A stretch of 64,000 nucleotides of DNA from Triatoma infestans (taxonomy: Eukaryota; Arthropoda; Insecta; Hemiptera; Reduviidae): positions 186,001-250,000 of the forward strand of contig JAAEAF010000089.1 in the NCBI GenBank assembly GCA_011037195.1. Reading direction: 5' to 3'. Numbering within the stretch: the stretch's first letter is position 1; the number at the start of each line of letters is the position of its first letter. This document shows positions 1-64,000 of the stretch, piece after piece. A program made the translations under genes and the position numbers. Under the pieces are notes generated by a model, which was not told where the DNA came from, searched no databases, and was given only the letters and a program-made list of their open reading frames with translations.

Positions 1-2340
1 TTTCTAAATGTGTAAATGTCTACCTCCTTAATATCCTTGAAATTCTATATTTATTATTATTATACTTTAGTAATTATTAATATTTCTTCCACTTCTTTTT
101 GAGAAAATTGATCTTTTATAGAAAAATGAAATCTAGTTTTTTAATAGTTTTTATGGAAATGGAACACATTAATCTACATTCAAAAAGAATTAACATAATC
201 CACCTAATCTTTTACGGCATTTAGCATATACTGAAATTAGAAAATTTAAGCAATAATGCTCTGCCATTATCATTTTAATAACAAATGTTCTGTAAAAAAT
301 ATCTACATATTCTACAAGGAAAAATCCAATGTAAGTAGCGATTCATAATGTTTTCACAATAAGATTTTAGTTGGAGAAAATGAGAGATATTTTGTTTTAA
401 AATTTACTATTTTGTTACTAACAAAATGTACTATTTTGTTTTAAAATGTTATATGAACGTATTTATATGATGAAAACTATTTGCTTAATGACTTTTATTA
501 AACCAGTTTCTGCAATTTTTTTAATAAATGGAACATTACAAAAGAAAATAAAATTATTTTTTCGAAAATATTTATTCCGAACAAGTTCGGTAACCAATCA
601 CAACCAACTATTTAGTGTCTTTTTTGACACTTCACTAGAATTGAGGACGCTTCAAGAAGTAGATATTGTTTCTACTAAAAAGATAGAGAAAGATAGAGGT
701 AAAGAGCGATAATAAATAGAATACAATTTAAAGAAACTTGAATCAAATTTAAATTAATCATACGATTAAAATACTTAAATTGCATTAAATGCTTTTAAAA
801 TCCATCAGTTTAATTCATGCAGTAAAAAAAAAGTAATCAAATTAAATTTACTGGAAATTGCAAAACATATATTTAAATAATAACCATTACTAAAAGTAAT
901 ATTTGTATCATTTTGTCACAATACAAAATGATGGTTCTGTCTATAAAATAATTATAGTTTTAATTTATAACATTGTTGTCGAGGTGCAGTCAAATGAAAA
1001 TATCTTTTTCTTTTCACTGACCTTTCGGCATTCTTCAGATTGAATTTATGATTATTGTATGAACGGTATCCAGATAGTAATGGTACACACATAAAAAGAA
1101 ATTAGTTCTGCAACTTGCCATCTATCTTATTATAAATCGTAAGATATATTGAATTATTACACGTGTTTGGTAAATTTTTAAAAAGAGTTTATCATTGAAT
1201 AAAAAACACTAACACGACCTTCTCTTACAGCAGTTAATACTGTTATATCCTGTTATAAAATTGACAAATGTTTCTTTAAACTTGAAATTTTTCTCAATTG
1301 CGCTAACATGAATATAAAGCGATGGGCATACAAGTGCCTATCCATGGCAAGCAGGACTTGAAGTGATTACTTTGCAGTCTAGAAGACAGCACCAATTGAA
1401 CAAACTCCAGTAGGATTTGAAATTTAATGTTCTGAGTAATTCACTTCCTCAGAACCAACAAAAAAGCAGTTTATCCGAAAAAATTGTAAAAATTTTAAAG
1501 AAAATCGTTATAACAGTTTTCGAAAACGAAAAACCAATTCTTGGAAGTCGCACACATAAGGTAACCGATTTTCTTTAAATTTGGAATTCTAGCGTTGTGC
1601 CTTAATATTATACAGACAGTGGAACCATACATTGTATTAGAGTGGATTTTAGAGGTATGCCTAAGGTTGTCCCCCCTCCGCAAAACCTCCCCAAATAATC
1701 ATTTTCCTGGAAAAATGTGTCAAATAAAGGTGAAAGGCACTTATTTGTTTAGATAGTATACGAAGCCAAGAGAAAATCATTAAGAGTCATTTTCGATAAA
1801 AGCGCAAAAACTAAACAAATATTACACAGTCCGCACTAATGAAATTTGGCCAAAAACCTACATTTCTGATGCGTGGTTGTAACTAATCGAGATCGTGCGA
1901 TTTTTCGTTCTTGAGATATTTTGTTCACATACAAAATGCAAGCAGTTTATCTACAAACAGACCATTCGCTAAGGGCAATTTTTCCTACTCTGGGGACGTC
2001 AAAACATATATTTCTGGTGAAAACTCAATTTCGAATATTTGGCATGTCGCAATGCTCCTCTAAAGTAAAACATGTGACTTGGTTACAGTCAAAATTTTAT
2101 TATTATATTATTATTAGGAATGTAATTATTTAAATAATTCTTAGTTATTGAGCAGACCTAATGAGAATATATATATCTACATATAATATTTTGATGATGC
2201 TTTACTTTTTGTTTACAATGCACTTGAAGATAAGCAATATAGCATGAACTGCGATATTATTTTAGTTCGAATGGGTGTGTCGTCTTATGTGTAACATTTT
2301 TACTAGTGCGGTTTTAAAATATTGTTTGTACATAATTTAA
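1..2340. other. AT-rich intergenic DNA
   Basis: I see no convincing gene here. Short open frames at 446-712 and 1921-2133 have low-complexity AT-driven composition, no recognisable domain, and no splice or start context that would support them. No RNA gene or transposon end was recognised. Confidence 0.5.
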
Positions 2341-3150
2341 ATGGCCTCATTGGAAGTAAACGGTATGAACAGTATTGATGAGGACAATGTTCCAGAATGG
2401 AAAAAAGTACTAATGGTTGATTTGAAAACATATGCCAGAACAATAACTTCTGCAAGTGGATCTATCAAACTTACTGTTACCTGTCCTAAAGAGATGAGAC
2501 CAAAATTAAAGAAACAAATTTCTTTATCAAAGGAAACAACAAAATTAAAGATAAGTAATGATAAAGTTAAACACGAGCAAAGTATTGATCTAACTAAGTT
2601 AAAACTAATGGAAGAACATTTAAAACCCAATGATGAATCATCTAAAGATGAAATAATACAAAAATGTTTGACTAAAGAAAATAATTTTATAAAACCAGGA
2701 ATGGTAAAAACATTGAAAAGTAAATACCAGTCAATGATGCAGGAAGAAAATAAGGATATTAAAAGGCGTACAAAAAGTTGTGAATGTGTTTTAGAAATAA
2801 ATAACGCTTATCATGAGAAATCACGCCGGCAAAGTCTTTACATCAGTAAAAATGAGAATATTCTATTAAATAAAAATGAATTGCCACCACCAAGAACTGT
2901 GAAGAAAACTAAAGAAATATTCGAACCTACGGTAAAACCGGTTGAACAAAATGTGTCCGATATAAAACAGAACAAACCATCAATTATGGCAAAACCTAAG
3001 ACAATGCCAAAGCGTAACAGACCGTCCTTAACATCAGACAATCTACAACAATCTTCTGAAGGTTTCTTTAGGAAAGTACCAATTGTCAAGCCGTTCTGTA
3101 ATAGTGTGACCAGTCCATCACCATTCAAGACAGGACGAAATTTATGTTAG
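2341..3150 (+). CDS. Unknown 269-aa lysine-rich protein (single exon)
   Basis: An uninterrupted 269-codon frame starts at ATG 2341 and ends at TAG 3148-3150. I do not recognise the family. The product is hydrophilic and basic, rich in Lys, Ser and Asn, with no signal peptide or membrane segment. The middle has a Cys-containing stretch (KSCECVLEINN) and the C-terminal third is Pro/Lys-rich and probably disordered. Evidence that it is real: the length in a very AT-rich context, and a related, clearly decayed copy of its N-terminal part at 4050-4220 in which the matching residues (MNSID..., DWKK, LTV.C...MRP.LKKQIS) stand out. Just past the stop another frame stays open for about a dozen codons, so the C-terminus may have shifted. 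AATAAA-like signals lie further downstream. A lineage-specific gene or part of a longer gene are both possible. Confidence 0.55.
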   Translation: MASLEVNGMNSIDEDNVPEWKKVLMVDLKTYARTITSASGSIKLTVTCPKEMRPKLKKQISLSKETTKLKISNDKVKHEQSIDLTKLKLMEEHLKPNDESSKDEIIQKCLTKENNFIKPGMVKTLKSKYQSMMQEENKDIKRRTKSCECVLEINNAYHEKSRRQSLYISKNENILLNKNELPPPRTVKKTKEIFEPTVKPVEQNVSDIKQNKPSIMAKPKTMPKRNRPSLTSDNLQQSSEGFFRKVPIVKPFCNSVTSPSPFKTGRNLC

Positions 3151-4049
3151 ATGATCTTTTAAAGAGGATGTAAATTTTTTCTGACCCAACAGGAAAAGAA
3201 ATATCACTGCATCTATTGAGGAAAATGAAGGTAATCTGTACTATAAAAATATAACGAATTGTAAGTTCATTCTTTTAAAGCGAGCATTAATTATATAAAT
3301 GTTAAGGCGAAAATGTCAGCAATGTTGTAACTCTGAAATTTCATAGCCTATTTCATGTAAACAAAGCAGTTAGTTGATCCATTTTTCCGAAATAGTTTTA
3401 TATAATAAACATGTTATATTTACTTTTTTAATAATTGATTAACAAATAAAAATAATAATTTATTTGCAGTTACTTTTCTCATTTGTGTCTGACAGTGATG
3501 TAGTATTTTACATAAAAAGTAATTTACTTACTAACCAATGAAACCATTGTTAGCATGAAACCTTAAGCGGATAATATTAGCCCCGTTTATGATGTACAGA
3601 ATTTCATCTCCTTTTATAGCTCATATTCAATTCCTGTTGCTTTATCATGTCTTTATACAATAAACATAATACTTCAACAGAAAATGGTTTCAGTTGTTTA
3701 GGTAGTAATTTATATTAGATAATTTTATTAAAAAGAAACATTTTGTTGGGGCACTTCAATTTCATCTTGCGACATTTTAGATCAATCGCCTTCATTCAAT
3801 AGTTAGCCGAAGTTGTTGAAAACATCTGCCGTCACTGAGGCAAAAATGTGCAAAGGGCCTAATGCTGACTCTATCTCCGCATTCCACTTCAGCTAAGGAA
3901 AAATATGCGATTGTTGTGTATACGTAATAAAAATATGTTTTTGCACATAACTATCTACACAAAACTATCTCGTACTGCAATTCACATTAGTTCTAACTGA
4001 CAAATTTCCCTCAAAATTGGAATGTTTGGATGTCCTTAATATATATACA
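3151..4049. other. Intergenic DNA between the unknown gene and its relic
   Basis: AT-rich, with several AATAAA-type hexamers (near 3402, 3446 and 3658) that could serve the 2341 gene. No coding frame is supported. Confidence 0.4.
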
Positions 4050-4220
4050 CCTAATTTAAATACTTTATTTGAAACGAGCATTATGAACAGTATAGATGGA
4101 AGCAACAACAATCCAGATTGGAAAAAGGCTACTGTGGTTTGAAAGGTATAATTCTTTCAAACTTACAGTTTCCTGCAATATCATGAGACCAACACTAAAG
4201 AAACAAATTTCATCATTCTA
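4050..4220 (+). pseudogene. Decayed partial duplicate of the 2341 gene
   Basis: The shared stretch begins upstream of the start codon (TAATTTAAAT in both copies) and continues through an ATG at 4083. The translation resembles residues 9-26 of the intact gene (MNSID, then DWKK in place of EWKK). It then hits TGA soon after the Trp-Lys-Lys motif. After a deletion of about 50 bases similarity resumes with the codons for LTV.C..MRP.LKKQIS, ending at TAA near 4220. The rest of the gene is absent. This is a local duplication followed by decay, and it supports the view that the 2341 frame is a genuine gene. Confidence 0.7.
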
Positions 4221-6968
4221 AATAATTATTACGTCTACACATGAGCACGGTATCACCACCATAATATTATAGCTGGAACCGTACTTGACAGGAAAATCCT
4301 ACTAAACTTCTAAAATCAACTTTCCCAAAAAAAAATTTCAAATAAAAGTGATAGTTACAACTTGAATAAAAATTATTTCGCTTGGGGGTTCTCTTCTTCA
4401 CACACAAAGTATATATACAAATACTCATGTAAACCGTTAACTAAAAACATTTTTTTTTTCGTTCCTTCGTACATATGGACCTCCAATATACATATATCTT
4501 CAGATAAAAGTGATTTTCAAATATCTGATGTGATCTTAATATTTACTTCTTCGTACAGGAGTAATAAAAGGATTGGAAGCACAATTAGCCTGCTTGTTTT
4601 GGCACAAAATATCAGGAAGCTGCACAGAAAAAACTCATCAAAAATTAAAACCACTTTGTTTTATTCATTTTTGTTTTTTGTTTTAATTTTATACATTTTT
4701 TTTCATTTTTTTTGGGGGCCCTTATTTAAAAAATACATTAAAGTTAAGTATCCCTAATGTGTATATTTCTTAATTATATAAATAAGTGTAAAATCAATTT
4801 AACCATTAGCAAATCCTTAAACATATTTATCAATCTAAAATTTTTAATGGACATTTCATAATTAAGTTTACTTCTTTTTATTTATATATTTACTTAAGAA
4901 ATAAAGTGTAAAATCATTGAAAAAAAGGTTCATTATTAAAAATCTGCAAATTGATTGAAAAAAAAAAGAAGAATAAATGTCTTATTAATAATACTGTACC
5001 TCCCAAAGTTATTTACGGCACAAGATTTGGTTGTTTAGTTAAAGAAAAAGAAATAAAGTTCAAACTTAAAGTCTAATTTTTGAACATTAATCAACAATAA
5101 ATTAAATAATTATTTTAAATATATTTAAATAATAATATAAAAGAAGGAAAATAGCTTTGGATAATTTGAGAATTGTTGGGAGGTCATGTTTGAACATAGT
5201 TCTGGGAATGTTTTTCTGTTACGCCTTAATATATTATTTATATTCGCAAACAATACCCAGTAATAAAATTCCCTTCAGCATCCGATAAGCTTTTTGTGTT
5301 GTCTATTTTTAGGCCTAACATTCCAATGAAGCAGTTTGAGTTTTATACATACATTTTTTTATTTATTATCGGTGAATCACTTTAAATGTCAACAACATTT
5401 TCAACCTTTTTTGTTTTAAGTTTATTTTTATCTACCCGTACGTTTAGAAATGCGTGGGAAGTATTACAGAGGTTACTCGCACGGAGAGGAGTTGGTTGTT
5501 TTATTCAGTCTTTTGCAAAAAAGGTTCTGTAGTATCATATTAAAGGAAGGTTTATTGTGCTGTCAGCTTTATCATATGGCTATATATAAAAGTATAACGT
5601 CAGGTATTTTAATGTTTTAACACTATGAAACAATCAACTAGCATTGATAAACTAATCATATTTTAGTCTCCCTCGAGAAACTCCTTCAGGAAAAAAATTT
5701 CCTCGGCTTATTATTATGTGCAAAATCTTATTTACTATAGATGTAAGTTGTTTGGAGTATCTACAGACTGAAAAATGTGGAATAAATTCTCATTATCCAT
5801 TTTGCAAGCCAAAGAAAATAATTATAAATAAAAATATCAAAAGGTGCACTACAGCAGATAATTTTAATATAATGCCCAAAAGCTTCTAAAAGGACAACAG
5901 AGAAGGGAGAAAAAAGAGAAAAGATAAACAAATAGAAAAAAAAATAAACTATAACTACAAATTTATATTTCCTCTTCCAAATTTGTTGTCTTTTTATTTT
6001 CTAATATGTGTAGTATACTTCGTTTCTTATAAGTAATATCAGAAAACTTAACTAAATTTATAAAATTAATCTCAAAACAATTTTTTTTACTTGAATTGGG
6101 TGCAGAGTGCACGGAATAGTTATATTTTATTTTCCACACCGGTAATAAACTCACACATATGGGTTTTTACACGACCATTTTCTTCAGAATCACTTTTTGT
6201 TATTTTAAATGTATCGCAAAGTTTTTTACAATCATTTAGAGTGCAGCTAAATGCAGTAAACATAAGATGCGATAAATCTCTTGGTTCACAATTCATGAGC
6301 CAAATTTTTTGTCCCCTCTAAATTCAATTAGTAGAAATTCTAAAATGATACATAACAAGAATCTTCATTCAATTGGATGTAAAAAGTTAATCATACAAAA
6401 TACAACTGCCTCTTTAAGACTTATTTCTATTCTGGGCAGTGATAACGGAAGCGATTTCTTCGATAAAAAAATATATAAATTGTTCATGAGTCTGTTTTTT
6501 TTGCGTTTGTATTTAGGAATAATGAGAGATACCAATCAGGTTCAGAAAAATATACAAAAATCTATTTATAATTGTTTAAATAAAAATGATAGCCAACTGT
6601 TGCTTCCAAAAGCAAAAATGGATATATTAATGAATAATGGATATATTAATGTAAAGGAAAACTCATCTCTTTTGATTAAACATTATGACTGTTGGAATCT
6701 ACGCATCTCAACAATCTACTTGTTCACTTATTGTTACTGTGTATAAACGTTTTACATCAAGTTAATGTCTACAAGGTTTTAATTCCTTTTTTATTTTTAA
6801 TTAGAAATTATCATTTGAGCTTTTATTTGTTACTTGCAATTAATTTAACAATATCCGACCTTTCAAATGGATTCTCTCAATTTCCCTAAACAATCGCATT
6901 ATTTGTAACACTACATATAACATGAAACCTTGCTCCTCCCCCGTTATAATTCTTTTAAAACACTTAAA
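4221..6968. other. AT-rich intergenic DNA
   Basis: Low-complexity AT-rich sequence. Open frames at 4362-4757 and 6309-6746 look like chance frames: biased amino-acid composition, no domain, no supporting context. It lies downstream of the 3' end of RCC2. Confidence 0.4.
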
Positions 6969-9900
6969 CTAAGGTGTATAAACAGGAATCTGTTCAACAC
7001 GTTCCTTTTCCTCAGGAGTGCTGTCTCTAGCGATGAACAAAGTATGTGCTTGACCCATTGCCACCTGTTCTATGTATACTCCATCTAACGCTTTCACTTC
7101 CATTGGTACTGAAGTAGATTTTCGCATTTCACCATGACCCTAAAAATAAAGTTTGTAATAAAGAACTGATTAATAAATAAAAATCATTAATTACAATATA
7201 AATTCAACATCAAAAAAAAGAAAAACATTTAAAATCAGTAAAACTCAGTACTAATTGCGACAGTTTTTCAAAGTTAGAATTTTAACCTTTTAAATATTAC
7301 ACGGTACAGATCTATACAGTTTACTGAAATTGCACTTCAGAAGAAGCTTACCAATCCCCCCCCCCCATTCAATTATAGACTTTTTCCAAATAAAACTGAT
7401 AAATAAAATATAGTAAAAATACAAAAAAAGAAAATTATAAGAGCCTTTTTGGAGAGAAAAGCGAAATTACACAAAACAGGATTTGAAGGTCCATTAACTA
7501 GCGGACCTTTATCTTCTTGTTTTTCATATAAAGAGATCTTCAAAAATGTTTTACAATAGAAATATTTCCTCTGACAACTACAAGGTAATGGAAAAAAAAA
7601 ATGGAAAAACTGATCAGCTTCTGCTTCAGTTTAACTTCTGGTTAAGTAAATTATTGTAAGAAGCATGATTTAAATATCAGGTTCTCATTATAAGTTTATA
7701 CAACAGTTGAAACCAGTAGTTACTGCATAGATTATTACCATTAAAGATTTTTTCCAATCTATGAGGAGCCAACCACAACTAGATTATTTCCCTGAGAGAG
7801 CTAGGATCAGAAAATGTTATAAAAAGCCAGTGGAGCCGTTTTAGATAATCGCGAAAATACCATAACCGAAACAAAAATACACATCCACACCACCATCAGT
7901 TACCAAATAGTATTATTTAAATATTACAGTCTAAATAGTATTATATAAATATTACAGTCTAAATAGTATTATATAAATATTACAGAAGTCTAATATATAA
8001 TTAAAATTATAATGAAAAAAGACCAACTACTTTTAAGAGAATCATTTTTTTGATCTTACAGTCCAAGCGGCAATTTTTAAATCCTACATGTATTTTCTAG
8101 ATTCAACACAATACAAAATTATTTACCAATTCTCCAAAGCAAGGAGAAGCTCCAAACGCTATAGTACTGTTATCTGCAGCTATCACAACGCTGGTAGTAC
8201 CTGCTCCCAAAGACCGTACAGACCAACCTGATAAGTCCTGTATAGGTTTCGGATACATATTAACATCACCCGTATTTTTTGTCTTTCCAAATAAGTATGC
8301 CATCTCTGTAGAAAAAAGTCATGTAGTATTTGTTTCATATAATACTCATGAAATAAAAGAAATTTGTGAAAATCAGTTTTTTAGAAAACGCAGGAAGGGT
8401 AAAACTGCTAAAACTCACTATATTCTGAGACGGCTATAGAAAATTGTGAGCCACAATAGACCGCCTTTATCCCTTTGCCTTGCGTTTCAAAAAATTTAAC
8501 TAGTCTGGGTATCATTTCATCTTTAGGTTCCGCATGACCTAAACGTCCATAACCTCCAAAACCCCAGGTAAACACCCGACGTCGTGAATCGAGAACAACC
8601 TATAATAATCAAATCATAAAAAGAGATTATTAAATAATTAATTCTACTTCATACGATCTAAGAATGAAAGTATACTCAGATTCTTCCTCGAACTAACTAA
8701 TTAACATTTCTTTTATAAGTAAATCTGCAACTTGATACTTACAGTATGATTTGTACCGCATGCGATATCAACGATATCAGCAACTTCCACAGGAGTTACA
8801 TGATCTTTAGTTTTCTCTATCCAGGTAGTTACTTGTTTTGGAGCCTTTTCCGGAGCACGAGTTAGCTTAGTGGCAGTGACAAAATATTCTCCTGAACTAT
8901 TATGACCTAAAAAATACAGGAAAATAAATTTATCAGCTACATACGTGATAACTTGTAAAATGAAATTACAACTAACATGTTGTGTGGTTTTATATTCAAA
9001 ATTGTTTTCATTTAATCAAATAGGTTGTGTTTTTAGTAAACATGGGCCACCCACTTCATGAGGTTTTCCTAGTATTTTTCTTGTGGAAAGTCACTTTCTA
9101 AATCCTTCATCACACCAACCCGCAATGATTTAAATCATCGTTCTCTATACGAATAATGAAACCTACAAAGCAAAATTGACCGGCTTCTTAGAAGGGCAAA
9201 TATCATCCTCAATGATTGCAAACAGAAGAGAAATTAAACATGAACTAATTACATATCAATTTACGTCAAGAACAATATTTTAAAACATCTTTCACATTGA
9301 ACCAGAACATATTCCAGAATTAGAAAATCGTAATAATTAATAACCAATTTTACTTAATTTATCGTTCAAAATGATTACAAATATAAAACTGTTAACATAT
9401 GAATTTCTTGATTCATGTCAAGAATTATATTGTATCTATTTCAGATGGTAACTGAGATGTTTACATTAAGACCATTACATAAAAAATTAAATAGTAAACC
9501 TCACCCAGCTGTCCGTATTCTGGGTCTCCAAAAGAGTGTAGATTTCCTTTGAGATCTAATATCATGCTAAAATCTCCTCCACACACTACTTTTACGATTG
9601 GAGGACCGCGATATCTGATCTGAAACAAAAATGATTTTGTAAATTAATGCAATAATAAACAACATAACTGCATATTGTAAATGCGTTAAGTACATACAAT
9701 AGTTTTTTAGTAAACAGTGTGTCGATAAAATTTATGATGCGAGTATAAGTAAGACTGAAGAGATAATAGAATTTTAGTAATTAACTAGAGTTACAGATGT
9801 CAATCGGGACTTCATTACTAAAAGTTAATACTGATTGCTAGGAAAAATAACTTGATCTAGCTACCTGTTGTCATCGTATAGAAGAGTCAGAGTTCATCAT

Positions 9901-12581
9901 GAAATTAAGTACATAAATGAATTGGTAAAATTTTTAGAAATTTTAGTTTAAATATTTTAAATATCAATCTTGATCTATAAATATTGCTATGAGGAAGTGA
10001 TCACTCCAAAACATAATAAGTGTGATTGCCTAGGTGATTAATGTATTAATTATCCATTAAAATAAGAAGATACTCTTTAAAGCTAATATTTCAAAGTGCT
10101 TCCAATTTTTTATTTAAATCCTTGGTGGCTACATAACTAATTCAAATTCAAATTTCTTAAAAGGAATGTGAATTCCACATTATTTCTTCATTATACCATA
10201 AATTACGCCGAAGTAGATCAAGCCTTTGGATTCAGCAATTTTATGAGCAAGTATTTCAAGTAATTACGTTACAATCAATTCTTAATCGTGAATATTACCT
10301 TACTATACAAGCGAAGATGCTGGTCAGAAATATTTTCTCAGAAAATTTCAATAGTGCATTGTTATAATTTACAGATGTTTGGTAGTTTAAATGCTTTATC
10401 TCAATGCTGTCAACAACAAACCGAAGTGTAAAAAAAAAAAAAAAATTCATACTTACTCTGGTAGGAGACATAATATTAGGATTGCTATTCCCTACGCCGC
10501 ACTGACCCATTTTGTTATCACCCATTGCATACACTGTGCCACGGTCTGATAATAAACAAAAATAAAAATAACCAATTATTTCAAATAATGCAAATTAAGG
10601 TCAATACTGTTGTCTTATAAAACACTAACCTGTCAATAGTAAAGTGTGATTGCGACCGCATGAAGCGTTCACCACGTTCATATCTTTCATGCTCTCAAGA
10701 AAGTAAGGCTGAGATCTCATCTCAGTATCTCCAGTTCCAAGCTGTCCTTTTTCATTGCGACCTAAAAATATGGGGGGAAAATTAAGAATATCATAAACAA
10801 AAACTATGTTGACTTCTTTAGTTAAACATCGATCATATGAAGTACTTCTAAATTTTCTAAAGATTATGAACATTTAAAGTTCCGATGTACAAAATGATAA
10901 CATAACTCACCCAAGGTGTAAACCTTATAATCTTCGGTGATGATTACAGAATGGGCAGCACTGCACCCGGACGCCACAGCCCTTATACGAACATGGTCTA
11001 AAGGTCCGAACCTATGTGGCGTGTATATATTTTTGACTGCAGTATTCTTGCAGCCCTTTGGTGCTTGCTTCCTGTTGTAAAGGTCCCAGTTTGTGGCACC
11101 ACACAGCAAAAGGCGTCCAATATGATCGGGACCTTGTACTCTCTAAATTAAAAGCTTTATTTGAAGGTCTTAACTTGTAATTAAAAATGAACATGAATAC
11201 AAACGAAAAAAGAATTGCAAATGGTGTTTGAATGATTGCAGCTCTTTACTTAGTACAGGCTTTTTGTTTATAAATTTTTTTTTTCTTTTAAAGGATTTAA
11301 AAAGTTCCATTCGTTCTTTTAAAATGGAAAACTTCCTTACATAATTAAAGATTCTAAACATAAATGGAAAGATTCCAAACTCGGTAGCTTTATGGGTATA
11401 TGAAGTGAACAGTCATATTATCTAAAAACCATTATCTAAATATGGAACTGGACCTTAAAAAGTTGTAATAAAAAATTCTACATCTTAAGAATTAATATAT
11501 TTATGTTATCATTAATATCATGTTTACATTGGTTTATGATGGCGCTAATGTCGAATTAGATAATAAAAAAAACCATCTAACGTAATTTCCCAAATGGATA
11601 AGAAACAAAGAAACAAAAATGGATACTGAGCGGGCCATGGATGGGCAGCTGCCATAAACGTGAACAATAGAATTGGAAGAGGGTTGTGAAAACATCCGCT
11701 GAGTGTGCATGGCTTATTAACTTCAGAAAAGAGAGCATTGCTGGGCATGTTTAATTACTTTTATACTGACGTGAAATGATTTTTTTAAATAAAATCCACA
11801 GCTCAACTAACAATGATAAGACTACTTTTCCTGGATTGGTCAATAAAAAAATAGGAAAGGCTTAAATATATGTGATTGTTTAATGCCAAATAATACAAGT
11901 AAATAAAATAAATTCAAACAATTTTCTCAATAGTTATCTCTGGAATATGTGATAATTTAAATATGAGGTCAGGGCTATAAAGTATGTCTTAAAGAATTTA
12001 GGAAAATATGAACTAAGCTATATAAAATCTGTGTCAGGGGCAACTATGTTCAAAGAAGAAATTAGATAGTACCAATTTAATGAAAACAAAGGACATATTG
12101 CAATAATTACACGCAGCTTCTAAGAAATGTAGTTAACAAAATCAACTTCCAATTTTGTTTACAGTCTGACACTGTACCTGTTTCCAGGTTGTGAGATTGC
12201 AACAACAGTAGAATATATTTGTTATATGACTTTTCTCAATTTATAAAAAATATTAGCTGTTGTATTTACTATACTTATAACGGTAAATGCTATTACGAAA
12301 CAAACGTGCTGATGACGCTAACCTTTTATAGGGCAAGAAGGGGCAATAACCCCTGACGAGCTAACCTAGATTACACTTACCAAACCATCATCTGGACCAA
12401 GTTCGCTCTCCAACTCCTGTTCATCGGCGAGACTACCAACATCCGAAACATCCCCATCCACATCGCTTTTAAACTCATCTTCAAAATCGCTCAAATCATC
12501 GTCCTTGCTACGGCCGTTTTTTTTGTTCTTCTTTGCCTTCTTGGCCGACACATCGCCGGCTTTCCTCTTGCTACTAGACAT
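6969..12581 (-). CDS. RCC2: RCC2 (TD-60), RCC1-repeat protein, 9 exons
   Basis: RCC2 is a beta-propeller protein of the chromosomal passenger/centromere pathway with roles in Rac1 and RalA signalling. Reading the minus strand, exons are 12581-12381, 11142-10911, 10761-10630, 10545-10457, 9619-9505, 8906-8743, 8599-8419, 8305-8127 and 7139-6969. All introns are GT-AG and phases join without a stop, giving 487 aa (human RCC2 is about 520). The start ATG at 12581-12579 opens a Ser/Lys-rich nuclear-type tail followed by an acidic stretch. Exon 2 gives the signature CGATNWDLYNRK. Later exons give GRNEKGQLGTGDT, CGRNHTLLLT, MGDNKMGQCGVGN, WGFGGYGRLGHAEPKDEM and MYPKPIQDLSGW, all in RCC2 order, which separates it from RCC1. 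The last exon ends with IPVYTP and TAG. A 28-bp triple repeat lies in the last intron. It is divergent from the CDCA3-like gene. Confidence 0.95.
7905..7985. repeat. Three tandem copies of a 28-bp unit
   Basis: Within the last intron of RCC2, a unit containing AAATAGTATTATATAAATA is repeated almost perfectly three times in a row. It is a small AT-rich minisatellite with no visible coding or splicing role. Confidence 0.85.
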
Positions 12582-13288
12582 GATCTTTTCTAATATTGTC
12601 CTTTTTTTGTCAATATAAAAATGAAACTCTTCCAAGACGTTCACACTCCACGATGGCTCCCGGGCTTACACGAAACCAAACTGGGAGGGGGTTCTTCTAT
12701 AATTTTATCGATTTACAAAACAAACCCCCTACTTACTGTCTGTTATGATGCTTTCTTTTTTAATGGGCTTCAATGCTTTCGCAAAAGAGACGGAGTGGGG
12801 GTATGGAACTTTAAAGGAGGGATGAGCATGAAATAAAGGGGAATTAAAGAAAATATACGTTTATAAATTGTTGCACATTAGGAACTTAATAAACAAAACC
12901 AAAATCAGCATAAATCACTAATTAATTGTTTCTAAAAAAGAAAAAAAATTGAAAGGTAGGTTAAAAAAAAAAATTAACTGGAATTACTTTAACCATTTAT
13001 TTTATGACATAGTTTTATTATTGTCATTTAAGATGACATTTATAATAAAATTATTAATTTTTTTGTTGTTACATAATGACAATTACATATGGTCTGAGAA
13101 CCGCCATATTTTTTTTAAATGAGTTGCAGCAGCCGTTATTGCCAGTTGGTGCCTGCTGGGATATTACCGATCTACTGGCAGTGTTGTAGTTGTACTTTTT
13201 TACGCTCGTTTGGTTTAGCAGTTCAAAACGAGTTGACCAGAACTTTTTCTTTCAGGGAAGTTTTTCGTTTTTCATTTTTTAATTTACA
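12582..13288. promoter_or_regulatory. Shared head-to-head promoter region of RCC2 and the CDCA3-like gene
   Basis: Only 707 bases separate the start codons of two divergently transcribed mitotic genes, so both promoters and 5' UTRs must lie here. The base composition rises above the surrounding AT-rich level near both starts. A TTCAAA hexamer at 13222-13227 (TTTGAA on the other strand) matches the CHR element of G2/M genes and sits about 65 bases before the CDCA3-like ATG; such a short motif may occur by chance. There is no obvious TATA box next to either start. Co-regulation in the cell cycle is an inference. Confidence 0.6.
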
Positions 13289-16200
13289 ATGGGAGCTCTT
13301 TACAGCAAAATCAGTCGTCTTCACCTTGATGACAGAAGTGAAGAGAAGTCATTGACGGAAAAAGAAATTAAACCGACAACTGAAGAAACAATACAGCAGA
13401 CAACACCGTGGACTTCCAGACCTAAATACCTTGCAGATCCCAGATCGGCTACAGCAGGAATCAAAAGAACTCCACTCGTTGTATGTCTAAATAATTATTT
13501 TAATGAAATTACACTATATTTTATAACCCAATAACATACAATAAATGTTATCATTTTTTACTCCTCATTGCAGTTAATATTATGATGATATTTTGGAATT
13601 ATTGAGTAATTGTGCTAAAAACAAATTTGAATTTTGTTGTTTTAATCATGAACGATCCATTGTTAAATTTTATTTGTATCTAAATAATCATAATGTTCAT
13701 AATAATTTTATGATACCTATGGAATAATCGGAGTAAGACGAAGTCATAGTATCTCACAAAATTATGTTTCTCCAAATGTTAGCTGCAATGATTTACATTT
13801 AAAGGAATTTTTAGATATTAAACTTTTTACTCAATCAGCTGACATGAAATAGAAAGAGCTGCTTAATATCTGACGATATGATTTTTAGTAGATGTTGCTT
13901 TAACACTGCTAAGAACAGGTTAAGAGCTTTTCATCTCATTAAAAATAAAATTGTGGCAAGCTGAATGTCGGTAAGAATGATTGTATTTTTGTACTTTTTA
14001 TTTAGTCTTAATGGATTGATTATAGTACATTGAATATAGAGCGTTATATGTATTTGTAGGTTAATTATTTAAAATAGCAGTCGCATTGGTGTCAAAAATG
14101 TTTACAGTTCCATTAAAATATTAATGGACATGTCAAATAATTTTATATCAATCTAGATTTATAAGAATGAATTCTTTCCATTGATTTCCATTTCTGAATA
14201 TTTAAATTTTTAGTTCCATGGATCTTTGATCATATTGTTTTAGTTTTTGTAGTTTCTTAATTTGTATGAATCAACACTCCTGCAGTATTACTTTTTCCAA
14301 CGTTATATATAACAATACATCGAAATATTGCAAACTGATGTCATGCCGAGGAATTACCTCGAGTTTGTTTATATTAGATCTTGCTGATGATAGTAATTAC
14401 GTTGTGATAAATTTCATTTGAGTAAGTCACCTAGGAAAAGCAAGAAAATCATACTGTAATTTATTTTGTATTGTTATTAATGTATAATTTGTGATATTAC
14501 TGGGAAATAAACAAGGGTTTATGGGAATCCTCCTAGCCCAAGTGATTTTTGCTGAAAGAAAGGTTTTTAATAGTTGCATTTATTTCAGGTGATGCGCGAA
14601 GCTACACCTAAACCCGATGGTGATAGCACACCTGTTGGTCCTCTTCCTTATCTAGAGACAAATTTGGATAGTAGTTTGTACACAGTCAGAACGTCCACAC
14701 CAGTTTCGTCAGCTTCGCCCATACAGGACATGCTTCAATCTTCGCCAGTGCTTCGGAGAGCTGAATCATTTGATATTTCTAATAATGAGCTATCAGTTTC
14801 TCAGCAGGTATTTGATAGCTATTTCTTTAGTATGTTGACATGATTTGTTTTATAAATCTTTTATGCTTCCGCGGCCATAGTGTAAAACACTTAGATCATG
14901 GAAGACCACATCAGAGATTTGTTATAGACCGACGTTTTGTCCATATTGCAATAGGCTTCTTCACGGTAATGTCACCTCTACAGCTGAAACAACACTCAAG
15001 AGGGACACTACCTAGAAGAAGCTTATTGTAATGTGGGTGAACATCGTTTTATAATAAACCACTGACGCCGTCTCAAACCGAAGGTTTAAGTATTTGACAT
15101 AATTGATTTCTTTTTCTTGCCAAATCTTTAGGTAGCAAAGTTATCTTGTGGTATCTCAGTAAATAATTACGTAAATTTTAATGTTAAAATAAAATATAAA
15201 TCCTTGAATTCAAATCAATAAAACTGCATGCGAAATTTTAGGAAATAAATTGGATTTTTCACAAGAAAAGATGAGCAAGTGATTGAGGCAGTGTATTAGG
15301 CCTTCTTCAAGATTATTTTTAATAGAATTATCTAAATATTATTTTTTCATCCCTGCGGTATACTATTCTCAACAAATTATACATTAATTTACGTATATGT
15401 TGAGACCCTCGGAGATAGTTTCAACTCCTTGGATTTCGCGTACCGCAGACAAGTTCTTACAACACATACACCCAAATATTCAAAAGTAGACAAAGATCTT
15501 CCCCTTATTCGTTGAGAATTTATGAATCATTTACGAATCATCAAACTGTTGAAGTGAACATAATTAAATAGTGGACTGTCCCAAATTTGTTTGCCTTTTC
15601 TCTTCCTCTATGGATGAGATGTAGACTGTAAGCTCTGTGATTCACTTCAGTCAAATTTATTTTATTATATTTTATTGAATTATGCTATTGCTAGTTATTT
15701 CGATATGACTAAATCTCGTGACATTTTTATTGGAAATTATATTAAACTTGAAGCCTTATTCATATTAAATTGAATGACCTTTTTAAAATTAATTTTAAGC
15801 GTTTACGCACAAGTATTTTTATTTTCTTCATTGTACAGGATGAAGTGCTAAACGTGGATTCTGATGAAGAAAATACTACTGAACAATTGTTCAATAATGA
15901 AAGGATGCTTTTTGATTCTGAAGAACAAGGATCATTTGATGAAGAGGATGGAAATAATATAGATATATGTGAGAAAGATCAGAAGCACAACATTGACAAA
16001 CCTGAAGTTTTATTTTTATCACAAGACTCAGATGAAACTGATAACGAAGTAGAAGAAATTTTATCCGAAGAAATAACTACGGTAGATAGATATTTCTTTC
16101 TTTGCTGAAAGAACATTAGCTTATAATTATATTTTATGTATTTCAGTTGATGTTATTCTTGTGTGAATTATTTGATTATTCAATTTTAATGATATTTTCT

Positions 16201-17846
16201 CATCTTTATTAATATAGAAAAATAATTAATTTTCACATTATTCTGATCAAGTTTCTGAGTATGTCATTTTTTGCATTGCATATAGACGACAGCAGAAAAC
16301 AGCTTGGAGCGCGAGTTCTCTGAGATTGAGGACTGTGTGTTTTCTCCAGTGAACCCTGTGGCAGATTCGAATATGATTAAATCAGTACCACATCTTAGGC
16401 AAGATAACCGTCTCTTTAAAACTAAGGTGAAATGGGAATACTATAAAAAAAAATCTATAATATATTAAAAGCTCTTATGAAGAATTTCCACTTTCTAATT
16501 TTGAGAATTCAGGTATTAAGGCCTGTTAGAAATTAAGTTAATAGCACATTTCTTTAGTGAATTTGAATTGAGAAAGGTGTTAATTAGCTGGAGATTTAAA
16601 TTTAGTTTGTCTTTATTTTTTATGGTGTTATCTTGCATTTTGGAAAGTAATTCAAAACATGATAATTTAAAATGAAATTAAAAAAAGTTGTCCTTTATAT
16701 TAATTTATAATCATCATTATCTCTAATCTAGTTTTGTTTATTTACACCTACCCCAACTTTTGTGTTTTGTTACTGCTTTTTGCTTGGATTTATTACCTGA
16801 GGAGACGACCGAACCAGGCGTTATCCAAACACCTGTAGATCCTTATAGCTATTCTAAAGAAAATAAAAAATCATAATGCAATACCAGACATGAATTACCT
16901 GAGATTCACAAATATGATCTGATTAACAAAACGATTTATGGGGAACAGTTTTCGTTCTTTTACCCTGATACCAAATTAAATATCCTGACCATGTCTGGAA
17001 ACTGATCTTACAATCTAAACAATACAATTAGAAGATGAAGGTGTGTTTCTTCCTCTAACATAAACCACTAACACCCTTAATTCGACTTCTAATCAGTACT
17101 GACTGACAACCCACCACTAAGCTCTTCTGTAAAAATTAGCTGTAAATCTATCTACCCATAATGGAAAATGATTAGTATAAACATGTATCCAATTAAAAAC
17201 CATAGCTCGTTTAGAGCCATGGGCGTATTGAGAGGGTCCTATTTTAGTGAACTGCTCTTTTCTTCATCAAAGCTACAATCTACACGTAATCAACATTTGT
17301 AGAACATCCTTGGAGGAGGAAGCTCCTTCAGAAATCTGGAACATTTTAGAATCATTTTGTATGTGAAAACATATAAATTTAGTAACCCTACGCGGCCCTG
17401 ACTATCCTAACAGTTGTAAACCCTTCTTGGCGTTCAGGTGCCATTTTTGCAATTTAAGAAAATTCCTCCGCCAAATCCATCTCGTTCTGCGAAGAGTCTT
17501 TTAATAAAAAAAAATCTTTTTAGTTTTTTTATTTTAATGTTATTAATGCTATTTAACTTCTTTTCAGACTGGACGCACCCCACTTGGAACTGTCTCTTCA
17601 AATCCTTGTTCACCGATGCAAACGTCTAACTTCATCTCGAACAAAGATGATGATGTAACAAAACCATGGCGTGGCCTAACTGAAGAACGTGTTAATCGGG
17701 GTTTATTAGATATTGAAAATACACCTCCATTACCAAATCTACCACCCCCTGATATAATTCAATCTGCACCTGGGAAATTACTATTAAACAACCGTACTCG
17801 GGCAGGGAAAGCTACTTGGGGAAGAGATAGTTCTCTTATAATATGA
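13289..17846 (+). CDS. CDCA3/TOME-1-like mitotic-entry protein, 5 or 6 exons
   Basis: CDCA3 (trigger of mitotic entry) is an F-box-like adaptor that promotes SCF-mediated loss of WEE1. Exons with GT-AG borders are 13289-13480, 14589-14807, 15839-16081, 16286-16426 and 17568-17846; all are phase 0, giving 357 aa. Exon 1 begins MGALYS, a fitting N-myristoylation signal (Gly2, Ser6), and holds LADPRSATAGIKRTPL, the family signature (ADPRS..GI.RTP). Exon 3 is strongly acidic, exon 4 adds a TP/SP-type segment, and the last exon begins TGRTPLGTV and ends near WGRDSSLII. A further candidate exon starts at 17438 after CAG (VPFLQFKKIPPPNPSRSAK), but I find no donor that keeps the frame, so it is left out. 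It faces RCC2. CDCA3 identity rests mainly on the exon 1 motif and overall architecture. Confidence 0.7.
14850..15060. repeat. Imperfect foldback sequence in an intron
   Basis: Inside the second intron of the CDCA3-like gene, about 45 bases around 14919-14962 (GTCCATATTGCAATAGGCTT) pair imperfectly with the reverse complement of 15013-15060 (AGCTTATTGTAATGTGGG). The segment is less AT-rich than the intron around it. This looks like a degraded foldback or MITE-type insertion; its family is unknown. Confidence 0.4.
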
Positions 17847-18955
17847 ACAAAATGTTTTCTTATTTGTAAAAGTAAAATACATGCGTCTTTTAATAGGAAA
17901 GGTACTATTCAAGAACCTGAGTAATAATAATGACATAATCAATTTTTTTTTCCTATAGTTTTTATATACAACTTGCATTTTAAAACTTGGTACACATAAT
18001 TGCATTTCTGAGTAAAAATTAGATATTCTGTTTTAAATGATATATTTTTGTTTTCATGTACTACATTTTACAATAAGTCGGTAATCAATCACCAAAAAAA
18101 ACTACTTTCATTTCTCTTCTGCTAGCATGCTTATATCTTGAATAGCATTCATAGGGTTTCACTAAGCTAATCATCTTGCCATTCAAATATTGTCTACTTT
18201 CATAGTTACTTGAATTATGAAATAACTCTTAACGCTTTGATAAATCAACAGGAAATTTAAAACTTCTATTTTGTTTTTTTTTTAACTTTTTCATATTTTT
18301 TTATATTTGTCAGTTTAAACACATTTGATTTATTTGTATTGTTTTATTGATTTAATGATGCTTCTGAAGGACAGAACCATACGTAAGTAGTTTAATGCAA
18401 AATGTTGTTCTGATGAAATGCCATCGAAACATGTTTGGATTACTAGCCCATGTTCGACTACGAGTATTTACCACAAAAGAATTTAAATCCTTGAAATAAT
18501 TTTTGGGATGTATAATAGGAAAGAAAAGTCCTTTAAAATGAATTTGATATTTATGAGAATAGCATTTATATATCATTAAGGTTTTGAACTTTTGAAGTAT
18601 TTCGTGATCAACGCTGATTACATAAGTATTTCCCGTTTGTTTATAAAAAGTTTTTTTTTTTATTAGAAAAATCAAAAGGGTCAGAATTTATATCATTTCA
18701 TAGAGATATAAAATCCTTTTTTTTTTTTGCAATAAACAAATTCAAGCATCACATTTCTGACTTGCACAGTTCTAATTTAAATTAAATAAAAAACTAAGAC
18801 ATCATTGTAAATATTTTGTTTTTTAATTAATCTATTTTTATTTATTTAATCGAAATAAACTATTATAAAATTGTGTTTTCTTAAATATATTTCTAGTTAT
18901 TTGTCTACCACAACAATTAATGTTTTAGTGTTCGTTACGACCGCTGTATTTGAAG
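17847..18955. other. AT-rich intergenic DNA
   Basis: This is the 3' flank of the CDCA3-like gene. It has long T and A runs and scattered AATAAA hexamers. No gene is supported; a minus-strand frame at 18352-18675 has no recognisable feature. Confidence 0.4.
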
Positions 18956-19124
18956 TAAAATGGATGTTGAGGTTCGGTCACAAACTCTTTTCAAAGTTTC
19001 ACCCAAATTATTTGCCTTCGTCTGGCTAAACATTTTTGTTTTTAATTTCATAAAATCTATAGTTTTTAGCTTGTGATATACAGTCACCAAGTGCTTTTGT
19101 GACCGAACCTCAACATCCATTTTA
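18956..19124. mobile_element. MITE with perfect 28-bp terminal inverted repeats
   Basis: The left end contains AAATGGATGTTGAGGTTCGG followed by TCACAAA, and the right end is its exact reverse complement. Both ends are bordered by TA (18956-18957 and 19123-19124), consistent with a TA target duplication of the Tc1/mariner superfamily. The 110-bp interior has no coding capacity. Perfect TIRs suggest recent activity relative to the other elements here. Confidence 0.85.
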
Positions 19125-19143
19125 TAATAATAAGTAATTACAC

Positions 19144-19375
19144 TTCCTTTTTTTTTTTTTTTGTAATTTAAGGCGCTTCAACATCTATGGTCATTAGCGA
19201 CCAGAGCCTTCTCAGTGCGCTGCCGGCCTCCGGACAGTGTTTCCTCGCTACAGACAACACTGCCCATCACCGAACAGTGAGTTGTAGAGGCTCCGAGGAA
19301 GAAAAAATCTAAGGGTAGCACTGGACTCGAACCCGGGACTTCGCGTGGGAGTCCAACGCGCTAACCACTCAGCTG
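19144..19375 (-). mobile_element. tRNA-derived SINE, full length, minus strand
   Basis: Read on the minus strand, the 5' head is a tRNA-like module: an A-box-like segment (GAGTGGTTAGCGCGTTGG) and a B box (GGTTCGAGTCC). A body of about 150 bp follows, ending TTGAAGCGCCTTAAATTAC plus an A run of about 16 bases, seen as the T run at 19147-19162. The heptamer ATTACAC occurs on both sides (19137-19143 and 19376-19382) and is the target duplication. A second, truncated copy lies at 21812-21958. Confidence 0.85.
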
Positions 19376-19636
19376 ATTACACATATTGACAACTTCTGTT
19401 TCCTAATGAACTTTAATACTATGAAAGTGGCAGTTAAGAAGCTGTTCATTATTGAAACTGAATATTGCTACAATATACGTAGTTCCAATATGCAAAATGT
19501 TCACTTATTCAATATGCTAATGTTCAAATATTTTGGATAGATATTCTGCCAAAATTGCAACATTTATTGAAAATTTATAAAATTGCTACTAACAATAGAT
19601 AAATGAATCCATCTTATCTTTATGTTTCTAGATTCA

Positions 19637-19760
19637 ATCTTTTAGTCACTAGATTTTCCGCAGGATCCGATGTCTATATATGTAAAGCAGTAATTTGCAT
19701 CACACACTGCAAACAGTACACTGCAAAAAAATAGTTTTTGTAATTGAAAAACATCGAACC
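19637..19760 (-). pseudogene. PIF/Harbinger transposase relic A, distal part
   Basis: This segment matches 23100-23215 of relic B (CTAGATTTTCCG..., then GTAATTTG.ATCACACA.TGCAAACAGTAC). It corresponds to the transposase stretch just before the second catalytic region of HARBI1-like proteins. It breaks off exactly where the Tc1 element begins (TA at 19761) and resumes after it at 21320, so the two parts are one element split by insertion. In-frame stops show it is dead. Confidence 0.65.
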
Positions 19761-21319
19761 TAAATTGTTGGAAAAAAGTATTGCATAAAATTTCAAAATG
19801 TTTCTTTCTGATAATACATTTTTTTTTTTTTTTATGGATTCATTTTAAATAAACTCTGACCCAATGGAGAACAAGATAAAACCAATTTGTTTATGTTTTT
19901 ATAACGAATAATCCGTTCATAATTTGTAAACACAAATCATCCCATTACGTCATTTCATTGCTTCTGAATAATTACTCTCTCTTACAAAGTTTTCTTTAGT
20001 GTTTTTGTTATCAGTTTTTTTTTAAAGATCGTTTTAATTTTTTAAAACATTAAATGTCTCGCAAAGGAAATTATTCTGAAGAAATAGCAGTTCGTGTGGT
20101 AACATTGCGTGAAGAAGGGGTTTAGCAGTCAATTATTGCTCAGAGACTAGTAATGAACCAAACCACTGTTTCAAGAATGTTAATGCGCTACAGGGAGACA
20201 GGGAGATACTCCCGAAGACTGCCACGGGCCCTCCCAGAAATACAACTCGGACAGATGAGAGATTTATTCATCTGAATATGTTAAGGAACAGGTTGTCACT
20301 ACAATCAATTACGTCACTTGATTGGTGATGTCCGTAATGTCCAAATTTCAAGTAGGACAGTCAGAAGAATGTTAAATGAAGCAAACTTAGCTTCCAGTAT
20401 ACCCACTACTGGCCCTCTTCTCACCAGAGCACATAAAGTCGCCAGACTGCAATATTCACGAGAACATATTAATTGGACAACAGAGGATTGGAAACTTGTT
20501 TTATTCACAGATAAGTCGAGATTCACTCTACATTCTCCAGATTGAAGGATGAGAGTTTGGAGGCGTCAAGGAGAGAGATATCAGAGACTAACATTTCTCC
20601 AATAGTGGCTTTTGGTGGAGGCAATGTTATGTTTGGGGAGGCATAAGTTTTGATGGACGTAGAGTCTTACATATCGTGGAAATAGGGCCGCTAAATGCCC
20701 AGAAGTACCTTGAAGAGGTTCTTCAGCGATATGTTGTGCCAGTTTCTGAAAGAGTCGGTGATGATTTTCTATTAATGCTGGACAATGCCAGATATCACAC
20801 TGCTCGAGTTGCCCTTGAGTACCTACAAGATGTTGGGATTCGACGTTTGATTTCTCCACCGAGAAGTCCAGACCTAAATCCAATAAAACACCTTTGGGAC
20901 ACAATTGGAAGACGGCTCAGACTTCGCCGTCTCAATTAGCACTCTCAGGGAGCTACGTCTGCACTCATTGAAGAATGGAATGAGATTTCTCAAGAGGTTA
21001 TCCAAGAACTAATCTCTTCAATGCCAAGGAGGCTTGCTGCAATTATCAGAGCAAGAGGAGGTATCACTAAATATTGTTGAAAAAGAATGAAGAAGTGATA
21101 AGAACCATTTTAATTTTGAATTTCACAGATTTTTTCTTTTTGAGCTTCTTTTTTTTTTTATTCTGTGTAATATAACCAGGTTTGTCTTAAATTTTTGGTA
21201 GTTGTTCTTTTTTCCTTTAGACTAGAGTTCAACAACATGAATCCATAAAAAAAAAATACCTTTCAACTTTAAATTATAATATTTTGAAATTTTATGCAAT
21301 ACTTTTGTCCAGAAGTTTA
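19761..21319 (+). mobile_element. Tc1-type DNA transposon (dead), inserted in a Harbinger relic
   Basis: The element is bounded by TA dinucleotides. Its terminal inverted repeats match over roughly 80 bp with differences; the shared block includes AAAAGTATTGCATAAAATTT and a T/A-rich stretch next to ATGGATTCAT. Length is about 1.56 kb, usual for Tc1 elements. The transposase runs on the plus strand and is broken. Sequence on both sides is the same Harbinger relic, which gives the order of insertion. Confidence 0.9.
20054..21080 (+). pseudogene. Tc1-like transposase, inactivated
   Basis: Starts at ATG 20054 with a paired-type HTH region (MSRKGNYSEEIAVRVVTLR), hits TAG at 20123-20125 where CAG is expected, and is frameshifted near 20275 and 20545-20670. 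DDE landmarks are visible: LFTDKSRF (first Asp), LMLDNARYHTA (second Asp) and SPDLNPIKHLWD, where the third catalytic residue, normally Glu in NPIEH, has become Lys. The frame ends at TGA 21078-21080. The product would have cut and pasted DNA in the nucleus; this copy cannot. Confidence 0.9.
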
Positions 21320-21600
21320 TTAGGGGACTGTTTAATTCTTATGTGCTTCCCATCTATTGCACCGAAACATTAGGAAATATTCATTAGGATTTTCAATTCC
21401 TGCTGCTATATATAACCACTTCTCTTTACAAAGTTGAGGGATGGCAAAGAAACTGCAAACCATATTACAACGTATTGCTTCACTAACGTCCTTCAAAGTA
21501 ACACATGCTACAGCATGTGAAGATCTACAGATCTTCGCACCCGAAAAGCGTCTACATATTCTGATTTGTCCGACCGACACAACCGGTAACCAAGTATATG
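21320..21600 (-). pseudogene. PIF/Harbinger transposase relic A, proximal part
   Basis: Minus-strand translation gives PQLCKEKWLYIAAGIEN, matching the W..IA..FE..W.FP segment preceding the IDGKH region in HARBI1-like transposases, with frame breaks. The DNA matches relic B at 23225-23460. It is the continuation of the 19637-19760 fragment across the inserted Tc1 element. Confidence 0.6.
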
Positions 21601-21811
21601 TGTGGTTGTAAGTAAAAAACGGATATAAAAAGATATTTATAAAGTTTTAATATAAATTAACGCTATGTATTCAACATTTTATTCTATCATCTGTGAAGGA
21701 TCTCAAGATTGATTTAGACATTGGTTAATGACATACGGCTGTTTTTGCCGAATCTGCACTTTTTTCTTTATTTATGAATACAATGAATTCTAAAACACAC
21801 AGATCCCAGAT

Positions 21812-21958
21812 TATAGTCCAGCTATGCTACCCTTTTTTTCTTCCTAGGAGCTTCCGCAGATCATGTCATGTGATGGGCAGAGTTGAGAGAAGGCACCGGG
21901 CGCCAATGACCACAGATGTTGACGCGCCTTAAATTTAAAAATAAATAAATAAAAAAAG
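21812..21958 (+). mobile_element. 5'-truncated copy of the tRNA-derived SINE
   Basis: Begins inside the B-box region (AGTCCAGC.ATGCTACCC) and follows the body of the SINE at 19144-19375 (TGATGGGCAG, AATGACCACAGATGTTGA, CGCCTTAAATT). It ends in an A-rich tail (AAATAAATAAATAAAAAAA). It is in the opposite orientation to the full-length copy. The tRNA head is missing. Confidence 0.75.
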
Positions 21959-22481
21959 GCGATGCAAGAGTATGCCGATTCAGCGGATCATTTGTACCGT
22001 GTGGCGGTGCCTCGTTTCTTTTGTTTAAATGACAGTGTTTCACAGCTATTTTTGAGTCGGCCTGAGAATAATAATTTAATGAATAAAATTTTTTATTAAA
22101 TAAAAATACTATTAAAAGAAGTTGAAATAATTTTGAATATTTAAAAAAAAATGGTCGTGAAAATTGACATCGATAGTATACCTGAAATTCAAATGCGCCA
22201 CAAATATGGGTTATGTCAAGTGTAGATTACACCGATAGAATAAAAAGGAAGCAGTCCCGGCAAGAAATCACGAATATCTTTGCAAAAGATAAAAAATTCA
22301 ACAATTGACGTGAAAAAGAAACTTGATAGGTAAAAAAATTTTATTTCATTTCTGTTTCGTGCATGATCCATATAAATTGATTTAATTATAAGCGCCATTC
22401 AAATATTGTCTGTGAAATTTGTCTCTAGCACAAATTCCTTAACATTTCCTCTAGCAGTCATATTTGGTGCCAGACTTTGAA

Positions 22482-22713
22482 GGCTTAGAGTCAAACAACA
22501 CTAAATACAAAAATCGTGATTTTAATGTTTTTATATAATTTCTTGCATCTATTCAATGTCAACAAACTGTATCTACATTCCAACTCGTTTAGAAAGTAGG
22601 TGAACACTAGGTGCTTAAAAAAATATTTACTTAATATCAAATATAACTCTTTGTATTTTTCTTCGTTCGTGAAAACTCTCGTTTTAATAGTTAGCGTTGT
22701 TTGACTTTAAGCC
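22482..22713. repeat. 232-bp segment with 23-bp inverted repeats
   Basis: GGCTTAGAGTCAAACAACACTAA at 22482-22504 is the inverted, two-mismatch counterpart of 22691-22713. The right arm is the C-terminal coding end of Harbinger relic B (the codons for LKVKQR). The left arm may therefore be a partial inverted duplicate of that transposase end rather than a separate transposon. Confidence 0.55.
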
Positions 22714-23480
22714 CGAGCATATTGTCATCACGAAACATATCTTCCCACGTCCCATCCCTTTTTCGCACAATATTGTGTAATAAACAGATGGCTTTAATAA
22801 TGGTTTCAGCGAAATCTCACCTACATCCAATGGTCAGGGAAATATTCTTTATTTGTCAATATACCAAAAGAACTTTCGATATACCGTCTTGCTCTTGATA
22901 ATCTTCAGTTGAATATCTTCTTAATATCGGTAAACCACCATAAGGTCGAAGCAAGTTTTCGAACAAAGGAAAAGCATTGCCACCCACGTTTACGTAGGGA
23001 TATTTATCATTTGCACCTACAGTGTTTGTTGGCGGAGGAATTTCTAGCGAAACATCACATATTTTCTGGAAAAGTGTTGAATTTCTAAATTCCAGAGGAA
23101 TTTCTAATTCCAGAGTTACTAGATTTTCCGTAGAATCCGATGTCTGTTTATGTGAAGCAGTAATTTGTATCACACATTGCAAACAGTACTGTGTGTTGAA
23201 TTGAAAAACATCGAAGCACTATTAGGCTGTGTAATTCTGTTATGTGTTTCCCACCTACTTCACCGACGAGTATAGGAAACTTTACATATTTTTCATCCTG
23301 CCGCTATATCTAACCACTACAAATTTGAGGGATGGCAGTATCTCTTAAATATAACCATATTACGTATAAACAAATTTCCTTCACAATAACACCAGCCGTA
23401 GATCTTCCCACTCGAAGAGCGCAGTGTGTGACCGACAGAGAACAACCAGCAGCCGAGTACCTAAATAGAATAAAAATCTC
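22690..23480 (-). pseudogene. PIF/Harbinger transposase relic B, catalytic and C-terminal part
   Basis: On the minus strand, a GKHI-containing stretch (the IDGKH region of HARBI1-like nucleases) precedes an open segment (23182-22856) with KYPYVNVGGNAFPLFENLL and RPYGG, typical of the third catalytic region of PIF/Harbinger transposases. After a frame change near 22860 the C-terminal hallmark ETIIKAICLLHNIVRKRDG appears at about 22810-22750. Several stops and shifts make it non-functional. A matching relic (A) lies 1.5-3.5 kb upstream. Confidence 0.75.
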
Positions 23481-23604
23481 AAGTTGACAATTGACAATTA
23501 GGACGATTGACAAGACAATTGTTATATTAGGCTTTTAAATATTTAAGTTTAAGACAAGTTAATATTCATTTCAGCATTTCTCTCATTTACAGGAGAGTTG
23601 CTGC

Positions 23605-24060
23605 ATAAAATGTGGAAAGTTATCAGAGATTTGCGAGAGAAATACAGGAGAAAGGGGAATCGGGATGCGCAGCCCTAAAAAAGTTCCCTACATGTATGCA
23701 TAACAGTTATCTTTTCATAAAAATAGGCGATGCCAAGAAAAACTGCTACTTCTTTAGATCCTACATACTCTGATGTACCAGCAGATAAAGAACAATCTGC
23801 TGACTCAAGGCCTTCAACATCAGCCACGACTAAACTCCTTAAGTAGGAAAAAAGGACTTCATCTTGTCGAGGAAAAAATTATAGCTGCTTTGAATAATAA
23901 TCAGAAGTCCAGAGCAAAACTTGAACGGTTTGACCAGGATGATAACCGTCAATTTTTGTTGCCGAGTATGAAATCCCTTCCAAGACATTTAAATACAAAT
24001 TTAGAACCGAGCTAATGCAATGCATTAGCAAATACATATGCTCTTGAACAATCGAAATAA
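23605..24060 (+). pseudogene. MADF/BESS-type accessory gene of a Harbinger element
   Basis: Near 23611 the codons for MWKVIRDLREKYRRK resemble the second half of a MADF (Myb/SANT-like) domain. After stops and shifts, 23930-24050 encodes DQDDNRQFLLPSMKSLPRHL and, in another frame, FRTELMQCISKYI, which fit the BESS motif at the end of such proteins. PIF/Harbinger elements commonly carry a second, Myb/MADF-like gene needed for transposition, and the transposase fragments lie on both sides. The gene is broken. Confidence 0.55.
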
Positions 24061-24529
24061 CAGTCACCCTTCTATTTACCACGTTCGCAGCACACACAGT
24101 GAGCGTATCTGCGTTATCTGTGCCACCTCCACCATTGCCAACTTCAAAGGCATCCGTCCGTCCCTAGATAACAATCACAACATATCACGTCTCTAAAGGG
24201 GATGGCTTGTAAAATTGTGCAGGAAAGTCAACGACAGGAATGAGAGCATGGAGTGGAAACTTCAATTCCAGTAACTACCACCTTCACAGCTGAGTCTGTT
24301 GGAATATTTCTGTCGACTTTAAATGAGGAAGGCTCAACTATCGTATTTTTTAAATGTAATGTTTAGAACTTAGTAATATGTTTATGCCTAATAACTTGCG
24401 AGTGAACAGTTTAAACTTTAAATGTGTTGCCTTAATAAGAATGTATTACCAGTGTAGTCTATACTGTATTTTAAATGGGCCTATCATAAAAATAAAATTG
24501 AAGACACTTACGAGTATATTTGTACTTAC

Positions 24530-24964
24530 CTAAGAGTTATAACCAATACTACTGCCGTACTTCATGCGAGTATTTCTTTTTGTTATTTTTTCTTTCAATA
24601 AATGAAGTAAGTCATCAAAAGAAGCCATTGACATCCGAGTAAAATTGAAAAATGTTTCCTCGTCTTGTCGTATTTGATGAAACAATGTATAAAAGTGGCT
24701 TTTCATTACTCGGTCACTCACAATAAGGTGTATCCACATTCCCCGCCGATTTTTTTTCGTATGCTTCTTCAAACGAAGATGTAATAGTGATAAAAGCATG
24801 ATATACTCGTCGTCTAGATCTAGGAGGTCCATCAAGCTTCCTGATACAGCAGCAGTGACTATGGTTTGTAGACATTTGTAAGCAGCGACAGGTGAGGTAT
24901 GTATGAAGACGGCGGCCGACTTTGAAACCGAGTCGGCTAAAAAACAGTGTATGTCCTTAGACAA
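24530..24964 (-). pseudogene. PIF/Harbinger transposase N-terminal fragment
   Basis: The minus-strand product has the conserved start of HARBI1-like transposases: RGMWIHLIVSDRV, then HFYTLFHQIRQDEETFFNFT, MSMASFDDLLHLLKEKIT and KRNTRMK. This part normally lies directly upstream of the IDGKH region, but here about 1 kb holding the MADF/BESS gene intervenes. It may belong to the same element as relic B after rearrangement, or to another copy. No TIR was identified. Confidence 0.75.
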
Positions 24965-24969
24965 AGTCA

Positions 24970-27060
24970 GGCCATTGTTATTTTCTGCTTAAAAACAGAA
25001 TTATTTTAAGAAATTATAGTTATTAAATTTTTAATATTTTATCGTTTATAAATCAGTAGATGTTTTCAATTATCTTACATTTTTTATATTAAGTTAGTGG
25101 GTATTCATCGCCAAATACACTACTTAGTCTAGAATATCTGTGTAATTGCTATTAATTATAATATCATTATAAAAAATCAACTAGTGCGTTTTAACTCAAT
25201 ATTAATATTGTTTTGTGAACATAATGCAGAAATGATTAATTGGTGAAAAACCAAATTTGTTTATGTTAACAAATTCTCAATCAATTTTAATTAATTAATT
25301 AATTTTAATATTAGTGTGGAAGGTGGAATGCGAAGGAGAAAAAAGGAAAAAGATGTAAAACTTAATACTATAATACAAATAATCTAGCAGAAAACAGTTT
25401 CCTGATCTGTACCAAACTTCCGGGAGTCCTTCATTGATTTTTTTTTTTTTCTTAAATCTGACCAAGTTGTCAAGTGAAAATGCCCGTCAGAAAAGGAAGT
25501 CAATTATTAATGTTGGTAGATTGATATGAATGGTCACATTTCCCACAAAGGTCGCCAACTAGTATTACAAAAAATATATATATAGTAACAAATGTGTTTC
25601 CATTTCGTGACCAATCCTTATTTCTTTGAATAAGTAGAAGTAAAAAAAAAATAGTATGAGTTTTAATGATTAAATATTGCAAAATTAATCTAAATTTATA
25701 TAGTGAAATTGAATTAATTCTGTAATAATATAAAAGTTCACACAGGAACGCTATTTGTTTATTCGCAACATCAGATATATTTTTTAATATTATAAATACT
25801 CCTGAAAGTGCATTAGCAAGATTTTTTTTAAAGTCTGAAAGAACACCAGAAATTTGCTGTACGATAAGATTTGATTCTAGCAATTGCATTTTCTTACATC
25901 TAAAATTATCTTTTTTTTAAAAAAATAAAGTTTTTGAAAACAGGAAAATTTATTCAATAAACTATGTCAGGTTTTTCATAGTTAATTTTAATTCATACTA
26001 AAGAAGCAACAACAAAAATGCATGCCTTGCAACAAAATAAAGATTGACTTTGAAATTAAATATATGCATACATTCAGCATTCTCAGGGTCTAGGCTAATA
26101 AAAGTAGTCTAACTTACTTCCTATGTCGTTTACTTACTTCCTATGTTCATTATTTTGTCTCTTCTTGAATAGGTAGATATTTTTTTTAACTTCTAACTCT
26201 TTTGATAAAGTACAAAACTGAACTTAATTTAGATAATTGCGTTTTGACATCTTATTTTATCTTTTCCTCAAATACATTTCATTGAATTTTGATTGCGTAA
26301 AAACTAAACTTTTGTATCTACAATCAATTCAGAATCTTTATTATTTGGATCAGAATAATTGTTTAATGCAATCATACATAGTTTCCAAGAAATTAAAAAG
26401 TTTTCCAATTTTCTGAACAGTTCCCAGAGGCAAAGAAATTCTCCGATTATATTAATAAATAATGCAGAGTGGTACATTATTATCTTGACTCTGGTTTATT
26501 TTTTGAAAATGGTTTGGAATAAACTTTCATTTTTCGCCTTAATTATATTTTTATAAATTTTAAATTCACTTTTTCCTAAAAAGGAAGTACCGCTTTCCTT
26601 CTAAATTCGAAATTTAATTTTTTTCTGGAAATATACATTTTGTGGTCAAAAAACTGTCATGAAGTTATTCAAAAAAGGAAAAGTCGCAGGAAGTTCAAGT
26701 TGATATCTGTTCAGGTTTTAACAGACCAGGATTTACCCAAGATGTAGGTTGAGGTCAAAATCGGTTAACCGGATGTGCAACTTTACTGTTTGTTTTTTTT
26801 TTATTTTTTATTTATTTATTTTTTTTTTCAGTCTTTCGGGATATTCTGTAAAGATGATAAAATTCAAGTTTAAAAAAGTGAACCGGAAGTGTGATTTTCT
26901 CAAGGATTTATATAGGTATTTAAAGATTTATATAGGATTCTCAAGGATTTCTATAGCATTTATATAGGCTTATCAATTTTATTTGAAATATTTTTCCGAA
27001 AAACATTAGCTTTAAGTCTACAACTTTGTTTTGTTTATTGGACCTAACAACTTTTACAAA
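24970..27060. other. AT-rich intergenic DNA
   Basis: No gene supported. Open frames at 25500-25889 (minus) and 26749-26967 (plus) are AT-driven. The short phrases ACTTACTTCCTATGT (about 26115-26150) and ATTTATATAGG (about 26905-26970) are locally repeated. Confidence 0.4.
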
Positions 27061-27260
27061 ATATGATAGTTGAAATTAAATGACAAAAAGTCCTGATATA
27101 TGATATGTACAAAACACTTTATTGTGTAGATCGAGCTTTCGACCTGGGAATTATCTTGAGAATGACCTGGCTCCCTGATCGAAAATTCGATACTGTATAA
27201 TAAAGTGTTTTATAAATTTATACATCAGGACTTTTGGTCATTTAATTTCAACTATCATAT
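27061..27260. mobile_element. 200-bp foldback (MITE-like) element
   Basis: Roughly 80-bp arms are inverted copies: ATATGATAGTTGAAATTAAA with TGACAAAAAGTCCTGAT on the left, and the reverse complement with a few changes on the right. Both arms also share AAAACACTTTATT. The loop of about 40 bp (ACCTGGGAATTATCTTGAGA) is unpaired. No coding capacity and no certain target duplication. Confidence 0.7.
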
Positions 27261-29790
27261 TAGCCTTAAGCATTATTCATTTCTTTCCATTGGAAAGCGC
27301 GCTCAAGATAAAGAAACCCAACATACTATGTTACAGTTGGCCAAATCATTTGTACATCTTTAAGGCTGCTTATGTACATAATATCCAGACACCTAAGTCA
27401 CTCATTTAGTAAAAGATTGTGATGTGAATGTTTCACACCAGATAACTTATACCGTAAGGCATGGAATATGCATTAATTTCGTTTATTTCATTAAAAAATC
27501 GGTACAATAAAAGAGAAAGTGAATATAATAGAATGAAATAGAAAGTGAGATTAAATAGAATGATTTTGATACCTAGTTCTTTTTATTTGATATCACCTTG
27601 TTATTTTTGTACACCCTTGCATTCGTTTTATCGTTTTATTCAGTTCGTCTAGTTAAACTCTAATAGTAAAAAAAATACAATAATTAACTTTTGATAGTGT
27701 TAGAAAAAGAAGACTATAATTGAAGAAATTTGTTATAAGGATAAAGCGATAATTTCCATATTCGATAACTTAATAATATAAGCAACAATATCCATATTCT
27801 AGTGAAATCTTCGTTGGTAGTTTCTCCATAAAAGTTTAACTATAAATTAAAAAAACATATCAATGTACATTGTTCGTGAAATTCTTCAAATTACCTTTGC
27901 AATGTTCTTTGAACAAAGGAGCAATGGGTGTATCACTAAATACATGTGAACCCATATAACAATTATTCTCCACTCTCATTATTTTAAACAATATTAGTTT
28001 CACATTTTTATAGAAATTAATTTCTAAAGCTTTTATTTTAAATTATTAATAGGATATTAAATATGTAACTGTTAATTGTGGTTGATTTGGATGAGAAGCA
28101 TGAATTTATTTTCTGCTCTTAAAATCTTTAATATATTTTGGCCGCTAATTTAAGTGAGCCAGTCAGTTTCATAATTTTATCCGGGTACATTTTTTCAACT
28201 AGGAAATGAATCATGTTGCAGTTGGCTACCCTGTATATCTCGAAAGAATGTACAGCTTATTGCTGTAATCGTACATTTAAAACCGAGATTTCTGACGAAA
28301 CATAAGTGTCCACTGTCTGACATAATATTTCATTGACCGTTTAAATTATGCCAGAAATTTCTCTAAATAAATATCAAACATTTATCTTTGATGCTCCGGT
28401 TGGGCAATAAATCTTCCATTTACCTGCGTTGTTTGTACCTGATGAAAAATCAAAAGGAAAGTTGCAGCCTGTGTGATTATTTTGAATTTATTAAACAGAA
28501 AGAAAAAGAAATGTTTGGTATGGATTCGAGAAGAGTCATTAAGTTTGAGGAACAAGGCGCTTATAGCCAGTTAATGCGTTAACTCAGTGTGGAAGATCGA
28601 GAAGATTTTTCAAATTTTTTTACGGATGAAATTTTCCGTTTTTGAATCCTTGGCTAAGAAAAAGCTTCTCTTGTAATTAAACAAAATACAAAAATCAGAA
28701 GAGCCATCAGTGTTCAAGAGCGTTATTTCCATTAATACACTCCGTTTCTACAGTCTATCTTTATAAATTTTGCTTTGAACATACCACTATTCTGGTTTAT
28801 CACGGTTATATTAATTAATTTGTCGATTTCACTTTTTAATCGTTTCTTTTTATCACCCATTTCGACTTGAAATATTAAAGTGTCTGACATTTTAAAAAAC
28901 TAGACCCGAGCCCAACTCATCAGACTTAACAATAAATAATTAGTTCCTCAGATTAAAGAAGGAGAAAGCTTATTCAATTTCTACAGCCAATAATTAATAA
29001 ATAGTGAATCTATTGAATTGTCCTTCCTAGTAAATATAAGGTTGTTCCTTATTCTTTAAAGATAAATGTAACAAAAAAAAGTTTTTTTTTTATTTCGAAG
29101 CAAATAATGTTATAATATCCCGTCTTTAGTACTTCCTCCACTTTTTTTTTATAACTATGATATCCTATAAACGTAAAATAATTTATCATGATTAATTTAG
29201 CATAATGAAAGATTTTAGTTTTATTCCAATTGTGTTCTCTGCAGAACTTTTTAAAATGGGCACATACACCACTTTATCTTATTGTAGTTATAATCATGTA
29301 TTTCATGAAGTGAAAATAGTAAGCTTTTTGAATATTCAGTTTACAAAATAGCTGCGTTTTACTAAAGCGAAAAGATAAAACATTGTAAAATTTATTCAAA
29401 GTAATAGAATTGTACCATGAATTAACAAGAGTAAACAAAACCTCATGAAATTGTGAGAACCGGTTTTATATTTGAAGGGTGCATCACTCTCTTTCAATAT
29501 AAATATTAATAAATAAATTATTAAATCATTTGACATAACTCAACTGTTCCAAATACTTCCCCACCATAAACTGGCTGGTTTTTAATATGCTTAATTGTTT
29601 AATCTTATGTAATCCAAAATGAACAACCTTTTTATACTGCTGTAAGAGGGAGTATTGCCATTCAATTGAGTGATTCAGGAATCAGCAGTGTTTTAATTTA
29701 TATAATTAACTGCAATTGAATTCTGCCCAGAAAGATATGGTCAAAATCGGATTCAGTTTTTTTTCATCAATTTTACATGTTTTATTTTCT
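27261..29790. other. AT-rich intergenic DNA with one weak coding-like stretch
   Basis: 28388-28582 encodes a 64-residue stretch (FIKQKEKEMFGMDSRRVIKF) that stays coding-like in composition for another 20 codons after its stop. It could be a degraded exon or transposon remnant, but I cannot assign it. Nothing else was recognised. Confidence 0.3.
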
Positions 29791-30042
29791 TTATTTTTGA
29801 ATAACAGCTACATACACACATAACCCTATCAATTTTTTAAACAGTTTTCCTGGTAACTTGATTTTCGAGAGTGCTGGGGGATCTGTGATGATAAACTTGG
29901 TACTAAACCAACTGTTTAATTTTGTTGGCATTGATGCGAGTACTACTATACAAGTTAGTCTCATTCTGGCAGCTTTCATATTTGGAAAATCAACTGCTAT
30001 AATGGTATGTGTGGCTCTCCACAACCTATAAGTAGATGTAAT
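29791..30042 (-). CDS. FAM187A-like gene, last exon (Ig strand and C-terminal membrane segment)
   Basis: On the minus strand this frame reads RLWRATHTIIAVDFPNMKAA, then LTCIVV, which aligns without gaps to the Ig F-strand region before the second Ig Cys in FAM187A-type proteins. A Pro-rich linker and a hydrophobic C-terminal segment (LFKKLIGLCVYVAVI) follow before TAA. Only the segment from about 30042 downward is gene-like; above it lies the outer edge of the Polinton inverted repeat. An acceptor ending TTATAG at 30022 area would match the phase of the preceding exon (51335) exactly, but would leave out about 25 residues including the Ig Trp. It belongs with the exons at 51335-52799, now 21 kb away across the Polinton. 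Confidence 0.5.
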   Translation of the reverse strand: MTSTYRLWRATHTIIAVDFPNMKAARMRLTCIVVLASMPTKLNSWFSTKFIITDPPALSKIKLPGKLFKKLIGLCVYVAVIQK

Positions 30043-31204
30043 TTGCTGATTCTGGCGGCAAAATTTTTGAGCCCCAGGCACTTATGAATTTACGCCCGAA
30101 GGCAGGGGTCTGGCGCGCGGCTACAAAATTGCGAAGAGACCCCCATCTGATTTTTAACCAGGGGAAAAAATATTTTTGAGCCGGGAAATGGCATGCGAGA
30201 CATGCGGCTACGTTTTGAAAAATCTAGCTTGAAAACAGTCTAAGGTAAAAAAAATATTTGTTAGTCGCGAGATGGGCATGCCTCACCTGCGGCTATGTTT
30301 TATAATATTTAACTTGAAAATATAAGGTCAAAATTTGTCAGGGAAAAAAATTTTTTTTGAGCCGGGAGATGGCATGCAGCTATGTTTTATAATATTTAGC
30401 TAGAAACAATCTAAGGACTGTAATATTGTTTTTGAGCTGGGAGATGATACACACGACATGCGGCTATGTTTTATAATATTTAGCTAGAAACATTCTAAGG
30501 ACTTTATTATCATTTTTGAGCCGCGAGATGACATACAAGACTAGGGCTAATATTTTATAAAATTTAGCTAAAGACTTTAATATTTTTTGATATTCAATAC
30601 TTTGTGTATTTTTATGTATTTTGTTCATGTTTACACTTATAATACTTAGCTAAACACATTCTAAGGACTTTAATATTGTTTTTGAGCCGTGAGATGACAT
30701 ACAGAACATGCGGCTAAGATTTTATAATATTTAGCTAGAAACATTCTAAGGACTTTAATATTGTTTTTGAGCCGTGAGATGACATACAAACGGGCTAAGA
30801 TTTTATAAATTTAGCTAGAAACATTCTAAGGACTTTAATATTGTTTTTGAGCCGTGAGATGACATACACGACATGCGGCTAAGATGTGTAATATTTAGCT
30901 AGAAACGTTCTAAGGACTTTAATATTGTTTTTGAGCCGTGAGATTACATACAGAACATGCGGCTAAGATTTTATAATATTTAGCTAGAAACATTCTAAGG
31001 ACTGTAATATTGTTTTTGAGCTGCGAGATGACATACAGGACAAGCGGCTAAGATGTGTAATATTTAGCTTGAAACATTTTAAGGACTTTAACAATGTTTT
31101 TGAGCCGCGAGATGGCTTCCAAGTCGTGGGCAAACATTTTATAATATCTAGCTAAAGACTTTAATATTTTTTGATATTCTATACTTTGTGTATTTTTATG
31201 TATT
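30031..31204. repeat. Left terminal inverted repeat of the Polinton (tandem-repeat rich)
   Basis: The outermost block AGTAGATGTAATT (30031) is mirrored at 51258-51270. Next come AGCCCCAGGCACTTA, GGCAGGGGTCTGGCGCGCGG and about eleven degenerate units of about 80-90 bp, each carrying TTTTGAGCCG.GAGATGACAT, GCGGCTA, TTTATAATATTTAGCTAGAA and a CTAAGGACTTTAATATTG-type end. The inner border TTTTTATGTATT (to 31204) matches 45742 onward in inverted orientation. Total 1174 bp. No 6-bp target duplication is evident outside. Confidence 0.9.
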
Positions 31205-31300
31205 TAATTCTGTTGTAATAAGGTAGTCATAATAAACCAATTATTTCAAAAAGAAAACTTGTTTATTTTATGTTTATCTTACAAATCAGTTCTATATAAA

Positions 31301-31684
31301 TTATTTATTATGTTTTGTTTTTATAATTACATCAAGAAAATTACAATGGTAAATTTCATCCAAGTCTCTAATAATATTATAATATGAGCCGCCGATAAGG
31401 CTACATATGCAAGTGTCAGGTCCTACTTTACACTTTGGGTTTGACCAAACACATCCTATATAATGGAAAGGTATACGCTTGCTTTTTCTAATATATTCTT
31501 TAGAATAATTTTCCAATTCTTCCATACGATTGTATATTCTCATGAACTTAACTGCATCGTCTCCATCTTTTCCTAAGGTAATTTTGGAGAAATCTTGTAG
31601 AAATTGATGGTAGAAAGGGTGTGATGTAACATAAGTCCACTCCTCCAATTCTTTTATATTGTAACAGCTTGCTAATACAAACAC
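31301..31684 (-). CDS. Polinton hypothetical protein, 127 aa
   Basis: Open frame ending about 100 bases inside the left TIR and lying downstream, in the same direction, of the BIR-containing gene. It is not recognised. The product has a Cys-rich C-terminal half (GCVWSNPKCKVGPDTCICSL) that may bind zinc, and a helical N-terminal half. Coding-like residues continue upstream of the first Met in another frame, so the N-terminus may have been lost by a shift. Confidence 0.5.
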   Translation of the reverse strand: MFVLASCYNIKELEEWTYVTSHPFYHQFLQDFSKITLGKDGDDAVKFMRIYNRMEELENYSKEYIRKSKRIPFHYIGCVWSNPKCKVGPDTCICSLIGGSYYNIIRDLDEIYHCNFLDVIIKTKHNK

Positions 31685-31722
31685 AACTAATCTCTTGTTG
31701 GATGTGTTGCATTAGTTTTGTG

Positions 31723-32439
31723 TTAAAGTATATATTTCATATAATAACAGTATGGGCTTTCCTTTTTATGCAATGTACAAGGACAATGGGTTACCATATT
31801 TAAATCTAATACAAGATTACAATACACACATGCTATTGTATCTTTCTTAATATAAACAAATCCATTAAAAGCTAACACATCTCTACTAACACAGTTGTAA
31901 TTATTACATCTAGTAAAAGTATTTAATCTAGCTTGAGAGTTGAAAAGATCTAATTTAAATTTGTTAATGTTTGCCCAAGAGGCCATTCTATACACATATT
32001 GAAGTGAACAAATATACTTAGTATTATTATGAAAATTACACTTAAAATGATTTACTGTGGGCAATGTTTTTATTGGGGGACACCCAAAATCTTGTAAATC
32101 ATATACAGGTTTATTCAGTTTCTTTTCTAAAAATAAACACTTTTCCAATCCTTTAGAAAACAAATACGTACAACCTAAAGTGCACCTCTGTAAAATGGGG
32201 TCCAACTGTTCGTAATCTAAATTACCATCATCTTGTGCAATTCCATGATGATTGTTCATTAACCATCGGTTAGGAGCACTGGATAAGTTGTTAGCATTGT
32301 CGGGCAATTTAAACATCCAACATCCCAAGATGCTTAAGTTTGTGTCAGCAATGGCCATCTCACGAACAATAAACGTATCATCATCATCAAAACTTTCCCT
32401 TTTTTGATATCCCTGCAAGTCAATTATTAGAGGATGCAT
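31723..32439 (-). CDS. Polinton RNase-H-fold-like protein fused to a BIR domain
   Basis: From the ATG at 32439 the product is 238 aa. The N-terminal 165 residues resemble a family of arthropod Polinton-associated proteins with a DEDD-exonuclease-like layout (IIDLQGYQ start, NHHGIAQDDGNLDY, KGLEKCLFLEKKL, DLQDFGCPP). The Glu expected beside the first Asp is Gln here, so catalysis is doubtful. Residues 170-235 form a BIR (IAP repeat): RLNTF, LAFNGFVYI, then Cys204-x2-Cys207-x16-His224-x6-Cys231, the exact zinc spacing. BIR domains of IAP proteins bind caspases or IAP antagonists; a role in restraining host cell death is inference. An upstream ATG at 32463 is possible, but the DLQGY start fits relatives better. 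Confidence 0.75.
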   Translation of the reverse strand: MHPLIIDLQGYQKRESFDDDDTFIVREMAIADTNLSILGCWMFKLPDNANNLSSAPNRWLMNNHHGIAQDDGNLDYEQLDPILQRCTLGCTYLFSKGLEKCLFLEKKLNKPVYDLQDFGCPPIKTLPTVNHFKCNFHNNTKYICSLQYVYRMASWANINKFKLDLFNSQARLNTFTRCNNYNCVSRDVLAFNGFVYIKKDTIACVYCNLVLDLNMVTHCPCTLHKKESPYCYYMKYIL

Positions 32440-32549
32440 GATGATGATGGTGGTGGCACACATACAGTGTATGAATGTGAACTAAATCCTATTAGTATGT
32501 TTCCTTGCATTTATATATATACACCCCCTCTAGAAATATGGTTTAGTAC

Positions 32550-33256
32550 GTGCATGCGCATGTGATAATGATATTGAAGAAACAGCGTCTAGTTTTACCC
32601 GTTCTAGACAATGATACAAACCTGGAAAAAAGAAGTTTATTTAGACATAGTGCACTTTTCCCCAACATCATTCGTTGTTTAATATGTGGGCCAAGTAATT
32701 GTGGCAAAACCAATTTGTTATTAACCTTACTTATTCAAGAGAATGGCTTACGTTATAAAAATTTATACATTTATAGTAAATCACTAAATCAACCAAAATA
32801 TGAATATTTAAGTCAAGTGATGAAACATGTTCCCAAAATTGGTTATTATAGATATAGTGATATGGATAATATAATTAGTCCACAAGATGTTAAACCTAAT
32901 TCTGTAATACTGTTTGATGATTGTGGTTTAGATAGTCAAAATGTGATTAGTGAATACTTCACCAGAGGTAGACATAAAATGTGGATACATTCTACCTAAT
33001 ACAAACCTATGCACACGCCAAGAAACATATGCTGCGCGATAATACAAATGTAATCACCGCCTTTAAAATGGATGATTAAAACTTGGAACACATTTATGAT
33101 GATCATGTTAACGTAGATATGAGTTGGAACAAATTTAGAGAGCTATGCAGTCTGTGTTGGGATGATAAATATGGGTTTTTAGTGATTGATAAGGATAAAC
33201 CGTTAAATAATGGAAGATATCGTAAAAGCTTTGACATGTATATTGTGGACATTTAG
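32550..33256 (+). pseudogene. Polinton DNA-packaging ATPase (FtsK/HerA, A32-like), broken
   Basis: Walker A is CGPSNCGKTN (residues 46-55 from ATG 32550; ATG 32568 is an alternative), Walker B is SVILFDDCG around residue 120, and EYFTRGRHKM follows. A frame break near 32990 gives an early TAA; coding resemblance continues in another frame (ITAFKMDD, then TAA at about 33078, then SWNKFRELC and YGFLVIDKDK) up to TAG 33254-33256. The intact protein would pump DNA into the capsid. It is divergent from the BIR gene. Confidence 0.85.
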
Positions 33257-33275
33257 ATTTCTCCGTAGTCTCAAG

Positions 33276-34101
33276 ATGGAACGCGCAGTAAAAACAACAA
33301 GAAATATTGTAAAAGCTGTTAAATCGTTAAAACGCAAATATAAAGCTTTAAAACATCAAGAACAAGAACAAGAGAGTCTGATTAAAAAACAATTGAAGCC
33401 AGTTATAGAACCTTTAGAAGAATAAGTAGACATGCTAGGAAAAAACCTAAAATAGATGATGATAAGGATGGTAGCATAATTAAACAAGAAGAAGAAGACG
33501 AGGATGGCAGCATAAGTAACAAGAAGAAGAATTAGAAGATGATGAAGAGGAGGAAAATTATGAAATGGTAAAATCTTATATAAATTTATAGCAACCAGAA
33601 CGTGATATACAATATAGTATAAAATTTACTCATTCTGGAGGAAAAATGACAATAGGTAATAAAGAAATTTCCGTAAATACTAATAATGATTTCATTATTG
33701 ATAAACATAGATTTAAGGGAACAAAGGGGTTATATGAATTACTGTTTAAAACAAACCTCAAACATTATAACGATGGCGATTTAAAATCATACAAAGAAAT
33801 TCTGTTATTATCAAACGCTCATAGAAGACATTATAGTGAAGAGAAACCAATTAATGCTAATCGAGGGATAAAATATAATTTAATCATATCAAAATTGTTC
33901 CCATTCTCAGTAATACCTAGCAAAAAAGGCTATGGATTCATGAAAAATGATGATGTAGTCTACGAATACTCCAACGATCCTAATGAATTGGTGGACAGAT
34001 TAAAATTATGTCTAGCCTCGGAACAAAGTGGAAATAATAGTTTAGGAAATGAAATAATTTCAATTATAAGTGAGCTGAAGGAAGATGGTTACATCAGTTA
34101 A
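33276..34101 (+). pseudogene. Conserved Polinton protein (DUF8207-like), broken
   Basis: A basic coiled-coil-like start at ATG 33276 (MERAVKTTRNIVKAVKSLKR) runs to TAA 33425. Coding-like sequence then goes on in other frames through an acidic Glu/Asp-rich linker (33430-33590) into a well-kept frame at 33646-34101 with KHRFKGTKGLYELLFK, ILLLSNAHRRHY and PINANRG. This GT.GLYELLF...NAHRR pattern recurs in arthropod Polinton-type elements and appears to correspond to DUF8207; the function is unknown. At least two frame breaks separate the head from the tail, and the pieces most simply derive from one gene. Confidence 0.6.
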
Positions 34102-34501
34102 GTGGAACAGTGCAAATGGGCAACAGAGGACATGTCCATCGATAAATTTGGAAGATCTTCAGAAATACATCATCATCAAGATTTGTATGAAATTTATAAT
34201 ATTGACAATGATATACGTATATGTAGACTTCAAACATAAAACAATAACAGGAGTTAATACGCCTCAAAAAGGATTAGACGTTGTGAATAAAGAATATTTG
34301 GAAAAGTTTATTCTTAAAGAAGATATCGTCACTAAATCATATCTTCAAGAATACATCAACGATTATGACAGTAAAAGAGTGGAAAATGAAAGGAACCTTT
34401 TGCATCAGATATTTGCTACGATTAGAAATAGAATAAGTGAATGGCCTGAACATATGAATGTGACAATACAAATGCTTAGAGACCTTCTTCAGTATCCATG
34501 A
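34085..34501 (+). CDS. Polinton fibre-like hypothetical protein
   Basis: The 138-codon frame overlaps the end of the previous one by 17 bases. Its informative part is DFKHKTITGVNTPQKGLDVV followed by NKEYLEKF. It matches the short repeat of phage tail fibres and of some Polinton proteins (K.I.NV..P....DAV.K.Y). The residues before it (about 1-45) are probably in the wrong frame, so the true start is unclear. A surface or adhesion role is inferred from the motif only. The C-terminal half is likely helical. Confidence 0.45.
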   Translation: MVTSVKWNSANGQQRTCPSINLEDLQKYIIIKICMKFIILTMIYVYVDFKHKTITGVNTPQKGLDVVNKEYLEKFILKEDIVTKSYLQEYINDYDSKRVENERNLLHQIFATIRNRISEWPEHMNVTIQMLRDLLQYP

Positions 34502-34505
34502 AAAC

Positions 34506-35428
34506 ATGTCTACGAAAAAAAAGGAAATAGTTGATGAGTTAATGGCACCTGCTAGAATTCGATTTAAAAGGAGAAAAACTGTACTAAAAGGAATTGATGA
34601 CTTATGGCAAATCGATTTACTACATGTTAAGCAGTATGCAAAGTATAATAAAAACAATACTTTCATTTTAACTGTAATTGATTGTTTTTCCAAATATGCT
34701 TGGGCTGTACCAGTGAAGACAAAACATGCTAATGATGTTACCAATGCTATGAACAAGATATTCCAACAATCTGGAAGAGTGCCTAAAAATATTCAATCCG
34801 ATCGGGGTTTAGAATTTTAAAATTCCAAATTTCAACAGCTTATGAAAAAACATAACATAAATCATTATAGTACTTATTCATCGATAAAAGCATCAATAGT
34901 GGAACGATTCAATAGATCATTACTTGGTAGAATTTATAAACAGTTTCATTACAAGGTTCGTATAAATATTTAAATATATTACCATCAATTGTCGATGAAT
35001 ACAATAATACAATTCACTCTGCAATTAAAATGAAACCAGTTGAAGTTAATAAAGGAAATGAAAAAAGTATATTGAAAAATATTTTATTAAAACAAACGAG
35101 CAGCAGCAGCAAGAAAGCTCTAAATGTTGGCACAGCTGTTAGGATATCGAAGATTAAAAATGTATTTGCCAAAGGTTATACGGCTAATTGGTCTACGGAA
35201 ATTTTTTACATTTATACTGTGCAAAATACAGAACCAACTACTTACACTTTACAAGATGAAAATAACCAAATTATTCAAGGTAAATGGTATCGTGAAGAAT
35301 TATCTCCTGTCAAACATGATAAAGTCTATTTAATTGAAAAAATACTGCAAAGAAAACATGATAAAGTGTTGGTAAAGTATTTAGGAATGAACAGTAAAGG
35401 ATGGATCAAAAAACAAGACTTGGTATAG
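34506..35428 (+). pseudogene. Polinton integrase (rve core plus chromodomain), broken
   Basis: ATG 34506. The N-terminal ELMAPARIRFKRRKTVLKGI region and LWQIDLLHV (first catalytic Asp, residue 37) are followed by FILTVIDCFSKYAWAVPVKT, IQSDRGLEF (second Asp, about residue 99) and, after TAA at 34818-34820, KASIVERFNRSLLG with the catalytic Glu about 34 residues on. A shift near 34955 leads to 35030-35428, which holds an SH3-like segment (WYREELSPV) and a chromodomain-like end (YLIEKILQRKHDKVLVKYLG). The enzyme inserts Polinton DNA into the host chromosome. This copy is inactivated by the stop and the shift. Confidence 0.9.
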
Positions 35429-35442
35429 TGAAAAAAAAACAT

Positions 35443-35881
35443 TTAGTGTTGTATTTCATGTAATACATTACTATGTTTGTTAATATCTATATCAACACAA
35501 TTATCATTTTCAGTATTATGTACTTCATCTGTAAAATACATAGTATTTTCCAATGTTATTATTAACATTAAGTTATGTAAATAATTGTTAATTATCCAAG
35601 CATTATGTATAATTGACATTATTTGGTTTTTATTTAAATATATTTCTTTAATTATCACATCTAGTGTTGTTGTTGTTATTGTTTCCTTAAGTGTTAACAC
35701 TTTTTTTTTTATGCGTAAGATACATGGAGAGGGTGCTGTCTTCCATAAGCATCGTCACATCTGCATTTATATTTTTCGTCCTCCCAAAATATGAAACGAT
35801 CTCACCAAATTGCTGCTGTAGATGATGCCAATGAACGAGTGTTAAATTGATTCCAATACGTCTCTTTACTATTTGCACCAC
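35443..35881 (-). pseudogene. Polinton minus-strand small gene, probably split by a poly-A slip
   Basis: Two minus-strand frames (35881-35687 and 35700-35443) overlap at an 11-base A run (T run at 35699-35711 on the plus strand). Each starts or ends cleanly around that run, and together they would give a product of about 145 aa, Ile/Asn-rich with a central hydrophobic stretch (YLHNLMLIITLENTM). I do not recognise it. It lies alone on the minus strand between convergent integrase and divergent capsid genes. Either a one-base homopolymer change or a chance pair of frames would explain the data. Confidence 0.4.
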
Positions 35882-36068
35882 AACGTTATAATTATCACCA
35901 TTATGTTATGTTAGCCCCACTAACAGTTTGAAACTTCTTTTAAACTGTAAAAGAGATGTGGAATAATGAAGAGCGTCACTCATGTTTATTGTATAATGTT
36001 TTCAATCAGACTGATTAAAAAAATGATTTGGTGATCAACTAGTTCAGTAAGATACCGCCAGTGGCGGA

Positions 36069-36885
36069 GTGAGGGATGGTTGGTCCAAATTCAATCTACA
36101 ATTAGATGATGAAATGCTGACAAGTGTTAGTATGGCTAGAGTAGTTGGAAGAGGTGTTATCGACTCTGCAATCAATAAACTTCCTTTTGAATTACATCTC
36201 CCTGGTTATAGATTTTGCGGCCCTGGAACTAAATTACAACAAAGAATAAATCAAAGTGGTATAAATCCATTAGATGATGATTGTAAAGCTCATGATATTG
36301 CATATTCACAACATAAAAATTTAGAAGCAAGACATAAAGCCGATCAAATATTGGAACAAGAAGCTTGGAAAAGACTCCTAGCTAAAGATTCTTCGCTCGC
36401 AGAGAAAACCAGTGCATTGTTGGTGGGAAATATAATGAAAGCTAAAGTTAAATATGGAGCTGGCAAAAAGCGACATCGTCCTTCATTTAATCAATTATTA
36501 AAAGCAGCAGCAGTTGGAAAAAAGAATAATAGCGGTGATGTGTTGAAATCGGTTAAATGTGCTTTGAAAAAAGCTAAAGATTACCTAAAAACAAAACCAA
36601 ATAATATTAAAGCACCAAAAGTTATTCCATTGAGGAAGAAACCATGGGTAGGAGGCGTACTACCGCTAATTCCAATACTTGCAGCCTGTCGGCGTTAGGT
36701 TCATTGGCTGGAGGTGCAGCAACCATAGTGAGAACAGTAAAAGACATAGATCAAGCGAAAAAAATTCTTCAAGACAAAAAAGACACAATATGGTTATGGA
36801 AGGACAGAAGGTTGGGCAAGGACTCTACCTGAAACCGTATGGAAAAGGTTTAGGCCTTTATCTAAAACCTTACAACAGAAATTAA
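36069..36885 (+). pseudogene. Polinton minor virion protein with phospholipase A2 domain, broken
   Basis: The PLA2 core (related to the parvovirus VP1 type) is clear: LPGYRFCGPGTKL is the Ca-binding loop and CKAHDIAY holds the catalytic His-Asp (residues 75-76 from ATG 36069; ATG 36132 at MARVVGRG is a more likely start). A Lys-rich middle and a hydrophobic GGVLPLIPIL segment follow. Frame breaks near 36690 and 36800 move the rest into other frames: LGSLAGGAATIVRTV, then GLYLKPYGKGLGLYLKPY to TAA 36883-36885. That C-terminal repeat is typical of the family. The phospholipase would act on membranes during cell entry of the virus form; this copy is not intact. Confidence 0.85.
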
Positions 36886-37253
36886 ATCTACCCAATCGTG
36901 CACTTACAAATTATGATATAACTAAGGTTGTCAAAAAATATTTACCACATTTCCGAGGCGTATTCATGAGAGATAATCTACCATCACGTCCTAGGACTCA
37001 AGAACAAGGTATAATCAATTTGGATTCTTCAAAGAATACTGGTACACATTGGACAGCATATTCTAAAAAGGGAAATAAAGTGTTCTATTTTGATATTTTT
37101 GGTAATTTAAAACCGCCTAAAGAATTGTTAAAGTATTTAAAACAGTGTGACATCTATTATAATAGAGAACGCTATCAAAAGCGAAACCCTTGGAACTGTG
37201 GACATTTATCTTTACAGTTTTTGATGAGAGAGCAAGCGGCAAACAATGTCTAG
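36882..37253 (+). CDS. Polinton adenain-like cysteine protease (start uncertain)
   Basis: ULP1/adenovirus-protease family: GTHWTAYS (catalytic His, residue 28 from ATG 36966), VFYFDIFGN (acidic residue 43) and WNCGHLSLQFL (catalytic Cys 78). Conserved residues continue upstream of the only Met in the same frame (ALTNYDITKVVKKYLPHFRG from about 36900), so the real start lies further up. No ATG exists there and the frame closes at about 36740, so the start codon appears lost or the gene is entered another way. The enzyme would mature virion proteins and sits, as in relatives, beside capsid genes. The core itself has no disruption. Confidence 0.85.
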   Translation, partial: LNLPNRALTNYDITKVVKKYLPHFRGVFMRDNLPSRPRTQEQGIINLDSSKNTGTHWTAYSKKGNKVFYFDIFGNLKPPKELLKYLKQCDIYYNRERYQKRNPWNCGHLSLQFLMREQAANNV

Positions 37254-37286
37254 CTATTCTTTCTTCTATCTGGTGTTGATTCTGTA

Positions 37287-38080
37287 TTGCATGCATCCAT
37301 ATTTCCACAATTGGAATTGGCTGCAAATAGAAATTATAGTGTTGGACTATTACGATTAGAAACGTACAATTCAATACCAAATGTGGAGGCTGGAGTGAAC
37401 AATAAATTCCATTTCAATTTCAATAATAAATCATATGTAATAGAAATACCAACTGGTACGTATGAAATGGTGCTATTGAAAGATATCTTAGATCGCTGTT
37501 GTCGAACAAAAATAAGTCGCTTGTGTTGCATTTAACGCCAAATCACAATACGTTAAGGACTTTGCTTAAAACAACATTTGAAGTGGATTTTTCACAACCC
37601 CACAGTATTGGGCCACTATTGGGGTTCAATAAAGTGATTTTACCACCGAACAAAACACACATCTCCAACAATATTATAGATATAAATCCGGTGAATGCGA
37701 TCAGTGTTGAGTGTAACATTGTAAGTGGATCATATAATAATGGAAACCCAAGTCACCGTTTACACACATTTTCACCATTAGTGGCAGCAGGTTATAAAAT
37801 AGTGGAAACTTCATCACCAGTTATTTACCTACCCATTAATACAAATTATATCGACAATATCAGTGTAAGGTTGGTAGATCAAGCCGGACGTTTGATATCC
37901 TTCAGAAAGGAAAGAATTACAATTTGTCTACATATAAAGGAAGGAAGGGTATTGATTTTAACAACATTTTTTCTTCTTCTTCTTCTTTGGGCAATAATTG
38001 TATACTTAAAGCAAAACAAGGAAAAAGTAACATCAGTGCTAAAGCAGAAAGTGAACAACAACGACGTCGACCTTTATTAA
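37287..38080 (+). pseudogene. Polinton penton (single jelly-roll minor capsid protein), broken
   Basis: The first frame (37287-37535) gives LELAANRNYSVGLLRLETYN and SIPNVEAGVNNKFHF. The second (37499-38080) gives FSQPHSIGPLLGFNKVILPP, ISVECNIVSGSYNNG, GYKIVETSSPVIYLP and VDQAGRLISFRKERITI, the usual penton order in Polintons. One shift near 37500-37530 separates them. The original end is probably near 37945 (LHIK); the Leu-rich tail after that overlaps the next small frame and is likely spurious. It forms capsid vertices. Confidence 0.8.
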
Positions 38081-38151
38081 TAAGCAACGTCAAGTTTTTA
38101 AAATCGATAGGATACAAAGTGCACAGATATGGATCACATATTAAACATTAA
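37924..38151 (+). CDS. Small Polinton protein between penton and major capsid genes
   Basis: A 75-codon frame overlaps the end of the penton frame and runs into the start of the capsid gene. It contains a serine run, a basic patch and RRRPLLISNVKFLKSIGYKV. A small basic protein with a similar 'LT..N..FLKSLG' end occurs at this place in related elements; this is recollection, not a search. The function is unknown. Confidence 0.45.
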   Translation: MSTYKGRKGIDFNNIFSSSSSLGNNCILKAKQGKSNISAKAESEQQRRRPLLISNVKFLKSIGYKVHRYGSHIKH

Positions 38152-39360
38152 TCAAGAGGTTACTTTCAACGACAATATTGAAAGCTATGAATATCATTCG
38201 TATACGCCATTTAACTCATCAGGCCTCTCAAATAATGATGAAATTCGCATCACCATGTTCCAAACTGATGTGTACACATTACCAAGTGAAAGTTATCTGT
38301 TCATCGAAGGCAAGTTGGAGAAAGGCGCAGCTAAAAATGCTACTTATGCCAAACTAATAAACAATGCTTTTGCATTTCTATTTGATGAAATTAGATTTGA
38401 AATGAATTCAGTGGAAGTTGATAGTGTTAGAAATGTTGGTATTGCTAGCACATTGAAAATATATGCATGCTTTTTCCCCTCTCAAATTAGAGCTTTGGAA
38501 AATGCTGGAATTGTTGACCCAAATGAGGCTAACACATCAACATGCATCAACACGTTAATGCAGACAGCGTTTCAACGTTTGTCTACCACTTAGATATCTA
38601 TTAAATTTCTTTGAACATTATAAGAATATATTGGTAAATGTGAAACAAGAATTAATATTAAAAAGATCTAGAAGTGATTTGGATGCCCTTGTTGGTGATG
38701 CACAAACGGCTAAGGATTGTACTATTACATTGGAGAAAATTGTTTGGAATATTCCACATATTAAGCTATCAGACCAGGCGAAACTACATATTTATAAGAT
38801 TATCGAGAGTGGTAAGCCGATACCGCTAGCTTTTAGATCCTTAGAATTACATGAATATCCGAATTTACCTAAAACTAATAAAAATCACTTGGCATGTGAA
38901 AACATCAAATCAATTAAACAAACCAAGATATGTGATTTTAGCCTTTCAAACCGATAGAAAAGATAATATGGCACATAACAAATCTATTTTTGATCCTGCT
39001 GATCTACGAAACGTTAAACTTTATTTGAACGATTACAAGTATCCGTACAATGACATGCATTTGAATTTCGAAGAGGGTAAAATTTCACCATTATTTGAAG
39101 AATATGTTAGATTTCGTCAAGAATACTATGGAATGACAAGAATCGAGTCGTTATTTGACAGAAAAGGATTTGCTCAAACACCCTTTGTGGTAATTAATTG
39201 TGCAAGACAGCCGGATAGGTTAAATACATTTGTAGTTGACATTCACATACACATTGAAACTAATAGACCAATTCCACAAAAAACAAATGCTTTTTGTTTA
39301 ATAATTCATGATACGCTTATGGAATATACACCATTGAATGGTTTAGTACGTAGATATTAG
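38129..39360 (+). pseudogene. Polinton major capsid protein (double jelly roll), broken
   Basis: Three frames together cover the hexon-like protein: 38129-38593 (FQTDVYTLPSESYLFIEGKL, LINNAFAFLFDEIRFEMNSV, VDSVRNVGIASTLKIY), 38631-38957 (VNVKQELILKRSRSD, KIVWNIPHIKLSDQAKLHIY) and 38851-39360 (SIFDPADLRNVKLYLNDYKY, FRQEYYG, PFVVINCARQPDRL, ending EYTPLNGLVRRY). The junction near 38590 also lacks part of the expected sequence (a small deletion), and there is a shift near 38920. It would form the virion shell. Too damaged to make a capsid. Confidence 0.85.
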
Positions 39361-40090
39361 TAAAATGTATTTAAAATAGCTAGAAAGTAATCTATATGAA
39401 TATATTATTGTTTAAATAAATATAAAGAAATGTATAAGAAAGTGTTATTAAAATAGTTGTAAAGAACTGTATAAGAATATATTATTATAATTGGATTTTT
39501 GCTATATTAAAATATTATTTTATCATAATATAATAAATTATGATTCATCCTAAAATGAGTTGTTCTTTTTATCGCCCAAGACCGGATAGTCAGTATATGA
39601 CTAACTCTATTATTCATCTTTGTTAAGACCGACTTTATCTTATTATGTGTTAAAATTATTTCAATAAATTTATAATCTTATTTTTAAAATAAAAAATTAT
39701 TATTATTGTAGAAATGTATAAGAAATGTGTGTATTACTAATGGTGTTAAAATTATTTCAATAAATTTATAATCTTATTTTTAAAATATAAAATTATTAGA
39801 ATGAGTAATTCTTTTTTATCAGCCGACAAAGGCGTATGGATATTCTTATCGCGCTAGGATATGATTCACTCTATTGCTGTTTCTAACAAGCCGACTTTAT
39901 CTTGATTTTTAAATTAAAATAAATTAATAAAAAATTATTATAATGAGTAATTCTTTTTTATCAGCCAAAGGCGGTATATAGAAACACAACCGGATGTTCT
40001 TATCGCGGCAGTATATGATTCACTCTATTTATTGCTCATCTTTGTATTTCTAACAAGTGGGTGTTTTGTTTAAGTGGGGACCTCATTTAA
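39361..40090. repeat. AT-rich spacer with three degenerate tandem repeats
   Basis: Three related blocks, near 39555-39645, 39800-39905 and 39940-40055, share GAGTAATTCTTTTTTATCAG (the first is more divergent), a 'CTTATCGCG..ATATGATTCACTCTATT' core and an ACAAGCCGACTTTATCTT-type end. A second phrase, TTTCAATAAATTTATAATCT, is repeated at about 39660 and 39750. No coding frame. The position directly before a promoter suggests regulatory or replication functions, but nothing proves it. Confidence 0.6.
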
Positions 40091-40094
40091 ACAG

Positions 40095-40166
40095 TATAAA
40101 TAGTTGGATATTACTGGGGTAATGTACATTACTTCTTCAACATCACTTCTGATCACAACACTCGGG
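40095..40166 (+). promoter_or_regulatory. TATA promoter and probable noncoding first exon of the small spliced Polinton gene
   Basis: TATAAATAG at 40095-40103 is followed about 30 bases later by the likely start of transcription. A strong donor, CGGG|GTAAGT, sits at 40166/40167. A matching acceptor, TTTCAG, ends at 40656, eight bases before the ATG at 40665. The intron would contain the duplicated 115-bp segment. Confidence 0.5.
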
Positions 40167-40174
40167 GTAAGTTT

Positions 40175-40419
40175 AATTTCTATTTTTTCAAATCCAATTA
40201 AGTCTACGGAAGTGGCTAGGAGGAGACCCTCTGATTCTCTTCGGAGCTCAGAGGAATCGACTAGTTAGCTATCCAGAAGTGGATATTCTAATTTCTATTT
40301 TCTCAAATCCAATTAAGTCCTCGCACCATGCCTATGTGTAAGTGGCTAGGAGGAGACCCTCTGATTCTCTTCGGAGCTCAGAGGAACCGACTAGTTTGCT
40401 ATCCAGAAGTGGATATTCT
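40175..40419 (+). repeat. Tandem duplication of a roughly 115-bp segment
   Basis: 40175-40289 and 40290-40419 are near-identical (AATTTCTATTTT.TCAAATCC, then AGTGGCTAGGAGGAGACCCT and CCAGAAGTGGATATTCT). The second copy has about 15 extra bases carrying an ATG (40328). A further 35-bp duplication (GGCAGGTGCATAGGATGATG) lies at 40533-40610. The segment is richer in G+C than its surroundings. Confidence 0.8.
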
Positions 40420-40552
40420 GACGAACGTGCAAGCTAGAGCGCTTGGCAAAGTTCCATTATGCCTCGACGGCTGCACCAGTAGGCTAAGAATAGTTCCCGA
40501 ATCCGCTTTGCGGTGGCTGGATGCGGTACAATCAGGCAGGTGCATAGGATGA
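40328..40552 (+). CDS. Possible small ORF of unknown function in the duplicated segment
   Basis: Encodes 74 aa (MPMCKWLGGDPLILFGAQRN start, CLDGCTSRLRIVPESALRWL near the end) with balanced composition unlike its AT-rich neighbours. It is not recognised. It would lie within the 5' intron of the next gene, so it may be an alternative exon, an independent small gene, or chance. The ATG is present only in the second copy of the duplication. Confidence 0.3.
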   Translation: MPMCKWLGGDPLILFGAQRNRLVCYPEVDILTNVQARALGKVPLCLDGCTSRLRIVPESALRWLDAVQSGRCIG

Positions 40553-40664
40553 TGAATTTTTTTGTTTTTACATGGGCAGGTGCATAGGATGATGGATTTT
40601 TTTTGTTTTTACATGTAAAAACTATAAGTATGAAGAAATTTATAACTACATTTCAGCTAAAATA

Positions 40665-41105
40665 ATGTCTACAAATATTTTGAAGAAGCTGTTGGAACGA
40701 TCACCATCCATTATTTATAAACGTATTGGCGATTTGGAAGAGAACAAATCATATCCAATTGCAGCGTTTAAGAAGGTGGAACATACAAAGTTTGGTCCTG
40801 GTCTGACAGCAGTGCTCCATGACCAAGAAATTCTAATAAGAGTGTTCCTTCCTAAAAGATTTGTAGAAGCGTTGAGCGATGATGATATTCGTGTCTATGA
40901 AGGTATGTAGAAAAACACATAATTTTTTCTATTTTCCCCCTTAGCATGTAATATATTTTAGTTTTTATTTTAAGTTGGTGATCTTGCTTTGATATATAAA
41001 GGAGCCAGGGGCAACTATAACAATATAGAATTTACCACATCACATAAACAAGGGGGTCCTTCCAGAAGCAAGAAGGCTAAAAAGACACAAACGGACCATG
41101 ATTAA
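40665..41105 (+). CDS. Small spliced Polinton protein (122 aa, two coding exons), intact
   Basis: Coding exons 40665-40902 and 40975-41105 join in frame (phase 1) with donor GAAG|GTATGT and acceptor TTTTAAG. The product has FKKVEHTKFGPGLTAVL, IRVFLPKRFVEAL, then ALIYKGARGNYNNIEF and a Lys-rich tail. A protein with the 'TKFGPR...VFLP.R...AL' pattern recurs in arthropod Polinton-type elements; an OB-like, nucleic-acid-binding role would fit its basic tail but is only a guess. Unlike nearly all neighbours it has no stop or shift. It is directly upstream of the polymerase gene. Confidence 0.7.
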
Positions 41106-41132
41106 ATTTTTTTTCCTGTAAGTTTTTACATT

Positions 41133-44100
41133 ATGTCATCTCTATCTTGTGATAAGTGAGGAAAGAGTTTTTCCAAACCATATAATTTAAGGAGGCATGC
41201 TTTAACATGCTTACAAAAAACATGTCCCTACTGCGGTAATATATTCCGCACATTGGTGAAATTCTTAATACACATCTTCTCGTTTTGTATTAAATGCGAG
41301 GATTGCAACATAGTATTTGACAAAAAATCCCTCTTCCTAAAACATACTTGTCAAAACACACCTCATTTTCTTCACACATTATGACAGACAATGACAAGAA
41401 AGTGTTGAATAAAAAGAAATATCGTATGTTATCGGTTCCTCTACAAGATGGCATAGTAGTTACGGCATTAAATAAATCAGCCCAAAATATTTGTATAAAA
41501 AATGTTGACAATATAAAAGACCCGTTGCTATTTCTACAAGATAAACACAACATACTTCTACAGTTGTTGAGTAAAGCTAAAGAAGAGTTACTAGTTTTCA
41601 AATCATCCATTCTATTGGAATGTGTTTACAGTCGGTATAGGAATTCTGATCTTGAACAGTTTACCGATGCCAATTTTAAAACTTCCATAGAAGTTATTGA
41701 CGCTAGTTGCAATTTAATTCACTACCTCCGAAGAGTTTTTGCAAAACTTGTGAGCGAGATTGAAGAATTTGAAATTAGCGGATCAAACTGGAAACTGGAT
41801 TCTATTGATAGCATTGTCATTAGAATAACTAAATATCGACCTTTAGGTGGAAGAGGTTACATCTCTTTACCAAAGGAAATAGCAGATAAACGGGCAATCA
41901 TTAACATTAATAATACTGATGACTTTTGCTTTAAATATGCCATCTTAAGCCGCCAGTTAAAGAAGCCGCGTTCATTATCTGTGTATAAAAAACTAAATCA
42001 TCCTTACAATTTCGACAATATTTCTTTCCCCACACCATTAAAAGATATACGTAAATTTGAAAAACATAATAATGTATCAATAAACGTTTATTTTTTAACC
42101 GAGGAAAATCAAGTGTATCCTCTAATGATAAGTTCAAATGAAAAGTCTGTACAACATTTTGACTTGTTATATTTAAGAAACGAAAATACTTCTCATTATT
42201 GTTTGATAAAAAATTTATCCAGACTTGTTTCTTCACAACTTAGAACAAAGCATAGCAGCGCTGTTATATGTAAACGATGTTTTAAAACATTCAATTGCGG
42301 CTATACATCGGTAGATGGGAAAACACCCGAGGAACGATTAACAGCCCATCAATTATTTTGCAATAAACACAAACCTTGCCGCATTCAAATGCCTTCAGAC
42401 ATATTTACAGTTTACAAACTTTCAACATAAACAACACGTACCAATAGTTGTGTATGCTGATTTTGAATCTATACTTTTACCCGTACACAATGCACCCGGT
42501 AGTCCATCAACATCATGGTCTAGACAAACACACAAGCATGAAATTTGTAGTGTTGGGGCTAAAGTTGTCTCTTCACTATCAAATTATCAAAAAGACATTT
42601 TCATTTACACTGGGGACGATGCGCTCGAACAATTTATGCAGTATTTACATTCTATTGTTAAAGACGTGGAAACCTTATATAAGGAGATTATTCCAATGAC
42701 AGATCTATCACCACAACAACGACATGACTTTGACAATGCCACTCATTGTGGTATTTGTGACAAACCTTTTACCTACTTAGACAAAAAAGTTCATCATCAT
42801 AATCATCTTACAGGGGAATTTCAGTGTGCTGCACATAATGATTGTAATTTAAATTTTCACTTACCCAATTTCATACCGGTCTACATGCATAATCTTAGCG
42901 GGTATGATGCTCATCCTATTATATTATTTTTGGGACAGGATCCAGGTGACATATGGGTAATACCGAATTCAACTGAGAAATATATAAGTTTTTCGAAAAA
43001 ATTTAGCGGTTGTACGACGCTATGGCTTAGATTTTTAGATTCTTATAGGTTTTTACCAGACAGTTTAGAACGACTAATAAATAACTTGACTGAATACCCA
43101 CAAATGGAACAACAATTTCCAAATTATGATGAACGAAAATTACTACTTAGAAAGGGTATTTACCCATACGCCTATATGACAAGTATGGAAAAATTAGATG
43201 AACGCTCTTTACCAGCTAAACAATATTTTTTTAATGATTTAACCGATGAGCACATACCCGATAATGATTATTTACACGCTCAACAAGTCTGGACCGCTTT
43301 CAATATACAAAGACTTAGAGATTACACAGGATTGTATTTAACAACAGACATAATACTTTTAAGCGACATAGTTGAACAGTTTAGAAATGTGTGTGAATCT
43401 ATTTACAGCATTGATCCAAGTTGGTATTTCACAACGCCTGGGTTGGCATTTGACGCCTGTTTGAAATATACACAAGTAAAATTGGAACTATTGACTGATT
43501 ATGATAAACATCTTATGATTGAATCTGGTATTCGTGGAGGTATCACTTCGTGTGTTACAAGATATTCCAAAGCCAATAACCCATACATAAGTGGTTACGA
43601 TCCCACACAACCATCTAGCTATATTTTATATATAGATGTTAATAATCTATATGGGTTTGCAATGAGTGAATATCTTCCTTATGGTGGTTTTGAATGGGTG
43701 GACAATAGTGTGGATGTTACCACGATTCCCGATGATAGCGATGATGGTTTTATTCTAGAGGTTGATTTGCATATACCAACCCGCTTATACAATCATTTCA
43801 GTCAGTTTCCACCACTGCCACATCATCACAATAATAAACTCTATACCACGCTAGAGGATAAACTACATTATGTGATTCATTACAAAAATTTGAAACAAGC
43901 TCTGTCGATGGGTGTTGTTTTGAAAAAAGTACATAGAATATTAAAATTTAAACTATCCCCCTGGCTTAAACCTTACATAGAACTGAATACTAACTTACGC
44001 AAGACGGCTAAAAACGATTTTGAAAAGGACTTTTACAAATTAATGAACAACCCTGTTTTTGGAAAGTGTATTGAAAATAAGAGGAAACGATTAACCATCA

Positions 44101-44814
44101 AACTTGTCACCACGGAAAAAGCATTTTTAAAATTATCCAAAAGACCAAACTTTAAAGACGACAATTTTTAGTGAAAACGTTGTTGCAGTACACTTACAAC
44201 AGGAAACAATTTATCTGGACAGACCTACTTACGTGGGATTTTCGATTTTGGAACTCAGCAAACGGTACATGTATCAATTTCACTACGAGGTTATGTTACC
44301 ATTTTATAATCGTACTTCCCTGAATTTGCTATACATGGACACTGACTCTTTTATATATAATATTCAAACAGACGATGTATATGATGACATGATTGAATTG
44401 AAAGACTATTTTGACACTTCCAACTACCCTGTTACGCACAAATGCTATTCAAACCACAATAAGAAAGTGTTGGGTAAATTTAGCGATGAAACTGCCGGAG
44501 TTCCTATTCAAGAGTTGGTGGCATTAAGACCTAAAATGTATAGCTTCAACATTTTCAACAAACACATCGTTAAAAAGGCAAAAGGTGTTAAAAAAAGCGC
44601 TGTGAATAGAATATCATTTTCTGATTATCTAAATGTGTTAAAAAGCCAAGACCTTGTATTACATGCACATTTCAAAACTATTCAATCTAAACGACACCAA
44701 TTATACACATATGAATGTAGTAAAACAAGTTTGACATGTTTTGATCAAAAACGTTTCATTCTAGATGACGGAATTCACACTTTGCCATACGGACACTATA
44801 AACTCAACAAATAA
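41133..44814 (+). pseudogene. Polinton protein-primed DNA polymerase B with zinc fingers and an EndoVII-like insert, broken
   Basis: From ATG 41133 come C2H2-type fingers (SFSKPYNLRRHALTC, CPYCGNIF, CEDCNIVFDKKSLFLKHTC), with TGA at 41157-41159 where the second Cys of finger 1 belongs. After a shift near 41385, 41390-42430 gives the usual N-terminal region of arthropod Polinton polymerases. After another shift, 42450-44171 gives exonuclease motifs VYADFES, MHNLSGYDAH and TTDIILLSD, plus a recombination-endonuclease-VII-like Cys/His cluster (CGICDKPF, HHHNHLTG, CNLNF) between Exo I and II. Polymerase motif A is LYIDVNNLYGF and motif B is KLMNNPVFGK. A shift near 44170 leads to motif C, LLYMDTDSF, in 44233-44814. 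All catalytic residues survive, but three shifts and one stop prevent a whole enzyme. It would replicate the element. Confidence 0.92.
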
Positions 44815-44816
44815 CT

Positions 44817-45440
44817 ATGCACACAAGCTGTCTACAATACACTATTGACGAGAAGTATTTTCAACCATTCTCACTTTTGGACCTATGCATGTTCAAAATC
44901 TGTTTAAATTTACCTAGGAGATCTGATATTTTCCTACTGGATATCCCTAATACTGTTAGGCTTAAATTATTTCATTCATTCTCTGATTATTGTATAACTA
45001 CTTATAAAAAATGTAATATAGATTTGTATTGTTTTGAAAATATTGAATTTATTGCTGGTCAACCAATGCCTCTATCAGATTACATTGCCATATTGTATTG
45101 CGACCCAGATAGCAGATCCTTATTATTGCAGCACTTTAAAACATTCACAATAATTATTGAACTGTATTACTTCAAAAAAATTAACATTCTTTCCCATAAT
45201 AACATTGACGAACTATACAATGATACCAATTCTTATTACAATTTTTGTGCCAAATGTTGCAATTTGCTCAAGCCAAGCACTCCTAAAGGATTAATTTGGA
45301 CATGTCAACGTACTACTGTTCACACTAACAATACTAATCTTCTTTCCGATTTGCTATATGATCCTTTTTTCTGGTGTTTCAATTGTATTACATGCCCATT
45401 ATTTGGTGTGGAAAAACTCTTATGTGATGAGATAATGTAA
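44817..45440 (+). CDS. Polinton protein with candidate SOCS box and Cys cluster, 207 aa
   Basis: The ATG starts 2 bases after the polymerase stop, suggesting joint transcription. Residues 17-52 (PFSLLDLCMFKICLNL, then IPNTVRLKLF) fit the SOCS-box pattern: SL..LC...I, a spacer, and a hydrophobic-Pro segment followed by L...L/F. SOCS boxes recruit Elongin B/C and Cullin-5 ubiquitin ligases. The C-terminal part has CxxC-type pairs (FCAKCCNLLKP, FWCFNCITC) that may bind zinc. The frame is intact. The identity is inferred from the motif only; the rest is not recognised. Confidence 0.5.
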   Translation: MHTSCLQYTIDEKYFQPFSLLDLCMFKICLNLPRRSDIFLLDIPNTVRLKLFHSFSDYCITTYKKCNIDLYCFENIEFIAGQPMPLSDYIAILYCDPDSRSLLLQHFKTFTIIIELYYFKKINILSHNNIDELYNDTNSYYNFCAKCCNLLKPSTPKGLIWTCQRTTVHTNNTNLLSDLLYDPFFWCFNCITCPLFGVEKLLCDEIM

Positions 45441-45741
45441 ATGTTTTGCTTATGTTATTATTATGTCTTTTGTAAATAGATTACTAAAACTGTACTAGTC
45501 AATTTAAGATCATGTAAATATTATTGTACTAAAAAGAATTATGTCTTTTAAAACAGAATAGTGCAAAATGTATTAAATAATCATAGAAAATAAAAACGAA
45601 TAATATGTCATTCTGCCTTTTTTTTCACCTATACTGTTATAAACATTAAAACATAAAAACTACATACTAGTTATACTAGTACTGAACATAAAAAAGTGAA
45701 ATACATAAAACATAGTAGTACTGAATATAAAAAAGTGAAAC
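45441..45741. other. Spacer between the last Polinton gene and its right inverted repeat
   Basis: AT-rich. AATAAA-type signals near 45588 may end the polymerase-region transcripts. A short phrase (AGTACTGA...ATAAAAAAGTGAAA) is repeated twice near 45680-45740. No gene seen. Confidence 0.5.
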
Positions 45742-45831
45742 AATACATAAAAATACACAAAGTATTGAATATCAAGAAATATTAAAGTCTTTAGCTAGAT
45801 ATTATAAAATGTTTGCCCACGACTTGGAAGC
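45742..45831. repeat. Inner fragment of the right Polinton inverted repeat
   Basis: AATACATAAAAATACACAAA to GACTTGGAAGC is the inverted match of 31118-31204 in the left repeat. It is cut off by the LTR retrotransposon at 45832 and resumes at 50215, with AAGC present on both sides. Confidence 0.9.
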
Positions 45832-46466
45832 TGTAGTGGAAATACGAAATGAAAAATAATAGTTTTTAAAAATAATTTATCTAATTTTGTTAATATATTA
45901 GACTGTGAATTTAACTTCAAAAAGAGTGTATTTTAGAACCAGGTATATTAAGTCTGGTCATTGCTAATAGAGAAACAAAGGCAAAATCCCGTTAGGGTAA
46001 TTCTTTGTACAAGAAAATTCCCCCGCTAGAGAGAGAGCAATTCCAAAGAATAGAGAGAGCCATCAGCTTTCAAATAGTTCAGTTCAAAAAAGAACAGTCA
46101 GACTTGTACTACAAATCAAGGTGGAAACATCGAAACACTACTTCAGGAATCGCTCTCTAAATATCTGTGCCAGTTTCACAATAAATTAATAAGTTTATAA
46201 TATCAAATAACTTGTAGTTATTATTTTAACAGAATATAATTATTTTAAAAACAGTGTGATTTCTTTATTATTGCTAATACTTCATTCTCTTTTATACAAA
46301 CATAATTACAAGCCCTTATACAAAACCGCTTAAGCCACTACAAACTACAACATCACCATAACTTTAATTGGTGCCAGCTGTTTGGGATATTTTCAACCAG
46401 AATCCACAAATTAAAAGTACGTACAATTTTCAATTTCATAATTAAACAAATTATCCATCAGATAAT

Positions 46467-47768
46467 TTGATTGTTTTTAATTATTTTCTCAGCATTGAAT
46501 TTTCTAGTCAATTTCATAATCAAATTTTTTGTATTTGCACTATCCCTTGTGAATTTTGTATTTCCAAAATGTATAAAATTAACGGACAAAACATGAAAAT
46601 CGACGCTGCTGTAAAATATTTACTTGCTCAGCAACAATTAGCCAATCCTCCTCCCACCATCAGCAATCAACCAGCTAGTTCCTTAAGAAATTTGCAATTA
46701 ATTAATAGTTTACCCACCTTCGATGGCGAAAATTCAGCCAAAGTGTCAGATTTCCTTGACCAAATTAGCCATTGTGCTAGTCTTTCTGGCTGGGGCGACC
46801 CAGCGAAATTAGAAATATTAGCACTTAGGCTCTCAGGTTCTGCAAAGATATTTTACGACACCCAGAAAGCCGAATTACAACGCCAGGGTACAATTATACG
46901 TATCCTCTAATTTCAGAGCGACTTCTAGCCCGATTTCGTAAGGAGAAAACACCCCTAGTCCTCTTACAACAGATGACTAATATTCAATCTCTTCCAACAG
47001 AGTCTCCTGAAACTTTCGCGGATAGGATTAGATACATCCAATCCGCCATTCATTTAAAAGCTCAAGCTAACTCGAGGCCTTACAAACTATTTTAGATAAA
47101 CTGGCCACTGATGCATTCCTGAAGTCACTTCCTCAACCGCTTCGTAATGAGGTGCGAACTAAGCTACCTCAAAAATTAGACGAAGCACTTTCTTATGCCA
47201 ATGCCCTAAAAGAAGTTCAGGCTTCTGAAACAAGCCCCACAGTTTTCGCTGTTACTTCGAAAACTTCTAGCACACCCCATCTCCTTGTCGTTTCTGTGGA
47301 CAAATGCATTTCCACAGAGAATGCCCGCATCGAAATAAAAGTCAAAAGCCACAATTAAAACCAACTAGAGTTTTTAATGTAATAAAGAACAGACCTTGTT
47401 GCCATTGCTCCGGTCCACATTTTGACGTGGTCTGTTCAAACAAATTTCAATCAAAACCTCGCACTAACTTTGGCAAAATGCCTAAGAATTTTAATTTTCC
47501 TAGAAATTTTAATCACAGAGTATATAGTAATAATCGCTATAATAATAATAATAATAATAATAACAGTCAATATTATACTAACAATAATAATCCTCGAGTT
47601 AATTCAAATAATTCACGATTTAACTCTTATTCAGATAGACCCCAGTATAGTCATAATAATGGTGACGAAACTAGCAATAACCTCCAAAATAGGCCTACTT
47701 GCCAATTTTGTTCAACATTTGGACATACGGCTCGAAATTGTTTCCAGATACAGCCCAAAACGAGTTAG
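46467..47768 (+). pseudogene. Gag polyprotein of the LTR element, broken
   Basis: Frames at 46467-46910 (likely start at Met 46569, MYKINGQNMKIDAAVKYLLA; capsid-like SLPTFDGENSAKVSDFLDQI), 47152-47358 and 47304-47768 form one Gag with shifts near 46890, 47075 and 47285. The C-terminal part has CCHC-type knuckles (CCHCSGPHFDVVC, CQFCSTFGHTARNC) separated by an Asn-rich tract of AAT repeats. It binds and packages the element's RNA. There is no pol gene after it. Confidence 0.8.
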
Positions 47769-49681
47769 CCCTCAGTCGCTTTCTCGAACACCTGATATTA
47801 TGACCAAGGCTATCATACCTGCTTCCATTAGTCCTGATAACCAGGTAATACCTAATTATGGCATCACGTCCCTTCATTTGCATGCGGACAATGTCGAAAA
47901 TTCCAAATTTTTCTGGCGAATTAGAGGGCAATTAAAGGGCAATTTTCAATTAATACTTGTAGAAACGTTCTTACAGGGCAATCATTAATTTGCGCACCGT
48001 ATCTAACACTTAATAAATTCAACATTCAATTTTCAACTAGTAATCAAACGCACTAATTTAGTACTAATCGCTAAGTTCACTAAAATCCCTAGTAACTAGC
48101 CACAAAATTTCTGTGCCACCTCGCGCACACAATACATAACACTTGAAATAACATACTTGACATAATCTCTTGAAATTATTCTCATTCTATCACACTTCTC
48201 AACCTATTCTCAACTCTACAAACTACACCACATGTATATATTAACCATATAATTAGCAAACTTATGAACTATATATATAAAAAAAAAAAAAAATGCATGT
48301 AATCAATTAATTAGTCTTAAAAACAAAAATGTATATTATTTACAATTTATTTTATTTTGCAGAAATCAAGATGAACACGTAAACTTGATTGATATATCTG
48401 TTATGTAATGCAATGTTTAATAGTGATCTCTTTATTTAACACATTCTTTTTTCTGTTCCAGCGACGACGATGTCAATGCAGAAATTAAGAATTCCAAATA
48501 TTGATTTAGGATGAATTTTTAATTAAATTTTAGTATGTTTATATTAATACTCGTAAATTATATATTTTTTGCAGATTTAATGTTTGATATTTTGATGTTT
48601 AATTATGATATTTATGATATGTATTATTTTTTTTCAGTTCGCCTTAAAAGAAAACTGCATTACTTCTATCTGTTATATTTAGTCGATCTTTTGATCCTAT
48701 TAATCTAACATTTTTCTAATATTTAATTGTTTTCTCAATGTATGTTCAAGGTACCTAGAAAGCACAGCATAGCTGAATAGCTCTTGGAATACGACGGCCC
48801 AAATATGTATACATACCTCATAAAGTAGCTACTGCAGTAATTCAATATTTACTTCAATAGTAAAATATGTCTTAGTTAAGAATTTTAACTATAAGAATTT
48901 TCTATAAAAATTAAGTGTCCAACAATGTTTTAATGTTAGATTTAACAATTAAACATTTTAAATTTCTCTTTTGCAGATTGAAACTTCTTCACAGCTACAT
49001 CATTGCATGGGTATGCATGAATTGCATGTGTATGAATGTGTGCATGAAAATTGCATGTTACTTGTAAATTAAAAATTATCTATCATTCATTATTTGTAAT
49101 TTAATATTCTGTTGAATACTATAGTCTTCAGATACACAAGGTTTTACCAAAGGAAAAGATCTTCATATTCTCATACCCTTTGCGATCGCATATCCTCATA
49201 TCCTTCCGCATCCCGCTCGCTTATTAAATATATATATTTTAAATATGATTGTAAATTAAAGTTAATTATTTTGAATTACTTAAGAGGTTTTTTTTTTTGT
49301 TCATATAGAGTTAATTCAAAAAAATACATGCACAACTACAGCACCATCACACAGAAGCCTACATTGTTCACCTTGTCTACCTTGCCAGTCACATCTTCAT
49401 CAGCAACACTCTCACTCGCCAAGCAGTGTTCGCCTGTCAGCCTACCACCACAGCAACGCTCACCCACTCACGCAGCGTTCGCTCGAGTAGAAGATATTCA
49501 AACACCACAGCAACGCTCGCACATCCAAGCAGCGTTTGCCGCAGAAGAAGATGACTGCAGCCTACAATGCGACCACCTTGCAGAGGTTACACACAAGCCT
49601 CTCGATAACTTCCAGCCTCTACAACTCCAGATTATCTCCCAAATTTTTCGTGCCGAAAAATTTCTCCAGGAGGGGGGATAA
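47769..49681 (+). other. Noncoding part of the LTR element, with a small repeat-bearing ORF
   Basis: About 1.3 kb of AT-rich sequence without pol. A frame at 49112-49681 ends at the polypurine tract; its second half holds two copies of a PQQRS..QAAFA..ED unit (tandem DNA repeat near 49450-49550). It is probably not a conserved protein. Confidence 0.5.
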
Positions 49682-50214
49682 TGTAGTGGAAGTACGAAAT
49701 GAAAAATAATAGTTTTTAAAAATAATTTATCTAATTTTGTTAATATATTAGACTGTGAATTTAACTTCAAAAAGAGTGTATTTTAGAACCAGGTATAAGT
49801 TAAATCTGGTCATTGCTAATAGAGAAACAAAGGCAAAATCCCGTTAGGGTAATTCTTTGTACAAGAAAATTCCCCCGCTAGAGGAGAGCAATTCCAAAGA
49901 ATAGAGAGAGCCATCAGCTTTCAAATAGTTCAGTTCAAAAAAGAACAGTCAGACTTGTGCTACAATCAAGGTGGAAACATCGAAACACTACTTCAGGAAT
50001 CGCTCTCTAAATATCTGTGCCAGTTTCACAATAATTAATAAGTTTATAATATCAAATAACTTGTAGTTATTATTTTAACAGAATATAATTATTTTAAAAA
50101 CAGTGTGATTTCTTTATTATTGCTAATACTTCATTCTCTTTTATACAAACATAATTAAAAGCCCTTATACAAAACCGCTTAAGCCACTACAAACTACATC
50201 ACCATAACATTACA

Positions 50215-51270
50215 AAGCCATCTCGCGGCTCAAAAACATTATTAAAGTCCTTAAAATGTTTCTAGCTAAATATTACACATCTTAGCCGCATGTTGTGTAT
50301 GTCATCTCGCGGCTCAAAAACATTATTAAAGTCCTTAAAATGTTTCAAGCTAAATATTACACATCTTAGCCGCATGTCCTGTATGTCATCTCACGGCTCA
50401 AAAATGATAATAAAGTCCTTAGAATGTGTTTAGTTAAATATTTTAAGTGTAAACATGAACAAACTACATAAAAATACACAAAGTATTGAATATCAAAAAA
50501 TATTAAAGTCCTTAGCTAAATATTATAAAAACATAGCCCTCGACTTGGATGACATCTCACGGCTCAAAAACATTATTAAAGTCCTTAAAATGTTTCAAGC
50601 TAAATATTACACATGTTAGCCGCATGTTCTGTATGTCATCTCACGGCTCAAAAATGATAATAAAGTCCTTAGATTGTTTCAAGCTAAATATTACACAACT
50701 TAGCCGCATGTCGTGTATGTCATCTCACGGCTCAAAAACAATATTAAAGTCCTTAGAATGTTTCTAACAATACATAATAAAAACAAAGTATTTGTTCATC
50801 GTATTGGATGATAATATCAAAAAAATATTAAAGTCTTTAGCTAAATTTTATAAAATATTAGCCCTAGTCTTGTACGTCATCTCGCGGCTCAGAAATTTTT
50901 TTTGTCCCTAGCATGTTTTAAGCTAAATTTTACACATGGGTGTCATCTCGCGGCCAAAATTAATTTATTTTAGACAAATTTTGTCCTTACATTTCAAGCT
51001 AAATATTATAAAACATAGCCGCAGGTCATGCATGCCCATCTCGCGGCTAACAAATATTTTTTTTTACCTTAGACTGTTTTCAAGCTAGATTTTTAAAAAC
51101 GTAGCCGCATGCCTCGCATGCCATCTCCCGGCTCAAAAAAAAATTTTTCCCCAGGTTAAAAATCACTTAGGGGTCTCATCGTAATTTTGTAGCCGCGCGC
51201 CAGACCCCTGCCTTCGTAAGTGCCTGGGGCTAAAAAAAAACTGACCCAGAACGCAGGAATTACATCTACT
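50215..51270. repeat. Right terminal inverted repeat of the Polinton, outer part
   Basis: Inverted counterpart of 30031-31117: tandem units of about 80-90 bp with GCCATCTCGCGGCTCAAAAA, TCCTTAAAATGTTTC.AGCTA and TTAGCCGCATGT, then CCGCGCGCCAGACCCCTGCC, AAGTGCCTGGGGCT and the outermost AATTACATCTACT. The two repeats have drifted apart, which indicates age. Confidence 0.9.
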
Positions 51271-51334
51271 AGTCACAATTGTTGTAACTTCACATACAGA
51301 ATATTAATATATGTGTTGTAAACTGTATACTTAC

Positions 51335-52799
51335 TCGGGACAAATTAATTTAAAACTCTCGCCTTCATGTAATGTTAATGAATTCCTATATTTCGGTGAG
51401 GTTTTAATCCCTGAAATTTGACACGGTGCATAGCAGGATTCAGTGAACATATAATTTTGCACTTTCATCAATTCTGAAGATATAGTTGGATAATATTTTG
51501 CAAAAAGTAATGAATGACACGACAATTCAAAGGAATTCAATAGTTTCTCTTCCTTTCTTATAACATCCTGTGTTTTAATGTTTTTATTTGCTTCATTTAT
51601 CGGACTTGTTCTGTTCTTCTTTGGATTTAGTTCTATGTTAGGGTATGTCGTATTCAGTTCTTGTTTAGTCTAGAAAGTGATCATATTTTAATAATGATAC
51701 AAGGTTTGATATTAAGTTTGAATTAAAAAAAAAAAAAACTATATAAGTAGCGAAAGTAAAGTAACTTTGGCAAGCTGCGTTGAAGGCACTGATTTCATAT
51801 GACCACTTTAAGGTTGGATTAGAATTTTCTAAAAGACTGGAAGATCTTTCTTCTTTGAAGGATGTGTTTCTTGCCTGCACACCAGGCATATGGGAATTTT
51901 TGGGATTAGAAGGTGGATAGGTTTGCTAAATTAGGCGCCTCTCTCCCATTCAGTGGTCCCAAGCTTCTGTTGGTGTATCTTCAGGCTAATGTCTGATAAG
52001 CTTCCAGTCATGAATAGTTTCACAGCATTCATCCCAACGGATGAGCTCAATGGTTGTCGGCGGTCTAAGATGCTCATTGAGAGTCCGGGCAGGAGTATTT
52101 TGAGATGTTGCTGTGTCTTTCACGGACCTCTTTCAGCACCTGATTGGATCCGTTGCTGGCCATTGTGGTTTAAGGAGAACCTCTACGTAAGACTCCTTTT
52201 GTAGAATCTGTGACACAGAGGAGGAAACATCCCATCCATCTTACGAGAGATCATTTGAGTTGTGAGGAAATTCCTCACCTCTGGACCTTTGGTCGGAAGA
52301 GCTTAGCTATTTTCCTTTAAGGTTATGGTTCGATTTGTTCGGACTGCGGTGAATCTTAGGTGGGTTAGAAGACCCGAGTCTGGATTTTTGTTCTAGACTC
52401 TGTTTTTTTGTTTTTCTTTGGGCTATCTATATGGGCCCAGTAGAGCTTTGGATACCGTAGAGTTTGGCCCCTCCTCACAGATGAAAAAAACAATAAAATA
52501 ACTTTTACCTACCTCGTTAAGTAACTGTGTTTTCATTCTGCACTCGCTGAAACGTTTTCTTATCTTTAAACAACCATCACATGGGCTCCAACGAGTCCAT
52601 TCAAAAACTGTATGAATCTTTACACCCAGCATTCTTATTTCAGAGTATTCGGATTCCTGGGAATGCGCAAATTTTTCATTTACATCTTTCAGGGATGATT
52701 GGGTATATTTTTTCCAATCTTCCACACTTCCCTGTTTCAGTGAAATCTTTGCTGGAACAACTATCCAGATATATGAATAGATTATATTTAATGCTGGAT
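51335..52799 (-). CDS. FAM187A-like gene, two internal exons
   Basis: Minus-strand exon 52799-52513 (acceptor AATTAG, donor GTAGGT; ends approximate) encodes VFEWTRWSPCDGCLKIRKRF, matching the 'WEWTPCDRCG...IG.C' block of FAM187A proteins. Exon 51669-51335 (CTAG acceptor, GTAAGT donor, phase 2 exit) encodes TESCYAPCQISG and LTLHEGESFKLICP, matching the 'SC..PC' motif and the first Ig-strand Cys. FAM187A is a single-pass membrane protein with an Ig-like V domain. The final exon would be 29791-30042, beyond the Polinton. N-terminal exons, expected above 52.8 kb, were not found. The family call rests on remembered motif order. Confidence 0.55.
51920..52420. other. GC-richer segment in an intron of the FAM187A-like gene
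   Basis: This 500-bp stretch is clearly less AT-rich than its flanks and non-repetitive within the window. It lies inside the intron between the two exons of the minus-strand gene. Frames on both strands are short. It may be a fossil transposon (for example a SINE or a non-LTR fragment); no end structure was found. Confidence 0.3.
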
Positions 52800-52810
52800 T
52801 AACTAATTGT

Positions 52811-53299
52811 TAATATTGTAGCATTAAATTTGATATTTTTATTGTGATAAATAAAATTAAGAAAACTGTGTTTGAAAAGGCACAACGTACTACTTTCTCT
52901 ATGGATTTATTATAATGGACTATTTTCTTCCTCTTAAGACAAACAGAATTTTTATTAACGATTATCTACCCGTAATATTTTTCGCAACAATCCTTCTGTG
53001 ATCACGGCCACACAAATAAAGGTGTACATTGTAGACTTTAAAACTTGATAGTAATAAAACTTGATAGTATTAAACCTAAGGTCAAGGTCACTGCCCAACT
53101 ACACAATAATAATTTTTTTTGGAAAAATGTTACATATATAAAAGTGATGATAGGTTTGTATATCTGTACAGTTGGCATTCCTGTATTTATAGCAAATTAT
53201 GAAAGCCAAATTAAAAATCATCATAAACTATTCCGTTGTTGCGGTTTTTTCAAAATGGTTCTCCAACGATATTCTTTGAATTTTGTACCCATGTTTATA
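52811..53299. other. AT-rich DNA before the gypsy element
   Basis: No gene or repeat recognised. The open frame 53045-53377 runs into the LTR and is not supported. Confidence 0.4.
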
Positions 53300-53732
53300 T
53301 GTAACGGAGACAATGGCGCTATCTATGGAGGAAACTGTGAACGAAATTCGGTAATAGAGGAAGCTTTTTTTTTTTGAAGGTTTTTGACAGGTTACAGGTT
53401 ATGTTGTGAATTTTTGAGGAGTGTTTCGCGTGTTTACTCTATGAGAATTGACCATTTAAAAAAACAACATTAAATTGTCAGCTCTGTTATTTAACTATAG
53501 TCGTGATGTGTTGAATTTGTATGAGTTATTGTTCTCAAATATTCAAATGTTTTTTTGTAATTAATAAATTCTGTATTGGCTTTTAATAAACAAATACACA
53601 AATTTTGCAGTACTCATTTCTCCCTCTTCCCATTGTTACATTGGTGGCAGCGGTGGGGTCGCAACAAGAAAATTACCAAGTAAGAGTTTATTTTATAAAT
53701 ATAGTTAGATTATTTAGAATTAACCTACAAGC

Positions 53733-54983
53733 ATGGAAAGAGAGGTAGAAGAGCTAAGGAAGGAGGTATTCAAGCAGCGGCAACTCACGAACTGGCCCAA
53801 AGATCGGCGGAAGAGTTAGAGGAACGATGGGAGAAAGAATTGTTAGAAGAACGGGCGAGGATAAGAGTTGAAGAGCAGGCAAGTATACAAAAGGAAATTA
53901 ATGAAGCTCGACGGAAGTTAGAGATTTAGAGATTGATTTCCAGCGGGAGATGATAACCCTTAGGAAGGAATTTTTGGAAATTAAGTTAGGAGGAAAAGAG
54001 AATTGCCAGGAGCGAGGGAATTAAAGGAATGGAGTGGGGAAAAAGGCGATATGATGATAGAAGATTTTTTGGAGAAGGTGATGATGTTAAAGGAAGCTGG
54101 AGGCTGGATGGAAGAGGAAACGGCAGAATTGGTGAGATGTAGGCTTGTGGGGAAAGCAGCAGAATTTCTGCGAAATGAAGAAAGAAGAAGGGAAGAGAAA
54201 ATAGTACCGGCGCTTCAGTAAGTTGCGAAATAGGATAGATGAAACGATGGAGCTAGTGAGCCTAAAAAAACAGCCCCAAGAAAACTATAGGCGGTTCGCG
54301 GACCATTGTAGAACGGCAGCTAGGAACGTTATCAAGACTTACGATAGAGAAGGGGATTGGCGAGTGGCAGAAGAGATCAGGGAGAACCTTGTATTAGGCG
54401 TTTTTCTCATGGGATTGAATGTAGAATTGAGAAGATTGGTAAAGAGCCGGAAAGATTTGGAGGGAATAGAACAGATACTAAATGTCCTAGATGAGATTGG
54501 GGAGCATCAACAATGCGATAACGAAGGGCGGGTGCGGAGAATCGGAGAAAGACAAAGACTAGGAGAAGAGAAAGTAAGCGGAAGTGGCAGCGAAGAAAGT
54601 TACAATCTCAAAACCGGATTCGCCTATGAGGAAAAGGCGGTAGAGAAAGCTGACCACACTCAGGTGATGGAGTCAGCGAGGGACGAAGATGTAAGGTTGC
54701 TGGGATACAGCTTGGATCTAGCCTGAGGGAAACAGGGTTCTTGAGGTCCAGAGGGACGGAATCCACCTTACGGGACTGCACAGGATGCTCCTCCTGCAAT
54801 AAAAGAGTAGACAGTGGCAGTAGATTTGGTGACCGAAAACAGCGGTATAAGAAGGAAGAGAGGCCGTTGTCCTATAACCAACGAGCGGAAGAGGGTAGAT
54901 GCTGGGGTTGCGGGGAAGTGGGTCACCACTACAATCGGTGTCCAGATACAGATGCGATGAATGCGGGAAAATGGGTCATATAA
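53733..54983 (+). pseudogene. Gypsy A Gag, broken
   Basis: A start at 53733 (MEREVEELRKEVFKQ) leads into a Glu/Arg-rich coiled coil with shifts. The capsid-like part is in 54003-54221 and 54223-54726 (MELVSLKKQPQENYRRFADH, VFLMGLNVELRRLVKSR). A CCHC zinc knuckle (CWGCGEVGHHYNRC) lies near 54900, with remnants of a second knuckle in another frame (CDECGKMGHIRR). At least four frame breaks. Confidence 0.8.
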
Positions 54984-55075
54984 GGAGGGCTGCCCCTTGC
55001 CTTAAGAAGAGCAACAAGGGGCATATTGGTAAGGCGGCCACTAGGAATGGTATAGGGATTTCGTTAGTAGTTTAG

Positions 55076-57243
55076 GTGAATTGTAACGGATTGGAACGGG
55101 AATTACTAGTAGATACGAGAGCTGATATTACAGGGCAACCGCAACGGATAGCCGGCAAACAACTCTTGCAGATGACGATTGGGGACGAAACTACAGAACA
55201 CGAAGTCTGGATAGTAGAGATGGACTGCGGGACGGAAGGGGTTCTGGGTTTGGATGTTATGAAGAAACTACGGTTAGTGGTGGATTTGGCAGCAGGGATG
55301 ATTGCGAACCAGGAAAGTGGTCTTAAAGTCAGTTAGAAGAATTACCACGGTGGGAATTAATGCTATATGCATTTAAAAAAGGAAAAGCATCGGCTAGTAG
55401 AAAAGACCCAAGAGGATGTTCACAAAGAGGACCAGTGGAAGCTGTTGAAGTTTGTGCGCGATTACTTTTCGGGAGCAGACGGATTGCCGAAGGAAAAATA
55501 CATATGCCTACAAACTGCGAAATTGAAGGGGATAGAAACTGAGGAGGGTGGGGTAGTCGAAGTATCGGATGATTTTATTGAGAGAGGAGATACCTCTCGC
55601 AGGGTGCGTGATCGGACATCAAGCGCCGAGGGATTGGGAACCAACGGAAGTAAAACTAAAGACAAGCGTTCAATTGACGCCGTGGAGCGAAACCTTTGTC
55701 AAGTGTAAACTGGATCCAAGGAACCAACCTGAGAACGTGATTCTAGAAGAATTTGGCCAATTACCCGCGGGGCTGAAAGTGGGGCGGATATTAGTGACAC
55801 GTATGAAAAACAACGTATGGGGTCAAGATTAGAAACCTAAATAAGCAGGAAGTCACATTAACTGCGGGGAGTACTATAGGAAAGACCGCCGTTACAGAAA
55901 ATCCTACCAAGGGAGGATTATGGTCATCAAGGGCGTTGAAGAACGCACTTTTGAGGAGGAGATTCACGAGAAATTATTACATTGGCCTACTGAGATGCGA
56001 CACCCACTACTAACCGTCCTGCGGAGTTACCAGGATGTACTGGATTCGAAAATAGAGGGGAAGTTACCATGCACCAGTCTGGTCCAGCATAAAATCGAGA
56101 CAGGGGATGCTGTGCCACAAGCGAAAGCTGCATACAAAGTGCCGTATCATTTACAAGAAGAGATGAGACAACAAATTGAGGAGTTACTTCGAAAGGGGAT
56201 TATTGGGCCGTCTACATCTCCTTGGGCCGCGCCCGTAATTCTGGTTAGAAAAAAAACGCGTGAGGGAGAGAAGGCCAAGTACAGAGTCTGCATGGATTTT
56301 AGAGGGCTAAATGCAGTCACAGGGGGTGATACCTATCCTCTACCCAATATCAGCGAAACGTTGAATCGCCTAGGGAAGAGCCAGTGGTTCACTACGATTG
56401 ATCTAACCAGCGGGTACCACCAAATTGAGATAAAGCCGGAGGATCGAGAAAAGACCGGGTTCAACACGATTGACGGACACTATGAATACAATCGGATGGC
56501 GTTCGGACTGTCGGGGGCGCCCGCCACGTTTTTAAGATTTATAGATGCTGCGCTCGTGGGAATAAAGGGGGCTGATTGTTACGTTACCTGGACGATGTAG
56601 TGATTTTCGCTGCGATGGAAGAAGAACATCATCAACGGCTGGGTAGGGTCCTACAGAGACTGAGGGAAGTGGGAGTCAAGACAAATATAGAGAAATGCCA
56701 ATTTATGTGCACGGAGCTTATCTACCTAGGTCACCTTGTGACGAGAGATGGGGAAGGCCAGACCCGAAGTAAGTGTTGGCAATAGAGAAATACCCGAGAC
56801 CGACTAATGTACGGGAGGTGCGGGCATTCCTGGGCCTGACGGGATACTATAGAGGTTCATTAGGGATACGCGGAGATAGCGAGACCATTGACTGAATAAA
56901 GGCTGAAACGTCTTTTGAGTGGAACTCGACCCGAATAGAAGCATTTGAACGACTCTGGGACAGACTAATAAAACTTCCGGTGCTCAGGTTCCCGGACTTT
57001 GAGGAACCGTTCATAGTGGCTACAGACGTCTCAGGGGTAGCGCTGGGGGCGGTATTATCCCAGCGACTCAATGGGGAGGAACACCCGATTGCCTATGCCT
57101 CATGTCAACTGAACACCGCGGAGAGGAATTATTCGGCAACCGAGAAGGAATTACTGGCGATGGTGTGGGGGATAGCTCAATTTAGGTGCTATTTGGACGG
57201 GCGGAAGTTCAAGGTCATTACGGATTGCGATGAACCTTGTTAG
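55076..57243 (+). pseudogene. Gypsy A Pol (protease, reverse transcriptase, RNase H), broken
   Basis: The protease region has LLVDTRADI, in which the active-site Asp-Thr is kept but the usual Gly is Arg, and EGVLGLDVM. Reverse transcriptase: YPLPNISETLNRLGKSQWFT, TIDLTSGYHQIEI and MAFGLSGAPATF in 55920-56600, then after a shift YLDDVVIF (active site) from 56585 and LGHLVTRDG. RNase H: FIVATDVSGVALGAVLSQR and YSATEKELLAMVWG in 56980-57243. The shifts and stops make it inactive. Confidence 0.9.
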
Positions 57244-57643
57244 TGAAGGACCCTTCCTCCAGGTTAGCGAGGTGGCAAATGAAACTGGTTGAGTACGAAT
57301 ATGAATACGTATAGAGTACAAGCCGGGTAGAAGGAACGTGAACGCGGACACGTTAAGTAGAGCAGTAGCCACCATTAAGTATATCGTGCTTGGCTGAAGG
57401 AATCTCAAGAGTCCGATACGCAGTGCCAGAAGAATGCGAGGGATGGAGATCCTGCGTTCCAACAGGACCTGGAGGGAGTATAGTACTATGTGGCGAATAA
57501 TAATTGGAGGGTACTGGTGCCCGAGAAACTACGAAAGAGGGTGCTCTTCCGGGTTCACGACGAGCTCCCTCTATAATATTTTCTCCCTCTATAATATTAC
57601 AGTGTAAAGTCATTGCTGTGTTTGTTATTTTTGCGCTTAATAT

Positions 57644-60308
57644 TGTAACGTTTTTCCCTCTAAACTGGCTACTGCAACTAGTTTTAAGTGGGTTCGTAGA
57701 TAGAATTCTCTAAACTTCAATAAGACAAACACCAATTTATTGTTTTACACAATAAATTATAAATACAACACTTAATAACAATTAACAGTTTAAACCACAA
57801 AAGTTCACTTTGTTCTCTTTTTATACACTTTCCACAAACGTACACTTCGTTTGTAACCAAAAAAACTCTCTCAACTCGCTGTGGTCCCACTATTTATACC
57901 GGTGGGGAAGTGTCTAGAATGTTCTCAATTCTTCCAGAGAGAACTAAAGCGCGTCGCCAGCGGCTACTAAGAGAACTTGAGGTACATGCTTTCTCTCCTA
58001 GATGGCACCACTGGCTGCGTTACACTGCTCCCCTCTCAGATCTGTTCGTCCCGAACAGAAACATTGCTGGTGACGTAAGGCAGTAACCGGTCCAGATGCA
58101 CGACCTTCATTTTGGATCTGGGCATCCGTTGGATTCGATACACCAGGTCGTTGAGCCTTGAATGATTGTGTAAGGTCCTTCCCAATCGTTTTGAAGCTTT
58201 GGGGACCTTCCCTTCTTGCAGGCCGGATTATACAGCCATACTGTCTCGCCTTCCTGGAAGGTCTTTCCGCTGACCTGTAGATCGTACCGCGTTTTCATCC
58301 GGTCACTTCCTAACACCATCTTGTCGCGCACCTATCCACGGATGGTCCTCAATCTGCGGCGAAGCTCTTCTGCATAGTTGTACACGTCTGTTTCCTCCTC
58401 TTCTGGACTGCCAAGTAAAAGTCACTGGGTAGCCGAAGTTCTCTTCCAAGCACAACAATGGCTGGTGTGCGGCCCGTGGTCTCGTGGACAGCCGAACGGT
58501 ACGCCATCATTATTAGAGGTATGTGTTCGTCCCAGTCGTCCTGGCGTTCATTCACCAAAAGCCTTAAATGGCTTCCTAAAGTCTTGATAAATCGCTCCAC
58601 CATGCCGTCAAACTGAAGGGGATTGAAGTGAAGCGGCGTTGTCCTCGTCTTCCTGACGCCAAGAATTTCGCAGACCGGCTTGAACACCTGTGACTCAAAG
58701 TTTCTCCCTTGATCAGAATGTAATTCCAGCAGAATCCCGAAACGGCTGAACAGGTTATTTACTAGAGCTTCGGCCTCAGTTGATGCGTCCTGGGTTGGCG
58801 AAACAAACGCCTCCGTCCACTTGCTAAAGTAGTCCGCCGCAACTAGTATATAGCGATTTCCCCTTTTAGATTTTGGGAAGGGGCCGGCTATATCGATAGC
58901 TATTCTTTCGACCGGTGCTCCAACATTGTACTGCCTCATAGCGCCACGGGTTCTACTTCTGGGTCCTTTGCTCGCTACACATTCCGTGCATCGCCGGCAC
59001 CAATCTTCGAAATCCTGGTGGTAGCCTACCCAATAGAACCGCTGCCTCAACTTTTCCAATGTCTTCTTTACCCCGAAATGGCCGCCAGTAATGCCTCCGT
59101 GCACCTCTGCTAACACTTCTTCTCTCTTCGATGCAGGTAGAATTACCTGATTCCTTTTGTCTTTGCCATCTGCGTTTTCCCAGATCCGCAGCAAAACGCC
59201 ATCTTTAACGGTGAGCGAATCCCATTGTGCGCAGTAGCATTTCACATCCCGACTGCTAGGTGCAATGTCTTTCCAGTTCGGTCTTGACCCATCTTCTTAA
59301 AACTTAAGCACTGGTCCGATGTCCTCATCCTTAAGTTGTTCTTCCCTATACACTTCAGGGCTCCATTCTTCTAGTGGTAAGACAGTGGTTCTTTTACATT
59401 GTCCCTGCTCTTTCAGGTCTATCTTGCTACAGCGCTTGCAATCCTTATTGCAAGGCCATCTTGAAAGAGCGTCAGCATTGCCATGGAGTCTTCCCTTCCG
59501 GTGGATGATCTTGAATTGGTATTCCTGCACTCTCTCTATCCAGCGAACTACTTGTCCTTCCAGGTTCTTGAAATTTAAGAGCCAAGTCAATGAGAAGGTC
59601 TGTCCACAATAGGAAGGGCTGTCCATACAAGTATTTACGGAAATGTTCCAGTGTCTTCACGATTGCCAGAAGCTCATTCCTAGTGACACAGTAATTCTTT
59701 TCAGCCTTAGAGAGAGTTTTAGAGAAGTACGCAACGACTTGTTCTTCGCAATCCTGTACCTGGGAAAGTACACCCTCTATTCAAACGGCGCTGGTATCTG
59801 TGTCTACTATGAATTCGCAACCAGCCCTCGGGTATGCCAAGATTGGGGACATCAATAAGGCTTTCTTGAGTCGATCGAATACTTCTTTTGGCATTTAGGT
59901 GTCCATTCGAAAGGTTGCTCATTTTCAGTCAACCGATGTAGTGGCCTGATTATGTCTGCAAATCCGAGGACAAATCTCCTGCAGTAAGTACACAGCCCCT
60001 GGAAACTTCTGATTTCACGTTTATCTTTCGGGACCGGCCTCGCACTCACGGCCTCAATCTTCTCAGGATCGGTCTTCACTCCTTCTGCGGCAACAATTTG
60101 TCCCAGGTATTTCACCTCCTTGCCAAACAGTTGGCATTTCTTCAGGCTAAGCTTCAAGCCAACGCCGGACAATTTTTCCAAGACCTCCAATTTTCCAATG
60201 CCTGAGGTATTCCTTTAAGGTAGAGCGCGTTGCCAGCGTATCTCACGGCTACTAAGAGAACTTGAGGAGCAGCTTTCTCTCCTAGATGGCACCACTGGCT
60301 GCGTTACA
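57644..60308 (-). mobile_element. Ty3/gypsy retrotransposon B, internally deleted, minus strand
   Basis: The 3' LTR is 57644-58024 (381 bp; on the minus strand it begins TGTAACGCAG, holds a TATAAATA box and AATAAA, and ends ACGTTACA). A purine tract (GAGAGGGGAGCAG) lies next to it at 58025-58037. Only the first 87 bp of the 5' LTR remain (60222-60308) and they abut mid reverse transcriptase, so the rest of the LTR, Gag, protease and early RT were deleted together. ATAT on both sides (57640-57643 and 60309-60312) is the likely target duplication. It differs from element A in sequence. Confidence 0.88.
58107..60190 (-). pseudogene. Gypsy B partial Pol (RT C-terminus, RNase H, integrase)
   Basis: On the minus strand: 60190-59852 has KKCQLFGKEVKYLGQIV and FQGLCTYCRRF (end of RT); about 59850-59480 carries RNase H pieces in shifted frames; 59626-59297 has WIERVQEYQFKIIHRKGRLH and NADALSRWP. 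Then 59245-58349, an unbroken 298-codon frame, is integrase: an HHCC zinc module (HGGITGGHFGVKK, CRRCTEC) and the DDE core (IAIDIAGPFP, ELHSDQGRNFES, MVERFIKTLG). 58331-58107 has the C-terminal domain (YDLQVSGKTFQEGETVWLYN). Confidence 0.88.
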
Positions 60309-60595
60309 ATATATACAGTGTTCAGTAAATCTAAAAATATTTAACCGAACTATTTCTCTTGCGACCATCCCATCCTAAACATTCTACTACAATATATGTA
60401 AATCAATCAATTTTTTTTTTGAAACCTAATCCGAAATTGATTTTAGGGGTTTTCTGAAGCAGAGGTGACAGTCTCAACTCCATAGCTCATTTTCAGTGTA
60501 TTATAAGTTCTATCATCAGCAACTTTCTCGAAAACAGTACAAAAGATTTGCCTAATACTTAGTACATTGTGGTGGTTGGTTCCGCAGAGCTTGAA
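60309..60595. other. Sequence between gypsy B and the Penelope element
   Basis: A minus-strand frame crosses from the Penelope terminal repeat into this flank (60712-60443; LCGTNHHNVLSIRQIFCTVF, FEKVADDRTYNTLKMSYGVE). The flank part has ordinary coding-like composition and no counterpart next to the other terminal repeat at 63912. It could be a fragment of a host exon or another transposon; unassigned. Confidence 0.35.
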
Positions 60596-60811
60596 AGCAT
60601 CAGAGACATTTTCCGTGGTAGCCTGCTTCATTTTGTGGTCATCGACCGGTTTCGGGCGTTCGCCCATCTTCAGGATGCGTTTTTCAGACAGTGTGACAAC
60701 ACAGACTTGCACAGAGCAAACTTAGTTTTCCACTGACTGGTTTAACTGTATTTAAAACTAAACTCTTAAACTAGGTCAAGGTGTATGGTCAGCTGGGTGC
60801 GAAAACACCAC
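60596..60811 (-). repeat. Left pseudo-LTR of the Penelope element (inverted)
   Basis: Inverted copy of 63690-63912, ending with AGCATCAGAGACATTTTCCG and including the region CTTAAACTAGGTCAAGG and AGCTGGGTG. It includes a hammerhead ribozyme at 60640-60677 on the minus strand. Confidence 0.85.
60640..60677 (-). ncRNA. Hammerhead ribozyme in the left pseudo-LTR
   Basis: Same 38-base motif as 63831-63868, on the minus strand, with all core residues unchanged (CTGAAGA, stem II GGGCG/CGCCC, GAAA, GGTC). Confidence 0.8.
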
Positions 60812-60902
60812 ACCACACAAACACAATCACCACAAACACCACAACAACTATGGAGCCAGTGAGGCTAAGTATTTTAACAATTTTTATAATTTAACCTCAA
60901 AA

Positions 60903-63188
60903 ATGTATAATATAAAAGCCAATATTTATTTTAACAAACAATATCTTAGTCGCAAGGTTACACCTAAATACGCCACCATCAACATAAAAACTAACACACC
61001 CGCAGCACGAAAAACAATTATCCAAGCACAGAAAATCTGGATTAAAAACGAAATACGTACACTTTACCAAAAAAAAGGAAAAACTAAACAGACAGCTGAA
61101 AGATACACACATTGAACTTGCCAATCGATACCCTAGTTCAATCTTTACTCATTACTACAACCAAATAAGTGACAAACTTACTAAACGAATTGAACGTAAA
61201 TACAAAACACTAAACAAAAAACTCGACAACCTCCAAAAATCACAGAACACTCAATACAAAAAACAACAAACCCAAGCATTCCACCCACGAACTGTAAACC
61301 TCACAAACATTCGTTTACACCAATCGAAACCGAACTTCTAGACAAGGGACTTAAATACAATCTCAAGAGCACAAACCACACCAAGAACATTGAACAACTT
61401 GCAGTTGCGATAACTTTACTACCACACGGTGAACAGGAACACGCTCGCCATATCGCCGCAAACATAATAAAAGACATACAGAAACAACAAACGCCCAGTA
61501 ACACAGACGGACAAAAAGAAAGAACTGCCGGTAGAATACGGAAAAAACTCAAAGATAATAACCTTATAATCACAAAAGCCGACAAAGGGAACAGCAGTGT
61601 AATAATGACACACGATGACTACATAAACAAAACACTAGAATTCATAAACAACAATACATATACACAACTCAAAAAGGACCCAACAAAAAACTTCCAACAC
61701 AAGTAAAAATTGCTATAAAGAACGCAACACTAGTAATACCACCCCGCGAAGCCTTCAAATATCTTGCATGAACCCTACAGCACCCATTCTAAATGCACTT
61801 CCAAAAATACACAAACCCAATATTCCCATCAGACCAGTCATATACTACACAACTGCACCAGCATACAAATTGACACAGCATCTGGCAACAGTAATAAAAA
61901 ACAAAGTAAAACTGAATGACACTTACAATATAAGAAACACACAACACCTAATACAATTAACAGAGAATATAAGACTCACCCCAAATTCCCGTTTGTTATC
62001 CCTCGAAATTACCAACCTATACACCTCCATACCAATCACGGACACACTGGACATAATGAAACAGAAGTTGAAACGAGAAGAATCCAAGCAATTCGTTCAC
62101 CAACTCACAAACTTAGTACAAACCACAACGACACAAAACTACTTTAGATTTAACAACAAGTTCTACCTCGCTTCTGACGGACTGGGAATGGGGCACCCCA
62201 CATCGGCTATCCTATCAGAAATATTTATACAAAACTTGGAGGAAACTTACGTACCGTGGAGTTCGGGGTAACGTTTTATGCACGATACGTGGACGATTCA
62301 TTCCTCATATTGGAAAACGACATAGACGTAGGCAAAATAGTACATTACCTTAACAACATAAACAAGAAAATAAAATTCACATACGGAAAAGAATCGAACA
62401 ACACCCTCACTTCTTAGACATGAAATTCACAAGAACCGACCATAAACTAGAATACGGAATATACAGAAAAGCAACTACATCAGATGCTATCATGCCGCAC
62501 AATTCCACCACCCTACCCAACACAAACTAGCTGCACTTAGACACCTGACGAACAGACTTAAATACTCACCCCTCACACTCGCGAATCACGCACAAGAATT
62601 GCAGACAATCTACAAAATAGCTGAGAACAATGGGTACAATGCAAACATCGTTAATAAACTCCTCAAAAACGAACCACACCACCGAAATAGGGCTGACAAA
62701 GAAACAGCAGACAAATTCGCCACATTCACATATATTGGAAGCCACACGTGCAAACTCACAAATTTTTTCAAAAAACTGGGCATTAAGACATCCTTCCGGA
62801 CAAACAACAAATTAGGCAAAAAACTCCGCACTCGTACCGAGTTCACTGACGTGTATGACAGCAGTGGGGTCTACGAGTTGAAGTGCCCAGACTGTGACAA
62901 CATTTACGTGGGGCAGACCGGCAGAAAAATCAAGGAACGATTTACCTAACATATCAGATCATACAAATACAACAAAATGACTCAAATTATGCCAATCACC
63001 TAAACACTAACAAACACAAACCCGATGACATCACGACCACGATGAAGCTAATACATTCTGGCCACAAAGGACGACGACCTGACATAGTAGAACAACTCGA
63101 AATATATAAACACAAGACACAAAACTTAATAAACGAACAGACAAAATTTGCCAGTGAACCATTATTCAAAACACTCTTCCCACAATAG
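60903..63188 (+). pseudogene. Penelope reverse transcriptase/GIY-YIG endonuclease, broken
   Basis: The N-terminal region (about 60903-61700) contains the conserved ADKGNSSVIM segment near 61580. The RT is in 61768-62271: ALPKIHKPN, LEITNLYTSIPI (motif A, with Glu where Asp is usual) and GLGMGHPTSAILSEIFI (motif B). After a shift, YVDDSF (motif C) lies near 62287-62304. The linker and GIY-YIG domain are in 62599-62949 and beyond: GVYELKCPDCDNIYVGQTGR and KIKERF, then TAA at 62947-62949. Further residues in other frames end at PLFKTLFPQ and TAG 63186-63188. The enzyme makes DNA copies of its RNA at a nicked target. Confidence 0.88.
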
Positions 63189-63689
63189 CAACAGAAACGC
63201 AATTACCAGTGCAAACATTACTCACGCAACAAATAGTTCTTAAACGGATTTAGTTTAGGTTTAGTTTTAAATCTACTAGGTATATATAAATTTACTAGTT
63301 TTATATATAAGAAAAAGAAAAAAAAAAAATAGTGCGTATTTGGATTATGTATGTGAATGATGATGTGATATGGTGAGTGGAATGCATAATAAAAAACTTA
63401 ATTATATAAAAAAAACATATTTAGGTATACATGCTTTCGAGGATGTGAATGTTGTGTGAAAAAGTGAAATAATGACTGGAATGCATAGTTATAAAAAAAC
63501 TTAACTATAAAAATCGCTTAATTTTAAAATGTTAGTTTAAATCGTTATTAAATTAATTTAAATTTAGTTTACATATTTTATATTTTATTTTTGTTAGGTA
63601 ATTGTAAAGTAAATCTCCCTCCATCAACAGAGTTTAAAAATTAGACCCCCACGTGTTGTGTCCATTGTAAGGAAAATTTGCCCTTTAAC
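63189..63689. other. 3' noncoding part of the Penelope element
   Basis: AT-rich, between the stop codon and the right terminal repeat. A GGAATGCATA.TAAAAAACTTAA phrase is repeated near 63379 and 63478. No gene. Confidence 0.5.
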
Positions 63690-63912
63690 AACCCAAACAC
63701 GTGTTTTCCACCCAGCTGACCGTACCCCTTGACCTAGTTTAAGAGTTTAAAATACAGTTAAAAACCAGTCAGTGTGAAAACAAAGTTTGCTCTGTACAAG
63801 TCTGTGTTGTCACACTGTCTGAAAAAAACGCATCCTGAAGATGGGCGAACGCCCGAAACCGGTCGATGACCACAAAATGAAGCAGGCTACCACGGAAAAT
63901 GTCTCTGATGCT
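63690..63912 (+). repeat. Right pseudo-LTR of the Penelope element
   Basis: Matches 60596-60811 in inverted orientation from CACCCAGCTGACC through GACCTAGTTTAAGAG to ATGTCTCTGATGCT at 63912, where similarity stops sharply. Contains the plus-strand hammerhead. Confidence 0.85.
63831..63868 (+). ncRNA. Hammerhead ribozyme in the right pseudo-LTR
   Basis: Layout: stem I strand CATC (63831-63834), core CTGAAGA (63835-63841), T, stem II GGGCG-AA-CGCCC (63843-63854), core GAAA (63855-63858), a minimal stem III CC/GG, the cleavage triplet GTC (cut after 63864), and the second stem I strand GATG (63865-63868). Type I arrangement with a very short stem III, as described for Penelope-like retroelements, where ribozymes may act as dimers. 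It would self-cleave the element's RNA. Confidence 0.85.
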
Positions 63913-64000
63913 ACAAATATATTTTGAAAATTTCCATATTTTTATGAATAAATCAAATCAATCAAATTAGATTTAAGACTCCAAATTGGATATTTGAATG

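Follow-up and report, generated by a model that had tools for sequence, protein, structure and literature searches.

Polintons are regarded as viruses that became endogenised, and no role is known for many of the accessory genes that they carry. They share with the adintoviruses, reportedly defined by Starrett et al. 2021, terminal inverted repeats (TIRs) with 5′-AG, an rve integrase, a double jelly-roll (DJR) capsid protein, an ATPase and a type B DNA polymerase (PolB), as well as a 6-bp target site duplication. Here we describe the fold and a testable role for one Polinton accessory gene family, which recurs intact across several subfamilies, starting from a copy in a 64,000-nucleotide stretch of Triatoma infestans DNA (the window). 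Through this family a giant transposon is connected with two systems of its host, the piRNA pathway by the Maelstrom fold and the control of cell death by the BIR fold.

Among the described systems nearest to its product is the MAEL domain of Maelstrom, a protein of the piRNA pathway (PDB 4ybg, 5af0, 9nhc), which combines a DnaQ-H fold with a Glu-Cys-His-Cys (ECHC) residue set. In PMC4408791, Bombyx Maelstrom is reported to bind single-stranded RNA and to be inactive as a nuclease, with D122 and E137 standing 15 residues apart and a zinc stretch that reads C290-x2-H293-x8-C302; the same paper presents the exonuclease domain of the arenavirus nucleoprotein (PDB 3mwt) as active and with its DEDD residues kept. 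The other close system is the BIR domain of IAPs (XIAP BIR1-3, cIAP1, DIAP1, NAIP and viral IAPs), which has its fold, zinc-ligand pattern and R-x-x-TF and GF motifs in common with the C-terminal part of the protein. A fusion of the two folds was not found described in the available text of the Polinton and adintovirus literature on apoptosis, BIR, Maelstrom or ichnovirus, where Starrett et al. 2021 may name BIR or IAP genes, and a term search gave no apoptosis-inhibitor text in the searchable portions of PMC11071296, PMC8363768, PMC10675110, PMC4028283, PMC11071308 and PMC2646287. Inhibition of apoptosis is proposed in PMC4061559 as a possible activity of another zinc-finger family, unrelated to IAPs: the NS3-like proteins found in bidnaviruses and further viruses of arthropods.

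The element that carries the gene has the following recognisable parts:

30031..31118, forward strand: left TIR, beginning 5′-AG, with internal repeats of ~84 nt
50215..51270, reverse strand: right TIR, beginning 5′-AG, with arrays of ~84-nt direct repeats
32550..32999, forward strand: fragment of a packaging-type ATPase, oriented divergently to the fusion gene; a relative at locus L069 (47% identical) matches Pox_A32 above cut-off
34506..34820, forward strand: rve integrase core fragment (PF00665, E 1.6e-11)
36069..36698, forward strand: phospholipase A2-like gene (PF08398, E 7.6e-13)
38129..39360, forward strand: DJR major capsid gene in at least two frames (PF21738 in 38129-38593 and 38851-39360)
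42342..44814, forward strand: pieces of a type B DNA polymerase, spread over two frames (IDVNNLYG and KLMNNPVFGK found by eye, YMDTDS by script)

The last three strings we take to be type B DNA polymerase motifs, and the pieces that hold them gave no Pfam match. Judged by its TIRs with 5′-AG, rve integrase, DJR capsid, ATPase and PolB (the latter by motifs only), the element is of the Polinton/adintovirus kind. Its flanks read CCTATA and AGTCAC, without a 6-bp target site duplication, and the window copy may be rearranged. It looks dead: capsid and polymerase are broken and an LTR-like element is nested inside it. In other copies of the family the capsid runs for 413-414 aa without a stop in at least 16 rows. 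The ORF at 36966-37253, which by eye we presume to be protease-like, gave no significant match in a PDB search.

On the opposite strand, beside the ATPase fragment, lies the gene of interest:

31723..32463, reverse strand: fusion-protein ORF, 246 aa counted from 32463, or 238 aa if translation begins, as is likely, with the ATG at 32439
31951..32439, reverse strand: N-terminal domain (residues 1-163), a DnaQ/DEDD-fold pseudonuclease with a Maelstrom-like E27/C134/H137/C144 set and D7-x-Q9 as motif I
31738..31929, reverse strand: C-terminal BIR domain (residues 171-234), with a PF00653 match, XIAP/cIAP folds and C204, C207, H224 and C231 as the expected zinc ligands

A preliminary description of this locus had proposed a BIR, marked by the zinc spacing C-x2-C-x16-H-x6-C, joined to an RNase-H-fold domain of a Polinton. 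This proposal holds: the window protein has the spacing, its C-terminal structure matches XIAP and cIAP folds and the PF00653 profile, the folds of both domains were matched from predicted models to solved structures, and the same two-domain architecture recurs across several Polinton subfamilies. Its anatomy is very probably that of a pseudonuclease bearing a zinc site of the Maelstrom kind, fused to a BIR with an altered groove and kept under constraint.

The first reading had also called the N-terminal domain exonuclease-like, and an active exonuclease is not supported by its residues. In a set of 80 proteins, which includes many near-identical copies, motif I is D-x-Q in 72, Gln replacing Glu, and the last DEDD position is never Asp (Phe, Tyr, Gln, Asn or Lys in 80/80). 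Two of the DEDD positions expected of a DEDDh 3′-5′ exonuclease are thus lost, and the second Asp was not located. The predicted model has the DnaQ-H fold of the MAEL domain, and residues E27, C134, H137 and C144 are conserved, matching Bombyx Maelstrom by order and spacing rather than by residue-level superposition. The distance that corresponds to D122/E137 is 15 in 56/80 proteins and 20 in 14/80, and C-x2-H-x6-C occurs in 69/80. The interval from His to Cys is thus mostly 6 in the fusion family versus 8 in the Bombyx protein, and 10 in two host Maelstrom exons read by eye. Unlike Maelstrom, the window protein has a C-terminal BIR and matches neither an HMG box nor the Pfam Maelstrom family PF13017. 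None of 24 proteins matched PF13017 at E<=10, in a search whose HMMER filters drop weak matches, and the link to MAEL therefore rests on fold and motif. By fold score Maelstrom ties with ordinary DnaQ exonucleases, and a profile of the family (A4) searched against PDB sequences returned BIR chains and one arginine repressor, with no exonuclease or Maelstrom chain.

The best viral structure matches of the N-terminal domain (E 1e-11 to 1e-7) are ORFs of adintoviruses and polydnaviruses with the same fold, listed as A0A7D4ZHK6 of Drosophila-associated adintovirus 2 (166 aa), the unnamed Q4FEW2 (199 aa), GfV-D6-ORF1 and AsIV-cont00151-ORF1. These ORFs are, judged by length alone, too short to hold a BIR too, and so the family of this domain is wider than the fusion.

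The C-terminal domain scores 36.7 bits with PF00653, against a gathering cut-off of 22.9, and a BIR was matched in 16/16 rows of one family alignment (A1) and in 18/20 rows of another (A3), both at E<=0.1. Zf-C3HC (NIPA-type) was considered as its identity and rejected, with 20.6 bits under a cut-off of 22.2. Among the same 80 proteins, near-identical copies included, the second Cys and the His are separated by x16 in 45, x15 in 28, x13 in one and x17 in one, five being unreadable. It is the peptide groove that sets these domains apart from IAP BIRs. We take its positions to be W310, E314 and W323 in XIAP numbering, and counted them from the zinc ligands in 29 fusion-family sequences, of which L015, P0004 and P0014 were unreadable, leaving 26 that include two nearly identical pairs. 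Trp is found at the W310 position in 0/26 and at the W323 position in 0/26, and Glu or Asp at the E314 position in 10/26, with His in the window protein. The three host BIRs that were read keep W310 in 3/3 and W323 in 2/3, and have Asp at the E314 position in 3/3. A CPC or CVC triplet precedes the ligand His in 16/26 fusion BIRs, CPC in that of the window. From these residues, the fusion BIRs do not appear to have an IAP-type (type II) groove for IBM peptides: the domain is a BIR by fold, yet not an ordinary IBM-binding BIR, and it differs from those of IAPs also in being single and joined to a pseudonuclease. Binding of caspases, as suggested in the preliminary description, or of IBM peptides was the first reading we considered and was demoted because the groove residues, once tabulated, proved to be lost; this concerns the usual groove, and another surface may bind a caspase. 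In one sublineage of ~40 rows of 214-219 aa, grouped by length only, the BIR is shortened in the single copy read (L095, G000:C2674:53840-54540), which scores 18.3 bits, under the Pfam cut-off. Together with the N-domain relatives that have no room for a BIR, this sublineage indicates that not every family member requires the complete domain.

Copies of the gene are numerous in the 941 Mb genome searched. When the window protein served as query, 45 rows, its own included, cover at least 237 of the 238 residues at 93% identity or more, and 39 of them are stop-free, frameshifted copies appearing as partial rows outside this count. A second query (P0001) gave 142 stop-free places and eight with a stop among 150 scored of 1018 candidates. 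Clustering at 90% identity placed 66 ORFs from 88 loci, each with an alignment longer than 180 residues, in 11 clusters, nine of which, the window's included, hold full fusions (L014 and L015 lack one end); the other eight full-fusion clusters share 38-45% identity with the window protein. The candidate L096, which resembled an N-domain-only copy in this genome, proved to be a broken L009-type copy. A Pfam BIR search of the genome, with 150 of 289 candidates scored, returned a mix of Polinton copies and host IAP exons. A protein collection added 14 relatives, 12 of which share the source tag lgn: 13 are fusions (P0004 lacks one Cys ligand) and P0014 has the N-domain only, while P0002 and P0003 closely resemble subfamilies present in the window genome, so that their source may be this species or a near one. 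Scans of IMG/VR found no relatives.

Gene order was compared in eight other cluster representatives, L014 and L015 left out, and in 8/8 the fusion gene immediately follows the capsid ORF, with both on one strand. Members of the window family have it close to the left TIR instead, in divergent orientation to the ATPase. Judged by these positions, the gene has changed place while the fusion stayed joined. It is adjoined in the window by a minus-strand ORF of 127 aa (31301-31684) without family matches, 30% identical to an ORF in L062.

The preliminary description had pointed to the intact frame of the fusion, amid decayed structural genes, and had suggested a comparison of dN/dS across copies. 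The frame argument found no support: next to the 39/45 stop-free full-length rows, at least 16 rows also keep the capsid frame, two counts that are not strictly comparable, as the capsid comparison used a 169-aa piece and frameshifted copies become partial rows. Because the capsid is often open in other copies of the family, selection cannot be read from the fusion frame merely having stayed intact while the element around it broke down. The dN/dS values proved well below 1 in both domains. By the Nei-Gojobori method, the whole gene gives 0.11-0.28 for 11 pairs, and the separate domains 0.07-0.40 where dS is computable; the pairs lack independence, and dS is close to saturation in several and incomputable in one. 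For the window family itself, 15 rows, the window locus (L001) among them, give a mean of 0.41 over their 105 pairs (N-domain 0.49, BIR 0.32). It is the dN/dS between subfamilies, not the intact frame, that is the sign of selection. Between L046 and L089, nucleotide identity is 89% across the N-domain and 70% across the BIR, a sharp drop at the domain junction that 0/5000 codon shuffles equalled; it suggests an exchange of BIR halves between subfamilies. In the other ten pairs there is a weaker, opposite difference in three (99-156/5000 shuffles) and none in seven.

An apparently dead nuclease fold joined to a BIR in a virus-like element suggests a possible tool for handling host defences. The explanation we favour, at roughly an even chance, is that the fusion would be an accessory, host-directed factor of animal Polintons of the adintovirus type, non-catalytic, that binds both RNA and a partner. 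Its N-domain, a probably inactive DnaQ-fold module held by an ECHC zinc site of the Maelstrom/arenavirus-NP type that presumably binds zinc, would most likely bind RNA without cutting it, by analogy with Bombyx Maelstrom. The BIR may add a further module that binds a protein, using some other surface than the IAP peptide groove, and the purpose could be to blunt RNA-based silencing or cell-death signalling of the host during replication. A narrower version, rather unlikely in our view, makes it an antagonist of piRNA silencing, in which a Maelstrom-fold RNA-binding mimic and a BIR retooled to bind a host silencing or cell-death factor would allow escape from germline defence; if true, this would be a counter-defence factor encoded by an animal DNA transposon.

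The genuine BIR fold of the window protein, complete in its four ligand positions, and the IAPs carried by many arthropod DNA viruses in BFVD, would also suit an IAP mimic that blocks apoptosis of the infected cell through caspases or IAP antagonists with Smac/Reaper-type N-termini, the N-domain being merely a carrier or localiser. We regard this as unlikely, given the loss of groove residues that the host BIRs read mostly retain, the single BIR of the fusion and the Pfam search of the window protein, which gave no RING match. A protein of the virion or its assembly, made with the capsid protein and using both zinc-type domains for packaging or structure, is likewise doubtful: the gene does follow the capsid ORF in all eight representatives compared, but its different position in the window family means that this pairing is not fixed, and we know of no capsid role for BIR or MAEL-type folds. 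That the N-domain could be an active DEDD-type nuclease akin to that of the arenavirus nucleoprotein, destroying immune-stimulating RNA, with the BIR for targeting, is highly improbable in view of the motif I and final Asp replacements. Least credible, and very improbable indeed, is an old decaying passenger without present function that survived in the window copy by chance. The dead appearance of the window element speaks for it, but the dN/dS range of the 11 pairs and the stop-free rows (39/45 and 142/150) contradict it for the gene family, although it is possible for the window copy.

An insertion resembling an LTR retroelement occupies 45832-50204 within the Polinton, with repeats at 45832-46355 and 49682-50204 that are ~3.85 kb apart and CCHC gag-like fingers at 47271-47768. 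Just before it, across from the right TIR, lies an extra copy of the 84-nt TIR repeat (~45742-45831). Outside the Polinton, the window also holds retroelement-type integrase and reverse transcriptase ORFs, at 58349-59245 and 55920-56600, respectively.
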